From Cytophagales bacterium (GTDB lineage Bacteria; Bacteroidota; Bacteroidia; Cytophagales; Thermoflexibacteraceae): 64,000 bases of DNA. The stretch spans positions 31,855-95,854 of the forward strand of contig JAAFJS010000001.1 in the NCBI GenBank assembly GCA_013298985.1, in the 5' to 3' direction. The translations under genes and the position numbers were made by a program. Below are positions 1 to 64,000 of this stretch, one piece after another. Position 1 is the stretch's first letter. Every line of letters begins with the position of its first letter. Under the pieces are notes generated by a model. That model was not told where the DNA came from, searched no databases, and was given only the letters and a program-made list of their open reading frames with translations.

Positions 1-93
1 ATGAACTAAAGCACCTTGCTCAGATTGGTTAAGACCTAACGCAATTGACTTAATAATTACACTGTTTCTTTGTTCTCTTAATAAATATTTCAT
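1..93 (-). CDS. partial CDS running off the left edge (N-terminus MKYLLREQRNSVIIKSIALGLNQSEQGALVH), unknown product
   Basis: Open minus-strand frame from ATG (complement 91-93) to the window edge, preceded by a TACCTTTG motif on the minus strand at 126-133. Confidence 0.4.
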   Translation of the reverse strand, partial: MKYLLREQRNSVIIKSIALGLNQSEQGALVH

Positions 94-125
94 AAGACTT
101 ATAAATGCTAAAATAAATTTTAGTG

Positions 126-133
126 CAAAGGTA
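126..133 (-). promoter_or_regulatory. Bacteroidota -7 promoter motif TACCTTTG for the left-edge gene
   Basis: caaaggta on + strand, 33 nt upstream of the minus-strand ATG. Confidence 0.5.
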
Positions 134-220
134 AATAAAAAAAATAAAATTACAAATTGTCGATGTCGTTATCAAAGTGTTTATTCCTTTCCATGAATAT
201 CTATAATAAAGTAGCTACAC

Positions 221-258
221 AAAAAATCGCTTCAAATATAATTTGAAGCGATTTTTTT
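221..258. terminator. bidirectional intrinsic terminator
   Basis: aaaaaatcgcttcaaat-ata-atttgaagcgattttttt perfect hairpin with T/A tracts on both sides. Confidence 0.8.
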
Positions 259-268
259 GCCCTGTGCG

Positions 269-342
269 TGGGCCCGCATGGAATCGAACCATGGACCCTC
301 TGATTATGAGTCAGATGCTCTAACCGTCTGAGCTACAAGCCC
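269..342 (-). tRNA. tRNA with CAT anticodon (elongator Met; Ile2 not excluded)
   Basis: GGGCTTGTAGCTCAGACGGTTAGAGCATCTGACTCATAATCAGAGGGTCCATGGTTCGATTCCATGCGGGCCCA; cloverleaf with anticodon loop CTCATAA. Confidence 0.95.
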
Positions 343-370
343 GAATGTAGTTTTATTTACATTGCGACAG

Positions 371-378
371 CAAAGGTA
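371..378 (-). promoter_or_regulatory. -7 motif TACCTTTG upstream of tRNA-CAT
   Basis: Reverse strand TTG-N19-TACCTTTG about 29 nt from the tRNA 5' end. Confidence 0.6.
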
Positions 379-418
379 AGCAGAAATTATGAATTGTCAA
401 AAAGGAATGGTATTTTTA

Positions 419-449
419 TTGTAGTATATTATAAAAAACTATATCTTTG
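419..449 (+). promoter_or_regulatory. Bacteroidota promoter TTG-N20-TATCTTTG upstream of the PID-CTERM/exosortase genes
   Basis: ttg at 419-421, TATCTTTG at 442-449, ATG at 493. Confidence 0.55.
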
Positions 450-492
450 TACGCAAATATTCTTTATTCTCTATTTAATAAACACCTATTTT

Positions 493-714
493 ATGAGCAT
501 CAATTTTTTAAAAAAAATATTTCTTTCTGCTATTTTTATTGTTTTTTCGGTAATGAGTGCATTTGCTCAATGTGGACCTATGATGGCAGACCCTTGCCCA
601 CCAGGTGTTACGAGTGAAGGAGTACCTATTGATGGTGGTGCATTTGGCTTGTTGTTATTAGGTGCTATTTACGGCGCAAAGAAAATCTATGACAATAAAA
701 AGAGAGAAAGTTAA
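493..714 (+). CDS. PID-CTERM-like small exosortase target protein (73 aa)
   Basis: Signal peptide MSINFLKKIFLSAIFIVFSVMSAFAQ, short Cys/Pro linker, then VPIDGGAFGLLLLGAIYGAKKIYDNKKRES (PIDGG motif, TM helix, basic tail). Start moved from 394 to 493 because a promoter motif lies at 419-449. Confidence 0.8.
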   Translation: MSINFLKKIFLSAIFIVFSVMSAFAQCGPMMADPCPPGVTSEGVPIDGGAFGLLLLGAIYGAKKIYDNKKRES

Positions 715-1234
715 TCCTGCTCTTCGTTTTTTGGTGGCACTCATTGGCGTTTACCTTTTCATTTATTTTGTGCATCAGTTTTATATTCTTCCTGATGGCA
801 GATTAGACGATTTTCTTAACCATGTATTGGGCGTAGTGAGTCATCAAACCTTGCAAACTTGTGGGGTGGAGTCTTCTCTCAAAATCACAGCTTACGTCCC
901 TATATCGAGCTATGCTGTTTTTCTGGGTAATAGGGCGGCAGTTTACATTGGCTATAACTGCAATGGATTTTTGCTTTATGTACTTTTTGCTTGCTTTATT
1001 TTACTCAGTGCGGGTAACTGGTGGCAGAAGTTAGCTTTTGTAAGCATGGGTATTATCGCCATTTTTATATTGAATATTATCCGCATCATTGCGCTTTTAT
1101 ATACTTTGGCTATCAGACCTGACCTGTTTGACATCAATCACCACTACCTTTTTTCTTTTGTGGTTTATGGATTTATTTTCTTGATGTGGAGATACTGGCT
1201 ACAAAAATATGCTATCAAAACTACAAACAACTGA
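689..1234 (+). CDS. exosortase family protein (XrtX/XrtF-like)
   Basis: Multi-TM protein with exosortase triad-like motifs: Cys in YNCNGFLLY, Arg in LNIIRIIALLY, His in DINHHYLFSFVVYG. Overlaps the upstream gene by 26 nt. Confidence 0.85.
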   Translation: MTIKREKVNPALRFLVALIGVYLFIYFVHQFYILPDGRLDDFLNHVLGVVSHQTLQTCGVESSLKITAYVPISSYAVFLGNRAAVYIGYNCNGFLLYVLFACFILLSAGNWWQKLAFVSMGIIAIFILNIIRIIALLYTLAIRPDLFDINHHYLFSFVVYGFIFLMWRYWLQKYAIKTTNN

Positions 1235-1236
1235 AA

Positions 1237-3087
1237 ATGAAAAGATTAACTACCATATTCCTAAGCTCACTTATTTGCTTACTTTGGGCTTGCGGAACAG
1301 CAACCCAAGAACAAACAAACAAAGATATGAACGACCCAAATTTGCTCAAAGAACAGGTTAGCGACCATAAAATTATTGTCTATCAGGTATTTACACGACT
1401 TTTTGGCAATAAAAATACCACTAACAAACGCTACGGCTCGATAGACGAAAATGGCGTAGGCAAAATGAAGGATTTTGATGAAACTGCCCTCAAAGCCATC
1501 AAAAAAATAGGTTTTACACACATCTGGTTCACTGGTATTATCGAACACGCAACCATGAACAACCATACCAAATTTGGGATTCCTCTTGATGATGCAGACG
1601 TGGTAAAGGGCATTGCTGGCTCGCCCTATGCCATCAAGGATTATTATGATGTAAACCCTGACCTTGCTCTTGATGTGCCAAACAGAATGAAAGAATTTGA
1701 GGAATTGGTCAGCAGAACACATCAAAACGGCATGAAAGTCATCATAGATTTCGTACCAAATCACGTGGCACGTGGCTACAAATCTGATGCAAAACCCGCT
1801 CATATCAAGGACTTAGGCGAAGATGATGACAAAATAAAGCCCTTCGCCCCTCACAATAATTTTTACTATTTGCCCAATACCAAATTTGTCGTTCCCAAAG
1901 AATATCAACTTCCCGATGTGGTAAAAATAAGCACTAAAAACGGCGTTTACGAAGAATCTCCTGCCAAGGCAACAGGCAATGATGTTTTTACGCACGCGCC
2001 AAGTGTAAATGATTGGTTTGAAACCATCAAACTAAACTATGGTGTAGATATTCAGCAGGGCAGAAAAAAATATTTTGATGGAGATAATATTCCTGATACT
2101 TGGCTGAAAATGAAGGAGATATTGCTGTTTTGGGCAGATAAAAAAGTAGATGGTTTTCGTTGCGACATGGCGGAAATGGTACCTGTCGAGTTTTGGAATT
2201 GGGTCATTCCGCAGGTAAAGCAAACAAATCCTGCCATTATTTTTATTGCAGAAATTTACAACCCCAATGAGTACAAAAACTACATTGATACAGGAAAATT
2301 TGATTATTTGTACGACAAAGTAGGGCTTTATGATACCTTGAAAGCAGTGATTCAGCATCGCGCAAGTGCGACTGACATCAAGAAAAACTGGAAACAAACA
2401 GAGGGCTATAACTACCGAATGTTGCGCTTTTTGGAAAATCACGACGAGCAACGCATTGGTAGTAAGGACTTTGCAGGTGAACCCAGAAAAGCAATGCCTG
2501 CCATGGTGGTCAGTGCCTTGCTCAATTCGGGACCTGTGATGATTTATTTTGGGCAGGAAGTGGGCGAAAACGGAAGTGGCGTAGAAGGCTTTGGGGGGGA
2601 AGATGGCAGGACTACGATTTTTGATTATTGGGGCGTGCCTGCTCACCAAAAAATGATGAACGGAGGCAAATTTGACGGCGGTGGACTCAGCGAACCCGAA
2701 AAAGAAATTTTGTACTTTCACACTACTTTGCTCAACTTTTGCACACAAAATGAGGCAATTAGGCTTGGTAGCCTGTACGATTTGCAGTCAGCAAATACAG
2801 CCAACTATGAGATACATAAAGTTTATGCTTTTTTGCGATTTACGGAAAATCAACAACTGCTGATAATCGTTAATTTTGACCCTAATCCACAGTCCAAAAA
2901 TATTCGCTTGCAGATTCCACCCAATGCGCTTGCGCTGATGGGACTTTCTCCAAGTGAAAAATACAAGTTCAAAGAAGTATTTTTGAATGGAAATACAGTG
3001 ATTGGTGAAAACGCTAACAACGGCATGACAGTAAATTTCAAATTATCTCCTTTGGGAAGCTATATTTATAGTATTGAAAAGCAGTAG
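1237..3087 (+). CDS. GH13 alpha-amylase family lipoprotein
   Basis: Lipobox LLWAC; GH13 motifs VIIDFVPNH, DGFRCDMAE, FIAEIY, FLENHDEQR. Confidence 0.93.
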   Translation: MKRLTTIFLSSLICLLWACGTATQEQTNKDMNDPNLLKEQVSDHKIIVYQVFTRLFGNKNTTNKRYGSIDENGVGKMKDFDETALKAIKKIGFTHIWFTGIIEHATMNNHTKFGIPLDDADVVKGIAGSPYAIKDYYDVNPDLALDVPNRMKEFEELVSRTHQNGMKVIIDFVPNHVARGYKSDAKPAHIKDLGEDDDKIKPFAPHNNFYYLPNTKFVVPKEYQLPDVVKISTKNGVYEESPAKATGNDVFTHAPSVNDWFETIKLNYGVDIQQGRKKYFDGDNIPDTWLKMKEILLFWADKKVDGFRCDMAEMVPVEFWNWVIPQVKQTNPAIIFIAEIYNPNEYKNYIDTGKFDYLYDKVGLYDTLKAVIQHRASATDIKKNWKQTEGYNYRMLRFLENHDEQRIGSKDFAGEPRKAMPAMVVSALLNSGPVMIYFGQEVGENGSGVEGFGGEDGRTTIFDYWGVPAHQKMMNGGKFDGGGLSEPEKEILYFHTTLLNFCTQNEAIRLGSLYDLQSANTANYEIHKVYAFLRFTENQQLLIIVNFDPNPQSKNIRLQIPPNALALMGLSPSEKYKFKEVFLNGNTVIGENANNGMTVNFKLSPLGSYIYSIEKQ

Positions 3088-3154
3088 TTTGTGGGTTTTA
3101 TTATTTTTTTGTAATTTTGTTTTTCAAATTCTCATTATTTTTCTTATTGAATCA

Positions 3155-4198
3155 ATGCAAGAGCAACTTAGCCAAGTCAATCAGATGATTGCAGAAATCC
3201 AAGATTTTCAGGCAGATACCAAAGATAAATTAGAACTTTTCAAAAGTAATTATATTGGAAAAAAAGGCGCAATAACGGCACTTTTTGACCAAATAAAAGA
3301 GGTTGCGCCAGAGAGCCGAAAAGCCTTTGGCATGGAGCTAAACAGGCTAAAAGAGATTGCCCAAGAAAAATTTAAAATACTTTCTGAAATAATAGAAGCA
3401 AAAAATGAGGCAGGAAGTTCCAAACCCACTGACCTCACCTTGCCCTTCATTCCAAACGCGCTGGGTTCTATTCACCCACTTGTGCAGACGCGTGCGCGCA
3501 TTGTAGAAATTTTTGAACGTATCGGTTTCACGCAGTCAGAGGCTACGGAAATCGAGGACGATTACCACAACTTTACGGCTCTGAATTTCCCGCCAAACCA
3601 CCCTGCACGCGAAATGCAGGATACTTTTTTCATTGAGAAAAAGCAGGCAGGAAACGACGAACAATCTGATATTTTACTCAGAACGCACACTTCCTCTGTA
3701 CAAATTCGCCTCATGCAAAAGCAAAAACCGCCTATTCGTTCGCTAATGATAGGGCGTGTGTATAGAAATGAGGCAATCTCGGCGAGGGCGCATTGCCTTT
3801 TTCATCAGGTAGAGGGCTTGTATGTAGATGAGAAAGTGGGCTTTGCTGACTTGAAACAGACGCTTTATCACTTTGCCAAAGAGATGTTTGGCAAGGATAC
3901 CAAGGTGCGCTACCGCCCTTCTTATTTTCCTTTCACAGAGCCAAGTGCGGAGATTGATGTTACCTGCCTGATTTGCAAGGGCAAAGGCTGTAATGTCTGC
4001 AAATATTCGGGCTGGGTAGAGATAGCTGGCTCAGGCATGGTTCACCCTAACGTGCTGGAAAACTGCGGGATAGACTCCGAAAAATACACAGGTTTTGCCT
4101 TTGGCATGGGCATAGAGCGCGTTACAATGCTCAAATATCAAATCAAAGACTTGCGCTTGTTTACCGAAAATGATGTACGTTTTTTGAGGCAGTTCTAA
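3155..4198 (+). CDS. pheS: phenylalanyl-tRNA synthetase alpha subunit
   Basis: Class II aaRS motifs (GRVYRNEAISARAHCLFHQVEGLYVD, GFAFGMGIERVTMLKYQIKDLRLF). Start at 3155 gives canonical MQEQLSQVNQMIAE N-terminus. Confidence 0.97.
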   Translation: MQEQLSQVNQMIAEIQDFQADTKDKLELFKSNYIGKKGAITALFDQIKEVAPESRKAFGMELNRLKEIAQEKFKILSEIIEAKNEAGSSKPTDLTLPFIPNALGSIHPLVQTRARIVEIFERIGFTQSEATEIEDDYHNFTALNFPPNHPAREMQDTFFIEKKQAGNDEQSDILLRTHTSSVQIRLMQKQKPPIRSLMIGRVYRNEAISARAHCLFHQVEGLYVDEKVGFADLKQTLYHFAKEMFGKDTKVRYRPSYFPFTEPSAEIDVTCLICKGKGCNVCKYSGWVEIAGSGMVHPNVLENCGIDSEKYTGFAFGMGIERVTMLKYQIKDLRLFTENDVRFLRQF

Positions 4199-4292
4199 GT
4201 TACGTGCAACACTTTTGGTAATAAGCATAGCTAAACAAAAGCAAGCGCGCTTTAAGATTTTTTTAGGCAAACTCAAAAAAAACTAAGAAGAA

Positions 4293-4324
4293 TTGAAAGA
4301 TAGTCAAAAAAAATCATACCTTTG
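4293..4324 (+). promoter_or_regulatory. promoter TTG-N21-TACCTTTG upstream of rplS
   Basis: ttg 4293-4295, TACCTTTG 4317-4324, ATG 4377. Confidence 0.6.
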
Positions 4325-4376
4325 CAGTCCTTTTTAAGAAGGAATGATAATCATGAATTTGTAAAATATATATACC

Positions 4377-4733
4377 ATGAGTGAGTTAATCAAATTAGTA
4401 GAGAAGGAATATGCTCAAGTAAGAGCCGCTATGCCTTCATTCAAAGCAGGTGATACAGTGAATATTCACGTTAAAATCATCGAGGGCAATAAGGAAAGAA
4501 TCCAACAATTTCAGGGCGTAGTTATTCAGCGCAAAGGCACAGGCAACGGCGAAACGTTTACTGTTCGCAAAGTTTCTGACGGAATTGGCGTAGAAAGAAT
4601 TTTTCCACTTATCTCTCCTTCTATTGCAAAAATAGATGTATTGAAGGTGGGCGATGTTCGCAGAGCAAAGTTATTCTATATCAGAAGTAAATCTGGTAAA
4701 GCCGCAAGAATCAAAGAAAAAAGAACAAGATAA
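4377..4733 (+). CDS. rplS: 50S ribosomal protein L19
   Basis: [30 protein letters not shown]...[33 protein letters not shown]. Confidence 0.98.
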
Positions 4734-4767
4734 GACACAATCTGTGGTCTTTGGAGTTTTTAAAGGT

Positions 4768-4809
4768 AAAGCCTTGTCAAAAAGTGATAAACTTTGGCAA
4801 GGCTTTTTG
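4768..4809 (+). terminator. intrinsic terminator downstream of rplS
   Basis: aaagccttg ... caaggcttttt hairpin with T-tract. Confidence 0.75.
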
Positions 4810-4937
4810 TTGTGGTTTAGACTGGGTAAATCCCAATTTTGGTGTTTACATTAGAGGAGTAAGTATTTCTTAAAAAATATTTATTATTTATTGAAAATAA
4901 ATCAATTATAAATTTTAAAATTCCAAATAAAAAATTA

Positions 4938-4945
4938 TACCTTTG
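4938..4945 (+). promoter_or_regulatory. -7 motif TACCTTTG upstream of recA
   Basis: Motif match; implies ~160 nt 5' leader to ATG 5114. Confidence 0.45.
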
Positions 4946-5113
4946 TGAAAGTTTTTAAATCCTTAAAATTGTATAAGTTTGTGTGTATAAGTAGTTATAG
5001 ATTATGAATTATAAATGATGAATTAGTACAAAAAACTGATTATTAACATTTTGTAAGATTTACTAACTCTTTACCTCATTAAAAAAATTGCAAATTCTTA
5101 ATATCAAAAATAT

Positions 5114-6148
5114 ATGGCAGCAGCAGCAGTAGATGACAAATCTGAAAAGTTAAAAATGTTGGAACTGACACTTGCGAAATTGGACAAAACCTATGGCAAG
5201 GGTACAGTAATGAAACTGAATACAAATAATATAGAGGCAGTTCCTTGTATCTCTACGGGTTCTTTGGGCTTGGATATTGCCTTGGGCATTGGTGGATTGC
5301 CGCGCGGTCGCGTGGTGGAGATTTATGGACCAGAGGCATCAGGGAAAACAACTTTGACTTTGCATTGTATTGCAGAGGCACAAAAACTGGGTGGGTTAGC
5401 GGCTTTTATTGACGCAGAACACGCTTTTGACAAGGCTTATGCAGAAAAATTGGGCATTGACTTGGACAATCTTTTCGTTTCTCAGCCTGACAATGGTGAG
5501 CAGGCACTGGAAATTGCAGAGCATTTAATTCGGTCTGGCGCGATTGATATTTTGGTCATAGACTCGGTGGCGGCTCTTGTTCCCAAGGCGGAGATTGAAG
5601 GCGAAATGGGTGATAGCAAGATGGGTTTGCAGGCACGTTTGATGTCGCAAGCACTCCGAAAATTGACAGGAGCTATCAGTAAAACGAATTGTTGTTGCAT
5701 CTTTATCAACCAGTTACGCGATAAAATAGGAGTCATGTTTGGTAGCCCCGAAACTACCACAGGTGGCAATGCCTTGAAATATTACGCTTCGGTACGTTTG
5801 GATATTCGCCGTATCAGTGCTATCAAGGAAGGTGCTGAAAATGTGATAGGTAGCCGCACTCGCGTGAAGGTGCAGAAAAACAAGGTAGCTCCCCCTTTCA
5901 AGCAAGCAGAGTTCGACATTATTTATGGGGAAGGTATTTCTAAGGCGGGTGAAATCATAGACTTGGCAAGTGATATGGAAATTATTAAGAAATCTGGCTC
6001 TTGGTTCTCCTACAAAACCAACAAGTTAGGGCAAGGTCGCGACTCCGTCAAAGCAATTATCCAAGACAATCCTGAACTGATGGAAGAATTGGAAATGAAG
6101 ATTCGTAAGAAAATAAAAGGCGAGTTAGTAGAAACGGAAGCGGAATAA
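5114..6148 (+). CDS. recA: recombinase RecA
   Basis: [13 protein letters not shown] Walker [38 protein letters not shown]. Confidence 0.99.
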
Positions 6149-6159
6149 GTGTAGAAATA

Positions 6160-6197
6160 AAAAACCTGCCAAATTTGAAAAGAATGGTAGGTTTTTT
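6160..6197. terminator. intrinsic terminator after recA
   Basis: aaaacctgcca ... tggtaggtttttt hairpin. Confidence 0.7.
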
Positions 6198-6218
6198 ATT
6201 GAATTTGAGCAAATTACC

Positions 6219-6875
6219 TTAATCACTGGCAATTTTGCCATCAACAATCTCTATTTTTCTATCTGCCATTTCCGCCAAAAGCACATTGTGGGTTACAATC
6301 ACAAAAGTTTGGGTAAGCTCGTCGCGAAGCCTAAAAAATAACTTGTGTAGTTCTTCCGCATTTTTAGAGTCCAGATTCCCGCTTGGCTCGTCCGCAAAAA
6401 TAATAGCAGGAGAGTTAATCAATGCCCTTGCTACTGCGGTGCGTTGCTGCTCTCCGCCCGACATCTCCGAAGGTTTGTGGTGTTTGCGCCCATGTACGCC
6501 AAGCATATTCATCAGATAATCAGCACGTTCCTCTATTTCTTTGATATTTCTATTGCCTATAAATGCGGGAAGGCAGATATTTTCGAAAGCCGTAAATTCG
6601 GGTAAAAGGTTATGAAACTGAAAAATAAAACCAATATTGAGGTTGCGAAAATTTGCCAGTTTTTCTTCGGAAAGACTTTCCAATGGAACGTCTTTGATGC
6701 TGATGCCGCCCGCGTCGGGTCTGTCCAGCGTCCCCAAGATATGTAAAAGTGTGCTTTTTCCTGCGCCCGAAGCCCCCACGATAGAAACGATTTCGCCTTC
6801 GCTGACCGCCAAGTCAATGCCCTTCAAGACGTGTAACTGCTGATAACTTTTCTGAATATTGCTTGCTTTTAACAT
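6219..6875 (-). CDS. lolD: LolD-like ABC transporter ATP-binding protein
   Basis: GASGAGKSTLLHILGTLDRPD, MSGGEQQRTAVARALINSPAIIFADEPSGNLD; MacB/LolD family features. Confidence 0.88.
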   Translation of the reverse strand: MLKASNIQKSYQQLHVLKGIDLAVSEGEIVSIVGASGAGKSTLLHILGTLDRPDAGGISIKDVPLESLSEEKLANFRNLNIGFIFQFHNLLPEFTAFENICLPAFIGNRNIKEIEERADYLMNMLGVHGRKHHKPSEMSGGEQQRTAVARALINSPAIIFADEPSGNLDSKNAEELHKLFFRLRDELTQTFVIVTHNVLLAEMADRKIEIVDGKIASD

Positions 6876-6895
6876 GGGAAAGTTTTTTTAATAAA

Positions 6896-8053
6896 TTATG
6901 TTATTTGTCTTTGTAGGATTACTTTGAATTGTTCGCCTTCTATATCGTTCCAGAAGTCAATGAAAGGATAGGCTTTCAAGGCACGAATGATGCCAGAGCC
7001 TAAGCCTCTGTAAGGCAATATTTTAGCGGCATAGGAGGCTAATAATGGATTCCTAATTGTAGAGTTACCTAATTTAATGCTTTCTACGGTTAAGCTATTG
7101 GGTAAACGACCAGGGCTAATAATTTCAATTCGATTGTCAAAAATGAGCAGTCTGACTGGTGAGTTTTTAAAATAATCTCTATGAATGAGCGCGTTCTGTA
7201 TTAATTCCTCAAAGACCAACAGCGGGATTTCGGGCAGCCCTTCGCTATTAAAGTTTTGTTGGTTTTGTAGGTAATGAATATTTCTGCTGACAAAGCGCAT
7301 AGCACTTTCATAAAGTTCTGCTATATCTCCTTCAAAGTCCTTGCTGTCGCGATAATGGATACCACTCATTTCATTGCCAAAGAAGCTAACGGCTTTTACC
7401 ACAAAAGTTGGCTTAAAAAAACTGGGGTTTCTCCCAAAAACCAATAATCCCGCCAAGGTTAATTGGTCATTTTTGGTAATACGCATATTTTTTAATACTT
7501 GTGCCAACGCAAGTCCGCTTTCTTCTATTTCTTTGCCAAACTGTTTATCAAAATATTTTTTGACCTTTCCTATGTCTAAATCAAGGATAGAAGTTTCAGA
7601 AACAAGCATTTCATCAGCAAATAAGCTACCACCGCTTTGTAAAAGCCTCGCATCTTCTTCATTGCTCACTACTTTGCGTTTATCAGAGGCATTTTTTACC
7701 CAAATAATGCCGTCTTTGTCCCTGTATGGCTTGTAAGTGCCTTCTTTGATGTGAGCAATAATCACTTTTTTACCTTCTATATCAAGTGTTTCTGAAAAAA
7801 CGTAAATAGGATTTTTCACTAATTCATTTGCCGCAGTCGCAAGTAAGTTATTGATTCTCTGAATAGACTGGAAGTCCAATCCTGCGACTTCCCCTGTCTT
7901 GTCATTGATACCAATGATGATGATGCCTCCATAAGAATTGGCAAAAGCAACCATTTCTTGGGCAATGCTTAACGCATTGGTAATATCTTCTTTGAACTGC
8001 ACTTTGCTATTTTCTCCGCCACTAATAAGGGCAAGCAATGTAGAAACATCCAT
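6896..8053 (-). CDS. AlbA_2/Schlafen-AAA-like ATP-binding putative regulator
   Basis: N-terminal ENSKVQFKEDITNALSIAQEMVAFANSYGGIIIIGINDKTGEVAGL (AlbA_2/AAA_4); C-terminal ELIQNALIHRDYFKNSPVRLLIFDNRIEIISPGRLPNSLTVE GHKL-like region. Confidence 0.88.
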   Translation of the reverse strand: MDVSTLLALISGGENSKVQFKEDITNALSIAQEMVAFANSYGGIIIIGINDKTGEVAGLDFQSIQRINNLLATAANELVKNPIYVFSETLDIEGKKVIIAHIKEGTYKPYRDKDGIIWVKNASDKRKVVSNEEDARLLQSGGSLFADEMLVSETSILDLDIGKVKKYFDKQFGKEIEESGLALAQVLKNMRITKNDQLTLAGLLVFGRNPSFFKPTFVVKAVSFFGNEMSGIHYRDSKDFEGDIAELYESAMRFVSRNIHYLQNQQNFNSEGLPEIPLLVFEELIQNALIHRDYFKNSPVRLLIFDNRIEIISPGRLPNSLTVESIKLGNSTIRNPLLASYAAKILPYRGLGSGIIRALKAYPFIDFWNDIEGEQFKVILQRQIT

Positions 8054-8078
8054 TTCCTTTCTTGTCTTGGTTAGACCA

Positions 8079-8086
8079 CAAATATA
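8079..8086 (-). promoter_or_regulatory. -7-like motif TATATTTG upstream of the AlbA_2 gene
   Basis: Reverse complement of caaatata, 26 nt from ATG. Confidence 0.4.
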
Positions 8087-8101
8087 TGATTTTTAATAAA
8101 T

Positions 8102-8139
8102 AAAAAAAGCAAACCTCTTGGTGAGAGATTTGCTTTTTT
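8102..8139 (-). terminator. intrinsic terminator (bidirectional A/T tracts), downstream of the TonB receptor gene
   Basis: aaaaaagcaaacctct ... agagatttgctttttt hairpin. Confidence 0.65.
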
Positions 8140-8164
8140 ACTTGGTTTTAGAAGGGAATAGGAA

Positions 8165-11100
8165 TTAGTTGAAAATGTATCTTAAACCAATTTGCATCTG
8201 CCAAGCGTTATCGAGTGAAATACTTTTGACAAAAGAATCTCTCAATAATATAGTCTGCCCATCAACAACTTGTGTTGCTAAACGATAAGAAGGACGACCA
8301 GTAGTATTATCTACAGCTGCAATCGTAAGAGGGTTGGTAGTTGTGTTTGCAAAGAATACACCAGCAGCATTATTAAACCAGTTCCCAACATTCAACATAT
8401 CCATTCTAAGTTGGATTGTATTTTTCTTTCCCTTTTTGCCTAATTTTAAATAAAACTCCTGGACGACAGTAAAGTCAAGGCGAGTAAGCCAAGGGAAATA
8501 AGCTCCATTGCGTTCTGCGGTTTGTCCTCTACGTGTTTTCAAGTAAGGATTGCCTTCTATGTATGCATCAAAAGCGGCTTGTTGTTCTTGGGGAGAGAAT
8601 GTACGTGCAGTTGCACCAGTACCCACTGTCAGCGGCGCAAATGTCAAATCAGAAGCACTATTAGGAACAAAAATTAGGTCATTAATTTGTCCATCACCAT
8701 TGAAGTCATTGCCGTAAGTATAAGAAACTTTGCCACCACTATTAGAAACCAGACCCAATGTAAACATAGTAGAACCACCGACTTTACCACCATAGTTTAT
8801 GCGATAGTTTACATATCCTACAAACCTGTGGCGCAAATCATTATCAGCAAAAGAAGCAGCTAAATAATTTTGACCTGCTACCGTAGCAATATTCGCTTGT
8901 ACTGTGCTACCTACTGACTGCATATCTCTTGCCATACCATACGTATAAGCTACCATAAAACCTAATCCTTTGTAAGCGGCTCTTTCTAATTTGGTAGTGA
9001 TGGTATAAGAATCACCAATGTTTGTATTTTTCAATACAAAGGCATTAGAAATATTTGGATTATAAAAACGAGCAATATTTACTGTATTAGCTGCACCAGT
9101 GCCTGTGCTTGTTACTCCTTGTGCAGGGAATCGGTCGCGGGTATCTGCACCTACAAAATCGCGGTCTGGAGCTTTTAAGTTTGCATCTATGTAGCGAAGT
9201 GCATTGATATTTTTATTGTAAATCACTTCAAAAGTAGCTATCATACCCCAAGGCAATTTTTGGTCAATCGCAATATTGGTTTTCCAAACAGTAGGGTATC
9301 TCAAATTTTCATCAGTAGCATTGATAGCATACGGAGGTAGGTTTGCAATATTGGTGTCTGAAGGTCTAAAACGGCTTGGGTCAAGTGTAAAAGGGAAAGC
9401 TGTAGTATTTGTAACATTCAATAATCCCGTATTTACACCATTATTACCCAGTTGGTTAGATACCAATACTTGCGGAATACGAGAAACAAAGATACCTGTA
9501 CCACCCCTGATTTGCGTAGATTTGTTCCCTGTTACGTCCCAGTTAAAGCCTACACGAGGTGAAAGCAACAAGCGAGGCTTAGGGAAAGCTCCTGTATTTA
9601 CTCTATAGGGTGAATTATTTTCATCTCTAAAAGTCAAGTTTCCAACAATCGTGTTTTCAAAAGCAGCTGCGGTACCATTGTTATAGCTAAATACGTCGCC
9701 TCTGACACCTGCTGTCAATTTGAAATTTTGATTGACTTGGATTTCGTCTTGTATATAGAAACTATAAGTAGATACTTGCAAAACTTGTAGCGGGTCTGCA
9801 TTCCCTGGCAATAGAGAATAGCGATAGTTATAACGAGCTACTGGAACAGGTGATAGCGTGGCACTGGGATTGCTTATTGATGCCAAAGCTGCTGTTTTGA
9901 AATCTGCAATAGAGTTATACACATAAGAGCCGTTAGATACAGGAAAGAACAAGTTATCTGACTTGAAGTATTCATAGGCAAGCCCAAATGTCCATGTATG
10001 TTTGCCAGAGAAATAGGTCAAGTTATTGGTCAAGTTCAGTGTAGCATAGCTCAATTTATTGCTTGGCGTAAATGGGTCAAAGCCAATAGAAGTATAGGTA
10101 GTTCCATCTCTCAAAATATCAATAGAAGGAAACAAATCAGTTTTATATTTTCTATCTTCTATTTGCTTGTTGTAAGTACCAATAAACTGGTTAGAAAATT
10201 TGCCTGCAAAAGTTGAGTTCAACTCTACCGCAAAAGAGCGAGTATTGTCTTGGATAAGATAGCCTGTATTTTGAGGAGAAAGAGCCAAAGGAAGATTGGT
10301 GCGATTTCCGTTACCAGCAGTCTGGCTACTATTACTATTGCTAATAATCACATCAGATTGAGAATTGTGGTTTGAGTAACGAATCGCCAATTTGTGATTA
10401 TTACTGATGTTATAATCAATTCTAAACAAAGCTTTGGCACTTTTTGATTCATTGTTAAAGTTATCTAATGCACCTAAACTACGTCTAAAATTAGTCTGCA
10501 TAAATTGGTCAAGGTCTTGCAAATCTGCCAAAGTAGTACGAGATACGTTACCTGTTGCTCCTGGGGCATTGGCTACCCAATCCAAGGCTGGTGTAGAACT
10601 TGTAAACTGCTCTACGTTAGCAAACAAGAATAATTTATCTTTGACAATTGGTAAACCCACACGAAATCCGTATGTATTCTCTTGGAGTCTTAATTGTCCT
10701 GGTGGTAAATCTCTACCATCTACTTTATTGCCTGCTAAACCGCTACTATTTCTGAAAAGTGTATATATAGAGCCTGAAACCTCATTTGTACCAGAACGAG
10801 TTACTGCATTGATACTTGCCCCTGCAAAACCTGATTGACGCACATCATAAGGCGCAATATTGAGCTGAACCTCGTCCAAAGCATCAATAGATACCGCAGA
10901 AGTACCTGTACGACCACCTGCCTGAGCAGAACCACCCAAGCCAAAACCGTTGTTGAATACTGCACCATCGATAGTAAAGCTATTCAAACGGCTGTCTTGA
11001 CCGCCAAAAGAACGTCCATTGCTATACGCATTATACTTTACAATGTCGTTTACAGTACGACCAATCGTTGGTAAGCTATTGATAGCATCTCTGCCAAAAG

Positions 11101-11521
11101 TAGCATCTGCACCAGTACGGTCAGAGCTAAAAGCAGAACTGCGTTCACCAGTTACTATCACTTCTGCAAGCTCTTTGCCATCTTCTGCAAGAACAAGATT
11201 CAAGTCTGTAGAGTTACCCAAACTCAAGTAAATATCTTCTTGCGTTTTCTCCTTGTAACCAATAAAGCTAACCATTATTTTATAAGGTCCACCAATCCTC
11301 ATACCAGGAATAATGAAACGCCCACTTACTTGTGTAGAAGCACCATAACGTGTGCCTGATGGCGTATGAACCGCAATTATATTAGCTCCAGGCAAGCCTT
11401 CGCCCTTGTCATCTTTGATAAAGCCTGTCATAGAGGCTGTAGTAACGCCTTGTGCCTGTGTATGTTGCTGGGCGCAAATCACCAACAACGCAATAAAAAA
11501 TACGAGTATTAGTTTTTTCAT
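8165..11521 (-). CDS. TonB-dependent receptor with N-terminal carboxypeptidase-regulatory-like domain (Oar-like)
   Basis: Signal peptide, [30 protein letters not shown] domain, plug [39 protein letters not shown], beta-barrel ending [10 protein letters not shown]. Confidence 0.93.
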
Positions 11522-11937
11522 AACAAATCGTGAATTTTTTTAAATTGAAAATTTTGACCGCAAAATTAGTGTAAGAGGATAAGATTTAATAGTTAATTAG
11601 ATTAACAAATTGAGAATGTATGTAACAATTTATTAATATTGGATTGTATCAAATTGGTTAAGTCATAGAAGAATTATCAAATAATCAACATAATAACAAA
11701 CACAAATACAGGTGTAAGTAATTGATAATGAATTTTTTTTGAGATTTGTGCGCGGTATTGGTAATAATAACTGCCCAAAAATAAAAAGAAGGTTTCATAT
11801 TGTTTTAAAAAATGAATTAAAAAGTTTGCCAAAAATTTATGTAGAGAAGTCCTCAAATTATAATTTACATTTCAATAAAAATTAATTTTTTGCATACAAA
11901 TTGATTTTTTAAATTCAATAATTTCATTACTTTTGTG

Positions 11938-11945
11938 GCTTACTT
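11938..11945 (+). promoter_or_regulatory. -7 motif TACTTTTG upstream of parC
   Basis: Motif 56 nt upstream of ATG 12001. Confidence 0.4.
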
Positions 11946-12000
11946 AGCTATTAAGTATGTGCTATTTGTCATTTGTTATTCGTAATTAGTAATTAAATCA

Positions 12001-14478
12001 ATGGAAGACAGCCACTTACATGATGTAATCCCTGTTTCGGGAATGTATGAATCTTGGTTCTTAGAATATGCGTCCTATGTAATTTTAGAACGCGCCGTTC
12101 CTGCGCTGAATGACGGACTCAAGCCCGTTCAGCGTCGTATCCTCCACGCGATGAAGGAGATGGACGATGGACGTTACAATAAAGTAGCCAATATCATAGG
12201 GCAGACCATGCAGTATCATCCACATGGAGATGCCTCCATTGGTGATGCGATGGTGGGCTTAGGACAAAAAGATTTGCTCATAGATACGCAAGGAAACTGG
12301 GGTGATGTACGTACGGGTGATGGCGCGGCAGCTTCGCGCTACATAGAGGCGCGCCTGACCAAGTTTGCCTTAGAGGTCGTTTTCAATCCACAAACTACCG
12401 AGTGGCAACTTTCCTACGACGGACGCAAAAACGAGCCAATTACCCTGCCAGTAAAGTTTCCTTTGCTCTTGGCGCAAGGCACAGAAGGCATTGCTGTTGG
12501 GCTTTCCACCAAGATTTTACCACATAATTTTATCGAACTCATCAAAGCCTCCATAGACATTTTGAAGGGAAAGACGATTGAGATTTTCCCCGATTTCCCT
12601 ACTGGCGGCATGGTAGATATAGCCCACTACAATCAAGGCAAAAAAGGAAGTAAGGTTCGCGTGCGTGCAAGAATAGAAGAATTAGATTCTAAAACACTGA
12701 TAATCAAAGATGTTCCTTTTGGCATTACGACAGACGGACTGATGGAATCTATTGTAAAGGCAAATGATGCAGGCAAAATAAAAATCAAAAAAGTTACGGA
12801 CAATACCGCCAAAGAGGTGGAGATTCAGGTAGCCTTAGCCCCAGGCGTTTCCCCTGATATTACCATGAGTGCGCTCTATGCTTTTACGGACTGCGAAGTG
12901 TCCATCTCACCCAATGCCTGCGTGATTATAGACGACAGACCGCTTTTTACCAGCGTAGATGAAATGCTCAAAGTTTGCACTGAAAATACGGTCAAACTCC
13001 TTGAAAAAGAATTGTTTATCCGCAAAAACGAATTATTGGAAAAACTCTTATATTCTTCACTGGAAAAGATTTTTATCGAGAATAGAATTTATAGAAACAT
13101 AGAGGAAGCCACCACTTGGGAAATGGTTTTGCAAATTATTGATGAAGGAATTACGCCCTATAAACCGCAGTTTTACAGAGAGATAACCCAAGACGACATC
13201 GCCAAACTTACCGAAATCAAAATCAAAAGAATTTCCAAATATGATGCTTTCAAGGCAGACGAACTGATGCGAAATTTGGAAAATGAACTCACCGAAGTCG
13301 AGTTCAACCTTTCCAATTTGACTGAATATGCCATCAATTTCTACAAAAATCTCTTAAATAAATACAGCAAAGGCAAGGAACGCAGAACGGAAATTCGCAC
13401 TTTTGATACCATCACCGCCACCAAAGTAGCCGCCAATAACCAAAAACTCTACGTCAATAGATTGGAAGGATTTATTGGTTATGGCTTGAAAAAAGATGAA
13501 TATGTAGCTGATTGCTCTGATATTGATGATGTAATTGTATTTTTGCGTGATGGAAAATTCAAAGTAGTCAAAATTGCAGACAAAGTTTTTGTGGGCAAAG
13601 ACATTATTCATATTGAGGTTTTTAACAAAGATGATGAACGCAAAGTGTTTAATGCCACGTATTTAGATGGAGAAACTGGCACTACTTATGTCAAACGTTT
13701 CCAAGTAGGGGGCATCACTCGCGACCGCGAGAATGACCTTACCCGCGGCACAAAGCTCTCCAAAGTATTGTACTTTACCGCGAATCCTAATGGCGAAGCA
13801 GAAACAGTTACAGTTCAGCTTACCCCTGCGTGCAAAGCCAAAATCAAGGTTTTTGACTTTGACTTTGCGACGCTGGCTATCAAAGGGCGTTCCGCACAAG
13901 GCAATATCCTCACCAAATACCCCGTCCGCAACGTCAAATTCAAGATAGCAGGCGGCTCTACCCTGGGCGGACTCAATATTTATTATGACAACAAAATAGG
14001 TAGGCTAAACACCGAAGAAAGAGGCATTTATCTCGGCTCTTTCCAGTCTGACGACAAAATTTTGGCACTTTATACAGACGGCTCTTACCAAATTATGAAC
14101 GCAGATTTGACCAATCGCTATGAGATTGCCGAAGTAGTGAGTTTGCATAAATTTGACCCCAAAGTAGTAATTTCAGCGATTTACTTTGATGGAGAGCATG
14201 AAAGTTTTTATATCAAACGTTTCCTCATAGAAACTACTACTATCGGGAAAACTTTTTCTTTTATCACCGAACATAAAAAGTCTAAGCTACTCTTGGTAAC
14301 GGCTGACGAGCAACCACAGTTCAAAATGGTCTATACCAATGAGGTTAAAAAAGAGGTCAGCAATATCTATGACGTAGATTTGCTCACCGAAGTTCGTGGC
14401 TGGAAGGCATTAGGAACAAGGTTGCCGCAACAAAGAATCAAAACAGTACAGATAGTTTCCTCAGAAGAGGGCGAGTAA
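12001..14478 (+). CDS. parC: DNA topoisomerase IV subunit A / GyrA-family protein (parC-type)
   Basis: LNDGLKPVQRRILHAM, GDGAAASRYIEARLTKFA active-site Tyr region, GyrA-like C-terminal repeats. Confidence 0.93.
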   Translation: MEDSHLHDVIPVSGMYESWFLEYASYVILERAVPALNDGLKPVQRRILHAMKEMDDGRYNKVANIIGQTMQYHPHGDASIGDAMVGLGQKDLLIDTQGNWGDVRTGDGAAASRYIEARLTKFALEVVFNPQTTEWQLSYDGRKNEPITLPVKFPLLLAQGTEGIAVGLSTKILPHNFIELIKASIDILKGKTIEIFPDFPTGGMVDIAHYNQGKKGSKVRVRARIEELDSKTLIIKDVPFGITTDGLMESIVKANDAGKIKIKKVTDNTAKEVEIQVALAPGVSPDITMSALYAFTDCEVSISPNACVIIDDRPLFTSVDEMLKVCTENTVKLLEKELFIRKNELLEKLLYSSLEKIFIENRIYRNIEEATTWEMVLQIIDEGITPYKPQFYREITQDDIAKLTEIKIKRISKYDAFKADELMRNLENELTEVEFNLSNLTEYAINFYKNLLNKYSKGKERRTEIRTFDTITATKVAANNQKLYVNRLEGFIGYGLKKDEYVADCSDIDDVIVFLRDGKFKVVKIADKVFVGKDIIHIEVFNKDDERKVFNATYLDGETGTTYVKRFQVGGITRDRENDLTRGTKLSKVLYFTANPNGEAETVTVQLTPACKAKIKVFDFDFATLAIKGRSAQGNILTKYPVRNVKFKIAGGSTLGGLNIYYDNKIGRLNTEERGIYLGSFQSDDKILALYTDGSYQIMNADLTNRYEIAEVVSLHKFDPKVVISAIYFDGEHESFYIKRFLIETTTIGKTFSFITEHKKSKLLLVTADEQPQFKMVYTNEVKKEVSNIYDVDLLTEVRGWKALGTRLPQQRIKTVQIVSSEEGE

Positions 14479-14573
14479 AATCCATATTTTTTTTAACATG
14501 GTTTTTTTGAAAAGCAAGAAATTTTTATTACTTTATTATTTACCTTGCTCTCCAATTTAAACCAACAACGCAA

Positions 14574-15857
14574 ATGAATACTGGATATAAATGGTATGTG
14601 GTCGTGATATTGATGATAGCCTACATCTTTTCTTTTATTGACCGCTATATTGTGAACCTGCTGATAGAGCCTATGAAAAAAGACATGGGCGTTTCTGATA
14701 CACAGGCAAGCCTACTGATAGGCGCAAGTTTTGCCTTGTTTTATGCCACGCTGGGCATTCCGATTGGTAGGTTGGCTGACAGCAAAAACCGCAAAAACAT
14801 CATAGCGGCTGGCGTTGCCCTGTGGAGTCTGATGACGGCGGTTTGTGGGCTTGCTCAGAGCTACACACAGCTATTTCTGGCGCGCATAGGCGTAGGTGTG
14901 GGCGAGGCAACTCTTTCTCCCTCCGCTTATTCGCTGATTACAGATTATTTTCCCAAAGAAAAATTGGCAACGGCACTAAGCGTCTATTCCATGGGTATTT
15001 ACTTGGGGGCGGGCTTATCCTACATCATTGGTGGTAAAATCCTGACCGAAGTAATGCCTTTGGGCGAGGTGATACTCCCCTTGGTTGGCAAAATATTCTC
15101 TTGGCAGTTGGTCTTTTTTTATGTGGGCTTGCCAGGGCTAATCGTGGCTGTTTTGGTGTTTTTTATCAGAGAACCAGCCAGAAAAGGGATTGGTAGCGAG
15201 CAGATAAGCACCTCAGAAATTATCAGTTATTTACGAAAAAACGGACAAATTTTTGGCTTACTTTCTATTGGTTCTGCACTTTTTTGCATTACGAGCTATG
15301 GTGCAGGGGTTTGGATTCCTACTTTTCTCATCAGAATACATAAAATGCCCGTAGGTGAGGTGGGTACGTTTGTAGGCTTGGCATCTATGATTTTTGCACC
15401 CATTGGCTTGATATTGGGCGGAAGTTTAGCGGATTTTTGGACGCGCAAAGATGTAAATGGCGCAAAAATAAAGGTTTGCCTCTGGGTAACACTGCTTTGG
15501 TTGCCCTTTAATTTTGCTTATACCTTAGCCAGTGATTTAACAGTAACGAAGATTTTTATTTGTATCTACCTCGCCCTGTCGAGCGCAAGCATAGGTACAG
15601 GGGCGGCAATCGTGCAAGAAATTATGCCCGCCAATATGCGGAGTACAGCCTCCGCACTTTATCTTTTTGCCCAAAACTTCGTGGGCTTGATAGTGGGACC
15701 CGCAAGTATCGCTATCTTAAATGATTACGTTTTCAAAGACCCACAAGCCGTAGGAAAATCACTGATGATTGTCCCTATTTTTTCGCTATTGAGTGCGGCT
15801 CTTTTTTATTATTTGGCATTAGAAAATGCGAAGAAATCAAAATTATTAATCCAATAA
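14574..15857 (+). CDS. MFS transporter (spinster-like)
   Basis: 12-TM pattern, GIPIGRLADSKNRKNIIAAGVALWSLMTAVCGLAQSY. Confidence 0.92.
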   Translation: MNTGYKWYVVVILMIAYIFSFIDRYIVNLLIEPMKKDMGVSDTQASLLIGASFALFYATLGIPIGRLADSKNRKNIIAAGVALWSLMTAVCGLAQSYTQLFLARIGVGVGEATLSPSAYSLITDYFPKEKLATALSVYSMGIYLGAGLSYIIGGKILTEVMPLGEVILPLVGKIFSWQLVFFYVGLPGLIVAVLVFFIREPARKGIGSEQISTSEIISYLRKNGQIFGLLSIGSALFCITSYGAGVWIPTFLIRIHKMPVGEVGTFVGLASMIFAPIGLILGGSLADFWTRKDVNGAKIKVCLWVTLLWLPFNFAYTLASDLTVTKIFICIYLALSSASIGTGAAIVQEIMPANMRSTASALYLFAQNFVGLIVGPASIAILNDYVFKDPQAVGKSLMIVPIFSLLSAALFYYLALENAKKSKLLIQ

Positions 15858-15968
15858 TTTCCTTTAAGTAGCTGCACAAAACCAGTTTAATAATTATGAA
15901 ATTTTTTGTAAAATATTGATTATGAATTAATTGCGTTTAATTCATAATTACTTATAATCTCTAAAAAC

Positions 15969-16673
15969 TTATTGGAGAGGAACTTCTTGATTTTCCTCTT
16001 TTACTTTTTCTATTTTCCCAGCAGGACTAATTTTATAAATTTTTTCATGTAGGGTTTGCCTTTGCAATTTTGCTTGCTCTTTCCCTGCTTCGAATAGGTA
16101 ATCATTTGTCAAATTATTGATATGAATAGTGCTATCCGCTTTGACCATAGAGATTCGATTCTGTTCCGTAGGTGGCAGCGTGCTTTCTGGTTTGTGAAAC
16201 AAAATTTCGTCTATTTTTTTTCCATCTTTATCTATTGTTGCCAAGAAAATATAAATTTCGTCAGCAGGAGGCAGATTATTGCGGGCGTACAAAATAACTG
16301 AAAACGTAGCAGTTTCAAAAAACTTACCGACATGATAAAATTTGCAGCAAGGTGTATTTGCATTTGTGGAGTCTGAGCTTGGCTCTTTGGTCAGGCTGTC
16401 CAGATAAAACACCTTCCTAAATGAAGAGTCAATATGATGGTTTTCAGTGAGTAAGGCGGTAAATGCGGCATAGTTTTTATTGTCAGTTCGCATCTCATAA
16501 GGCAGGGACAGCGGCGCAAACTTTTCTTTAAATTGCTTATAAAGCGCAAAACTTTGATTGTTATTTTCTGCGTTTCCTGTATTTTCTGTAGTGGAGTTAC
16601 CACAAGAAAAAATAAAAAACAACAATGCCAAAAATGCAGTATTTAAAACTGTCTTTTTCACTAAAATATTCAT
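15969..16673 (-). CDS. hypothetical lipoprotein
   Basis: Lipobox FFIFSCGNS; no recognised domain. Confidence 0.75.
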   Translation of the reverse strand: MNILVKKTVLNTAFLALLFFIFSCGNSTTENTGNAENNNQSFALYKQFKEKFAPLSLPYEMRTDNKNYAAFTALLTENHHIDSSFRKVFYLDSLTKEPSSDSTNANTPCCKFYHVGKFFETATFSVILYARNNLPPADEIYIFLATIDKDGKKIDEILFHKPESTLPPTEQNRISMVKADSTIHINNLTNDYLFEAGKEQAKLQRQTLHEKIYKISPAGKIEKVKEENQEVPLQ

Positions 16674-16950
16674 TGTTAAGTAATTATAAATTATGAGTTA
16701 TAAATTATGAATACAAATATTTAATAATCAATGTTCTATGTAATAATTGAAATATAGACTGATTTTGTGTTGCTACTTAAAATTTATATTTTTTGTTCTC
16801 AGCCATTAATTTTATAAAGACACAACAAGGTTTTCAAAGATTTAACCTTATATAATGAACACAAAAATAGTTAAAAAATCGTGATTAAAGCGGTTAAAAA
16901 CTAAAAAAACTAATTATTTATTAAAACCTGTTAAAAAATAGTAGTTTTTA

Positions 16951-16981
16951 TTGACTTAAACCAAATATGTGCTTACCTTTG
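16951..16981 (+). promoter_or_regulatory. promoter TTG-N20-TACCTTTG upstream of the PPIase gene
   Basis: ttg 16951, TACCTTTG 16974-16981. Confidence 0.6.
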
Positions 16982-17001
16982 CAGTCTTAAAATTTTAGCG
17001 T

Positions 17002-19125
17002 ATGGCAATTATTTCAAAAATTAGAGAAAAAGCAACGGTAGCAGTAGGTGTTATTGCAGTTGGTTTGATTTTATTCATTGTAGGAGGAGATATTTTTTCC
17101 CCTAACTCCATGATTATGCAAGGTTTTGGTAAGCCCAAAGTAGGTGTGATTGACGGTACAGAGATTACCTATCAGGAATACTCTAACGAACTCAACGCAC
17201 TGGTGGCTAAATATACCGCCCAAATCGGAAGAACGCCCAATGAAACGGAGATGGATTATATCCGCCCAGAAGCCTTCAATAAGCTGGTAGATAAGCTGGT
17301 GATGAGCAAAGAATATGAAAAACTGGGGATTGCTGTTACCAAAGAGGAAATTACAGACATGATTCAGGGGAACAATATCCACCCAAGCTGGGCGCAAAGT
17401 TTTACTAATCCGCAAACAGGGCAGTTGGATAAAAGTCAGATAATCAATTTCTTGAAAAATATTGGTCAGGCACAGCCAGAACAACAAATGCAATTCTACA
17501 CTTTTGAGGCATCACTTGCCCCTGAAAGAAGCAGAGAAAAATACCAAAAATTGTTTGACCTTTCTACTTATGTTACTAAAAAAGAAGCAGAGGGCTACTA
17601 CAAAGAGCAAAATGCAAGGTTAAATTTGAAATATGTAGCTGTTCCTTTCTTCTTAGTGCCAGACTCGACGGTCAAAGTTACTGACAAACAACTGGAAGAA
17701 TATTTTAATAAAAATGCCGCAAAGTACAAGACCAAAGAAAATAGAGCTATCGAATATGTGCCTTTTTCTTTCAAACCATCTTCTGTGGATTCTGCCACTG
17801 TAAAGAAAAGTTTAGATGATTTGATACCACAGTTTGGTAGTACGACAGATGATGAGGTTTTTGCAAATTCCAATTCTGATGTAAATAAGAATGTTGGTAC
17901 AGTGAAGCCTTCTGACCTTCCCAAAGATTTGGCAGGCTTAGTGTTAGAAAAAGGAAAAGTTTATGGACCCTTTTTAGACAAAGAAAAAGGAGTGTATGCC
18001 CTACACAAATATATTGCTACAGAAGAAGACTCTGTGTATTCTATGAAGGCGAGCCACATCTTGTTTGATACTACACAAAAATCAGTAGCTGAAAAAGCAG
18101 AAATCAAAACAAAAGCAGAAGCCGCACTTACTCAACTAAAAGGTGGACAAAACTTCGAGATTTTCGCAGGTATCTATGGTACTGACGGTACGAAAGACAA
18201 AGGTGGTGATTTGGGTTGGTTTACAGAAAAGCAAATGGTGGGACCTTTTGAGAAAGCGGTGATGTCTGCTACCCAAGAAGGCTTAGTGGGCAATTTGACA
18301 GCTACTCAATTTGGTTATCACATCATCAAAGTTACAGGGGTAAAAAGCAAAACCAAATACAAGTTGGCGAGTATCATCAAGGAAATTCTGCCAAGTGATG
18401 CAACCAGAGAAAAAGCATATAGAGATGCTTCGAACTTTGCCACTGCAAAAGACATCAAAGAATATGTGGACAAAGTAAGCGCGGCAAAGTTAATCAGTTT
18501 GCAAGCCTTAAATATAGCCAAAGATGCTCGTTTTATCAATAACCTCACTGGTGGAAAAATACGTGAAATTGCTCGCTGGGCATATAATGATGCAAAATTA
18601 GGTCAAGTTTCTCCTGTTTTTGAGTTAGACGACAGCCAGCAATACATTGTTGCTGTATTGAGAGGTGTGATTGAAAAAGGTGATGCAACTTGGGAAGATT
18701 TGAAAGATGAATTGGCAGTTGAAGTTCGCAAGGAATTGAAGGGAAAACAAATCATGGAAAAATTGGCAAAAGTAGCTAATGTAGACTTGGAAGCAATCGC
18801 TGCTGCCTACGGCACGAATGTAGTGGTTACTTCTATGCCCGATATAACTATGCAAACACCTTCTTTGAATGGAGTAGGATATGCGCCTATCGCAATAGGC
18901 AAGGCTTTTGGCATGAAAAAAGGTCAGAAAACAGGAATTTTCAAAGACGATAGCGCAATTATGGCACTTGAAGTGATTGAAGTTTCCGAAGCGGCAGAAG
19001 TAGCAGATTACAATACATACAAAGAGCAGTTAGTTGGCAGAAGAACTTCACAAACAGGGGAAAAATTGCTGAAAGCTGTGAAAAAAATTACCAAAACAGA
19101 AAGTGATTTGGCAAAATATTATTAA
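17002..19125 (+). CDS. SurA_N/parvulin-type peptidylprolyl isomerase (PpiD-like)
   Basis: N-terminal TM MAIISKIREKATVAVGVIAVGLILFIVGGDIF, SurA_N region, parvulin YSMKASHILFDT...KGGDLGWFTEKQMVGPFEKAVMSA...GYHIIKVTGVKSKTKYKLASI. Confidence 0.94.
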   Translation: MAIISKIREKATVAVGVIAVGLILFIVGGDIFSPNSMIMQGFGKPKVGVIDGTEITYQEYSNELNALVAKYTAQIGRTPNETEMDYIRPEAFNKLVDKLVMSKEYEKLGIAVTKEEITDMIQGNNIHPSWAQSFTNPQTGQLDKSQIINFLKNIGQAQPEQQMQFYTFEASLAPERSREKYQKLFDLSTYVTKKEAEGYYKEQNARLNLKYVAVPFFLVPDSTVKVTDKQLEEYFNKNAAKYKTKENRAIEYVPFSFKPSSVDSATVKKSLDDLIPQFGSTTDDEVFANSNSDVNKNVGTVKPSDLPKDLAGLVLEKGKVYGPFLDKEKGVYALHKYIATEEDSVYSMKASHILFDTTQKSVAEKAEIKTKAEAALTQLKGGQNFEIFAGIYGTDGTKDKGGDLGWFTEKQMVGPFEKAVMSATQEGLVGNLTATQFGYHIIKVTGVKSKTKYKLASIIKEILPSDATREKAYRDASNFATAKDIKEYVDKVSAAKLISLQALNIAKDARFINNLTGGKIREIARWAYNDAKLGQVSPVFELDDSQQYIVAVLRGVIEKGDATWEDLKDELAVEVRKELKGKQIMEKLAKVANVDLEAIAAAYGTNVVVTSMPDITMQTPSLNGVGYAPIAIGKAFGMKKGQKTGIFKDDSAIMALEVIEVSEAAEVADYNTYKEQLVGRRTSQTGEKLLKAVKKITKTESDLAKYY

Positions 19126-19203
19126 TTTTGTAACTCATTTCTGAGTTTTTAATTCAAAAGTCTATTTAAGTACATTTTACACGATTTTAAAAAAATTAAG
19201 TCC

Positions 19204-19449
19204 ATGAAAAAAGATATTCACCCTAATTATAGAGAGGTAGTTTTCTTAGATACATCAATCAATCAAAAGTTTACTACGCGTTCTACTGTTGATACCAAAG
19301 ATACTATCGTAATGGAAGATGGCAAAACCTATCCATTGGTAAAGATTGAGGTTAGCTCGGCTTCTCACCCATTCTACACAGGCAGCAAGTCCAACTTGTT
19401 CGGTGTGGCAGGTAGAGTAGAGCGTTTCAACAAGAAATACGGCAAATAG
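19204..19449 (+). CDS. rpmE2: type B 50S ribosomal protein L31 (no Zn-ribbon Cys)
   Basis: [23 protein letters not shown]...[36 protein letters not shown]. Confidence 0.97.
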
Positions 19450-19478
19450 TTCGTATTTGTATCAAGAAATATAATATT

Positions 19479-19512
19479 AAAAGCGTGTCTTGGCAACAAG
19501 ATGCGCTTTTTT
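19479..19512 (+). terminator. intrinsic terminator after L31
   Basis: aaaagcgtgtcttg-gcaa-caagatgcgctttttt hairpin. Confidence 0.65.
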
Positions 19513-19646
19513 GATTTGATTGCCCACAAAATTAACCATGCAATTTGTCCATAAAAAAATTGCCCAAATTACATCAATCGCGTATTTTTGCGATATAATA
19601 TTTTAGGAAGTTTTAGCACTAAAAAGTAACTCAAAGAGAAAAATAA

Positions 19647-20327
19647 ATGAAGAAAGTCATCATTGCCATCGATGGATATTCTGCCTGTGGTAAAAGTTCT
19701 ACTGCCAAAGCAGTAGCTAATATTCTCAATTACAGTTACATAGATACAGGTGCAATGTATAGAGCCGTTACGCTTTATTTCCTCCAAAACTTTGTGAGCC
19801 TGACTAATCCTGTCGAGATTGATAGTAGCCTCAAAGAAATAGACATTGAGTTTCGCTATAATACCAAGACGGGCAAGTCTGACACTTATCTCAATGGACT
19901 AAATGTGGAAAACGAAATCAGGCAAATGACTGTTTCGAATAGCGTAAGCGAGGTAAGTGCTATCTCAGCAGTAAGGAGATTTTTGGTAGCCCAACAACAG
20001 AAAATGGGCAAGAAAAAGGGAATTGTGATGGACGGTCGCGACATTGGAACGGTGGTTTTTCCAGAAGCCGAACTCAAAATTTTTATGAATGCTGATATGA
20101 TGGTTCGCGCCAAACGTCGCCAAGACGAACTCTTAGAAAAAGGTGATTTGGTGCGATTAGAAGATATTATTGACAATCTGAAAAAGCGTGATTTGATAGA
20201 TACCTCGCGTGCGGATAGCCCTCTCAGGCAGGCAAATGACGCACAGGTGATTGATACGACCTATATTACGTTTGAGGAACAAGTGGAAATGATTATTGAG
20301 GCGGTTGGTGAAAAAATACTGTCATAG
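19647..20327 (+). CDS. cmk: cytidylate kinase
   Basis: IAIDGYSACGKSSTAKAVANILNYSYIDTGAMYRAVT, GIVMDGRDIGTVVFPEAELKIFM. Confidence 0.97.
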   Translation: MKKVIIAIDGYSACGKSSTAKAVANILNYSYIDTGAMYRAVTLYFLQNFVSLTNPVEIDSSLKEIDIEFRYNTKTGKSDTYLNGLNVENEIRQMTVSNSVSEVSAISAVRRFLVAQQQKMGKKKGIVMDGRDIGTVVFPEAELKIFMNADMMVRAKRRQDELLEKGDLVRLEDIIDNLKKRDLIDTSRADSPLRQANDAQVIDTTYITFEEQVEMIIEAVGEKILS

Positions 20328-20370
20328 ATTTCCTCATTTGATTTGTTAGCATTTGGGCGAATAATTTATA

Positions 20371-20378
20371 TATCTTTG
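20371..20378 (+). promoter_or_regulatory. -7 motif TATCTTTG upstream of ettA
   Basis: Motif 66 nt upstream of ATG. Confidence 0.4.
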
Positions 20379-20444
20379 TAATGCAATTATCTCATATATA
20401 TTTATAAAAAAATATCAAAAAACTTTGAACTCCCAACCTTTTTT

Positions 20445-22115
20445 ATGAGTGATACGAACGAAAAAATAATATTTTCTATGGCGGGTGTAAGTAAAATCTT
20501 CCCTCCACAAAAACAAGTTTTAAAAAATATCTACCTCTCTTTTTTCTATGGCGCAAAGATTGGCGTACTTGGTCTGAATGGCTCTGGGAAGTCTTCTTTG
20601 CTCAAAATCATTGCAGGACTTGACAAAAGCTACATTGGCGAAGTGGTGTTTTCTCAAAATTATAGCATTGGCTTCTTAGAGCAAGAGCCTATCCTTGACC
20701 CCAGCAAAACGGTCAGGCAGGTAGTAGAAGAAGGCGTACAATCCATTATTGATTTGCTCAAAGAGTTCGAGGAAATTAATGAAAAATTTGCTGACCCTGA
20801 TGCCGATTTTGACAAATTGATGGCGCGACAGGCACTCGTCCAAGATAAGCTCGACCAAGCGGGCGCATGGGAACTGGACACGCGCTTAGAGAAGGCGATG
20901 GACGCACTCCGCACGCCCCCCGAAGAGGCTATCATTGGCAACCTCTCTGGTGGTGAAAAACGTCGCGTTGCCCTTTGTCGCTTACTCCTTCAAGAGCCTG
21001 ACGTACTGCTACTTGACGAGCCTACCAACCACCTTGACGCAGAATCTGTGCATTGGCTGGAACAGCACTTGCAGCAGTACAAAGGAACAGTCATTGCAGT
21101 TACACACGACCGTTATTTCTTGGACAATGTGGCGGGCTGGATTTTGGAACTGGATAGAGGCGAGGGAATCCCTTGGAAAGGCAATTATTCCTCTTGGTTA
21201 GAACAAAAACAAAACCGATTGGCGCAAGAGGAAAAACAAGAATCCAAACGCCAAAAAACCTTACAACGCGAACTCGAATGGGTGCGTATGTCGCCCAAAG
21301 CGCGCAATGTAAAGCAAAAAGCAAGGCTGAGTTCGTATGAAAAGCTGTTGGGTGAAGATGCAAAGGAAAAAGAGGAAAAATTGGAACTTTATATTCCCCA
21401 AGGACCCCGATTGGGCAATAAAGTTATTGAGGCGCACAATATCTCGAAGGCGTATGGCGATAAATTATTGATTGAAAACTTTAGCTTTTCCTTGCCTCCT
21501 GCGGGGATTGTAGGCATTGTAGGTCCTAATGGTGCAGGCAAAACCACACTTTTTAAGATGATTACAGGCTTGGTACAGCCTGATACTGGCACTTTTGAGG
21601 TAGGCTCAACGGTCAAATATGCCTACGTCGACCAAGAGCATGATGACTTAGACCCCAACAAAACGGTGTGGGAAACCATCACTGGTGGCACAGAATTGAT
21701 GAGAATAGGCGATAAGGAAGTAAACTCACGCGCCTATGTGAGCAAGTTCAATTTTAGTGGAAATGACCAACAGAAAAAAGTAGGGCAACTCTCTGGTGGT
21801 GAGCGCAATAGGGCGCACTTGGCAATCACCATCAAGCAGGCGGCAAACTTGCTACTGCTCGACGAGCCTACCAACGACTTGGACGTGAACACCTTGCGTG
21901 CCTTAGAAGAAGCCTTAGAAAACTTTGCGGGCTGTGCAGTGGTTATCTCGCACGACCGTTGGTTTTTGGATAGAATCACTACCCATATCATTGCTTTTGA
22001 GGGAGATTCTCAGGTGCGCTTCTTTGAAGGCAATTTCTCTGATTATGAGGAATTTAAGAAAAAACAAGATGGCTATACAGAGCCTAAACGAATCAGGTAT
22101 AAGAAATTGACATAA
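20445..22115 (+). CDS. ettA: energy-dependent translational throttle protein EttA (ABC-F)
   Basis: Two ABC cassettes (GLNGSGKSSLLKIIAG, GPNGAGKTTLFKMITG), LSGGEKRRVALCRLL, EttA-type linker. Confidence 0.96.
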   Translation: MSDTNEKIIFSMAGVSKIFPPQKQVLKNIYLSFFYGAKIGVLGLNGSGKSSLLKIIAGLDKSYIGEVVFSQNYSIGFLEQEPILDPSKTVRQVVEEGVQSIIDLLKEFEEINEKFADPDADFDKLMARQALVQDKLDQAGAWELDTRLEKAMDALRTPPEEAIIGNLSGGEKRRVALCRLLLQEPDVLLLDEPTNHLDAESVHWLEQHLQQYKGTVIAVTHDRYFLDNVAGWILELDRGEGIPWKGNYSSWLEQKQNRLAQEEKQESKRQKTLQRELEWVRMSPKARNVKQKARLSSYEKLLGEDAKEKEEKLELYIPQGPRLGNKVIEAHNISKAYGDKLLIENFSFSLPPAGIVGIVGPNGAGKTTLFKMITGLVQPDTGTFEVGSTVKYAYVDQEHDDLDPNKTVWETITGGTELMRIGDKEVNSRAYVSKFNFSGNDQQKKVGQLSGGERNRAHLAITIKQAANLLLLDEPTNDLDVNTLRALEEALENFAGCAVVISHDRWFLDRITTHIIAFEGDSQVRFFEGNFSDYEEFKKKQDGYTEPKRIRYKKLT

Positions 22116-22185
22116 GGAATGAAGGCTAATAAAAACACAAGCTAATTTTCTAACATAATAATAATTTAACCTTTAATATTTATAC

Positions 22186-22737
22186 ATGAATTTATCATTC
22201 AAACATTTCCTTTTATTGACAGCAATTATTTTTTTTGCAAGCTGTAACGCGACTACAAATACTAAATCAGCGACAGCTTCGCCAGAGTTAAATGAAAAAT
22301 TTAAGTCTATTGCACGACAAGAGAACATAGATTTCTACAAAAAAGACATTCAAGCTTGGAGTAAACATTTTTTACATTCTAATGCTGTTTATTGGATTTG
22401 TGTAGAAGATGATGTTACACTAAGAGCAACAGGCTGGGACGATTTAAACCAATTTGTAAGTCAATGGATGAAAGAAAATCCAATACCAGACTCTGACACT
22501 TTATTAAAACAAGATACGATTGATGACTTTCAGGTCGAATTATCAAATGAACTTGCTTTCGTAAGGTATAAGAAAAACCACATGATGCCTGACGGAAAGA
22601 TAAAGGTACTTCTTGAGAGCAGAACGTTTAAACTTGTAGAAAACGAGTGGAAAATAGTAGGAATGACCTCAGCACCAGGTTATGCAACCCCCAAAAGTGT
22701 AGCAAATATTTTTATACATAATGATGTACAAAAGTAA
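22186..22737 (+). CDS. lipoprotein with SnoaL/NTF2-like domain
   Basis: Lipobox FFASC; IDFYKKDIQAWSKHFLHSNAVYWICVEDDV...KLVENEWKIVGMTSAPGYA pattern. Confidence 0.65.
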   Translation: MNLSFKHFLLLTAIIFFASCNATTNTKSATASPELNEKFKSIARQENIDFYKKDIQAWSKHFLHSNAVYWICVEDDVTLRATGWDDLNQFVSQWMKENPIPDSDTLLKQDTIDDFQVELSNELAFVRYKKNHMMPDGKIKVLLESRTFKLVENEWKIVGMTSAPGYATPKSVANIFIHNDVQK

Positions 22738-22759
22738 GAACTCAAAGTATTAACATAGC

Positions 22760-22810
22760 AAAATCAACAATTTAACACACTCATTACGAGAACGTTAAAT
22801 TGCTGATTTT
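22760..22810. terminator. hairpin between convergent genes (probable bidirectional terminator)
   Basis: aaaatcaacaatttaac ... gttaaattgctgatttt, 17-nt arms with one mismatch. Confidence 0.5.
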
Positions 22811-22832
22811 ATAAAAAAGGTAATCAAAAAAA

Positions 22833-23423
22833 CTACAAAATCCAAGTCGTTTTTTCTTGGATTGGTTTTCTTTCTCCATCTGGCGAGGGAGTGGCGATGC
22901 TGCCTATGTAAAAGAAACCGAGTAATTTATCCTTTTCACCCAAGCCAAAAAATTCTTTTGCTTCTTCTAAATAAGTTACACCTCCACTACTCCAATATGC
23001 TCCTAATCCGTAAGCCGTTGCGGTCAAGTACATATTTTGTACAGCGCAGGCAACTGCCTCTATTTCTTCTATTTCAGGAATTTTTTCTACTTTCTGCCTT
23101 TGCATCACTATCGCAATGATGTGGGAAGCAAGCAAAGGCTCATTTTTCATTTTTTCGTATTTTTCAGGGTTAAATTTCTCAGGTGGCGTAACTTTTTTAT
23201 ACAACTCTGCCTGAAAATCTGCGAATTGTAGCAATCCACCCTCGGCAAAAACAAAAAAACGCCAAGGCTCAGTTTTTCCATGAGTAGGTGCCCAGTTTGC
23301 GTTTTCCAAGATTTGCTCAATGATTGTGGTGGCTACTTTTTCTCCTGAATATTGGCGCGGAAAAATAGAACGGCGATTACGAATTAAATGATTGATTTCT
23401 TGAATGTCATACGAAAATTGCAT
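22833..23423 (-). CDS. nitroreductase family protein
   Basis: IRNRRSIFPRQYSGEKVATTIIEQILENANWAPTHGKTEPWRFFVF; YGLGAYWSSGG. Confidence 0.92.
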   Translation of the reverse strand: MQFSYDIQEINHLIRNRRSIFPRQYSGEKVATTIIEQILENANWAPTHGKTEPWRFFVFAEGGLLQFADFQAELYKKVTPPEKFNPEKYEKMKNEPLLASHIIAIVMQRQKVEKIPEIEEIEAVACAVQNMYLTATAYGLGAYWSSGGVTYLEEAKEFFGLGEKDKLLGFFYIGSIATPSPDGERKPIQEKTTWIL

Positions 23424-23482
23424 TTGTTTCTATTTTAGATTTGATGTAATTATACTTTTTAAAATAAATATCTCATTATCAA

Positions 23483-24055
23483 CTACTTTATCAATATTCC
23501 ATTTTCTATTCTATCTTGCTGAATAATAAAATTGGCAAGCATAATCATAGCAACAACCCTATAAAACTCATTTTCAAAGTCTTTCATCACAAAATGTGTT
23601 ACAATAGCATTAGCTATTATCTCAGGCGAAATGATATTATTACTGACCCCAATAGTGTCCATTATAGAGATTATATACTTAAGTTTCGTATTTGCTAAAT
23701 CTGATGAATCAGCATATATATCATTTCGACATACAATCCCTGCTGGAAGATTATCAATTAATTGTAACTCTTTGATTAGATTTTTATTATAAAGGATACG
23801 CTGTGCATCAGGATTTTTTAAGTTTTCAATGAAGCGAATATAACTTCTTGCTGATTTATTCTTCAAAATACCATATTTGATATACACTTTCTCAAGTTCT
23901 TCTATAGCCATTTTTACCTCTTGCTTTTTCCCTAATTCTTCCAAGTGATTATAAAAACACAGAAGTATTTTTTCCTCCACAGCATAATCATATTGTGATT
24001 CACAACCGCAAAATAAGAGGCATAATCCTATATATAAAACCTTTATTTTATTCAT
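23483..24055 (-). CDS. hypothetical lipoprotein
   Basis: Lipobox LLFCGCES; no recognised family. Confidence 0.6.
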   Translation of the reverse strand: MNKIKVLYIGLCLLFCGCESQYDYAVEEKILLCFYNHLEELGKKQEVKMAIEELEKVYIKYGILKNKSARSYIRFIENLKNPDAQRILYNKNLIKELQLIDNLPAGIVCRNDIYADSSDLANTKLKYIISIMDTIGVSNNIISPEIIANAIVTHFVMKDFENEFYRVVAMIMLANFIIQQDRIENGILIK

Positions 24056-24088
24056 AAGTTTCAGTAAATCAATTAGATAAAAAATATC

Positions 24089-24439
24089 TCACTCCCCAAT
24101 GTGCCAGCATACACCCGCGATGTCAATCAGATTCACCTCTCTCCCATACGGAAATTCGGTAGGTGCTTGCAATTTTATGCCAAATTTCTTATCCAAATTT
24201 TTAGCATTAATTTTCTGCCAAAACTCATCTAAGTTGCTGACAGTGAGGCGAATCATCAAGTTTTCCGCCATTTCTTTATTTTCATAGCGTTGTAAAATAA
24301 ACTTACACGTATCTCTCTCAAAACCAATGTAATCGCCACCGTCCCAAGTGATTTGGAAGCCAAGCTCCACAAACAGTGCCTTGGATTCCTCAAAGCGACT
24401 CCCAGATGGGATAAATGGTTCTATACTATTGAATTTCAT
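24089..24439 (-). CDS. VOC (glyoxalase/bleomycin resistance-like) family protein
   Basis: EPFIPSGSRFEESKALFVELGFQITWDGGDYIGFERDTCKFILQ...EFPYGREVNLIDIAGVCWHIGE. Confidence 0.85.
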   Translation of the reverse strand: MKFNSIEPFIPSGSRFEESKALFVELGFQITWDGGDYIGFERDTCKFILQRYENKEMAENLMIRLTVSNLDEFWQKINAKNLDKKFGIKLQAPTEFPYGREVNLIDIAGVCWHIGE

Positions 24440-24529
24440 GGTTTTACAATTTTATATCAACTTAAATAAACTCCATTTAGAAAATTGTATTTCTCTTTTC
24501 CTGCTTTTATATTTGGTGATGATTCTAAT

Positions 24530-24638
24530 TGTATGATAACTTCCTCCCACCCCCAGCACTGCGCCCCCAAAGTGGGCGAAAAGGCTGTTTTCCCCCTTCG
24601 GAGGGGGTAGGGGGAGGTGAAATTTTGAATATCATACA
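24530..24638. repeat. ~109 bp imperfect palindromic G/C-run element with 8-bp terminal inverted repeats
   Basis: TGTATGAT...cctcccaccccc ... cccccttcggagggggtagggggagg...ATCATACA. Confidence 0.7.
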
Positions 24639-24781
24639 TTTGAAAGCATTACCTTACATTTATCAAGTGCAAACAAATATAATCCATTTTTTCATACTTT
24701 ATTACTTTTTGGGGTAAAACCATATTTCTTTGCAATTATTTGATTTTCATATAGTTGTATTTTAAAAAATCATTCCCACCA

Positions 24782-25771
24782 TCATTCCCTCATTTTTGCT
24801 AACTCCAACAGTTCCATTGCGGCATTGACTGCGTGAAGCTCGCTATTTTCTACTTTTTGTTCTATTTCAGTCAATGATTTTTGGATAGTGGCATGGTTGT
24901 AAAACTGACTTTCCAACTGCGTTCTGATGACCTCGTGTAGCCATGCTTTGTTTTGCAGTTGGCGTTTTTTGACAAACCAACCGTTGCTTTTAACCAAATT
25001 TTGATACTCAGTTATCAAAGTCCAAATTTGGTCTAAACCCTTCGTTGTCAGGGCAGAGCAAGTCAGCACTTTGGGATACCAGCCGTTTTCAGAGGGGGAA
25101 AGTAGGTGCAAGGCGGATTGGTATTCTGCCTGAGCCAAGCGTGCTTTCTTTTCATTGTCTTCATCGGCTTTGGTAATCGCCACAGCATCAGCCATTTCCA
25201 TAATTCCTTTTTTGATGCCTTGCAGTTCATCACCCGCGCCCGCAAGCATGAGCAAGAGAAAAAAATCAGTCATATTGCTTACACTGGTTTCGGACTGCCC
25301 AACGCCCACTGTTTCTATCAAAATCACTTCGAAGCCCGCCGCCTCACAGAGCAACATGGTTTCGCGAGTTTTTCTGCTTACACCGCCCAGCGAAGTGCCT
25401 GCGGGGGAAGGTCTGATAAACGCCAAAGGATTGCGCCCAAGTTCTTCCATGCGTGTTTTGTCGCCCATGATGCTTCCGCCTGTACGCTGACTGGTAGGGT
25501 CTATTGCCAGCACCGCCAATTTTTTTCCTAAATGGGTGATGAGCTTCCCCCAAGCCTCGATAAATGTACTTTTGCCTACGCCTGGTACGCCCGTAATGCC
25601 TATGCGAATGGCATTGCCTGTGTATGGAAGCAAAGCCTCTATCAGCTCAGAGGCGAGCCGTTTATCCGAAGCTAACTCACTTTCTATGAGAGTGATAGCT
25701 CTACTAAGTACAAAACGATTTTGCGATTTGATGCCTTCTACGTATTCATTGATGGATAGACGTTTGCTCAT
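24782..25771 (-). CDS. meaB: methylmalonyl-CoA mutase-associated GTPase MeaB
   Basis: GITGVPGVGKSTFIEAWGKLITHLGKKLAVLAIDPTSQRTGGSIMGDKTRMEEL. Confidence 0.96.
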   Translation of the reverse strand: MSKRLSINEYVEGIKSQNRFVLSRAITLIESELASDKRLASELIEALLPYTGNAIRIGITGVPGVGKSTFIEAWGKLITHLGKKLAVLAIDPTSQRTGGSIMGDKTRMEELGRNPLAFIRPSPAGTSLGGVSRKTRETMLLCEAAGFEVILIETVGVGQSETSVSNMTDFFLLLMLAGAGDELQGIKKGIMEMADAVAITKADEDNEKKARLAQAEYQSALHLLSPSENGWYPKVLTCSALTTKGLDQIWTLITEYQNLVKSNGWFVKKRQLQNKAWLHEVIRTQLESQFYNHATIQKSLTEIEQKVENSELHAVNAAMELLELAKMRE

Positions 25772-25869
25772 AGGTCTGATTTTCCTTACAATAAAAACGG
25801 TCAGACGATTTGATGCCGCCAGACCGTTTGAGAGATTTGATTAAAAAAACTTCTTATAAAAATATTTTA

Positions 25870-26928
25870 CTAATTATTTCGTGGTCTTAAAGGCTGAATT
25901 TTTGGTGTTTTGCGTTTGTAAAGTGGATTCTTCTTATTGTAAGTAGGTCCTGGATTGGACGGGTGTTCCATTTTGCGCTTAATATTTGTATTCGTCCTGT
26001 TTTTGGGCGCGCCATAAACCCTACTTTTGAGGAAACCAAATTTGTAACCAAGCATAATTTCGTTGGTGCCTCCCGCAAACCCTTGTAATGCGCCTGTGGA
26101 AAAGTCGCGAGAGTAGCCAAAGCGTAAGTTGTTGATACTCACACCTGCACCTACTACTGCGCCGTAGTCCATGCGGTAGGCGGCATTGCCCCAAATCATG
26201 TTATTAAAGGTATATTGCACACCAAAATCTAACTGTGCGGGCGTGTTTTGGACGTAGCGCGCCATAATCATAGGCTCTACGCGGTGCATTTCGTCATACG
26301 TTTTCAGCGTACATCTGGCTGTAAGCAAATAGTGCGGTTGGAGTCGCAAATTATTATCTGCTTCGTCTATTGACCTGATGCCTCCATTCAGGAACTGAGG
26401 AATGGAAAAACCAATTTGGAATTTGTCTTTGAAAATATAGTTCATACCAAAAGCAAATTCCATAGACATATAATTGCCAGTGTTACTCAAAATTTTTGGG
26501 TCGTTGGGGTGCAAAATATATGCCTTATTAAAATCAATGCTTGTTTGATTAAAACCGCCAGACAAACCAAAAGAAAAATAGGACGTGTTTTCGTACAAGC
26601 TAAAAATATGGTAGGCATAGCTGAACATGACTTTGTTCTGCCTAAAAATACCAATATTGTCTTGATAAGCATTGATACCTATCCCACTTCTCGACTCAAA
26701 AAAAGGCAAATCAAGCGTAACTAAGCTGGTCGTGGGCGCACCTTCGATGCCGTCCCACTGATTGCGGTAGGTAACATTGACAGAACCAAATTTGTCTAAA
26801 CCAGCCCAAGCGGGGTTGTAAATAAATGGATTAGCAAAATACTGGCTATAAAGCGGAATCTGCTGGGCAAGCGTTTTTCCACCCAAAGCAACAAGTATAA
26901 TCCCTACAAAAAGAATCTTCTTCATCAT
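25870..26928 (-). CDS. type IX secretion system membrane protein, PorP/SprF family
   Basis: QQIPLYSQYFANPFIYNPAWAGLDKFGSVNVTYRNQWDGIEGAPTTSLVTLDLPFFESRSGIGINAYQDNIG. Confidence 0.95.
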   Translation of the reverse strand: MMKKILFVGIILVALGGKTLAQQIPLYSQYFANPFIYNPAWAGLDKFGSVNVTYRNQWDGIEGAPTTSLVTLDLPFFESRSGIGINAYQDNIGIFRQNKVMFSYAYHIFSLYENTSYFSFGLSGGFNQTSIDFNKAYILHPNDPKILSNTGNYMSMEFAFGMNYIFKDKFQIGFSIPQFLNGGIRSIDEADNNLRLQPHYLLTARCTLKTYDEMHRVEPMIMARYVQNTPAQLDFGVQYTFNNMIWGNAAYRMDYGAVVGAGVSINNLRFGYSRDFSTGALQGFAGGTNEIMLGYKFGFLKSRVYGAPKNRTNTNIKRKMEHPSNPGPTYNKKNPLYKRKTPKIQPLRPRNN

Positions 26929-27049
26929 TTAATATGTTTCTTGTTTATATTCGTTGTTCCTTGTCTGTGGTTTCTTGTTCGTTTTCTATGAAAAATCAGG
27001 GAAAATGAACAAGAAACGCAAAGCATAGGAATAAAACAAAGTGAGTTTG

Positions 27050-30000
27050 CTAATTGATTATCGAGAATGACCCCTTCTTCGGTCGGTTGGTCAGCCCAAA
27101 CTGTATCACGTAGAAATAAACGCCTGTTGGTAGCATTTCGCCATTAATCGTTCCGTCCCAGTCATTTTTATAATTTTTACGTTGTAAAATTTCTTTTCCC
27201 CAACGGTTAAAAATCAAAATACTGTTTTCTGGATAGAGTTCTAAGTTTTTGACAAACAAGAAGTCGTTGAGTCCGTCCCCATTGGGCGTAATCACATCTA
27301 CCACGTCTACATCAGCTTCGTTGTTTACACGCACCAACACGCTATCTACATTTCTACAACCTGCCGCATCTATACCCGTAACGATATAAGTGGTGGTGAT
27401 TCGTGGACTTGCGATTGGCGTAGCCGTTGAGTCCCTGTCCAGTCCTTCCTTGGGTCGCCACACGAAGGAACTTGCCCCCGTAGCTAAGAGCCTGACTCCA
27501 AAACCAATGGTTACAGAGGTGTCTTTGCCTGCATCTACTTTGGGTAATTCTAACAAACGAATAGGTACTGACAAACTGGTATCACTGAAACACTTATTTT
27601 TGGTAATTCGACGATAATAACTTGTCGAATCTGGAATCGGCGGTGCAAGGTCGCGAGCAACTGCACGTGTGATATTTTCCCATTTTTTTCTGTCTTTGGA
27701 AACCTGCCACTGATACTCAAACACGCCTACATTGTCTGTGGGTCTTGTTCCTTTCAAGGTATCAGGCTGAATCCCGCGACAAGCTATTAAACCTGTACCT
27801 ATGATTCTATTGTTGGTAACTGGCTCATTAACAGCAATTAATACCGTATTACTTGTGTCAGAAAAACAAGAGGTTTGTACTATCCTTCTAAATTTGGTGC
27901 TTCGCAACAAATCTGGTGTATAATTTCGTGTGTTGGCAATCGTTTTCCAAGTGCTGTCTGTAACGTTTTGTTGCCAGATATACACATATTTGCCATCACC
28001 GCCTGTGGGCAATGAACCCGCCAAACTGTCTGCTTTTGCGCCCAAACAAAGTTCTTGGTTATCTCTGATGATGTTATTTCTTACTTTGTTTACAAAATCA
28101 ATTTTGATGACATTACTGGTATCTGTTCCGCATTGACGCGCAGTAACGATACGGCGGTAATAAGAAACGCGTGTAATGCCTTGTGGTTTAAAGTTTTGTA
28201 ATGTATCTGCCAATGACCACGTTTTGAGTGAATCCGTAGAAACCTGCCAGCGATATTTGTAGCCGCCTCCGCCACCTATGGGTACGAAGCCAGTGATTTC
28301 TCCTATATTTTGACCTTCGCAAATACCTTGATTGCCACGAATGATGTTGTTTTCAATCCCTGAAACAGTAGTGATGGTAACAACATTGCTGATATTGAGT
28401 TTACAGCCATTATCGACTACACGACGATAAAATAATTTGCCAACTACGCCTCTCTTGGGTGGACCATAATTCAATTTATTCCCCGCCGAGTCTATTCTTG
28501 CCCAGTTGATGGAGTCAGGCGAAGTTTGCCAAATATATTTGAAAAAACCTTTTCCTTCGGGCTTGGTAGCTCGTAAGGAGTCCGCAGGAATCGTGGTACA
28601 GTTTAGCTGATTGAGGCTTGTGATTCGGTTTACACCAAAGGCAAATGCTCTGGCAACCACCAATATATTACTTGTATCTGAATAACACAAACTTCTGACT
28701 ATTCTTCGGAAATAAGTGGTATCCGTAACATTATCAAGCACTAAGCGCAAAGAATCGCCGCGATTATTCCAATTTCTCCTGTCCAAAGAGGTCTGCCAAG
28801 TGTATCGATAATTGCCGCCGCCATTGATAGGAACATTGCCTGTCAGTCTAACTTTGGTCGTATCTCCATCACAATAAACGGGCGTATTTACCTGTATTCT
28901 ATTATTGGCAATCAATGGAAAAATAGCCACCGTAACCGTATTACTTGTATCTTTTTTACAAATACTGGTAACTATTCGGCGGAAATAGGTCGTTTTGGTC
29001 AGCTTGAGTTCAGGATAGAATCGGAGCATGGTATCTGCTTTGGTCGCAGTATCAGCACGCGTCCATGTCTTTTTGTCCAGAGATGCCTGCCATTGGAACT
29101 TATAATTAATGGTATCTTTTTTGGAAGCACCCGTAGTATCCATCAATACAGCTATTTTTGCTAAGGGGCAGATAGATTGGTCTTTGCCCACCACATTTGC
29201 GCCAAAAGGCTTTACAATCGTAACTTTGAGTAGCGCACTGGTATCTTTGAAACAAGATTTATCACTAACGATTCGTCTAAAATACGTGGTTTCTAATAAG
29301 TCGATTGGTTTATAGTTTTCAGAGCCGTCAGCATCTGTCCACTCTTTGAGATTGGTAGTGTATTGCCACTGATACGCATATCGTCCGTCGCCACCTGTAA
29401 CTTTTCGTGTACTTCTGAATGTTTTTGCACTATCGCCCAAGCATATCGTTTGGCTGACACCCACTGTATTATTTGCCAATTTTCGGAAATACTTGATAGT
29501 GATGATGTTACTGGTATCATTTACGCAGCGTCCATCACTGGAAATCCTTCTAAAATAAGTTACCGTATCAGGGAGAGAGCCAATTCGTAAATTTTGTCCA
29601 ATGCCTATATTTGTCCAATTTTTTCTATCAATGCCGCGTTGCCACTGAAAAGTTAATGCTGTTCCCTTCGAGCCTGTGGGTAGCGTACCTTGCAAGGTAG
29701 GGAAAGGTTGCCCTTCGCATATACTTTGGTCTTTGTCAATCCTACTGCCCACTATGCGGCAGGGATTGATAATGATGGTCAGTTTTCGATAAAAAATCAA
29801 ACCAGGCACGCGTGAGTTTGATATTTGTAATAAATATTTTCCTTCTTGCGTATTTTTTGTGGCATCAGCAATGTTCAGCTTGGCTTCGGGGCTTGGCGAA
29901 CTCAGCGAAGTACCCGCCCTAAACCATTGATAGAGATTATTTGCGCCACTCAGCATTATCGAGTAGGCAAATGCGTCGCCCTCGTTAATCGTGATGGTAC

Positions 30001-30580
30001 TGTCTTTGGTCGTACTCATGCCGATTTTGACTGCCACGCCCAGCGTATCCTTTTCCATGCCATCAGGCAAGTAGGTAAACGTAGAAAACTTGCCCACATT
30101 TGGCTCCAAACTGCCAAAACCCAACTGGTTATTATTGACAATCACAGACCCCAGCGTGGTAATCTTGGTTAGGTCAGGAATCGAGGTGAACTGGTTTTTG
30201 CTCAGGTTCAGCGTAGTCAGCTTGGTCAGGGTCGTCGCGATTCTTTCAGGCACTTTGCCCGTGAGCGCGTTATTCGAAAGGTTCAAAACGGTGAGTTCCG
30301 TTAGGTTCGCAATCGAGTCGGATAGCGAGCCAGTCATCTTGACTCCCGAAAGAATCAAACTGGTAACGCGACCACCCGTAAGCGTAACGCCACCCCAAGA
30401 GCTAATAGGCAAGGTCAAGTTCCAAGGCACACTTGCCAATCCCGTCCAAGATGCTCCTTTTGTCCTAAAATACAAGTTTCGCAGTGCCAAAGAATCTCCA
30501 GCCCTGTTTTGTGCTTCTGCTTCACCAGCAAACGCACCTATCAAGAAAATAAATAATAAGATAAATCTATACTTTTTCAC
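27050..30580 (-). CDS. large secreted protein: LRR N-terminus, eight Ig-like repeats, gliding-motility-type (T9SS type B) C-terminal domain
   Basis: LRR-like LTVLNLSNNALTGKVPERI; repeated CxG...YxYxWQxSxDxxxW...YFRRIVxxxCxxDTSN; C-term VVDVITPNGDGLNDFLFVKNLELYPENSILIFNRWGKEILQRKNYKNDWDGTINGEMLPTGVYFYVI. Confidence 0.93.
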   Translation of the reverse strand: MKKYRFILLFIFLIGAFAGEAEAQNRAGDSLALRNLYFRTKGASWTGLASVPWNLTLPISSWGGVTLTGGRVTSLILSGVKMTGSLSDSIANLTELTVLNLSNNALTGKVPERIATTLTKLTTLNLSKNQFTSIPDLTKITTLGSVIVNNNQLGFGSLEPNVGKFSTFTYLPDGMEKDTLGVAVKIGMSTTKDSTITINEGDAFAYSIMLSGANNLYQWFRAGTSLSSPSPEAKLNIADATKNTQEGKYLLQISNSRVPGLIFYRKLTIIINPCRIVGSRIDKDQSICEGQPFPTLQGTLPTGSKGTALTFQWQRGIDRKNWTNIGIGQNLRIGSLPDTVTYFRRISSDGRCVNDTSNIITIKYFRKLANNTVGVSQTICLGDSAKTFRSTRKVTGGDGRYAYQWQYTTNLKEWTDADGSENYKPIDLLETTYFRRIVSDKSCFKDTSALLKVTIVKPFGANVVGKDQSICPLAKIAVLMDTTGASKKDTINYKFQWQASLDKKTWTRADTATKADTMLRFYPELKLTKTTYFRRIVTSICKKDTSNTVTVAIFPLIANNRIQVNTPVYCDGDTTKVRLTGNVPINGGGNYRYTWQTSLDRRNWNNRGDSLRLVLDNVTDTTYFRRIVRSLCYSDTSNILVVARAFAFGVNRITSLNQLNCTTIPADSLRATKPEGKGFFKYIWQTSPDSINWARIDSAGNKLNYGPPKRGVVGKLFYRRVVDNGCKLNISNVVTITTVSGIENNIIRGNQGICEGQNIGEITGFVPIGGGGGYKYRWQVSTDSLKTWSLADTLQNFKPQGITRVSYYRRIVTARQCGTDTSNVIKIDFVNKVRNNIIRDNQELCLGAKADSLAGSLPTGGDGKYVYIWQQNVTDSTWKTIANTRNYTPDLLRSTKFRRIVQTSCFSDTSNTVLIAVNEPVTNNRIIGTGLIACRGIQPDTLKGTRPTDNVGVFEYQWQVSKDRKKWENITRAVARDLAPPIPDSTSYYRRITKNKCFSDTSLSVPIRLLELPKVDAGKDTSVTIGFGVRLLATGASSFVWRPKEGLDRDSTATPIASPRITTTYIVTGIDAAGCRNVDSVLVRVNNEADVDVVDVITPNGDGLNDFLFVKNLELYPENSILIFNRWGKEILQRKNYKNDWDGTINGEMLPTGVYFYVIQFGLTNRPKKGSFSIIN
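27540..29730 (-). repeat. eight tandem ~90-100 aa Ig-like modules encoded in the T9SS type B protein
   Basis: Manual alignment of ICxGxx...YxWQxSxDxxxW...YFRRIVxxxCxxDTSNxxxI units. Confidence 0.85.
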
Positions 30581-30666
30581 AGTATTCCAATCAGTTTATG
30601 TGAACGAATTAAACAATTTTTGATGTACCAAATGAAGATTAAATTAGTCTTTGACAAAAACTCGTG

Positions 30667-30725
30667 GAAAGCCCACCCCGCTAAAGCGAGGTGTTATTAT
30701 TTAACCCACCGTTTTAACGGTGGGA
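30667..30725 (+). repeat. REP-like two-hairpin element, copy A
   Basis: gaaagcccacc-ccgctaaagcgaggt-gttattatttaac-ccaccgttttaacggtggga; ends match 62212..62283 reversed. Confidence 0.7.
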
Positions 30726-31076
30726 ACTACTCTACCACAAAACTATCAAATAACTGATTAAATCAATCTAAGTAGTTTTTTTTCAATAAGATATAGTTAA
30801 AAACAAATAAATATAAACCAAAATCGTATTTTAAAAGGCTAAAATTATAAAAAAATCCTGATTCTCTTACGCATTTTTAATATCTAATAAAAATTGTACC
30901 GCAATTACACTTTCATTGATATAAAAGGAGAAATTTTGAAAAAAACTTTACTTCCCTTTTAAAAATTACATCTATCATAGATTTAATTGCAATTTTCTCA
31001 TTTTGTAAACAATCTATTTTGAATATACGTTATTATTTTACTCAAAAATAATTTCTTTCCTCTTACTTTTACACTT

Positions 31077-31649
31077 ATGCCCAAATTTAACACTGTTAAA
31101 GCCATTCTTTATTTTTTAATGTACCTAATCTGCCTGCCCGCCTGCAATATGGACAAGCACAAACAAGTAGATTCTTCCACAGTTCGTTTCCAAACTACGG
31201 ATAGTTCCGTACTTTTCTTTAAAAACTTACGTCAATCTTATTACGACAAAGAGGAAAATAAGGTGGCAAAGGCGGACATTTATAGGAACAAAGATAGGTC
31301 AGTCGCGCCAGACCGCCCCCTCATCAACCTGGCTATTGTGCATCACTGGCGCAACGAAAAAGCCTACATCATGATAGAACCCAATGAACTGCTTATTAAT
31401 GAAATACGCTTGGAAGTTCGGTGGCAAGGTACTGATAATCAAGCCAAAGGCTCATATTTTTATGACTTTGGCGATATGGAGATGCAATATGAGTTTGCTA
31501 TCAAAATGTACGAAAGTGTGCAAAAAGACCATATTCTCCAAGTGAAAGTTGATGGAAACTGGCTCGACCTGATGACTAACAAAGACGAAAAAGAGGTTTT
31601 CCGTAAAACCATGCTCGATTATTTGAGATTGGTGAATGTGGTGAAATGA
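31077..31649 (+). CDS. hypothetical lipoprotein
   Basis: Lipobox LICLPACNM; preceded by TACTTTTA-like motif; no recognised domain. Confidence 0.6.
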   Translation: MPKFNTVKAILYFLMYLICLPACNMDKHKQVDSSTVRFQTTDSSVLFFKNLRQSYYDKEENKVAKADIYRNKDRSVAPDRPLINLAIVHHWRNEKAYIMIEPNELLINEIRLEVRWQGTDNQAKGSYFYDFGDMEMQYEFAIKMYESVQKDHILQVKVDGNWLDLMTNKDEKEVFRKTMLDYLRLVNVVK

Positions 31650-32043
31650 GGAAAAAAGCTAACTATTTTTGAAAATTTAGGGCTCAAAAACTTCATTTAC
31701 GCTAATTCCAACATCCTCAATCACGTTTGGTGCGGTGAAATAGATAGACTGATGAATATGCTGGATAGGTATGTATATCAAACAAGGTAGGTGCTTTCAT
31801 GGACACATAGCCACTGCCCAGCAAAAAATAAGGGCTTGGGCTATGATTTATAATCAGGCGGCGAACCGCTTTATGCCATTTAGTAAAAGAAGCAAAAAAG
31901 TAAAAAAAGCAAATAGATTTGAACAACTAAATAGGATAGCTATATCATCAAAACTGGTTGCAAAATATGCTCATAGCAGCTTCTATAAATGGGTTTAGAA
32001 GCCACCACAAAAAAATTAGTAGTAGCGAAATTATTATTCATCA

Positions 32044-32352
32044 TTACTTACAGCAATCAGGCTTTCTTTTTACGGAATCTTGGCTAATTTTGATGTATCC
32101 ATTTTCCGTCAAAAAAAAATTGAACCTACGCACACTAAAATTTGCCGTATCAAACTTAATGGTCAAATTATTATCTGCCTCATTGTAAGCAATATAGTGC
32201 AAACCACGCATCGCAGAAACGCTGTCAATCACTATCTTGATGCAGTCAGGACAATGAATGTCAAATTTCACATTTTTCTCTTGCAACTTGGTACAACTGG
32301 GCAGCAAGCAAAGGAAAAACAAAAACACAATACCAAAAAAAGGACGACTCAT
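32044..32352 (-). CDS. small lipoprotein with heavy-metal-associated (HMA)-like domain
   Basis: FLCLLPSC lipobox; VKFDIHCPDCIKIVIDSVSAMRGLHYIAYNEADNNLTIKFDTANFSVRRFNFFLTENGY resembles CxxC ferredoxin-like HMA fold. Confidence 0.6.
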   Translation of the reverse strand: MSRPFFGIVFLFFLCLLPSCTKLQEKNVKFDIHCPDCIKIVIDSVSAMRGLHYIAYNEADNNLTIKFDTANFSVRRFNFFLTENGYIKISQDSVKRKPDCCK

Positions 32353-32424
32353 GGTTAAATGAAGTTAAAAACAAATACTGTTTGAAAAGATATTGAAATT
32401 TTAGACAAAATAAATACTTATCTT

Positions 32425-32432
32425 TACTTTTG
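32425..32432 (+). promoter_or_regulatory. -7 motif TACTTTTG upstream of purQ
   Basis: Motif 23 nt upstream of ATG. Confidence 0.45.
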
Positions 32433-32454
32433 TGCCTTAAAATCAAAAAATAAA

Positions 32455-33153
32455 ATGAAATTTGGCGTAGTCGTATTTCCAGGTTCTAATTGTGATGAAG
32501 ATATGTATTATACTTTAAAGCATCTTCTTCACCAAGATACCGTTAAACTTTGGCACAAGGACAGTGATTTGCAAGGCTGTGATTTTATTGTACTGCCTGG
32601 TGGCTTTTCTTATGGAGATTATTTGCGTTCGGGTGCGATAGCGCGCTTTTCACCCATCATGGAGGCTGTCATCAAGCACGCAAACGCAGGCGGGTACGTG
32701 CTGGGCATCTGCAATGGCTTTCAGATACTGACCGAATCGCATCTACTGCCAGGTGCTTTGCTCAAAAACGAAAGCCATCAATATATTTGTAAGAATATTT
32801 ATTTGAAAACCATCAGCCAAAACAGCTTGCTCACTCATGCCTTGAACTCAGGTAAGTCCTACAAAATTCCTATTGGGCATGGAGAAGGGCGTTTTTATGC
32901 CTCTGCTGATGTAATAAAGGATTTGGAAGCAAACGACCAAATATTGTTCAGGTATTGTGATGAGCAGGGAAACGTCAGCCTTGAATCCAATCCGAACGGA
33001 GCATTGGGCAATATCGCAGGGGTTTGTAATAAGGCGCGCAACGTATTTGGTATGATGCCACACCCCGAACGCGCCGCAGACCAGCTCTTAGGAAATATGG
33101 ACGGCAGATTTATCTTAGAAAGTATTTTATCAGCCGTTTCAACTACAAATTAA
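32455..33153 (+). CDS. purQ: phosphoribosylformylglycinamidine synthase subunit PurQ
   Basis: FPGSNCDEDMYYTL, VLPGGFSYGDYLRSGAIARFSPIM, VLGICNGFQILTE, GMMPHPERAAD. Confidence 0.97.
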   Translation: MKFGVVVFPGSNCDEDMYYTLKHLLHQDTVKLWHKDSDLQGCDFIVLPGGFSYGDYLRSGAIARFSPIMEAVIKHANAGGYVLGICNGFQILTESHLLPGALLKNESHQYICKNIYLKTISQNSLLTHALNSGKSYKIPIGHGEGRFYASADVIKDLEANDQILFRYCDEQGNVSLESNPNGALGNIAGVCNKARNVFGMMPHPERAADQLLGNMDGRFILESILSAVSTTN

Positions 33154-33384
33154 GGCACAAAGCCAAAACTTTTGAGAAAAAATTTTGATAATTGTAAAAA
33201 TCGTTTTAATCTTGACTTTCAAATAAAAATTAAGGATTTCAAATTCGTTTTTTTACTGGTTTTCAAACCATTTGGGTTGGGAAAAGTTTGACAAAAACGT
33301 AATTTATTCAGTAGGGTTGCAAATAATTTTGATTAAATTTGCATAAAGCCAATTTTCTTAATTTATTTGTGCTTTACAAACTCA

Positions 33385-33472
33385 GGAGAGGTGGCCGAGT
33401 GGTTTAAGGTGCTCGCCTGGAAAGCGGGTGTACCTCTAAAGGGTACCGAGGGTTCGAATCCCTCCTTCTCCG
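33385..33472 (+). tRNA. tRNA-Ser(GGA)
   Basis: GGAGAGGTGGCCGAGTGGTTTAAGGTGCTCGCCTGGAAAGCGGG...GGTTCGAATCCCTCCTTCTCCG with long variable arm. Confidence 0.96.
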
Positions 33473-33586
33473 CAGGTAAATTTTTAAAGTCTGAAAATAT
33501 AACCTATATTTTATAAAAGTAAACTTCTTAAAATTCAATCTGTTAAACTTAAAACTCTATTAATCTATTCATTAATGTAATTGATT

Positions 33587-34396
33587 ATGAAAAAAGTGTT
33601 CAAACTACTCGTATTGGTTGGTGTTATCACCTTTTCACTCAACTTAAATGTATTTGCTCAAACGCCTCCAGATTCTACAGGTGGTCAAACGCCTCCAGCG
33701 GAAACGCCAGCAGCAGTAACCACAGAAACACCAGCGACAACAGTCCCTGCGGAAGAAAAAACTTTTCACCAAGTATTGAAGGAGAAGTTTATTGAAGGTG
33801 ACCCAGTTTGGATGACTCCTGTATTGCTTTGCTTGATTTTTGGTTTGGCAATTGCGATTGAGAGAGTAATCACGTTGAACTTAGCGACGACCAACACTTC
33901 TAAGTTGTTGAAAAACGTAGAAAGTTCTTTGGAAAGTGGTGGCATTGAGGCGGCTCGCGAAGCTACTGCTGCTACCAAAGGTCCAGTTGCTTCCATTTTT
34001 ACACAAGGCTTGTTGCGCTACTCAGAAGGCGTAGATATGGTAGAGAAATCTATTGTGTCCTATGGCTCTGTAGAGATGGGCAAGTTGGAAAGAGGACTCA
34101 TCTGGATTTCATTGTTTATCGCCCTTGCGCCTATGTTGGGCTTCTTGGGAACGGTAGTAGGTATGATTCAAGCATTTGATGCGATTGCAGCGGCAGGTGA
34201 TATTTCTCCTACCCTTGTGGCAGACGGTATCAAAGTGGCTCTTTTAACGACGGTTGCAGGTCTGATTGTAGCGATTATCTTGCAAGTTCTTTATAACTAT
34301 TGTGTTTCTAAAATTGATAGCATTGTGAATCAAATGGAAGAAGCGTCTATCTCTGTGATTGACATTTTGGTAAAACACAAAGTGAAAAAAGGATAA
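33587..34396 (+). CDS. MotA/TolQ/ExbB proton channel family protein
   Basis: Signal sequence plus Pro/Thr-rich segment; LERGLIWISLFIALAPMLGFLGTVVGMIQAFDAIAAAGDISPTLVADGIKVALLTTVAGLIVAI. Confidence 0.95.
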   Translation: MKKVFKLLVLVGVITFSLNLNVFAQTPPDSTGGQTPPAETPAAVTTETPATTVPAEEKTFHQVLKEKFIEGDPVWMTPVLLCLIFGLAIAIERVITLNLATTNTSKLLKNVESSLESGGIEAAREATAATKGPVASIFTQGLLRYSEGVDMVEKSIVSYGSVEMGKLERGLIWISLFIALAPMLGFLGTVVGMIQAFDAIAAAGDISPTLVADGIKVALLTTVAGLIVAIILQVLYNYCVSKIDSIVNQMEEASISVIDILVKHKVKKG

Positions 34397-34438
34397 CTTG
34401 AAAACAATTAAATCTAACCTTTAAAAGACATTTCAAAT

Positions 34439-34771
34439 ATGGAATTTTGGATTGACATTGGACTTTATCTGAGCTATCTTTTGGTCGTAGTTTCATTAGT
34501 AGCCTCAATAGTAATGCCTATCATTTATTCTCTTGGCGACCCTAAGAGCTTGGTAGGGATAGGAATTTCGGTGGCAGCTTTGCTTATCTTGTTTTTCATT
34601 TCTTACGTATTGTCAAGCGATGAAATCACAAATCCAAAGGCAGCTGCACAGTATGGTATCACAAACGGTGGTGCAAAGCTGATAGGTGGCTCACTCATTA
34701 TGATGTATTTGATGTTTATGGGTGCTATCGTTGGTGTGGTAGTAAGCGAAGTAATCAAAATCTTTAAATAA
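34439..34771 (+). CDS. small three-TM membrane protein in the ExbB/ExbD cluster
   Basis: Position between exbB- and exbD-like genes; hydrophobic segments. Confidence 0.8.
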   Translation: MEFWIDIGLYLSYLLVVVSLVASIVMPIIYSLGDPKSLVGIGISVAALLILFFISYVLSSDEITNPKAAAQYGITNGGAKLIGGSLIMMYLMFMGAIVGVVVSEVIKIFK

Positions 34772-34782
34772 AATTAAGCATC

Positions 34783-35343
34783 ATGGGAAAAAGAAGTGTT
34801 CCAGAAGTGAATGCCAGCTCAATGGCTGATATTGCTTTCTTGTTGCTCATCTTCTTTTTGGTAACGACCACCATTGCCTCTGACAAAGGTTTAACGCTTA
34901 GGCTTCCCCCTAAGAGACCACCAGATGCCATGGACGAAATCAAATTGAAAGATAGAAACGTGTTTAATGTGCTGGTAAACTCTAACAACCAATTACTGGT
35001 CGAAGAGGAATTAATGAATGTCAAAGACATCAAAGAAGCGGCTAAAAGGTTCATTATGAACAATGGAAAAGATGAAAAATCATCTGAAAGCCCTGATAAA
35101 GCTGTTATATCTTTGAAACATGACCGAGGCACTCAGTATGCAGTTTATATCAATGTGATGGATGAACTCAAAAAAGCATATAATGAATTGCGTGCTGAAT
35201 ACATGGGAATTACAGTAGCTGAATATTTGGATATCGAAAATGACACTGATAATGCCAAGAAGAATCCAAAGCTCGAAGAAGCTAAACTGAAAGTTCCTTA
35301 TCAGTTATCAGAAGCTGAACCAACTAATGTGGGAGGAAACTAA
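34783..35343 (+). CDS. ExbD/TolR family biopolymer transport protein
   Basis: EVNASSMADIAFLLLIFFLVTTTIASDKGLTLRLP. Confidence 0.94.
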   Translation: MGKRSVPEVNASSMADIAFLLLIFFLVTTTIASDKGLTLRLPPKRPPDAMDEIKLKDRNVFNVLVNSNNQLLVEEELMNVKDIKEAAKRFIMNNGKDEKSSESPDKAVISLKHDRGTQYAVYINVMDELKKAYNELRAEYMGITVAEYLDIENDTDNAKKNPKLEEAKLKVPYQLSEAEPTNVGGN

Positions 35344-35370
35344 AATTTTAACATTAAATTTACATTCATT

Positions 35371-35838
35371 ATGTCAAAATTTAAGAAAAAAAAGAATGAA
35401 ACTCCTATGATTTCTACCGCTTCTTTGCCTGATATTGTGTTCATGTTATTGTTCTTTTTTATGGTTACAACCGTACTTAGAGAAACTACTTTGCTGATAA
35501 CCAACAAAGTACCCAAAGCAACTCAATTACAGAAATTGGAGAAAAAATCTTTGGTAAGTTTTATTTATGTAGGTAAACCCAAAGAAACGAACAAGTACGG
35601 CTCAGAACCAAGAATTCAGGTCAATGATGCGCTGATTGCGCCAAGAGATATTCCTCGTTTTGTTTTTACAGAAAAAGATAAGTTAGATGAAGCCGAAAGA
35701 GATAAGCTAACCGTTTCTTTGAAAGTTGATGTGGAAACTAAAATGGGCATTGTGTCAGACGTAAAGCAGCAGTTGCGCGAGGCTGACGCATTGAAATTAA
35801 ATTATTCTTGCGGAAAAGGAGCAGATGCAAGGGACTAA
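35371..35838 (+). CDS. ExbD/TolR family biopolymer transport protein (second paralogue)
   Basis: MISTASLPDIVFMLLFFFMVTTVLRETTLLI. Confidence 0.94.
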   Translation: MSKFKKKKNETPMISTASLPDIVFMLLFFFMVTTVLRETTLLITNKVPKATQLQKLEKKSLVSFIYVGKPKETNKYGSEPRIQVNDALIAPRDIPRFVFTEKDKLDEAERDKLTVSLKVDVETKMGIVSDVKQQLREADALKLNYSCGKGADARD

Positions 35839-35856
35839 AAACCTTCAAATGTATTG

Positions 35857-35897
35857 ATAAGAGAGTCTTTCTATCATGGAAAGACTCTCTTATTTAT
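35857..35897 (+). terminator. strong intrinsic terminator after the ExbB/D cluster
   Basis: ataagagagtctttc-tatcat-ggaaagactctcttattt hairpin. Confidence 0.8.
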
Positions 35898-35962
35898 TTT
35901 AGGAGTCTTCATAAATAAAAAATCTCACTCATAGTTTTTTCAACCGCAACAACCTTCAAATA

Positions 35963-37114
35963 TTGATGAGTGTATTCATTTTTTCGGTTTCAATGCTTTA
36001 TGCAGTGGGCGTTTTGATGCTCAGGTACGGCTGGCAAAAAACACCTACTTTTAGCCCTCAATATGCCCAACTACGGAAATCAGATGGGGCAGAAACTTTT
36101 ATATCTGTGATTATTCCTGTCCGAAATGAAGAAAACAATATAGCAAATCTTTTGCACGATTTGTTAGCACAAGATTTTTCCACTCATTTTTTTGAAGTCA
36201 TTGTCATTGACGATTATTCTGAGGACAAAACATTGCAGGTAGTCAATCAGTTTAAAACTGAATACCCAGCATTTCCTTTGTCAGTTTTGAAAGTAATGAG
36301 TCATCAGCTTAGTTCGAATAAAAAAATAGCTATTACACAGGCTGTCAATGCGGCAAAAGGGCTGCTGATAGTCTGTACGGACGGGGATTGTCGCGTAGGG
36401 AGGCATTGGTTAAGCACGATTGATAATTTTAATCAGAAATTTGAGCCTCAGTTTATCATTGCGCCTGTTGCGCTGGATTTTCCCAACAATAGTTTTGAAA
36501 AAATGCAAGTGGTAGAGTTTGCGAGCTTGGTGGGTAGTGGCGCAGCAACTTTGTTTTGGGGAAAGCCTACCATGTGCAATGGGGCAAATATAGCCTATCC
36601 TAAAAAAGTTTTTGTAGAAGTGGGTGGTTTTGAAGGCAATATGGAGGTGATGACAGGTGATGATGAGTTTTTGCTGCAAAAAATTTATCGGAAATATCCT
36701 AAGAAAATATTTTTTTTGAAAAGTACGGAAGCGATTGTGCGGACTTCTGCGCTTCCTTCTTTGCAGGGCTTATACCAACAGCGCAAACGCTGGGCGAGCA
36801 AATGGAAACTGCATAAATCTATGGCGGTGAAGCTGATTGCGCTTGCTGTTTTTATGTATCATTTGCTTAACCTGATGGCTTTATTTTTATTATTTTGGAC
36901 AAAAGAATATCAGATTGTAATTTTACTTCATTTTTTACTAAAATTGTGTGTTGAATTTGTATTTTTGATACAGATTCACAATTTCCTAAATAGAGGAAAA
37001 TATTGGTTTTATATCTTAGCTTTGCAGTTCGTATACTCACCCTACGCCGTAGTGATGGGTATAGTGGCAAATATAGGCTCTTATCAATGGAAAGGGCGAG
37101 TATCAAGTAAATGA
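35963..37114 (+). CDS. glycosyltransferase family 2 membrane protein
   Basis: ISVIIPVRNEENNIANLLHDLLAQDF, VIVIDDYSEDKT, CTDGDCRV, QQRKRWASKW. Confidence 0.93.
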   Translation: MMSVFIFSVSMLYAVGVLMLRYGWQKTPTFSPQYAQLRKSDGAETFISVIIPVRNEENNIANLLHDLLAQDFSTHFFEVIVIDDYSEDKTLQVVNQFKTEYPAFPLSVLKVMSHQLSSNKKIAITQAVNAAKGLLIVCTDGDCRVGRHWLSTIDNFNQKFEPQFIIAPVALDFPNNSFEKMQVVEFASLVGSGAATLFWGKPTMCNGANIAYPKKVFVEVGGFEGNMEVMTGDDEFLLQKIYRKYPKKIFFLKSTEAIVRTSALPSLQGLYQQRKRWASKWKLHKSMAVKLIALAVFMYHLLNLMALFLLFWTKEYQIVILLHFLLKLCVEFVFLIQIHNFLNRGKYWFYILALQFVYSPYAVVMGIVANIGSYQWKGRVSSK

Positions 37115-37121
37115 TAAAAAA

Positions 37122-38600
37122 ATGTCTAACCAATTTTTACATCATAAACATCCTTCTTACTTAATTCGCAAGCGTTTTTTTCGCAATAAGCCTGCGTTAT
37201 TTGGTTTTTATATTATTGTTTTTGCACAGTTTGTGGCATTTCTTGGCTATTTGATTATGCCTGACAATACCCCCAATGCGGCGGAGGGAGGCTCTATCTT
37301 TATGAAAAAAATGGACATTTATTCTTCAGGAATTACTTTGCTCAAAGAAAAGAAAAACGAAGAGGTAGAAAAGGTCAATTTCTGGTCGCGAATGTGGTAT
37401 GGACAGCCAAGTGAGTTCCAAACCATCTATCCTGTTACGGATTATGAGCTAAGGGGCGACTCGCTTTATTTTTATTTGTTGCGGAAAGATGCCAGACCCC
37501 ATATGCCACAGTTGCCACGCAGGGAACGCAAACCACAGCCCTCAGATTCTTTGAAATCTAAATTTGCAGATAACAAGATGTTTGAAAAGGAATCAAAAGA
37601 AGTGGAGCAAAAAAAGTTTTTATTAGATTTTGTCAAACCGCTTTATGCAAGCGTGGGTGAGGAAAGTATGGTGTCTATTTTTAAAGAAAATCTCAAAAAA
37701 AGCACTTATTTCAAAGAAGACACGCTACTGTATGTAGAGATACAAGACAAAAAGCAAAGTTATCCGCAGTATCATCGTACTGATACGCTGTTTTATAGCC
37801 GCATCAATGACAAATATTATTTTCGTGCGGACACCATTGTGTATATTGATATAGAAAAAAACATTCAGTTTACGACCATTAGCGATTTACAAAATGAGTT
37901 TAAAACAAAACACGTAGAAGAAAGAACTTTTTATTTGGGTACAGACCAAGCTGGGCGCGACATTTTGAGTCGTATCATTCTTGGTACGCGTATTTCGCTT
38001 TCTATTGGTTTTGTTTCGGTACTTATTTCTTTGTTGGTGGGCGTTACGCTTGGGGCGGTGGCAGGCTATTATCAAGGCGCAATAGACAATGCGGTTTCGT
38101 GGTTAATGACGGTGATTTGGTCTATTCCGAGCATTATGTTGGTGATTGCGATTAGCTTAGTATTAGGTAGCAAGGGACTTTGGGTAGTTTTTGTAGCGAT
38201 AGGGCTGACGATTTGGGTAGATATAGCGCGTATAGTACGCGGCGAGGTGATGAGCATTAAGCAAAAACTATATGTGGAATCTGCGAAGGCGTTTGGGCTG
38301 AGTAATTTCACGATTATTTACAAACACATCTTGCCCAACCTAATGGGGTCTATGATTGTAATTTTATTTGCTAACTTTGCCTCCGCGATTCTTATGGAGG
38401 CAGGATTGAGTTTTTTGGGCATAGGTGTACAAATACCAATTCCTTCCTGGGGCAATATGCTCAAAGACGGCTGGAACGAGCCCAATAGCGGTTTTTTGGT
38501 AATGATACCCAGTTTGTGCATCATTGTATTGGTATTGGCATTTAACCTGCTTGGCAATGGGCTGCGCGATGCACTTGACCCCAAAAACACTTCAAATTAG
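37122..38600 (+). CDS. OppC/DppC-type peptide ABC transporter permease with large periplasmic insertion
   Basis: LGTDQAGRDILSRIILGTRISLSIGFVSVLISLLVGVTLGAVAGYYQG...EAGLSFLGIGVQIPIPSWGNML...NLLGNGLRDALDPK. Confidence 0.94.
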   Translation: MSNQFLHHKHPSYLIRKRFFRNKPALFGFYIIVFAQFVAFLGYLIMPDNTPNAAEGGSIFMKKMDIYSSGITLLKEKKNEEVEKVNFWSRMWYGQPSEFQTIYPVTDYELRGDSLYFYLLRKDARPHMPQLPRRERKPQPSDSLKSKFADNKMFEKESKEVEQKKFLLDFVKPLYASVGEESMVSIFKENLKKSTYFKEDTLLYVEIQDKKQSYPQYHRTDTLFYSRINDKYYFRADTIVYIDIEKNIQFTTISDLQNEFKTKHVEERTFYLGTDQAGRDILSRIILGTRISLSIGFVSVLISLLVGVTLGAVAGYYQGAIDNAVSWLMTVIWSIPSIMLVIAISLVLGSKGLWVVFVAIGLTIWVDIARIVRGEVMSIKQKLYVESAKAFGLSNFTIIYKHILPNLMGSMIVILFANFASAILMEAGLSFLGIGVQIPIPSWGNMLKDGWNEPNSGFLVMIPSLCIIVLVLAFNLLGNGLRDALDPKNTSN

Positions 38601-38623
38601 AAAATTTCTTAAATAGCTAAAAA

Positions 38624-39838
38624 ATGACAAAAGATACGCTTGAATATCAGTTACAACTAAAAGAGATGGAGTTGAATACGCTTTTTGAGACTATTCAAGC
38701 AATCAATGACAACGAACCCGAAGAACATCTGTATAGAATTTATAAGTTTACACTGCGCTCGCGCCCGCACATAGGTAGGCTGGCTTTGTTTGTGATGGAA
38801 GAGGAAACGGAAAAGTGGGAATGTAAGTCCAGTTTTGGGATTGACGGAAACGCACAAGAGGCAGAGCTACCCGCAAGCATCAAAAAAATTGTGGAAATTT
38901 CAGATTTGGACAAACAAGAAGAAGTTGTCTTTTTTCAGCAGTTCGACAAGGTAATTCCTATCAAACACAAAGAGATAATTTTAGCGTATGTTCTCATTGG
39001 CAAGGCAAAGGGCGGAAACATCGATGGGATAGATTTTATAGAAGCACTGAGCAACATCATCATTGTCGCGATTGAAAACAAGAAACTGGCGCGAAAGGAA
39101 AGCAGGCAGGAAATCATTAGACGACAAATGGACATTGCCAAAGATGTGCAGTCCTTACTTTTTCCCAAAAAACTTCCTTATAATGACAAACTAAAAATAG
39201 CGGCGAGCTACAAACCACATCACACCGTAGGTGGCGATTATTATGATTTTATAGAAATAGACCAGCATCGCTTCCTGCTTTGCATAGCCGATGTGTCGGG
39301 CAAAGGTGTACCTGCGGCAATTCTCATGTCCAATTTTCAGGCGGCACTCCGAACACTGGTCAGGAAACAAACACCCCTCAAAGAAGTGGTAGAAGAGCTG
39401 AATCACCTCATTATGCAAAATGCCAGAGGCGAAAACTTTATTACTGCTTTTTTTGTAGAGTACGATTCTCTATCCAAAAAAATGCAATACGTAAATGCAG
39501 GGCATAATCCTCCCTTTTTATTTACAGACGGCAACGTGCTTTTTTTAGAAAATGGAACTACTATTATTGGCGGATTTGAACCGTTGCCTCTCTTAGAAAT
39601 CACTACCTTAGAAGTGAGTAATTTTCTTCTTTTTTGCTTTACTGACGGCTTTACAGAAACCTATAACGAAAATAATGAGGAGTTTGGCATACAACTGCTC
39701 GGAGATTTTATTGCTGAAAACCTTAATTTAGACCAAAAAGAACTGCACAAACAATTATTGAGCTATCTCAATACCTTCAAAGGCAATAATGCCTATGCCG
39801 ACGACATCACACTGCTCTCCTGTAGAGTAAATAGTTAA
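38624..39838 (+). CDS. PP2C-type SpoIIE/RsbU-like serine phosphatase with N-terminal GAF-like region
   Basis: ARKESRQEIIRRQMDIAKDVQSLLFPKKLP, YKPHHTVGGDYYDFIEI, LCIADVSGKGVPAAILMSNFQAALR, FTDGFTE. Confidence 0.93.
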   Translation: MTKDTLEYQLQLKEMELNTLFETIQAINDNEPEEHLYRIYKFTLRSRPHIGRLALFVMEEETEKWECKSSFGIDGNAQEAELPASIKKIVEISDLDKQEEVVFFQQFDKVIPIKHKEIILAYVLIGKAKGGNIDGIDFIEALSNIIIVAIENKKLARKESRQEIIRRQMDIAKDVQSLLFPKKLPYNDKLKIAASYKPHHTVGGDYYDFIEIDQHRFLLCIADVSGKGVPAAILMSNFQAALRTLVRKQTPLKEVVEELNHLIMQNARGENFITAFFVEYDSLSKKMQYVNAGHNPPFLFTDGNVLFLENGTTIIGGFEPLPLLEITTLEVSNFLLFCFTDGFTETYNENNEEFGIQLLGDFIAENLNLDQKELHKQLLSYLNTFKGNNAYADDITLLSCRVNS

Positions 39839-39843
39839 AAACC

Positions 39844-39888
39844 TTGCAACGATTTAGTTGCAAATTACGTCTTGGTTATAAAGCCAAG
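39844..39888. repeat. tandem two-hairpin intergenic element
   Basis: ttgcaac-gattta-gttgcaa followed by cttggtt-ataa-agccaag. Confidence 0.5.
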
Positions 39889-40018
39889 AGATTACTACCT
39901 TTTTAAGGGTTTCAAACTTTCACGCAATTTTATTTCACAAAAAAATAATACATCTCTCCCAAATATTGTTACATTATTATTAGATATTTGTTTGTAGATT
40001 CAGATATAAGCACAGTGT

Positions 40019-43000
40019 ATGAAAGGAAATATTTACATACTTTTTTTATTTTTTATTACTGCTCCGCTATTTGCACAACCTAATGCTCGCATGGAAAATC
40101 TCCATGCTCCTGATAAACTCGTTCTGAAATTAAAAGCACACCTTTCCAAAAACAACAATCTCAAACAGCAAACTCTTGCCCAGCTACAAAGCGCAGACTA
40201 CCTAAGCCACGTAATGCCTGTTTTCTCGCAAGGCAAATCAAACGCTTCTGACTATTTTGCCAGTTTTTATGAAGTACAACTCAAACAAGGCGAAACCATA
40301 GAAAGCGTAAGCAAACGCCTCTATGCCAGTAATTTAGTGGAAAGTATAGAAAAAATAGGCTATTATCAATCACTTGCTCCGCCTTTACCCTTACCACCTT
40401 TTGCGCTGCCACCGTTTCTTCCTAATGATTATTTTTATAAGGAAGGATTGCTTTGGGGACATGAAAAAGCAAAAGTGTATGAGGGCTGGGAATTGAGCAA
40501 GGGAGATACTAATATAGTGATTGGTATTATTGACGATTATGTCCAGACCAATCCTAATCCTAATAATCCTGACGCAATGCACGAGGAATTTGTAGGGCAG
40601 ATGCAATACAACAGAAAGGAAAGGTACGGAATCCCTAAATTTGATGATGACGGCAATGGCTTTGTAGATGACTCTTTGGGGTATGACTTTGTTGATAGAA
40701 ACGATAAAATCTCAGGCTGGCATGGCACCACCGTTGCAGGGATTTCTTCTGCAAAAGTAAACAATAAAATAGGAGTGGCAGGCATTGGTTTTAATTGTCG
40801 ATTTATGCCTATCAAGGTCATTCCAGCCCCCGCCTTGGGCAAAGAGGAAATGTTCAGTAGCCTAAACCTGATACGTGCCATCAAGTATGCCGCGGATAAT
40901 GGCTGTACTATTATCAATATTTCCCAACGAAAAGTGGGTAGTGGTTTTTCCCAATTAGAGCAAGACATCATTAACTATGCCACGCGCAAGGGAGCTTTGG
41001 TCATTGCCGCCGCAGGGAATTTTGTGGGGGCGTTTGACGAATACCCTGCTTCCTATGATAACGTATTATCCGTAGTTGCCTCCAATGCAAATGATAGAGT
41101 CATTGGCTCTAATAGCAATTTTATAGATTTGGCAGCACCTGGTATAAATGTTTGGACTACCCACATTTATCCCTCCCCCCGCAACTATGTAATGCACGAA
41201 GGCTCCTCTTTTGCCGCCCCTTTTGTAGCTGGTGCGGCGGGCTTGGTCAAAGCCAGATTTCCAGATTTTACCTCTTTGCAGATAGCCGAGCAACTGCGCG
41301 CTACCGCAGATGATATATACGGGGTCAAAGAAAATACAGATTTTGTCGAAAAATACGGCAAGGGAAGGATAAATGTATTCAAGGCATTACAGGGGCGAAA
41401 TGTAGCCCAATCGGTGAAAGCACAAAATATGAAATTTAAGAATCGATTTGGCGATTATGCCTTTTATGATGATACCGTTTCTATCATTTGTGATTTTATA
41501 AACTATTTGAAACCAAGCACTGCTGCACTCAAAGCAACGCTAAGTTCTAATTCGCCTTATGTTACCATTATCAAAAACACAGTTCAAATAGGCGCATTAA
41601 AAACCTTAGATTCTGTAAGTAATGTAAAAAATCCATTTTTGGTGTATCTCAATCCAGCCACTCCGCCTTCCACTACTATTAAGTTTAGAATTGGTTTTGA
41701 AGACAAGGGATACAATGATTATCAATATTTTATGATAACCACCTCCCCCAACTACTTGGATATGTACCCCAACGACCTCAGCTTAAGCATTGCGGCAGAT
41801 GGACGAATGGGCATGGTAGGGCAAGATGGCAAAGATGGCATTGGGATTCTCTGGCAAGGAAAACAGATGCTTACGAATGCAGGCTTGATGATTAGTATGG
41901 GGAATAGCGTCAATCTGCCTTTTAATGTTGCCAATAGCGTATTTGTCAATCAGACTACCCGCGCCAATGATTTTAGCCCAGTGAAGCACAGTAAGTTCAT
42001 TGACAAGGATTTGCAGTCTATTACCGCAACATCAACTTTCGCTGACGTAGAAAAAATAGGTTTAGAAATCAAGCAAACAGTCAAAGGGCGCATCAATACG
42101 CCCCACCAGCAATATGTATTGGTAGAATATGAAATAGAAAACAAAAGCGGTACATTCATAGATAGTTTGTCCGTTGGTTTGTTTGCTGACTGGGACATTG
42201 AGGGTGGTAATGCTAATCTTGCAGACTGGGACGCAAAGGGTAAGTTTGGTTATGTTTTTAAGCGCGACGTGTCTAATTACTTGGGTATCAAAGTTATCAG
42301 CGAAGTACCCCAATACTATCCAATAGACAAAAATACAAATGATGGAAAAATTAATTTTACTGATGGTTTTTCTGATGCCGAGAAATTTATTGCACTCAAT
42401 AATGGCTTAGACAAAAAGCAAGCAGGTTTTAATACACCAAGTAGTGATGTGGCGCAAGTAGTGAGTGCCAAAATAAAGAACTTGGCGCATGGTCAGCGTA
42501 AAAAAATCACTTTTGCTATTTTGGCAGGGAGCAGCCTCGATGAGCTACAAAAAGCGGCAATACAGGCTAACATCATGGCGAATCCTCATTCATCAAAGAG
42601 CAAAAAACCAATCGTTTCTCCCTTAGTTTGCAAAGACAAAATTATGTACGTAAGACCTTCTAACGGCACGAAGTTCAGGTTTTATGAATCTCCTAACTTG
42701 AAAACACCAAAAGAAGAAGGCGAAAAACTGGAAGTAAGTCTGGCAGATACAGCCAATACATTCTATATCAGCAATATAGATTCTTTGGTAGAAAGCGATT
42801 TACTCAAATATCAGTTCAAAGTACATGAAACCCAAGCAAGTTTTGTAGCAATTGATTCATTGAATATCATAGATTCCTCAACCATTCATTTTTATGACAA
42901 AAGCATCAAACCTGTAAAATGGGCTTGGGATTTTGGCTACAAATCAAAAATAGATACTTTGCAAAACCCCAAACACAGGTTTGATAGTGTAGGACTCTAT

Positions 43001-44797
43001 ACCGTAACACTCACTGTTACAGATAGTAGCGGTTGTCAAACTTCTTTTAGCAAAAATATCAGGATAGTGCGTTTGGTGAGAAGCCCTGTACCTATACTCT
43101 ATGACTACGATATTTTTACGTGTAGAACTTCACCCGTTACCATTACGCCGTCCAACGGAAAGCGTTTCAATTTTTATACCTCTCTGCCCTTGCGAAATTC
43201 AGTACATCAGGGACGCTTTTTTACTTTGACAGACCTCAGCGTAAAGGAAGTTTACATTACCAGCATAGACTCCTCTTTTGAGAGCCTACCCGCGACCGTA
43301 AGCATCAAACGCGGGAATTTGAAGGCAAATTTTAACTATTCGCCTATGGCAGATACCATAGTAAACAACGAAATATTCTTTACTGACCGTTCTACAAGCA
43401 AAGAGGCGATTGTGAAATGGGAGTGGTATTTTGGCGATAGTGCTTCAATAGATAGAAATAAAAATCCAGTGCGCCGTTTTAAGAAGCAGGGTGTTTATAA
43501 GGTAATATTGAGGGTTACAGATTTTACAGGCTGTACGGATACAATTTCTAAGTTTTTTAAAATAGGAAATAAAGGATTGAAACCTCTTATCACAAATCAG
43601 GTAGTGTGTAAAGGACAAGAAATCACCTTAACACCTGCCAATGGAAAAATATTTAATTTTTATACTGTGCCACCACCCAGTAACCCTATTTTCCAAGGGC
43701 AGAGTTACAGTTTTGTTCCTTCGGCAAGCCAAGAACTTTATATCACCAGTGCAGATTCTATTCTCGAAAGTGATGCCCAAGTAGTAAAAATAGAGGTAAA
43801 TGAGGCTGTGGCTAATTTTGACGCACCTACGGAAATATTACTTTATCGCAATAATAACTTGGCGAGTTTCAGTGATTTGAGCAAAAATGCAGTAAGTTGG
43901 CAATGGAACTTTGGTGATGGCTCTCCTATCGCCACCGCAAGAAATCCTGCTTACTTGTATAAAAAACAAGGTGAATATACGGTAACGCTTTCTATCAGAG
44001 ATGTTTACGGCTGTACGGCAAGTGCCAGCAAAAAGATAAAAATCATCAATAGAGCAAATCCGCCACAGATGCCAAGCCCCACCGTTTGCAAAGATGCCGA
44101 AGTGGTTTTACAACCCCAAGGAGGTTCGCTATTTAGATTTTATGAAATTTATCCTTCTTCTGTGGTCGCATTTATAGGAAAAGCATGGAATTTGGGAAAA
44201 ATACGCCAAAATAAAACCTATTATGTTACTTCCATAGATTCCTTGCACGAAAGCGAAGCCACCAAAATAGACATCAAAATAGATGAAATTAGTGCAAACT
44301 TCGAGATAAAATATACAGCAGAAAACGCACTCGTAGGCGATACCATCAGTTTTAATCCATTAGCTACCAATGCCATCGCTTGGGAATGGAATATGGGTGA
44401 CGGCAATGCTATCTTTCGTTCTAATCCTTCGTACATCTATCGAATTGCAGGAAGCTATACTATCAAGCTAAATATTGGCAATGCTACAGGCTGTACCGCT
44501 TCCCAAACCAAGACCATCACCGTTAGGGAACGCACCAATATTCCTGCCAATGCACGCATCTATCTTTACCCAAACCCCACCGAAGGGGAAGTAAGGGTGG
44601 AAATCAGTAGCCCAAAGCCAACGCCCGTTTATGTAGAACTCTACAATGTGCTGGGGCAGAAACTGGAAGGTTTTACCCAAGAAATGGTCAAAAACGAAAT
44701 TTTCAAGTATTCCCTTACTGGGCGCAACAAGGGCATTTATTTGCTACGATTTACCTTTGATGGAGAAACATTCATTAGAAAAGTGATTTACGAATAG
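40019..44797 (+). CDS. S8 subtilisin-like serine peptidase with repeated PKD/Ig-like modules and T9SS type A C-terminal domain
   Basis: Asp VIGIIDDYVQ, His GWHGTTVAGISSA, Ser HEGSSFAAPFVAGAAGLVKA; PKD WxWDFG motifs; C-term IYLYPNPTEGEVRVEI...GIYLLRFTFDGETFIRKVIYE. Confidence 0.95.
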   Translation: MKGNIYILFLFFITAPLFAQPNARMENLHAPDKLVLKLKAHLSKNNNLKQQTLAQLQSADYLSHVMPVFSQGKSNASDYFASFYEVQLKQGETIESVSKRLYASNLVESIEKIGYYQSLAPPLPLPPFALPPFLPNDYFYKEGLLWGHEKAKVYEGWELSKGDTNIVIGIIDDYVQTNPNPNNPDAMHEEFVGQMQYNRKERYGIPKFDDDGNGFVDDSLGYDFVDRNDKISGWHGTTVAGISSAKVNNKIGVAGIGFNCRFMPIKVIPAPALGKEEMFSSLNLIRAIKYAADNGCTIINISQRKVGSGFSQLEQDIINYATRKGALVIAAAGNFVGAFDEYPASYDNVLSVVASNANDRVIGSNSNFIDLAAPGINVWTTHIYPSPRNYVMHEGSSFAAPFVAGAAGLVKARFPDFTSLQIAEQLRATADDIYGVKENTDFVEKYGKGRINVFKALQGRNVAQSVKAQNMKFKNRFGDYAFYDDTVSIICDFINYLKPSTAALKATLSSNSPYVTIIKNTVQIGALKTLDSVSNVKNPFLVYLNPATPPSTTIKFRIGFEDKGYNDYQYFMITTSPNYLDMYPNDLSLSIAADGRMGMVGQDGKDGIGILWQGKQMLTNAGLMISMGNSVNLPFNVANSVFVNQTTRANDFSPVKHSKFIDKDLQSITATSTFADVEKIGLEIKQTVKGRINTPHQQYVLVEYEIENKSGTFIDSLSVGLFADWDIEGGNANLADWDAKGKFGYVFKRDVSNYLGIKVISEVPQYYPIDKNTNDGKINFTDGFSDAEKFIALNNGLDKKQAGFNTPSSDVAQVVSAKIKNLAHGQRKKITFAILAGSSLDELQKAAIQANIMANPHSSKSKKPIVSPLVCKDKIMYVRPSNGTKFRFYESPNLKTPKEEGEKLEVSLADTANTFYISNIDSLVESDLLKYQFKVHETQASFVAIDSLNIIDSSTIHFYDKSIKPVKWAWDFGYKSKIDTLQNPKHRFDSVGLYTVTLTVTDSSGCQTSFSKNIRIVRLVRSPVPILYDYDIFTCRTSPVTITPSNGKRFNFYTSLPLRNSVHQGRFFTLTDLSVKEVYITSIDSSFESLPATVSIKRGNLKANFNYSPMADTIVNNEIFFTDRSTSKEAIVKWEWYFGDSASIDRNKNPVRRFKKQGVYKVILRVTDFTGCTDTISKFFKIGNKGLKPLITNQVVCKGQEITLTPANGKIFNFYTVPPPSNPIFQGQSYSFVPSASQELYITSADSILESDAQVVKIEVNEAVANFDAPTEILLYRNNNLASFSDLSKNAVSWQWNFGDGSPIATARNPAYLYKKQGEYTVTLSIRDVYGCTASASKKIKIINRANPPQMPSPTVCKDAEVVLQPQGGSLFRFYEIYPSSVVAFIGKAWNLGKIRQNKTYYVTSIDSLHESEATKIDIKIDEISANFEIKYTAENALVGDTISFNPLATNAIAWEWNMGDGNAIFRSNPSYIYRIAGSYTIKLNIGNATGCTASQTKTITVRERTNIPANARIYLYPNPTEGEVRVEISSPKPTPVYVELYNVLGQKLEGFTQEMVKNEIFKYSLTGRNKGIYLLRFTFDGETFIRKVIYE
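42626..44525 (+). repeat. four ~485 bp tandem two-domain repeats (CxxFxFYxxP...YITSIDSxxES module + PKD) in the S8 peptidase
   Basis: Units start near 42626, 43115, 43602 and 44084, by manual alignment. Confidence 0.8.
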
Positions 44798-44943
44798 CTT
44801 TTCTTTTCAGTACCAAATGCTGTTTTAATGTTCAGGCAAAGCATAAAAAAGCATCAATACCAAAAAATCTAATACTATCCTTATTTTTGAAAGGTAAAAA
44901 CTTATATCTTTACGTTTTATGCTTTCAAAACTATAATACACGC

Positions 44944-46650
44944 ATGAACAAACCAATTATTTTTCTTGCTTTTGCGAACGACCGCGTAGATAACGCACGT
45001 TACCTGAGAAACCTGCCCAAAGAATTGGACGAAATTCGTAAAGCATTGGACAAAGCCGTTTTGCAAGGAAAATGTGAAGTAATCTATGAAGCGAACACGA
45101 CCATAGACGAAATTTTAAATACTTTCCAAGACAGCCGTTACAAAGACCGCATTGCCATCTTTCACTTTGGCGGTCATGCTGATGGCTACCAGCTATTACT
45201 GGAAAGTATTAACGGGGCAACTGCGGTCGCGCATGGAGAAGGATTGGTTTCGTTTTTGGCAAGAAGAAATAGTTTACAGTTGGTTTTTTTGAATGGATGT
45301 GCGACCGAGCAACAGGCAAAAGAGTTGATAGAAATGGGGATTCCTGCCGTAGTAAGCACTTCCTCGGCAATCAACGATGACATTGCCACTAATTTAGCCG
45401 TCAGATTTTACAGTGCCATTGCCAATGAAAATGACTTACAAACAGCTTGGGCTGATGCTATTGACAGCATCAAAATCTCGCAGGGCGCAGGCAATGTTCG
45501 CGGGCTGTACCGCAAAGATGCCCCCGAAACCTCTGATAATTTTCCTTGGGACTTAGAGATTTCGCCCGAATATGACTACATTAACGCTTGGAATATTAAC
45601 AAGGGAATTTTACCAAAAATCAAAAAATCAACTCAAAACTTGATATTAGAAGACCCCAAAGGCGCAGTGCCGCCAACTTCGCCGTTTTATATCGAACGCG
45701 AAATAGATGAAAGGTGTAAGGCTCAAATCCTTCAACCTCATGCACTTATCCGAGTCAAAGCACCAAGGCAGTACGGCAAAACTTCTATGTTGCAGCGCAT
45801 CTCTCAATATGCCGAAAATAGTGGACACAAGGTAATTGATATTAATTTTCAGGAGTTTGCAGAAAGTGAAATTAATAATTTAGAATCATTACTGCCTTTT
45901 ATCTGCGGTTTTGCCTCTGATGCACTGGATATTCCCGAAAAAATTGATGAATATTTTGCGCCTAAGTTCCGCACTATCAAGATGAAATGCTCACTTTACT
46001 TCGAACGTTACTTGCTCAAAGAATGTAAAGACAATATCATTTTGGCACTGGACGAGGCTGACCGCTTGTTTGCTTACCCCCAAGTTTCCAACGAGTTTTT
46101 TGGACTCTTGCGCGCATGGCACGAGGATAGCAAAATCAAGGCTGACTGGGGACGCTTCAAGATGATTATCACCTACTCTACTGAGGCGCAGTATGCCATT
46201 ACCAATATGCACCAATCTCCTTTTAACGTAGGCACGCAGGTAAATCTCTTGGATTTTACTGAAAATGAGGTCAGCGAACTTGCCCGAAGGCATGGATTGC
46301 ATTTTTCCTCTAATGACGTTCAGCAACTGATGAATGAGGTGGGCGGACACCCTTATTTGGTAAGGAAGGCATTATACGAAATTGTCAGTCAGGGACTTAG
46401 CATCAGTCATTTCATCAAGAATGCGGCACAAGATGGCAGTTATTTTAACGACCACCTCAATACGCACTTGCAGTATCTCCAAAAAAATCCTGATAAACTG
46501 GACGCGCTGAAAAAAATATTAAATCAACAACAAACTCAAGACCACCTGGCTTGTGAGGCATTGCGCGCGATTGGGCTGGTCAGGGGAACTGCGCCTAACT
46601 ATCAGATTAGTTTTAAGCTGTATAATGAGTATTTCAAACGAAAGGTTTAA
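44944..46650 (+). CDS. CHAT-domain protease fused to AAA_35-type ATPase
   Basis: CHAT His (IAIFHFGGHADG) and Cys (LVFLNGCATEQQAKEL); Walker A RVKAPRQYGKTSML, Walker B NIILALDEADRLF; HPYLVRKALYEIV C-terminal region. Confidence 0.9.
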   Translation: MNKPIIFLAFANDRVDNARYLRNLPKELDEIRKALDKAVLQGKCEVIYEANTTIDEILNTFQDSRYKDRIAIFHFGGHADGYQLLLESINGATAVAHGEGLVSFLARRNSLQLVFLNGCATEQQAKELIEMGIPAVVSTSSAINDDIATNLAVRFYSAIANENDLQTAWADAIDSIKISQGAGNVRGLYRKDAPETSDNFPWDLEISPEYDYINAWNINKGILPKIKKSTQNLILEDPKGAVPPTSPFYIEREIDERCKAQILQPHALIRVKAPRQYGKTSMLQRISQYAENSGHKVIDINFQEFAESEINNLESLLPFICGFASDALDIPEKIDEYFAPKFRTIKMKCSLYFERYLLKECKDNIILALDEADRLFAYPQVSNEFFGLLRAWHEDSKIKADWGRFKMIITYSTEAQYAITNMHQSPFNVGTQVNLLDFTENEVSELARRHGLHFSSNDVQQLMNEVGGHPYLVRKALYEIVSQGLSISHFIKNAAQDGSYFNDHLNTHLQYLQKNPDKLDALKKILNQQQTQDHLACEALRAIGLVRGTAPNYQISFKLYNEYFKRKV

Positions 46651-47248
46651 ATTTGTCTTTGATTTTAAGGAAATTAATAAAAATATGGGGGTAATCATTA
46701 CACTTATTGCGGTCATTATTGGCTTAGGGCTAACGGCAAGCATTTCTTTTTTTGCTATGAAATCTTATTGGGAAAAGACAAAAAGAATCAGTGGGAAGGT
46801 GTCTGACAAAGAGGTGATTGAGATTGCAAGGCAAAACAATGGCGAAGTGAGCGCGGTCTTGCTCTGCGAAAAAACAGATTTGAGCCTTGACGAAGCACAA
46901 ACCAAAATTAACTCACTCCTCATGTCGGGCATTATTCACCAAAAGTGGGACTGGAACGATTGGACTGGCACAAAGTATAAGTATATTCTCAAAGATGCAA
47001 ATAAAAATTTTGAATCCATCGAGGGCAAAAAAAGCAGGACAATTTCTGACGCTGACGTAATCTTGGCGGTGGTGCAGTCCAAAGGAAAAATCACGCCCAC
47101 TGCGCTTTGCCTCAAATTGGACATTTCTGTAGATGAGGCAAAGCGCAGGTTAGAAGATTTGCGTAAAAAAGAAATTTTTGAAATAGATGTAACCGAAGCT
47201 GGCTCGCTGACTTACTCGCTGATAGACAAGGATTTGCTCAATCCATAA
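46625..47248 (+). CDS. membrane-anchored protein with two winged-helix-like repeats
   Basis: TM MGVIITLIAVIIGLGLTASISFFAM; repeats SDKEVIEIARQNNGEVSAVLLCEKTDLSLDEAQTKINSLLMSGII and SDADVILAVVQSKGKITPTALCLKLDISVDEAKRRLEDLRKKEIF. Start may be 46625 or 46685. Confidence 0.8.
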   Translation: MSISNERFKFVFDFKEINKNMGVIITLIAVIIGLGLTASISFFAMKSYWEKTKRISGKVSDKEVIEIARQNNGEVSAVLLCEKTDLSLDEAQTKINSLLMSGIIHQKWDWNDWTGTKYKYILKDANKNFESIEGKKSRTISDADVILAVVQSKGKITPTALCLKLDISVDEAKRRLEDLRKKEIFEIDVTEAGSLTYSLIDKDLLNP

Positions 47249-47249
47249 G

Positions 47250-48290
47250 CTACGGAATTAATGCTTTGAGTAGGTCGTTTCTCCACAGGTTTTTGTCGCG
47301 GTCATAGATGCCAAACCCTGCACCAAACTCCCAATAAGACCAAGAAAAGCCTCTTTTTTCCGCCTCATTTCGCACAAAAGTAGTCCATTTTACGCGAGAA
47401 TCTTGGTCAGCTTTGGAGTACGAACCAAACTCGCCCATGTAGATAGGTCGATTATTTTGTTTTGCCCACGTATCCACAATATTCATCTGCTCTATCACCT
47501 TGTCCGTATCTGCTTTTGCGCCTTGCCATTTCGTGCCTTTCCACGCATTAGCACCATCTACCCACTCTGCCTCTTGGTGTGTAAACTGAAAAGGCTCGTA
47601 ATAATGGAAAGTAACAATGAGGTTTTTATCATTAGGCAATCTCAAATCCTTCAAGTTCCAAAGTCCGTTCCAGTTGATGCCGCCCAAAATGATAGGGCGA
47701 GTCGCATTTGTTTTCCGAATCGCCTCAATGCCTTTGAGCAAATAGCCATTCCAATAATTGTTGAGTTCGTTATGAGGTTCGTTATAGATTTCAAAATAAA
47801 CCTTATCGGATTGGTCTTTGTAGCGCGCAGCTACTTGCTCCCATATTCCCACCCAGCGCGCCACATTTTCAGCAGGCTTATTGTCCAAATTTTCGTAGTG
47901 ATGAACATTGACCACGATATTCAGCCCGCGTTTGGTGGCTTGCGCGATACACCAATCAATGCGCTCGAAAAAAGTGGGCTGAATCGTAAACGGCTCGGCA
48001 GCCAGCGCATAGTTAGACCACTTAACGGGCAATCTGATGGATTTGAAACCACCTTCTTTGACCAAATCAAAGAAGCGTTCTTGGATAACCATGCCCCACT
48101 CGCCTTCTTTGGGGGCTTCTAAGGCATTACCAAAGTTCACACCACTGCCAAGCTGCTGGTTAAGGGCAAAAATGTCTTTGCCTGCATTAGAGTCTGTAGC
48201 AGCAGGCGTGAGTGAAATATTTGAATTTTTACAACTGATTGTAAAACAAAGAATTATAGTTAGATGAGCAAGAATAGGAAATAGCTTCAT
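47250..48290 (-). CDS. GH5-like cellulase family glycoside hydrolase lipoprotein
   Basis: Lipobox LCFTISC; GSGVNFGNALEAPKEGEWG, FKSIRLPVKWSNYA, VYFEIYNEPHNELN, YMGEFGSYSKAD. Confidence 0.95.
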   Translation of the reverse strand: MKLFPILAHLTIILCFTISCKNSNISLTPAATDSNAGKDIFALNQQLGSGVNFGNALEAPKEGEWGMVIQERFFDLVKEGGFKSIRLPVKWSNYALAAEPFTIQPTFFERIDWCIAQATKRGLNIVVNVHHYENLDNKPAENVARWVGIWEQVAARYKDQSDKVYFEIYNEPHNELNNYWNGYLLKGIEAIRKTNATRPIILGGINWNGLWNLKDLRLPNDKNLIVTFHYYEPFQFTHQEAEWVDGANAWKGTKWQGAKADTDKVIEQMNIVDTWAKQNNRPIYMGEFGSYSKADQDSRVKWTTFVRNEAEKRGFSWSYWEFGAGFGIYDRDKNLWRNDLLKALIP

Positions 48291-48514
48291 AGATTTTATC
48301 TTTTTTTGATGAAAAATGAATAGGCATTAAATATTTACAAGATAGAAAAAATTTGTCATTTGGTGATTGCCTTCCTAAAATTATAGAAAAATTGTTTAGT
48401 TTTTCAATCTTAGATTGTACTTCTTAGTGCATTTTTTGTATTGGATTTGTTTGGTTAAATTTTATGTATATTTGTAAAAAAAATGATGAATAAGTTACCA
48501 ATTTGCCAGTTTAT

Positions 48515-48683
48515 ATGTCAGAAAAGGATTTTAGCTTACCTATTTTGCCTCATTTAAGCATTAGGTCATAACCGTTTAAAAGTAAGCTATCATTATCTTT
48601 TTAATACCATCTATTACTACGCTAAATGGGTAAAAGATGGTAGTTTTGAAAAACTTTTTAGGAGTACGCGCAAACAATTTTAA
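48515..48683 (+). pseudogene. degenerate IS5-like (DUF4096-type) transposase remnant
   Basis: Fragments in broken frames: MSEKDFSLPILPHLSIRS* and NTIYYYAKWVKDGSFEKLF, resembling the N-terminal region of IS5-type transposases. Confidence 0.45.
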
Positions 48684-48717
48684 TACATTTTGAGTATAAA
48701 GCACAAAATTTTAAAGC

Positions 48718-50334
48718 ATGGAAAATATCGCATTGGTCGTCTTACTGCTTTTTGGCATCACTTTTTTGGCAATTTTCACTCACAAATACAAATTTCCTTT
48801 CCCTATCGCCTTGGTATTAGCGGGTTTGGTCATCAGCCTCATTCCCAATCTGCCACGCATAGAGCTTCACCCAGAGTTAGTTTTCTTGGTTTTTTTGCCA
48901 CCCTTGCTTTATGCCTCAGCGTGGAATACGAGTTGGCACGATTTCAAGGCAAATTTGCGCCCGATTTCTACGGCGGCATTTGGGTTAGTATTTTTCACCA
49001 CAGGCTTGGTGGGCTGGGGCGCGCACGAGTTTATCCCCAATCTGACATGGGCAGAGGCTTTTTTGCTGGGAGCTATCATTTCCCCGCCCGACGCAGTAGC
49101 AGCAACTTCTGTTACCAAAGGCTTAGGATTACACCCGCGCATCATCACGATTTTGGAAGGTGAGAGTTTAGTCAATGATGCAAGCGGGCTGATAGCCTAC
49201 AAATATGCACTGGCGGCTATTTTGACGGGTGTATTTACGTTTAGCGAGGCAAGTTTACAGTTTGTATGGGTCGTGGGTGCGGGCATCGTGGTTGGCTTGG
49301 CGGTAGGAGGTGCATTGTACCTGATTCACAAACACTTTGTTTGCGACCCCAATATAGAGGTAACACTCACTGTACTAACTCCTTTTGCGTCTTATTTGCT
49401 GGCAGAATCTGTCCACGTTTCGGGCGTTTTGGCGGTGGTAAGTACGGGCTTGTTTCTATCGTACAGTTCAGGCGAAATTTTTTCACACCAGTCGCGCATA
49501 CAGGCGTATGCGTTTTGGGATGTGATTATTTTTGTGCTAAACGGCTTGGTTTTTATCCTGATAGGGCTACAGCTCAATGGCGTGGTCAAGGAGGGTACAG
49601 ACTTGATGATGTGGATTTTATATGGTGTGGCACTCAGTATTTTTGTTTTTGTGATACGGTTGGTCTGGGTCATTCCAGCCTCTACTATTCCGCGTTTGCT
49701 AAGTAAAAAAATCAGAGAAAAGGAATATTTCAGCAGGGAATACTGGTTTATCTTTACGTGGGCAGGTATGCGCGGAGTTGTTTCGATGGCGGCGGCTCTG
49801 GCACTGCCTCTGACCCTTGCGAATGGTGCGCCTTTTCAAAATCGTGATTTGATAATTTTTCTTACTTTCTGCGTGATTATTTTTTCGCTGGTTTTGCAGG
49901 GACTTTCCCTTCCTTGGCTCATCAAAAAACTCAAATTGCCCAAACATTCCGTCTTGGCAGAAGAACACAGCATCAAGCTACAAGTCGTAAACCACTCCAT
50001 TGCCCACATCGAGGAAAACTTTGCGCTGGCAGAAGAAGACTTGCTCGCCAAAATCAAAAGCAAGTACGAAATCAAATACAATCGCTTGCAAAGCACGCCT
50101 CTCCCCGCCAGCTATTATCAAAAAAGCAAGCAAAATGCTGAAAATCAGGAAAATATAGTCATAGACGTTTTTAATCAATTTACAAAAACACAAATACAAC
50201 TGATAGAAGTGGAAAGAAAATTTCTCAAAAAACTCCACCAAGAAGGCAAAACCAATGAGGAAGTCTTGCGAAAAATAGAACGAGAACTTGACTTAGAGGA
50301 AGCACGCCTACGCATGGAAATATACGCGGAATAG
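48718..50334 (+). CDS. Na+/H+ antiporter (CPA1/NhaP-like)
   Basis: GAIISPPDAVAATSVTKGLGLHPRIITILEGESLVNDASGLIAYKYA; YWFIFTWAGMRGVVSMAAALALPLT. Confidence 0.95.
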   Translation: MENIALVVLLLFGITFLAIFTHKYKFPFPIALVLAGLVISLIPNLPRIELHPELVFLVFLPPLLYASAWNTSWHDFKANLRPISTAAFGLVFFTTGLVGWGAHEFIPNLTWAEAFLLGAIISPPDAVAATSVTKGLGLHPRIITILEGESLVNDASGLIAYKYALAAILTGVFTFSEASLQFVWVVGAGIVVGLAVGGALYLIHKHFVCDPNIEVTLTVLTPFASYLLAESVHVSGVLAVVSTGLFLSYSSGEIFSHQSRIQAYAFWDVIIFVLNGLVFILIGLQLNGVVKEGTDLMMWILYGVALSIFVFVIRLVWVIPASTIPRLLSKKIREKEYFSREYWFIFTWAGMRGVVSMAAALALPLTLANGAPFQNRDLIIFLTFCVIIFSLVLQGLSLPWLIKKLKLPKHSVLAEEHSIKLQVVNHSIAHIEENFALAEEDLLAKIKSKYEIKYNRLQSTPLPASYYQKSKQNAENQENIVIDVFNQFTKTQIQLIEVERKFLKKLHQEGKTNEEVLRKIERELDLEEARLRMEIYAE

Positions 50335-50385
50335 AAAAGCGCAGTACATTTTGGCAAACCGTAAGCTCTGAAAGTTTCTATTTCA

Positions 50386-51870
50386 TTACACCTTTTTGCT
50401 TTCTTTTATCAAATCTCCCACAATTTTTGCCGAACTGATTGCCAAGGGAATCCCACCGCCAGGGTGTACGCTACCACCACAAAAATAGAGATTGCTGATG
50501 TCCGAAGAAAAATTGGCATGGCGCAAGAAAGCCGCATAGCGATTATTGCTGCTGTTCCCATACAGTGCGCCCTGCGAGGAAGAAGTCTTGCTTTCTATCG
50601 TTCTTGGGTCTAAAACTGCCTCTATTTCAATATGTTGTCGAATATCAGTCCCCAGCATACGGCTCAGTTTGGTCAATATATTTTCCCGCGCCTCAGCTAT
50701 CAATTTATCCCAGTCTTGCCCCGAATGGTTAGGCACATTTATCATGGTAAACCAATTTTCGCAGTGAGCAGGTGCATCATCAGGTTTGTTTTTCGAGGTA
50801 ATATTAATGTAAACAGTGGGGTCATGGTAAATATCTTGATGCTTGAAAATATGCTCAAACTCAGTTTTGTAATCTGCACTAAAAAATATATTATGCAGAC
50901 CCAATGCAGGGAAAACCTGCTTGATTCCCCAGTAAAAAATCAGGGCAGAACTTGACTTGGGCTGGTTGAGTATCTTGGCAGGTTGTGGCTCAGTGGGCAG
51001 TAATTTTTTGTAGGCGTTCACGATATCCATATTACTCACTATCAGGTCAAAAGCCTTATTTTCTCCATTGACTTTGATGCCTTTTACGCGTTTTTTGCTT
51101 TTATTTTTCTCAATCAAAATTTCCTCTACTTTGGCGTTCAATACAAAGTTTACACCCAAGTCCTTTGCCAAATCTACCAGACTTTGGGTGATGGAGAACA
51201 TTCCTTTTTTGGGAAAAAACGCACCTACACCAAACTCCAAATGAGGAATAATGTTTAACGTAGCAGGAGTTTGCCAAGGGTCAGAGCCGTTGTAAGTGGC
51301 ATAGCGGTTAAACAACTGTACCATTTTGGGGTTGCTAAACAGGCTTTCGTTGGCAACGTTCATCGTGCGGAAAGCATCTAATTTATAGGCATTTAAGATG
51401 CACCAAAGCGTTTCTTTGTTGAGAAAACTGCTGATTTTGTGCAAAGAACGGCGCAGAAAAATGTCGCCCGTCAAATCGTATTTTTCTTTGCTTTTTTTGA
51501 GAAAAAACAATACATTTTCTGCTTTTTCACCTAATTTTTGGGCAACTTCTTGGGCAAATTTTTCAGGCTTGGCGTAAGCATGAAGCCTTGTGCCATCTTC
51601 ATAAAAATAATGGGTGATAATATCCAATCTTTCGTACTCGAAATAATCACTTGCATTTTTTCCTGCCAGCGTAAATAGCTCCGTTACAAACTCAGGCATG
51701 GTAAATAGGGAGGGACCTGCATCAAATCGGTAGCCACTAAGGTCAAACTCAGAGAGCTTGCCACCAAGATAGCTATTTGCCTCAAAAACAGTTACTTCAT
51801 GCCCCTGTACGCGCAGGCGAACTGCCGTAGCTATGCCGCCAATGCCCGCACCAATAATTGCGACTTTCAT
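50386..51870 (-). CDS. crtI: phytoene desaturase family protein (CrtI/CrtD-like)
   Basis: VAIIGAGIGGIATAVRLRVQGHEVTVFEANSYLGGKLSEFDLSGYRFDAGPSLFTMP; YFCGGSVHPGGGIPLAISSAKIVGDLI. Confidence 0.93.
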   Translation of the reverse strand: MKVAIIGAGIGGIATAVRLRVQGHEVTVFEANSYLGGKLSEFDLSGYRFDAGPSLFTMPEFVTELFTLAGKNASDYFEYERLDIITHYFYEDGTRLHAYAKPEKFAQEVAQKLGEKAENVLFFLKKSKEKYDLTGDIFLRRSLHKISSFLNKETLWCILNAYKLDAFRTMNVANESLFSNPKMVQLFNRYATYNGSDPWQTPATLNIIPHLEFGVGAFFPKKGMFSITQSLVDLAKDLGVNFVLNAKVEEILIEKNKSKKRVKGIKVNGENKAFDLIVSNMDIVNAYKKLLPTEPQPAKILNQPKSSSALIFYWGIKQVFPALGLHNIFFSADYKTEFEHIFKHQDIYHDPTVYINITSKNKPDDAPAHCENWFTMINVPNHSGQDWDKLIAEARENILTKLSRMLGTDIRQHIEIEAVLDPRTIESKTSSSQGALYGNSSNNRYAAFLRHANFSSDISNLYFCGGSVHPGGGIPLAISSAKIVGDLIKESKKV

Positions 51871-51885
51871 ATAAAATTAAAGTTT

Positions 51886-52608
51886 TTAAGCACTATTTTG
51901 GGGCAAAGATATAAAATTTATTCTCCTCAGTGCCTCTTTTTTGGTCAGATTGGAGAGCAATTCTTCATAGTTGCCTACAAACTCTACCACAGCTACAGGA
52001 TTCGTTTTGCCGTATTCGCGCAACGCCCAGCCGATGGCTTTTCTGATAAAAAAATCAGTATCTGCGGCATTGTAGAGGCAGTATTGGAACAGTCTTTTTG
52101 CATCTGTCCGTTCCTTGAACGAGATTTGATGAATAATGGCTATGCGGCGCAACCATTTGTTTTCATGCACACTTAATTCTTCTACTTTTTCTGCCAATTC
52201 AGGAAAATTTAATACCAACTTGCCCACCATCTTGCTTGCAAAAAAATCAATGCTATCCCACCAAGAGTGCTGGACAGCAAGCCCAATAATCCAATTTAGA
52301 TGATGCGGTTTTAATAAACGAACATATTTTGAGAGCAAGTCCATCGCAAAATAATGGTATTCACGTTCGGGTTTTTGCCAGCACAGCACCACGATTTCTT
52401 CCAAAAAAGCTACATCGACTACTGCATTGATTTGTGGAAATATTTCCTTATTAATTAGCTGTCTTTCAGGCTGATTGATGCCCAAAAATGGGAATAAATA
52501 CTTCATGTAGGCTTGCATAGCCTCGGCTCTGGAAAGGTTTTGGCGAGCCTGATAGCGTTCGGTGAGGAGAGAAAAGCAGGCTTGAACAGTCATCATTTTG
52601 CTTACCAT
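51886..52608 (-). CDS. DNA alkylation repair protein (AlkD-like HEAT-repeat)
   Basis: MKYLFPFLGINQPERQLINKEIF...REYHYFAMDLLSKY...WWDSIDFFASKMVGKL...ADTDFFIRKAIGWALREYGKTNPVAVVEFV. Confidence 0.94.
   Translation of the reverse strand: MVSKMMTVQACFSLLTERYQARQNLSRAEAMQAYMKYLFPFLGINQPERQLINKEIFPQINAVVDVAFLEEIVVLCWQKPEREYHYFAMDLLSKYVRLLKPHHLNWIIGLAVQHSWWDSIDFFASKMVGKLVLNFPELAEKVEELSVHENKWLRRIAIIHQISFKERTDAKRLFQYCLYNAADTDFFIRKAIGWALREYGKTNPVAVVEFVGNYEELLSNLTKKEALRRINFISLPQNSA
51904..51911 (-). promoter_or_regulatory. -7 motif TATCTTTG upstream of crtI, inside the 3' end of the alkD-like gene
   Basis: Reverse complement caaagata, 34 nt from ATG. Confidence 0.4.
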
Positions 52609-52824
52609 AAAAAAACTTAAAAAAATATTTCGAATAAGAACAAAAAAAGTATAATATTTGTATTATTATTACACAAGTAACTTTGTAATATTGTTTCTGA
52701 ACCTGAACCAATAGAATAAAGGTATGACTTTACACCCCCTTACACAGATTGATTCTGAGCTACTAAAATTACAAAAAATTAAAGTAAAGAATACAAGTTT
52801 TTTATGACAAAAAGCTATACACCA

Positions 52825-54150
52825 ATGAAAAGTATATATATTCCATTTTTGTTTTTATGTATATTCCTGATTACCAGTCAGGTATCTGCCCAGCATGAAG
52901 GGCTTTCTTACTATGTAGATGGTGAGAACTTGCGTCGCGCAGGTCAGCACGACAAGGCTATCTTGGAGTTTAACAAGGCAATCCAACGCGAGCCTGCTAA
53001 CTACAAGTATCTCTATTCCAAAGCTGTTTCTGAGTTTCAAACGCGAAAAATAGATGCGGCTCTTAATTCGGTCAATATGGTTATCAAAATCAAAGATGAT
53101 TTTGTTTCTGCTTATGTGCTGGCGGCAAAAATCCACCAAAGCAAAAATGAGATTGACAGGGCTTTGTATTTCTATGACCAAGCCTTTAAGTATGAGGAGG
53201 ATATGGACAAGAAAGTGGGCTACAAGCTAATGATTATGCGTAAATTGACCGAAAAAGGCAATTACAAAGAGGCTTATGAAAAACTCAAAGATGCAAAGCA
53301 AGTTGCCCCACAAAATAAAGATGTGCTATTTTATTATGCCAAACTGAGCAATATACTTGGTAATTACGAGGAAGCCAAAAAAGCGATTCTCGAATTGGAA
53401 ATAAATATCAAAAGCCTTAAAGCCGAAGATAACGCCAAATATTATTTTGAGTTGGGCTTGGCATACTACAGATTAGATGATTTTGACAAAGCAAGAGAAG
53501 CGTGGGCAAAGTCAAATATTCCACCTTATATTGACAAAATTGCTAAATTAGGTCCCAAATATTTTTGTAATGTAGCCTTAGCTTATTATAAATTTTATGA
53601 AAATGACTTGAGCAAACAGTACGTTAGCCAAGCGGTAAAAGTTCAAAAAGACTTTCCTCTGGCACACGTACTACTCGCACAGCTTTCTAAGCGCACCTCG
53701 AACCATGCCACTACGATTTCGCACTATGAGGCGGCAGTCAAAAACGAGAAAGATGTAAACAAGCGATTGACAATTTATGACAAGATTGCAGACCTTTATT
53801 TGGAATCCAATGACTTCGAGGGTTGCTTGAAAACCATCTCAGAGGCACTGCTTATCAGGGCAGACGATACGCAGGCTTTGATGACCAAGGCTAATGCACT
53901 CTACAAAATGGGCAGCTACAAGGAAGCCGTTGATTTGATACAAGTTACACTCAAACAGCGCATTGACGAGTCAGCAAGAACAGATTTTTACTTCTTGATG
54001 GGGCTTTGTGGTAAAAAGTTGGGTAATAAGCAAATGGCAAAAGAAGGCTTTGTTTCTGCCTTGCGTAGCTCCCTCAAAGATGCCGCAGAGATGGAATTGC
54101 GAGAGATGAAGGAAGTGGCAGAGTTGGAGAAAGCGACTGAAAATGAATAA
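52825..54150 (+). CDS. secreted tetratricopeptide repeat protein
   Basis: Signal peptide MKSIYIPFLFLCIFLITSQVSAQ; multiple TPR motifs. Confidence 0.9.
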   Translation: MKSIYIPFLFLCIFLITSQVSAQHEGLSYYVDGENLRRAGQHDKAILEFNKAIQREPANYKYLYSKAVSEFQTRKIDAALNSVNMVIKIKDDFVSAYVLAAKIHQSKNEIDRALYFYDQAFKYEEDMDKKVGYKLMIMRKLTEKGNYKEAYEKLKDAKQVAPQNKDVLFYYAKLSNILGNYEEAKKAILELEINIKSLKAEDNAKYYFELGLAYYRLDDFDKAREAWAKSNIPPYIDKIAKLGPKYFCNVALAYYKFYENDLSKQYVSQAVKVQKDFPLAHVLLAQLSKRTSNHATTISHYEAAVKNEKDVNKRLTIYDKIADLYLESNDFEGCLKTISEALLIRADDTQALMTKANALYKMGSYKEAVDLIQVTLKQRIDESARTDFYFLMGLCGKKLGNKQMAKEGFVSALRSSLKDAAEMELREMKEVAELEKATENE

Positions 54151-54194
54151 GTTACTTACAAACTTTCTGACAAACAACTATTTCTAAAAATATC

Positions 54195-54230
54195 AAAATC
54201 GCACAAAACTAAATTTGTGCGATTTTTTTT
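54195..54230. terminator. bidirectional intrinsic terminator
   Basis: aaaatcgcacaaa-actaaa-tttgtgcgatttttttt. Confidence 0.8.
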
Positions 54231-54235
54231 GCTTA

Positions 54236-54916
54236 TCATAATGTCTTTACCTTAGCTTTGGTCTGAAATTCTTTTAGATATAGAGGCTCAAAATACGCTA
54301 AATCAACAGGTTGTGATTTTTGCTGAAAAAACAAATCTCCTATGGCTTTGGCAGAAGGATAAATGTGGTCAATCAAAATAAGGTTTGGATTGGTACTTGC
54401 TTGCTTGCATTTTTTTGCACCATTTCCAAAAATGAGTATATCCGTTGCTTGTGCCGAAATCCAGTCTGCAAAGGAATCATCTGTAAAAACCAGTGGCTGG
54501 GTAGGATTGATGAGGTGCAAATGATGGTCAGCCAATAAAGTATAAACTTCCATGCGTCGCGCATCAATCATGGGACAGTAAAGAAAATTGGAATAGGCAG
54601 GAATTTGACTGACTTGATAAACCATTGACAACAAGGTATTTACTTCATACAATGGAATTTCTAAGGCATAGCACAAGCCTTTGGCTACCGAAGTCCCCAC
54701 GCGCAAGCCCGTATAGGAGCCAGGTCCCGCTGAGATAGCCACTCCTGTCAAGTCTTGCATACTTACCCTGGTATGATTTAAAACGCTGTCAATCAGTAAA
54801 GTAAGAGATGAAGAATGTGCCTTTTCAGTAAAAAGTTCGTAGCAGGCGAGTAACGTTTCTTCCTTGTGCAAGGCTACCGAGCAGACTTCTGTTGCCGTTT
54901 CTATGCTTAAAATCAT
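54236..54916 (-). CDS. tsaB: tRNA threonylcarbamoyladenosine biosynthesis protein TsaB
   Basis: ILSIETATEVCSVALHKEE...GVAISAGPGSYTGLRVGTSVAKGLCYAL...PMIDARRMEVYT. Confidence 0.96.
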   Translation of the reverse strand: MILSIETATEVCSVALHKEETLLACYELFTEKAHSSSLTLLIDSVLNHTRVSMQDLTGVAISAGPGSYTGLRVGTSVAKGLCYALEIPLYEVNTLLSMVYQVSQIPAYSNFLYCPMIDARRMEVYTLLADHHLHLINPTQPLVFTDDSFADWISAQATDILIFGNGAKKCKQASTNPNLILIDHIYPSAKAIGDLFFQQKSQPVDLAYFEPLYLKEFQTKAKVKTL

Positions 54917-54939
54917 TGGTATATGTCAAATTTAAAATG

Positions 54940-54947
54940 CAAAGGTA
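54940..54947 (-). promoter_or_regulatory. -7 motif TACCTTTG upstream of tsaB
   Basis: Reverse complement caaaggta, 24 nt from ATG. Confidence 0.5.
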
Positions 54948-55074
54948 AGCCTAATCCTAAATTACATATAATCAATTACAAATAAATTTTCTTAAATGAT
55001 AAACTGTTTTTATGTGATAATTTTTGCTTGTTTTCGGACAATGATAGTAGTATTTTTACTGCAAATCCAATCGC

Positions 55075-56340
55075 ATGGCTAAAATTTTTGTATTAATTTT
55101 TCTAATATCCTTTTGTGCATTTCAAGCTGTCTATTCTCAAAAAAATACAATTTCTAATCCTGTATTGACCCAAAAATTAGATAGTATTTTTCGCAAAAAT
55201 CAGTTGGTTGGAATGTCTATTTTGGTCATCAAAAACAACCAGATAGTGTATGAAAACTATCTTGGCAAATCAGATATAGGCAGAGGAATCAAGGTTTCTC
55301 AGCAAACAGCCTATCGGGTGGCTTCCATCTCCAAAGTCGTTACGGCAGTGGCAGTGATGATGCTGGTTGAGCAAGGGCTTTTGGGCTTAGATGATGACAT
55401 CAATAAGCATTTTGGTTACTCAATTCGCAATCCCCATTTTCCTAATAAACCAATCACTATCAGGCAGTTACTTTCGCACACTTCTACCATTGCAGACTGG
55501 GCAGTTTGGGATAATTTTGCGCGGCTGACTTTTGGTACATCTCCTACGCCCTCTTTCAAAATTTTGTTCGATAGTGTCAATAACAAGCACTACCAACGAG
55601 AGGTATTTGTGGTCAAAGAACCCTCTAACTACTTCGCTTACTGTAATATAAGCTATGCAATGCTGGCAAGTCTGGTAGAAAAAATAAGTAAAAAGCGTTT
55701 TGATGTTTATTGCAACGAACTCATTTTCAAGCCCTTGGGCATGAAGTCCAGTTTCAATGCTCACGAATTGCCTCACCTGAATAATTTGGCAGTGCTTTAC
55801 CGCAAATATAGCGGCAAGTGGATTCCTCAAACGGATAATTTTGGAGGAGTTGCACCAGCGCAAAGGAATTTTGCCAATTACAAGTTAGGAACAAATGCTC
55901 TGCTGATAGGACCTCAGGGAAATCTGCGCGCCTCTGCCTTAGATTTGTACAAATTGACTATGATGCTGATGAACGGTGGGGAGTTTGGAGGGAAGCGGAT
56001 TTTGCAGGCAAATACAGTCAAAATGATGCAAGAAACGGCTTGGCTCCATGATGGTAAAAACGCAGATGGCAGGGAACTTGCGCTACAGGCGTGGGGGCTA
56101 GGTTTGCAAATTACGACTGACAAGGAAGGCATTGACAGGGTTTTTCCGAATACGAAAATGTGGGGACACGCGGGCGAGGCTTATGGACTAATTAGCGATA
56201 TGTACTTTGATTCGGAAAAGAAAAACGGGCTTATTTTTATCACTAATGGAAGCGGTATTCCCTTCAAAACCAAGTACAAAGCAGCACTTTTTGAGGTAGA
56301 AAAAGCAATATTTAAGGTGGTCTATGAAAGCATTTTTTGA
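55075..56340 (+). CDS. class C beta-lactamase-related serine hydrolase
   Basis: YRVASISKVVTAVAVMMLVEQGLLGLDDDINKHFG (SxxK), YCNISYAML, WGHAGEAYGL. Confidence 0.94.
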   Translation: MAKIFVLIFLISFCAFQAVYSQKNTISNPVLTQKLDSIFRKNQLVGMSILVIKNNQIVYENYLGKSDIGRGIKVSQQTAYRVASISKVVTAVAVMMLVEQGLLGLDDDINKHFGYSIRNPHFPNKPITIRQLLSHTSTIADWAVWDNFARLTFGTSPTPSFKILFDSVNNKHYQREVFVVKEPSNYFAYCNISYAMLASLVEKISKKRFDVYCNELIFKPLGMKSSFNAHELPHLNNLAVLYRKYSGKWIPQTDNFGGVAPAQRNFANYKLGTNALLIGPQGNLRASALDLYKLTMMLMNGGEFGGKRILQANTVKMMQETAWLHDGKNADGRELALQAWGLGLQITTDKEGIDRVFPNTKMWGHAGEAYGLISDMYFDSEKKNGLIFITNGSGIPFKTKYKAALFEVEKAIFKVVYESIF

Positions 56341-56492
56341 TGAAATTTTGCTTAGTAACGAAATATAACTTCCTCATTTCAAAATATTCGCACAACAATT
56401 TTGGCTTTTATCCGTAAAACTTTGTAGTAAAATCCCTATTTTGCACCTCTACATTTATTTTTTGAGTTGAGATATTTTAAAAAATTAGAGCA

Positions 56493-59400
56493 ATGTCTTT
56501 GAAAAAAACCTGTATTCTTTTTGCGCTTCTTTGGGGGCATTTTCAGGCTGCCCAAGCGCAATCTTGGCAAAATTGTTATGACAGTGCAATATATTATTCT
56601 GAGCAACAAGACCACGCGCACGCGCTCGTATGGGCGGATAAGTTTATGGTTTTTTCAAATCATTTTGTTACCAAAAAGGAATTTTACGCCCATTACCAGG
56701 CTGTGGTAAGTCTTGCTTTTGATATTTATAGTTATCAAAACCAAAAAGAGAAAGGCATTGGGCAGTTATTAAATTGGCAGAAAAAACTGGCGGATATTCC
56801 TACTGAAAAAGCAAAAAACGCGATTGAAAATAACAAACAACTTTTGCAGTCAAGCCTTTTATTTTATTTGGGCGAGTTTAATTATAGGCAGGGCAACTAT
56901 ATAGAAGCGAAAAAACAATACGAAATAGCTCTCCAAGCACGAGAAAAATCACTGGGAAGCAAACACCCTCATACAAAGGAAAATCTGGAAAAACTGGGCA
57001 AGATGCTGGTCGAGATGGGCAATATGGCAGAAGCAGAGGAAATGCTTATGGAAAATAATGAGGTGGCTGAAGAGATTTACGGGAGGCTACACCCTAAGCG
57101 AGCCGCCGCACTCAACGAAATTGGAGATGTTTTTTCTGCCAAAAGTGACACTACCACTGCCATTTATTTTTACAATCAAGCAAAAGAAATTTATACGGAA
57201 CTCAATGATGGCTTGCAATCAGTTGGCTACGCGCACAACCTCGTAAGTCAGGGAGAACTGTACTACAAAATGGGGTTTTATACGGCGGTCGAAGCTCTCT
57301 ATCGCCAAGCGCAGTATATCTATGAAAAACACAATTTTACGCAAAAGGTAGAATATGCTGATTTACTCAACCGATTTAGCCTTTTGTACCTGCGCCTCAA
57401 TAATTTGGTAGATGCAAATAGGCTTGTATTACAGGCAAAAGAAATTCATGAAAAGGAATATAGCAATAAGCACCCCGCCTTCGCCAAAGATTTGCACGTA
57501 CTGGCAAGTATCTATCTTTCAGCAGGTTACTATATGCCAGCAGAAAAACTATTAAAAGAAGCCGCAGAAATTTATAGGCAAAGTGGTGTTACAAAGCAAA
57601 TAAATTATATGCTGACGATTAGTCAGTTAGCTGAGTGTTACGAGCAAACGAAGGAATTGAAAAAAGCTGATGAACTTTTTGTGTCAGTCATTGACAGTTT
57701 TCGTACGCACATCAGCGAGCAAAATATCGAGTTGGCGGGAATCCAAGCAAATCTGGCAAATCTGTATTATCACTTGGGCAAATATGAAGAGGCTCTCGAA
57801 CTGCACGAAAGCAGTTTGGAAACACGCTATGCGCTTTTAGATGAATCTCACCCCGAATTTTTGGAGTCTATCAACGATTTGAGCCTACTTTCGTGGGCAT
57901 ACAAAGAAATACCTGCCGCAGAAAAATATTTTGAACAGAGTATAGAAAATTATACCAAGCAGTTTAACCGCTATTTTTCTTTTTTGAGTGAACGGGAAAA
58001 AGAATTTTACTATAATCGTATTCGTTCTTTCTTTGAAAAATACAATTCTTTTGCCCTGCAAAGGAGCGCGCAAAAGCCTGCTATTTTGGGACAAATTTAC
58101 AATAACCAACTCCGAAACAAGGGCTTACTTTTCTATACCAGTCAGAATATCCGTGAGCAGGTGCTGGCAAGCAAGGACGAAAGCCTGTTTCAGAAATATC
58201 GCGGCTGGATACAGCTTAAAGAGCAGCTCTCAAAGGTCTATAAACTTGACCCACAGGATATTATCACTCAAAATATTCCTTTGGATTCGCTGGAAGATGT
58301 GGCTAACTTTATCGAGAAAGATTTGTCTTTACGCATCGCGATAACCAATACCAAATCAGGAAAAGAACAAGCACAAATCACGTGGAGGGACATTCAGAAA
58401 AAACTGAATAGCGACGAGGCGGCAGTCGAGATGATTCGTTTCCAAGAATTTCTGCCTGATTCGGGTGGGCGTTATTCTGATAAAATTTATTATGCTGCCC
58501 TCATTATCACTGCTAAAACTACTAAAAACCCCGCCTTGGTGCTGTTCGAAAATGGAGAAGAATTAGAAAAGAAGTACGTAAAGTTTTATAGAAATTCTAT
58601 CAAATTCAAACTCAAAGACAACAAGTCTTTCAGTTATTTTTGGCAAAAAATGGACACAGCAACTGCTCTCAAAGGCATCAAGAAAATTTATTTTTCTCCT
58701 GATGGCATTTATAACCAACTGAATATTAACACGTTGTTTGATAGTAAGCACCAGAAATTTGTAGTAGATAAAACGGAGATTCACACCCTGACCAATACTC
58801 GCGACCTCATAGCCCTGAAAGAGAAAATAGCATCAAAAACCACTACGAATATTGGCAAGGCTTTTTTGCTTGGTTTCCCTAATTACCACTTAAAAAAGCA
58901 AAAATTATCCTCGCATATTCCACTTCAGCAAGAAGAACCTCTCGAACTTTTGCCGCTTGTCAAGAATCAAAACATACGCACGCGTGGCGGTCGCGGTGGC
59001 TTCCGCGGTGGGCAAATCGAAGACCTGCCTGGTACGAAAGTAGAAATAGAAAATATAGCCAAAATTCTAAGCCAGTGCCAAGTCAAGAATCAAGTAGCAC
59101 TTGGCGATAGTGCCTTAGAAGGTAACATCAAGAATATCAATGACTTCACAGTGCTACATATTGGTACACATGGCTTTTTTAGCCCTACCGAATTAGAGGA
59201 GGAGAAGAAAAACTCAGATTCTATTCGTTTAGAAAGCAACTTAAATAATCCGCTACTCAATTCAGGCTTGCTTTTGGCGGGCGCAGACAATGCTTTTTCG
59301 CAGGAAACCTTGCTTGCCGAAATCAATGCGCTACAAAAAGGAGGCATCTACGAAGATGGGATTCTTACCGCCTACGAAGCCATGAACCTGAACTTGACCC

Positions 59401-59690
59401 ATACGGATTTGGTGATTTTGAGTGCCTGCGAAACGGGTTTGGGCGAGATTCGAAACGGTGAAGGTGTATATGGTCTGCAACGTGCTTTCCAAACGGCGGG
59501 TGCAAAAACAATCGTGATGAGCCTCTGGAAAGTGAGTGATGAAGCTACACAACTTCTCATGGAATATTTTTATACAGATTACTGCAAAACCAAAAACAAA
59601 CGCCAATCATTCATTTCCGCCCAACTCAGGCTTAGGGAAACTTTCCCTGACCCTTACTATTGGGGTGCTTTTGTGATGATTGGGGAGTAG
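56493..59690 (+). CDS. TPR repeat protein with C-terminal CHAT domain
   Basis: Kinesin-light-chain-like TPRs; CHAT His (FTVLHIGTHGFF, 59169-59171) and Cys (DLVILSACETGLG, 59427-59429). Confidence 0.95.
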   Translation: MSLKKTCILFALLWGHFQAAQAQSWQNCYDSAIYYSEQQDHAHALVWADKFMVFSNHFVTKKEFYAHYQAVVSLAFDIYSYQNQKEKGIGQLLNWQKKLADIPTEKAKNAIENNKQLLQSSLLFYLGEFNYRQGNYIEAKKQYEIALQAREKSLGSKHPHTKENLEKLGKMLVEMGNMAEAEEMLMENNEVAEEIYGRLHPKRAAALNEIGDVFSAKSDTTTAIYFYNQAKEIYTELNDGLQSVGYAHNLVSQGELYYKMGFYTAVEALYRQAQYIYEKHNFTQKVEYADLLNRFSLLYLRLNNLVDANRLVLQAKEIHEKEYSNKHPAFAKDLHVLASIYLSAGYYMPAEKLLKEAAEIYRQSGVTKQINYMLTISQLAECYEQTKELKKADELFVSVIDSFRTHISEQNIELAGIQANLANLYYHLGKYEEALELHESSLETRYALLDESHPEFLESINDLSLLSWAYKEIPAAEKYFEQSIENYTKQFNRYFSFLSEREKEFYYNRIRSFFEKYNSFALQRSAQKPAILGQIYNNQLRNKGLLFYTSQNIREQVLASKDESLFQKYRGWIQLKEQLSKVYKLDPQDIITQNIPLDSLEDVANFIEKDLSLRIAITNTKSGKEQAQITWRDIQKKLNSDEAAVEMIRFQEFLPDSGGRYSDKIYYAALIITAKTTKNPALVLFENGEELEKKYVKFYRNSIKFKLKDNKSFSYFWQKMDTATALKGIKKIYFSPDGIYNQLNINTLFDSKHQKFVVDKTEIHTLTNTRDLIALKEKIASKTTTNIGKAFLLGFPNYHLKKQKLSSHIPLQQEEPLELLPLVKNQNIRTRGGRGGFRGGQIEDLPGTKVEIENIAKILSQCQVKNQVALGDSALEGNIKNINDFTVLHIGTHGFFSPTELEEEKKNSDSIRLESNLNNPLLNSGLLLAGADNAFSQETLLAEINALQKGGIYEDGILTAYEAMNLNLTHTDLVILSACETGLGEIRNGEGVYGLQRAFQTAGAKTIVMSLWKVSDEATQLLMEYFYTDYCKTKNKRQSFISAQLRLRETFPDPYYWGAFVMIGE

Positions 59691-59720
59691 TGATGATTGA
59701 TAAATTATTGTAGAACTTTG

Positions 59721-60086
59721 ATGGAGTTTAACTATAAATCTATGAAAATCTCTGGCAAAGAAGGCGAAGATATTGCTGTTAAGTATTTGGAAAGCAAGGG
59801 CTATCAAATCTTGGCGCGCAACTACCGCGTGAAACGTCAGGAAATAGACATTATAGCCCAAGAGGAGGGCATTTTCGTTTTTGTAGAGGTAAAAAGTCGG
59901 AGCAGTAGCGATTTTGGTTTTCCCGAAGATTTCCTTTCACCACCGCAAGAAGAAAGAATCAGGAACGCAGCGATTGCGTATTTGAGTGAGAAAAAAATCC
60001 TTGCCCAAGACATTCGTTTTGACATTATCAGTATTTTGATAAATGGGCAAACACCTGATATTGAGCATTTTGAAGATGCTTTTTAG
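59721..60086 (+). CDS. YraN/UPF0102 family endonuclease-like protein
   Basis: GEDIAVKYLESKGYQILARNYRVKRQEIDIIAQEEGIFVFVEVKSRSS. Confidence 0.94.
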   Translation: MEFNYKSMKISGKEGEDIAVKYLESKGYQILARNYRVKRQEIDIIAQEEGIFVFVEVKSRSSSDFGFPEDFLSPPQEERIRNAAIAYLSEKKILAQDIRFDIISILINGQTPDIEHFEDAF

Positions 60087-61480
60087 CAGAGTTGGTACTC
60101 AGGCAGTGAAGTTACCGCTATCGCCAAATTTTTCTGATTTTCTTCTTTGTTTGCGCCATAGCTCATTTGCGATAAAAGGTTTTTGTTAGTCGCTGAAAGT
60201 GGAACTTGCAAAAGAAAATTTGCAACGCTTTCTGTGGTGTCATTTTGTTTGAAAATGCCTTCAAACTGCGCCCAATCAAAGGTAGCCTTGATAGATTGGA
60301 GTTTTCGTTTAGCAAAAAAATCCGTATTTACATCACCGTCTTCTTTTGCCTGCAAGGGAATTTCCACCATTCTATACAGGATTTGGGGTAGCAAAGTCCT
60401 AATCACGACCGTTGTGCTGTCAATCCATGCGCGACCTTCTTTCCAGCCCGCTACGTTAGGCGGATAAAAAAGCATCTGTCCCAACACTTTTTGAAGGAAC
60501 AAAAGTGGTTCTTTTTCAGTAAAACCCAAGTTAAATTGTTTGCGAAGTGTAGAGATGTACTCAATGGGCGATTTGATTCTTACGCCAACATTGGAGGCTT
60601 CATAAAACCAATCTGCTGTCAAAATCTCTTTCATTAGCGCGCCAATATCATAGTTAGACTGATAAAAATTATCAGATAATTGATTGACTATCTGATTATT
60701 GACTTTTTCATTGACAAAGTATTGATAAATTTTGGTGGTTACGAACTTAGCTGTTTGTTTGTTTTCCAAAATCATATTCAAAATGTCTTCTCCCTCAAAT
60801 TTACCCGTTTTGCCAAAAAACATTTTTTCACCAAAATCATGTTTAAACTTACGGAAAACAAAGTTTCCATTTTGCTCAAAATCCCAACCTGTGAACGCCC
60901 TTGCCGCATTTTTGATGTCTTGCTCGGTATAATTGCCTCTGCCCAAGGTAAATAACTCCATGACTTCGCGGGCAAAATTTTCGTTTGGGCTATCTTTTTT
61001 GTTCTGTTTGTTGTTGAGAAATTGCAACATTTCAGCATCTTTGGAAATGGCGTGAAGCATATCGCCAAACTTGCCAAGTGCGTGCTTGCGAAGCGTATTG
61101 TTTTGATTTTGGACAAAAAAGGCATTTTTGGCATGGCAGGCAAAATGTCCATGCCAAAATAGGGTCATTTTTTCGCGCAACATTCCTTCACTTTCTGCCA
61201 TTCTATCTAACCACAAGAGGTTTAAATCTTTGATTTTGGAAATGGATTCGCGAATCATCTCCTTTTTTTCCTCTTTGTCCGCAAACATAAATTTCCCAAT
61301 TTTGACCTGATTTTCTTCTACTATTTTGAGGTCTTTGATGGTTTCACTTTCTTTAAATAGCTGATTGACAACCTCTTTGATAGATTTATTTTTGTTTTTT
61401 TCTATATTGGCTATGCTTTCCCCAAAGCCTGCGCGCAGGTAGAGGTGTTGGATTTTGGTTTGTTCGCTGACAGTTGGCAT
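60083..61480 (-). CDS. DUF1800 family protein
   Basis: IQHLYLRAGFGES...REKMTLFWHGHFACH...NENFAREVMELFTLGRGNYTEQDIKNAARAFTGW...FYPPNVAGWKEGRAWID. Confidence 0.95.
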   Translation of the reverse strand: MPTVSEQTKIQHLYLRAGFGESIANIEKNKNKSIKEVVNQLFKESETIKDLKIVEENQVKIGKFMFADKEEKKEMIRESISKIKDLNLLWLDRMAESEGMLREKMTLFWHGHFACHAKNAFFVQNQNNTLRKHALGKFGDMLHAISKDAEMLQFLNNKQNKKDSPNENFAREVMELFTLGRGNYTEQDIKNAARAFTGWDFEQNGNFVFRKFKHDFGEKMFFGKTGKFEGEDILNMILENKQTAKFVTTKIYQYFVNEKVNNQIVNQLSDNFYQSNYDIGALMKEILTADWFYEASNVGVRIKSPIEYISTLRKQFNLGFTEKEPLLFLQKVLGQMLFYPPNVAGWKEGRAWIDSTTVVIRTLLPQILYRMVEIPLQAKEDGDVNTDFFAKRKLQSIKATFDWAQFEGIFKQNDTTESVANFLLQVPLSATNKNLLSQMSYGANKEENQKNLAIAVTSLPEYQLC

Positions 61481-61561
61481 ACGCTAAAATGGCTATAATT
61501 TTTTATAAGATTTCAGACACATTTTAGATGCAAAAAGAGGAGAAAGGTTTAAAATGGATTT

Positions 61562-62140
61562 TTATTTTTTTCCAGTAAACTCGTCATACAGTTTTTGTGC
61601 TTTGGCAAGGGCATCTTCGAGTTTGTCGTTTTCAACCACCACATCAAATAATTTTTCGTACAGAAGTTCTTTGACAGCTTTGGCGATTCGTTCTGCGCGT
61701 TTGGCTTCGGACTCGGTGTTTCGCTTTTCGAGGCGTTCTTTCAACACCTCTACCGAGCTGACTTTGACAAAAATAGCAAGCGAATCTTCTTTATATCGTT
61801 TTTTTAATCGCAAACCACCTTCTACATCTACATCAAAAATCAAATTTTTGCCTTCTGCGCGCACACGTTCTATTTCTGATTTGAGTGTTCCATAATATGT
61901 ACCTTGATATACCTGCTCATACTCAGCAAATTCCTTGTTTTCTATCTTTTGTTCAAAATCTTCTTTAGTTAGGAAATAATAGTCTTTGCCTTCGACTTCG
62001 TAGTCGCGACGCGGGCGCGTAGTAGCTGATACCGAGAAAGTTAAATCTGGATTGGTTTCTAATAAATGCCTTACAATGGTTGTTTTCCCTGCGCCTGATG
62101 GTGCTGAAAAAATAATGAGCTTGGTATTATTCATGGTCAA
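61562..62140 (-). CDS. gmk: guanylate kinase
   Basis: IIFSAPSGAGKTTIVRHLLETNPDLTFSVSATTRPRRDYEVEGKDYYFLTKEDFE. Confidence 0.97.
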   Translation of the reverse strand: MTMNNTKLIIFSAPSGAGKTTIVRHLLETNPDLTFSVSATTRPRRDYEVEGKDYYFLTKEDFEQKIENKEFAEYEQVYQGTYYGTLKSEIERVRAEGKNLIFDVDVEGGLRLKKRYKEDSLAIFVKVSSVEVLKERLEKRNTESEAKRAERIAKAVKELLYEKLFDVVVENDKLEDALAKAQKLYDEFTGKK

Positions 62141-62211
62141 AAATTAGCGCAATAGTTTAAAAAGTGAAATAAAAAAACAGCGTACCTAAAAAATAGGTTT
62201 TCAGACAAGAA

Positions 62212-62283
62212 TCCCACCGTTAAAACGGTGGATTAAAATAATAACTTTGCCTTAGTCCCACACGACAACTGTGGTGGGCTTTC
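62212..62283 (-). repeat. REP-like two-hairpin element, copy B (inverted relative to copy A)
   Basis: Reverse complement: gaaagcccacc-acagttgtcgtgtggga...ttattattttaat-ccaccgttttaacggtggga. Confidence 0.7.
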
Positions 62284-62310
62284 TATCAGTTTTTTTAGAT
62301 ACGCCAAAAA

Positions 62311-63726
62311 TTACATATTCAAAGCGCGATTGCCTGTGGCTACCAAGCACGCCTCTTTGAAAGCCTCTGTAAAGGTTGGGTGTGCGTGGCTCATGCGCGA
62401 CACATCTTCGGCGGAGGCGCGAAATTCCATTGCTACTACTGCCTCCGCAATCATGTCTGCGGCTCTGGGACCAATGATATGAACGCCCAAAATCTCATCT
62501 GTGGTCGCATCAGTAAGCACTTTTACCGTTCCGTCCAAGTCCATGCTGGCGCGTGCGCGACCAAGAGCCTTGAAAGGGAAAGCCCCAGTTTTATATTTTC
62601 TATTGCTTGTTTTTAATTCTTCCTCAGTGTAGCCAACGCCCGCCACCTCAGGCCAAGTATAAACGACATTGGGGATAAGCAAATAATTGATATGCGGTTT
62701 TTGTCCTGCTATTTGCTCGGCAACTACCACGCCCTCTTCCTCCGCTTTGTGGGCAAGCATCGCGCCTGTAACCACATCACCAATCGCATAAATGCCTTTT
62801 GTGGTGGTTTCTAAGTGGTTATTGACTTCTATTCTTCCTTTTTTGTCAGTGGTAATACCCGCATTTTCTAAGCCCAGCCCTTCGGTATAAGGTTTTCTAC
62901 CAATGGAAAGTAGGCAATAATCTCCTTTGAACTCGACTGTTTCGCCCTTTTCGTTTTCTGCTGTTACGGTAACTTCCTTGCCTTTTACGTTTGCGCCCGT
63001 AACCTTGTGTTTGAAGTAAAACTCAAAACCAAGTTTGCCCAAAACCTTTTGGAGTTCCTTGCCCATCGTTTTGTCCATCGAAGAAATGAGGGAATCCATA
63101 AATTCAATCACAATGACTTTTGCGCCAAGCCTTCCATAAATAGAGCCTATTTCCATGCCAATTACGCCACCACCAATGATGATGAGATTTTTTGGAACTT
63201 CTTGGAGTTCAAGGGCTTCGGTAGAGGTAATGATGCGTTTTTTGTCATAAGGAACAGACGGCAGAATGATAGGTTTTGAGCCAGTAGCTATGATGGTTTT
63301 GTCTGTTTCTATTTGTTTGGTTTCGCCACCCTCGCCTTGGTTTTTGGTGGGGGAGATTTTGATAGTATTTTTATCTACAAAAGAGCCATGCCCATAGTAG
63401 GTGTCAATTTTATTTTTTTTCATTAAGTAAGCAACACCATCACAGGTTTGTTTGACCACCTCACGCTTGCGCTGAATCATTTGCGCGAGATTCACTTTGA
63501 GGTCTTTGAGGTCGATGCCATGCGTTTTGAAAGTATGCGCGGCATTGTGGTAATGCTCTGAGGAATCAAGCAACGCCTTAGATGGAATACAGCCCACATT
63601 GAGGCAGGTGCCGCCAAGCGAGTTATATTTCTCGATGATGGCAGTTTTGAGTCCGAGCTGGGCGCAACGGATAGCGGCAATGTAGCCCCCTGGTCCTGAA
63701 CCAATTACTGTTACGTCGTATTTCAT
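62311..63726 (-). CDS. lpdA: dihydrolipoyl dehydrogenase
   Basis: VIGSGPGGYIAAIRCAQLGLKTAIIEKYNSLGGTCLNVGCIPSKALLDSSEHYH; SHAHPTFTEAFKEACL. Confidence 0.98.
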   Translation of the reverse strand: MKYDVTVIGSGPGGYIAAIRCAQLGLKTAIIEKYNSLGGTCLNVGCIPSKALLDSSEHYHNAAHTFKTHGIDLKDLKVNLAQMIQRKREVVKQTCDGVAYLMKKNKIDTYYGHGSFVDKNTIKISPTKNQGEGGETKQIETDKTIIATGSKPIILPSVPYDKKRIITSTEALELQEVPKNLIIIGGGVIGMEIGSIYGRLGAKVIVIEFMDSLISSMDKTMGKELQKVLGKLGFEFYFKHKVTGANVKGKEVTVTAENEKGETVEFKGDYCLLSIGRKPYTEGLGLENAGITTDKKGRIEVNNHLETTTKGIYAIGDVVTGAMLAHKAEEEGVVVAEQIAGQKPHINYLLIPNVVYTWPEVAGVGYTEEELKTSNRKYKTGAFPFKALGRARASMDLDGTVKVLTDATTDEILGVHIIGPRAADMIAEAVVAMEFRASAEDVSRMSHAHPTFTEAFKEACLVATGNRALNM

Positions 63727-64000
63727 TTTTTGAATGGTTATATGGTTATGATGGCTTAGTATCTTATTTTTGACAATGTAAAAATCTTAAAAAATCTCTG
63801 ATATTTATGCAAAAAATGAGAATAAAGTTATAGAATATAGAAAATTAATGCTAAGTTAGTAAGACTTAGAAAATAAACGGAATGGATTATGGTGTAAATG
63901 AATAAGAGAATTGAGGTAATTTTAGTGCAGGACTAAAGTGTTTTTCATCTAATAAATATGGACTTGATGCTAATCCTGTTTTGTATTCCTTTCTGTTTAT

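Follow-up and report, generated by a model that had tools for sequence, protein, structure and literature searches.

An overlapping PID-CTERM and exosortase X-like gene pair in a Cytophagales bacterium, and the linkage of PID-CTERM genes to type IX secretion cargo

In the PEP-CTERM/EpsH systems, the targets carry a signal peptide and a tail composed of a short motif, a transmembrane (TM) segment and basic residues, and the enzyme is of the Cys-Arg-His type. The gene pair described here is built alike. PEP-CTERM targets are often numerous per genome (PMC3237569); they have real mature domains and the motif PEP, whereas the present target has PID. A similar gene adjacency is found in the rhombosortase/GlyGly-CTERM systems, in which single-target genomes tend to encode the target beside the enzyme (PMC3237569), but rhombosortase is a rhomboid serine protease unrelated to the exosortase treated here. 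Superfamily and phylum are shared with the XrtF system (TIGR04128, TIGR04127; Fjoh_1448/1449 of F. johnsoniae). This system joins an exosortase to an associated protein, whereas our locus joins an exosortase to a target, and the enzyme scores under the XrtF cut-off. In F. johnsoniae, deletions in the XrtF system affect surface colonisation and biofilm as do mutations of the type IX secretion system (T9SS) (PMC10936215). The T9SS type A sorting domain and PorU likewise serve C-terminal sorting and attachment of Bacteroidota surface proteins. They are the genomic partner of PID-CTERM genes with no homology to them, and the peptide encoded here has no T9SS domain.

The best matches of our two proteins are the first two members of a set of three NCBIfam families, XrtX, PID-CTERM and XrtX-associated membrane protein (NF046081, NF046080 and NF046082). 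Tiny targets and gene adjacency are typical of this system and occur here too; the differences are a score 2 bits short, a third gene that was not found, an overlap of the two genes and an only PID-CTERM gene that does not lie behind a T9SS cargo gene. PID-CTERM-type tails and Bacteroidota exosortases, named as known families in a sequence-only reading of this DNA, are both catalogued in NCBIfam.

The window, that is the whole 64-kb stretch of DNA analysed, belongs to a 6.06 Mb genome of the order Cytophagales (383 contigs, 98% complete). The features of the locus are as follows.

419-449, + strand: promoter-like motif TTG-N20-TATCTTTG of Bacteroidota type, 43 nt before the first ATG (from the sequence)
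493-714, + strand: PID-CTERM protein, 73 aa, putative exosortase target (NF046080 match; tail under purifying selection)
493-567, + strand: signal peptide, codons 1-25, with predicted cleavage FA/Q, that is FA followed by Gln at +1 (inspection, hydropathy)
568-624, + strand: mature linker QCGPMMADPCPPGVTSEGV, 19 aa, with a Cys pair and a [DG]PxP motif (from the sequence)
625-639, + strand: PIDGG sorting motif, with P, D, G and G invariant across 28 family members
640-711, + strand: TM segment (about residues 50-62) and basic tail (about residues 63-73) (inspection, hydropathy, alignment)
689-714, + strand: overlap of both genes, 26 nt (20 nt at the corresponding place in Thermoflexibacter ruber)
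689-1234, + strand: exosortase X-like protein, 181 aa (NF046081 and TIGR04178 matches, predicted structure)
959-961, + strand: Cys91 codon in a CNG motif, presumed nucleophile, invariant in 30 and in 46 sequences
1082-1084, + strand: Arg132 codon, invariant in 30 and in 46 sequences
1139-1141, + strand: His151 codon in an NH motif, invariant in 30 and in 46 sequences

The 73-aa ORF at 493-714(+) consists of a signal peptide, a 19-residue linker and a PIDGG-TM-basic tail, just as the sequence-only reading had it. Signal peptide and motif-TM-basic tail are recognised by inspection and hydropathy, Gln at +1 agrees with the Bacteroidetes Q-rule (PMC5837995, PMC10653852), and residues 44-68 of the 73 match the C-terminal domain NF046080 (PID_CTERM, NCBIfam) with 37.3 bits, above the cut-off of 26. 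Over 21 tail codons, the differences from the T. ruber copy number 3, 3 and 15 at codon positions 1, 2 and 3, a distribution by which the tail is judged to be under purifying selection between the two species. Because the PID_CTERM score exceeds its cut-off and the tail is under such selection, the short ORF can be taken as a real gene; score, selection and conservation together rule out a chance reading frame. The promoter motif that both genes were proposed to share is present (TTG at 419-421, TATCTTTG at 442-449, with a suitable spacing to the ATG), but it is weak evidence since such motifs are common: a raw count over both strands of the 64 kb, without shuffle control, gives about 41 occurrences of TTG-N17-23-TANNTTTG.

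The first in-frame ATG of the exosortase gene is at 689, with an alternative GTG start at 662, and the proposed 26-nt overlap is confirmed. Profile searches, which had been suggested as a check for both proteins, place the enzyme in the exosortase/archaeosortase family (TIGR04178, 40.5 bits, cut-off 23); it also has the features of this family, several TM segments and the conserved Cys, Arg and His. These residues had been described as intact, and Cys91, Arg132 and His151 are indeed present and invariant in 30 relatives. The Pfam model Exosortase_EpsH matches with 18.6 bits, below its cut-off of 25.7. Among the exosortase subfamilies XrtX fits best, 88 bits ahead of the second, XrtF (79.4 bits, cut-off 90), although the score of 167.7 bits against NF046081 (exosortase X) lies narrowly under the curated cut-off of 170. 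The T. ruber orthologue, 57% identical, passes with 182.8 bits. Being 2 bits short and yet the counterpart of a passing protein, the window enzyme is on its profile scores filed as an XrtX-like exosortase and not as a formal XrtX. Its AlphaFold model is confident, with a mean pLDDT of 91.9 and a pTM of 0.85. Searches of solved structures returned no sequence relative, and the best fold match had an E of only 0.35, so that they supplied no structural template.

The comparison genome, T. ruber DSM 9560, is placed in the same genus as the host, which makes the host a Thermoflexibacter or a near relative, and carries the same overlapping pair, with 20 nt of overlap. Such an overlap is seen in the host genus only; elsewhere the genes are separated by a gap of about 15-350 nt or lie apart. 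Upstream of the window pair is a tRNA-Met gene on the opposite strand (268-342) and downstream a GH13 alpha-amylase-family gene (1237-3087), the start of which resembles a lipoprotein signal by inspection; neither neighbour offers a functional clue. No exopolysaccharide (EPS) gene was found beside the pair. A genome-wide search gave one XrtX gene and one PID-CTERM gene, so that target and XrtX-like enzyme occur in the same genome, and no further PID-CTERM gene beyond signal-peptide-like noise. The XrtX-associated membrane protein was found neither beside the pair nor genome-wide at E 0.01 or better with NF046082, a model that is weak on divergent members (several true neighbours score about 23-59 bits, and one of them is unmatched). 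The term 'minimal' used in the sequence-only reading is apt in so far as the genome search did not turn up this third gene; a tiny target, by comparison, is the family norm. The host encodes 62 T9SS type A proteins, but no T9SS gene was found beside its PID-CTERM gene. In T. ruber one PID-CTERM gene overlaps the end of a T9SS cargo gene, and among six inspected loci with host relatives of the PID-linked cargo of T. ruber none has a PID-CTERM gene behind it. As the sole PID-CTERM gene of its genome, with neither a T9SS neighbour nor the usual third gene, the window pair is exceptional in its family. Elsewhere in the window, T9SS tails are found on a subtilisin-like protein (type A, 40019-44797) and on another protein (type B, 27050-30580), neither of them encoded close to the PID-CTERM gene.

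Across 292 genomes of the order, XrtX-like enzymes were detected in 98 and PID-CTERM proteins in 81. Both occur together in 79 genomes, PID-CTERM alone in 2, XrtX-like alone in 19 and neither in 192 (Fisher P about 4e-50, kinship of genomes ignored). This co-distribution and the presence of the pair in T. ruber show that both genes are conserved together in related genomes. A PID-CTERM gene lies directly upstream of XrtX on the same strand at 31 or more of 114 XrtX places; among 76 loci from named records, it adjoins XrtX in 45. In other genera, a gene of the NF046082 family is usually next downstream of XrtX; at six individually noted loci and others it encodes a membrane protein of 150-180 aa related to NF046082, which mostly scores well under the cut-off and in some cases matches the XrtF-associated family as well.

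A target with almost no mature domain had been considered unusual, a view that the survey does not bear out: the median PID-CTERM protein is 71 aa long and the median linker 18 residues, so smallness is the rule and the uniqueness of the window target is ruled out. The linkers are rich in Pro, Gly, Ala and Thr, and 60 of 101 distinct linkers contain the [DG]PxP motif compared with 20.4 +/- 3.8 in shuffled linkers, kinship again being ignored. The Cys/Pro linker of the sequence-only reading holds in part. The window linker has two Cys and paired Cys recur in the family, but the T. ruber linker (QGSDPVPPGAEAE) has none, which rules out a conserved Cys linker as a necessary feature within the genus. 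Cys counts are even (0, 2 or 4) in 171 proteins and odd (1 or 3) in 5, which suggests that linker cysteines may be used in pairs, as a disulfide or otherwise. Many linkers in the loci from outside the order end in C[WF]PPPC[VI]PIDGG. Large proteins can carry a PID tail too, since two Hymenobacter-group proteins of about 975 aa (L121:4118-7036 and L122:4402-7341) end in a PID-CTERM-like tail; the former is an MSEP-CTERM family protein in a profile scan of L121 only.

The neighbours of the PID-CTERM genes provide the clearest pattern. Of 110 distinct PID-CTERM genes of the order, 103 have an upstream ORF on the same strand, and the curated model TIGR04183 finds a T9SS type A sorting domain in 79 of these 103, where a T9SS-tailed candidate was preferred over the longest if a locus offered several. 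A separate profile of our own finds T9SS tails upstream in 69 of the 110 and downstream in 3; its calls were then checked with TIGR04183. By this profile, 20 of the 27 genera and 10 of the 12 families show the link; its training on Hymenobacter tails lowers its sensitivity elsewhere. The upstream neighbours are usually large proteins, at a median gap of 82 nt, and the counts depend on small-ORF start codons chosen by rule and on phylogenetically non-independent loci. T9SS type A proteins number 62-150 in the genomes checked, which for an assumed total of 4,000-5,000 genes is a few per cent at most. Outside the order, a separate sample of 27 PID-CTERM genes had 20 upstream neighbours, 16 of which were identified as T9SS proteins by TIGR04183, and among 38 further PID-CTERM genes our profile found 18 T9SS proteins upstream and 0 downstream. 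The linkage is strong, directional, repeated outside the order and far above the genomic share of T9SS proteins. Nine noted loci, among them the T. ruber one, and about 70 more have a PID-CTERM gene directly behind a large T9SS cargo gene; inspected cargo proteins carry fibronectin III, galactose-binding-like, LRR or DUF5122 repeats. Some PID-CTERM genes lie in polysaccharide clusters and not behind T9SS cargo. In one genome (G250), 12 PID-CTERM genes were observed, nearly all behind large proteins, many of which have divergent T9SS-like tails. In the open-access papers searched, no description was found of XrtX, of PID-CTERM or of a link between them and T9SS.

Gene pairing, intact catalytic residues, family membership and selection can be read from the sequence; for cleavage and attachment, known exosortase and Bacteroidota biology suggests a plausible chemistry. 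As in known families, the 73-aa peptide would be exported by Sec, and signal peptidase I would expose Gln26, which is probably turned into pyroglutamate. The C-terminal helix would keep the peptide in the inner membrane until Cys91 of XrtX, with Arg132 and His151, cuts near PIDGG and the peptide of roughly 20 residues is passed by its new C-terminus to an acceptor, for which a lipid or a glycan is a candidate. The carrier-linked peptide may then assist the display of large T9SS cargo at the cell surface, a step suggested by the gene linkage, since in most cases the gene of a PID-CTERM peptide in this family immediately follows a cargo gene. The host's only such peptide would serve one or several of the 62 T9SS proteins in trans, or have a role by itself. 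The T9SS cargo of P. gingivalis is described as tethered by a glycolipid (PMC7468200). Of the candidate roles that the sequence-only reading had offered (surface peptide, processed signal, lipid or glycan carrier anchor), a carrier or anchor fits the T9SS linkage best. In F. johnsoniae, the row of phenotypes recorded for the xrtF and fjoh_1449 deletions is also that of the porU and porZ deletions (PMC10936215), which by analogy would lend independent support to a T9SS-accessory role, with the reservation that the enzyme there is XrtF and not XrtX. Against such a role stand the window PID-CTERM gene, which has no T9SS neighbour, the six inspected cargo relatives of the host, which have no PID-CTERM gene behind them, the PID-CTERM genes that lie in polysaccharide clusters, and the XrtX score just below the cut-off. 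On balance we lean towards a two-gene XrtX-type system in which XrtX cuts the tail and joins the peptide to a carrier, the product serving as an aid to the surface display of T9SS cargo.

An EPS-linked exosortase system of the PEP-CTERM kind, with the T9SS neighbours reflecting a shared surface regulon and no direct cooperation, is conceivable but appears rather unlikely. Wza/Wzc-type and glycosyltransferase genes do flank XrtX in three families, in one genus a PID-CTERM gene has a Wzc-like kinase on one side and a polysaccharide ABC permease on the other, and classical exosortases are paired with EPS clusters. The T9SS link, however, is far commoner, runs in one direction (upstream, median 82 nt) and is also found away from EPS loci, and the window pair itself lies beside no EPS gene.

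The single PID-CTERM gene of the host, its missing T9SS neighbour and the unfound membrane protein could also mark a relic of fading function that has lost this partner and its T9SS-linked copies; this is improbable given the intact catalytic residues, the purifying selection on the tail between the two species and the overlap retained in both. That the linker is freed by XrtX as a secreted signalling peptide is the reading to which we assign the smallest probability. Its small size, variable sequence, even Cys numbers (171 even, 5 odd) and lack of a globular domain would suit such a signal, but no sensor or transporter family recurs beside XrtX across genera, the composition is that of a Pro/Gly linker, and for sortase-like enzymes of this type, conjugation of the product is known or has been proposed.

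By itself, the window pair is an unremarkable example of a system that is catalogued but unstudied. Most of the interest lies in the linkage survey, which provides a first functional lead for XrtX/PID-CTERM by tying exosortase-processed peptides to T9SS cargo. With accessory display as the preferred reading, there is about an even chance that each large T9SS cargo gene has its own exosortase-processed and often Cys-paired peptide as a surface anchor or docking piece, the window pair being a stand-alone, trans-acting version. The linkage allows two questions to be tested together, namely the purpose of exosortases in the Bacteroidota and the display of T9SS cargo outside Porphyromonas. If true, a dedicated pairing of cargo and peptide would couple two sorting systems of the Bacteroidota that have been thought separate.
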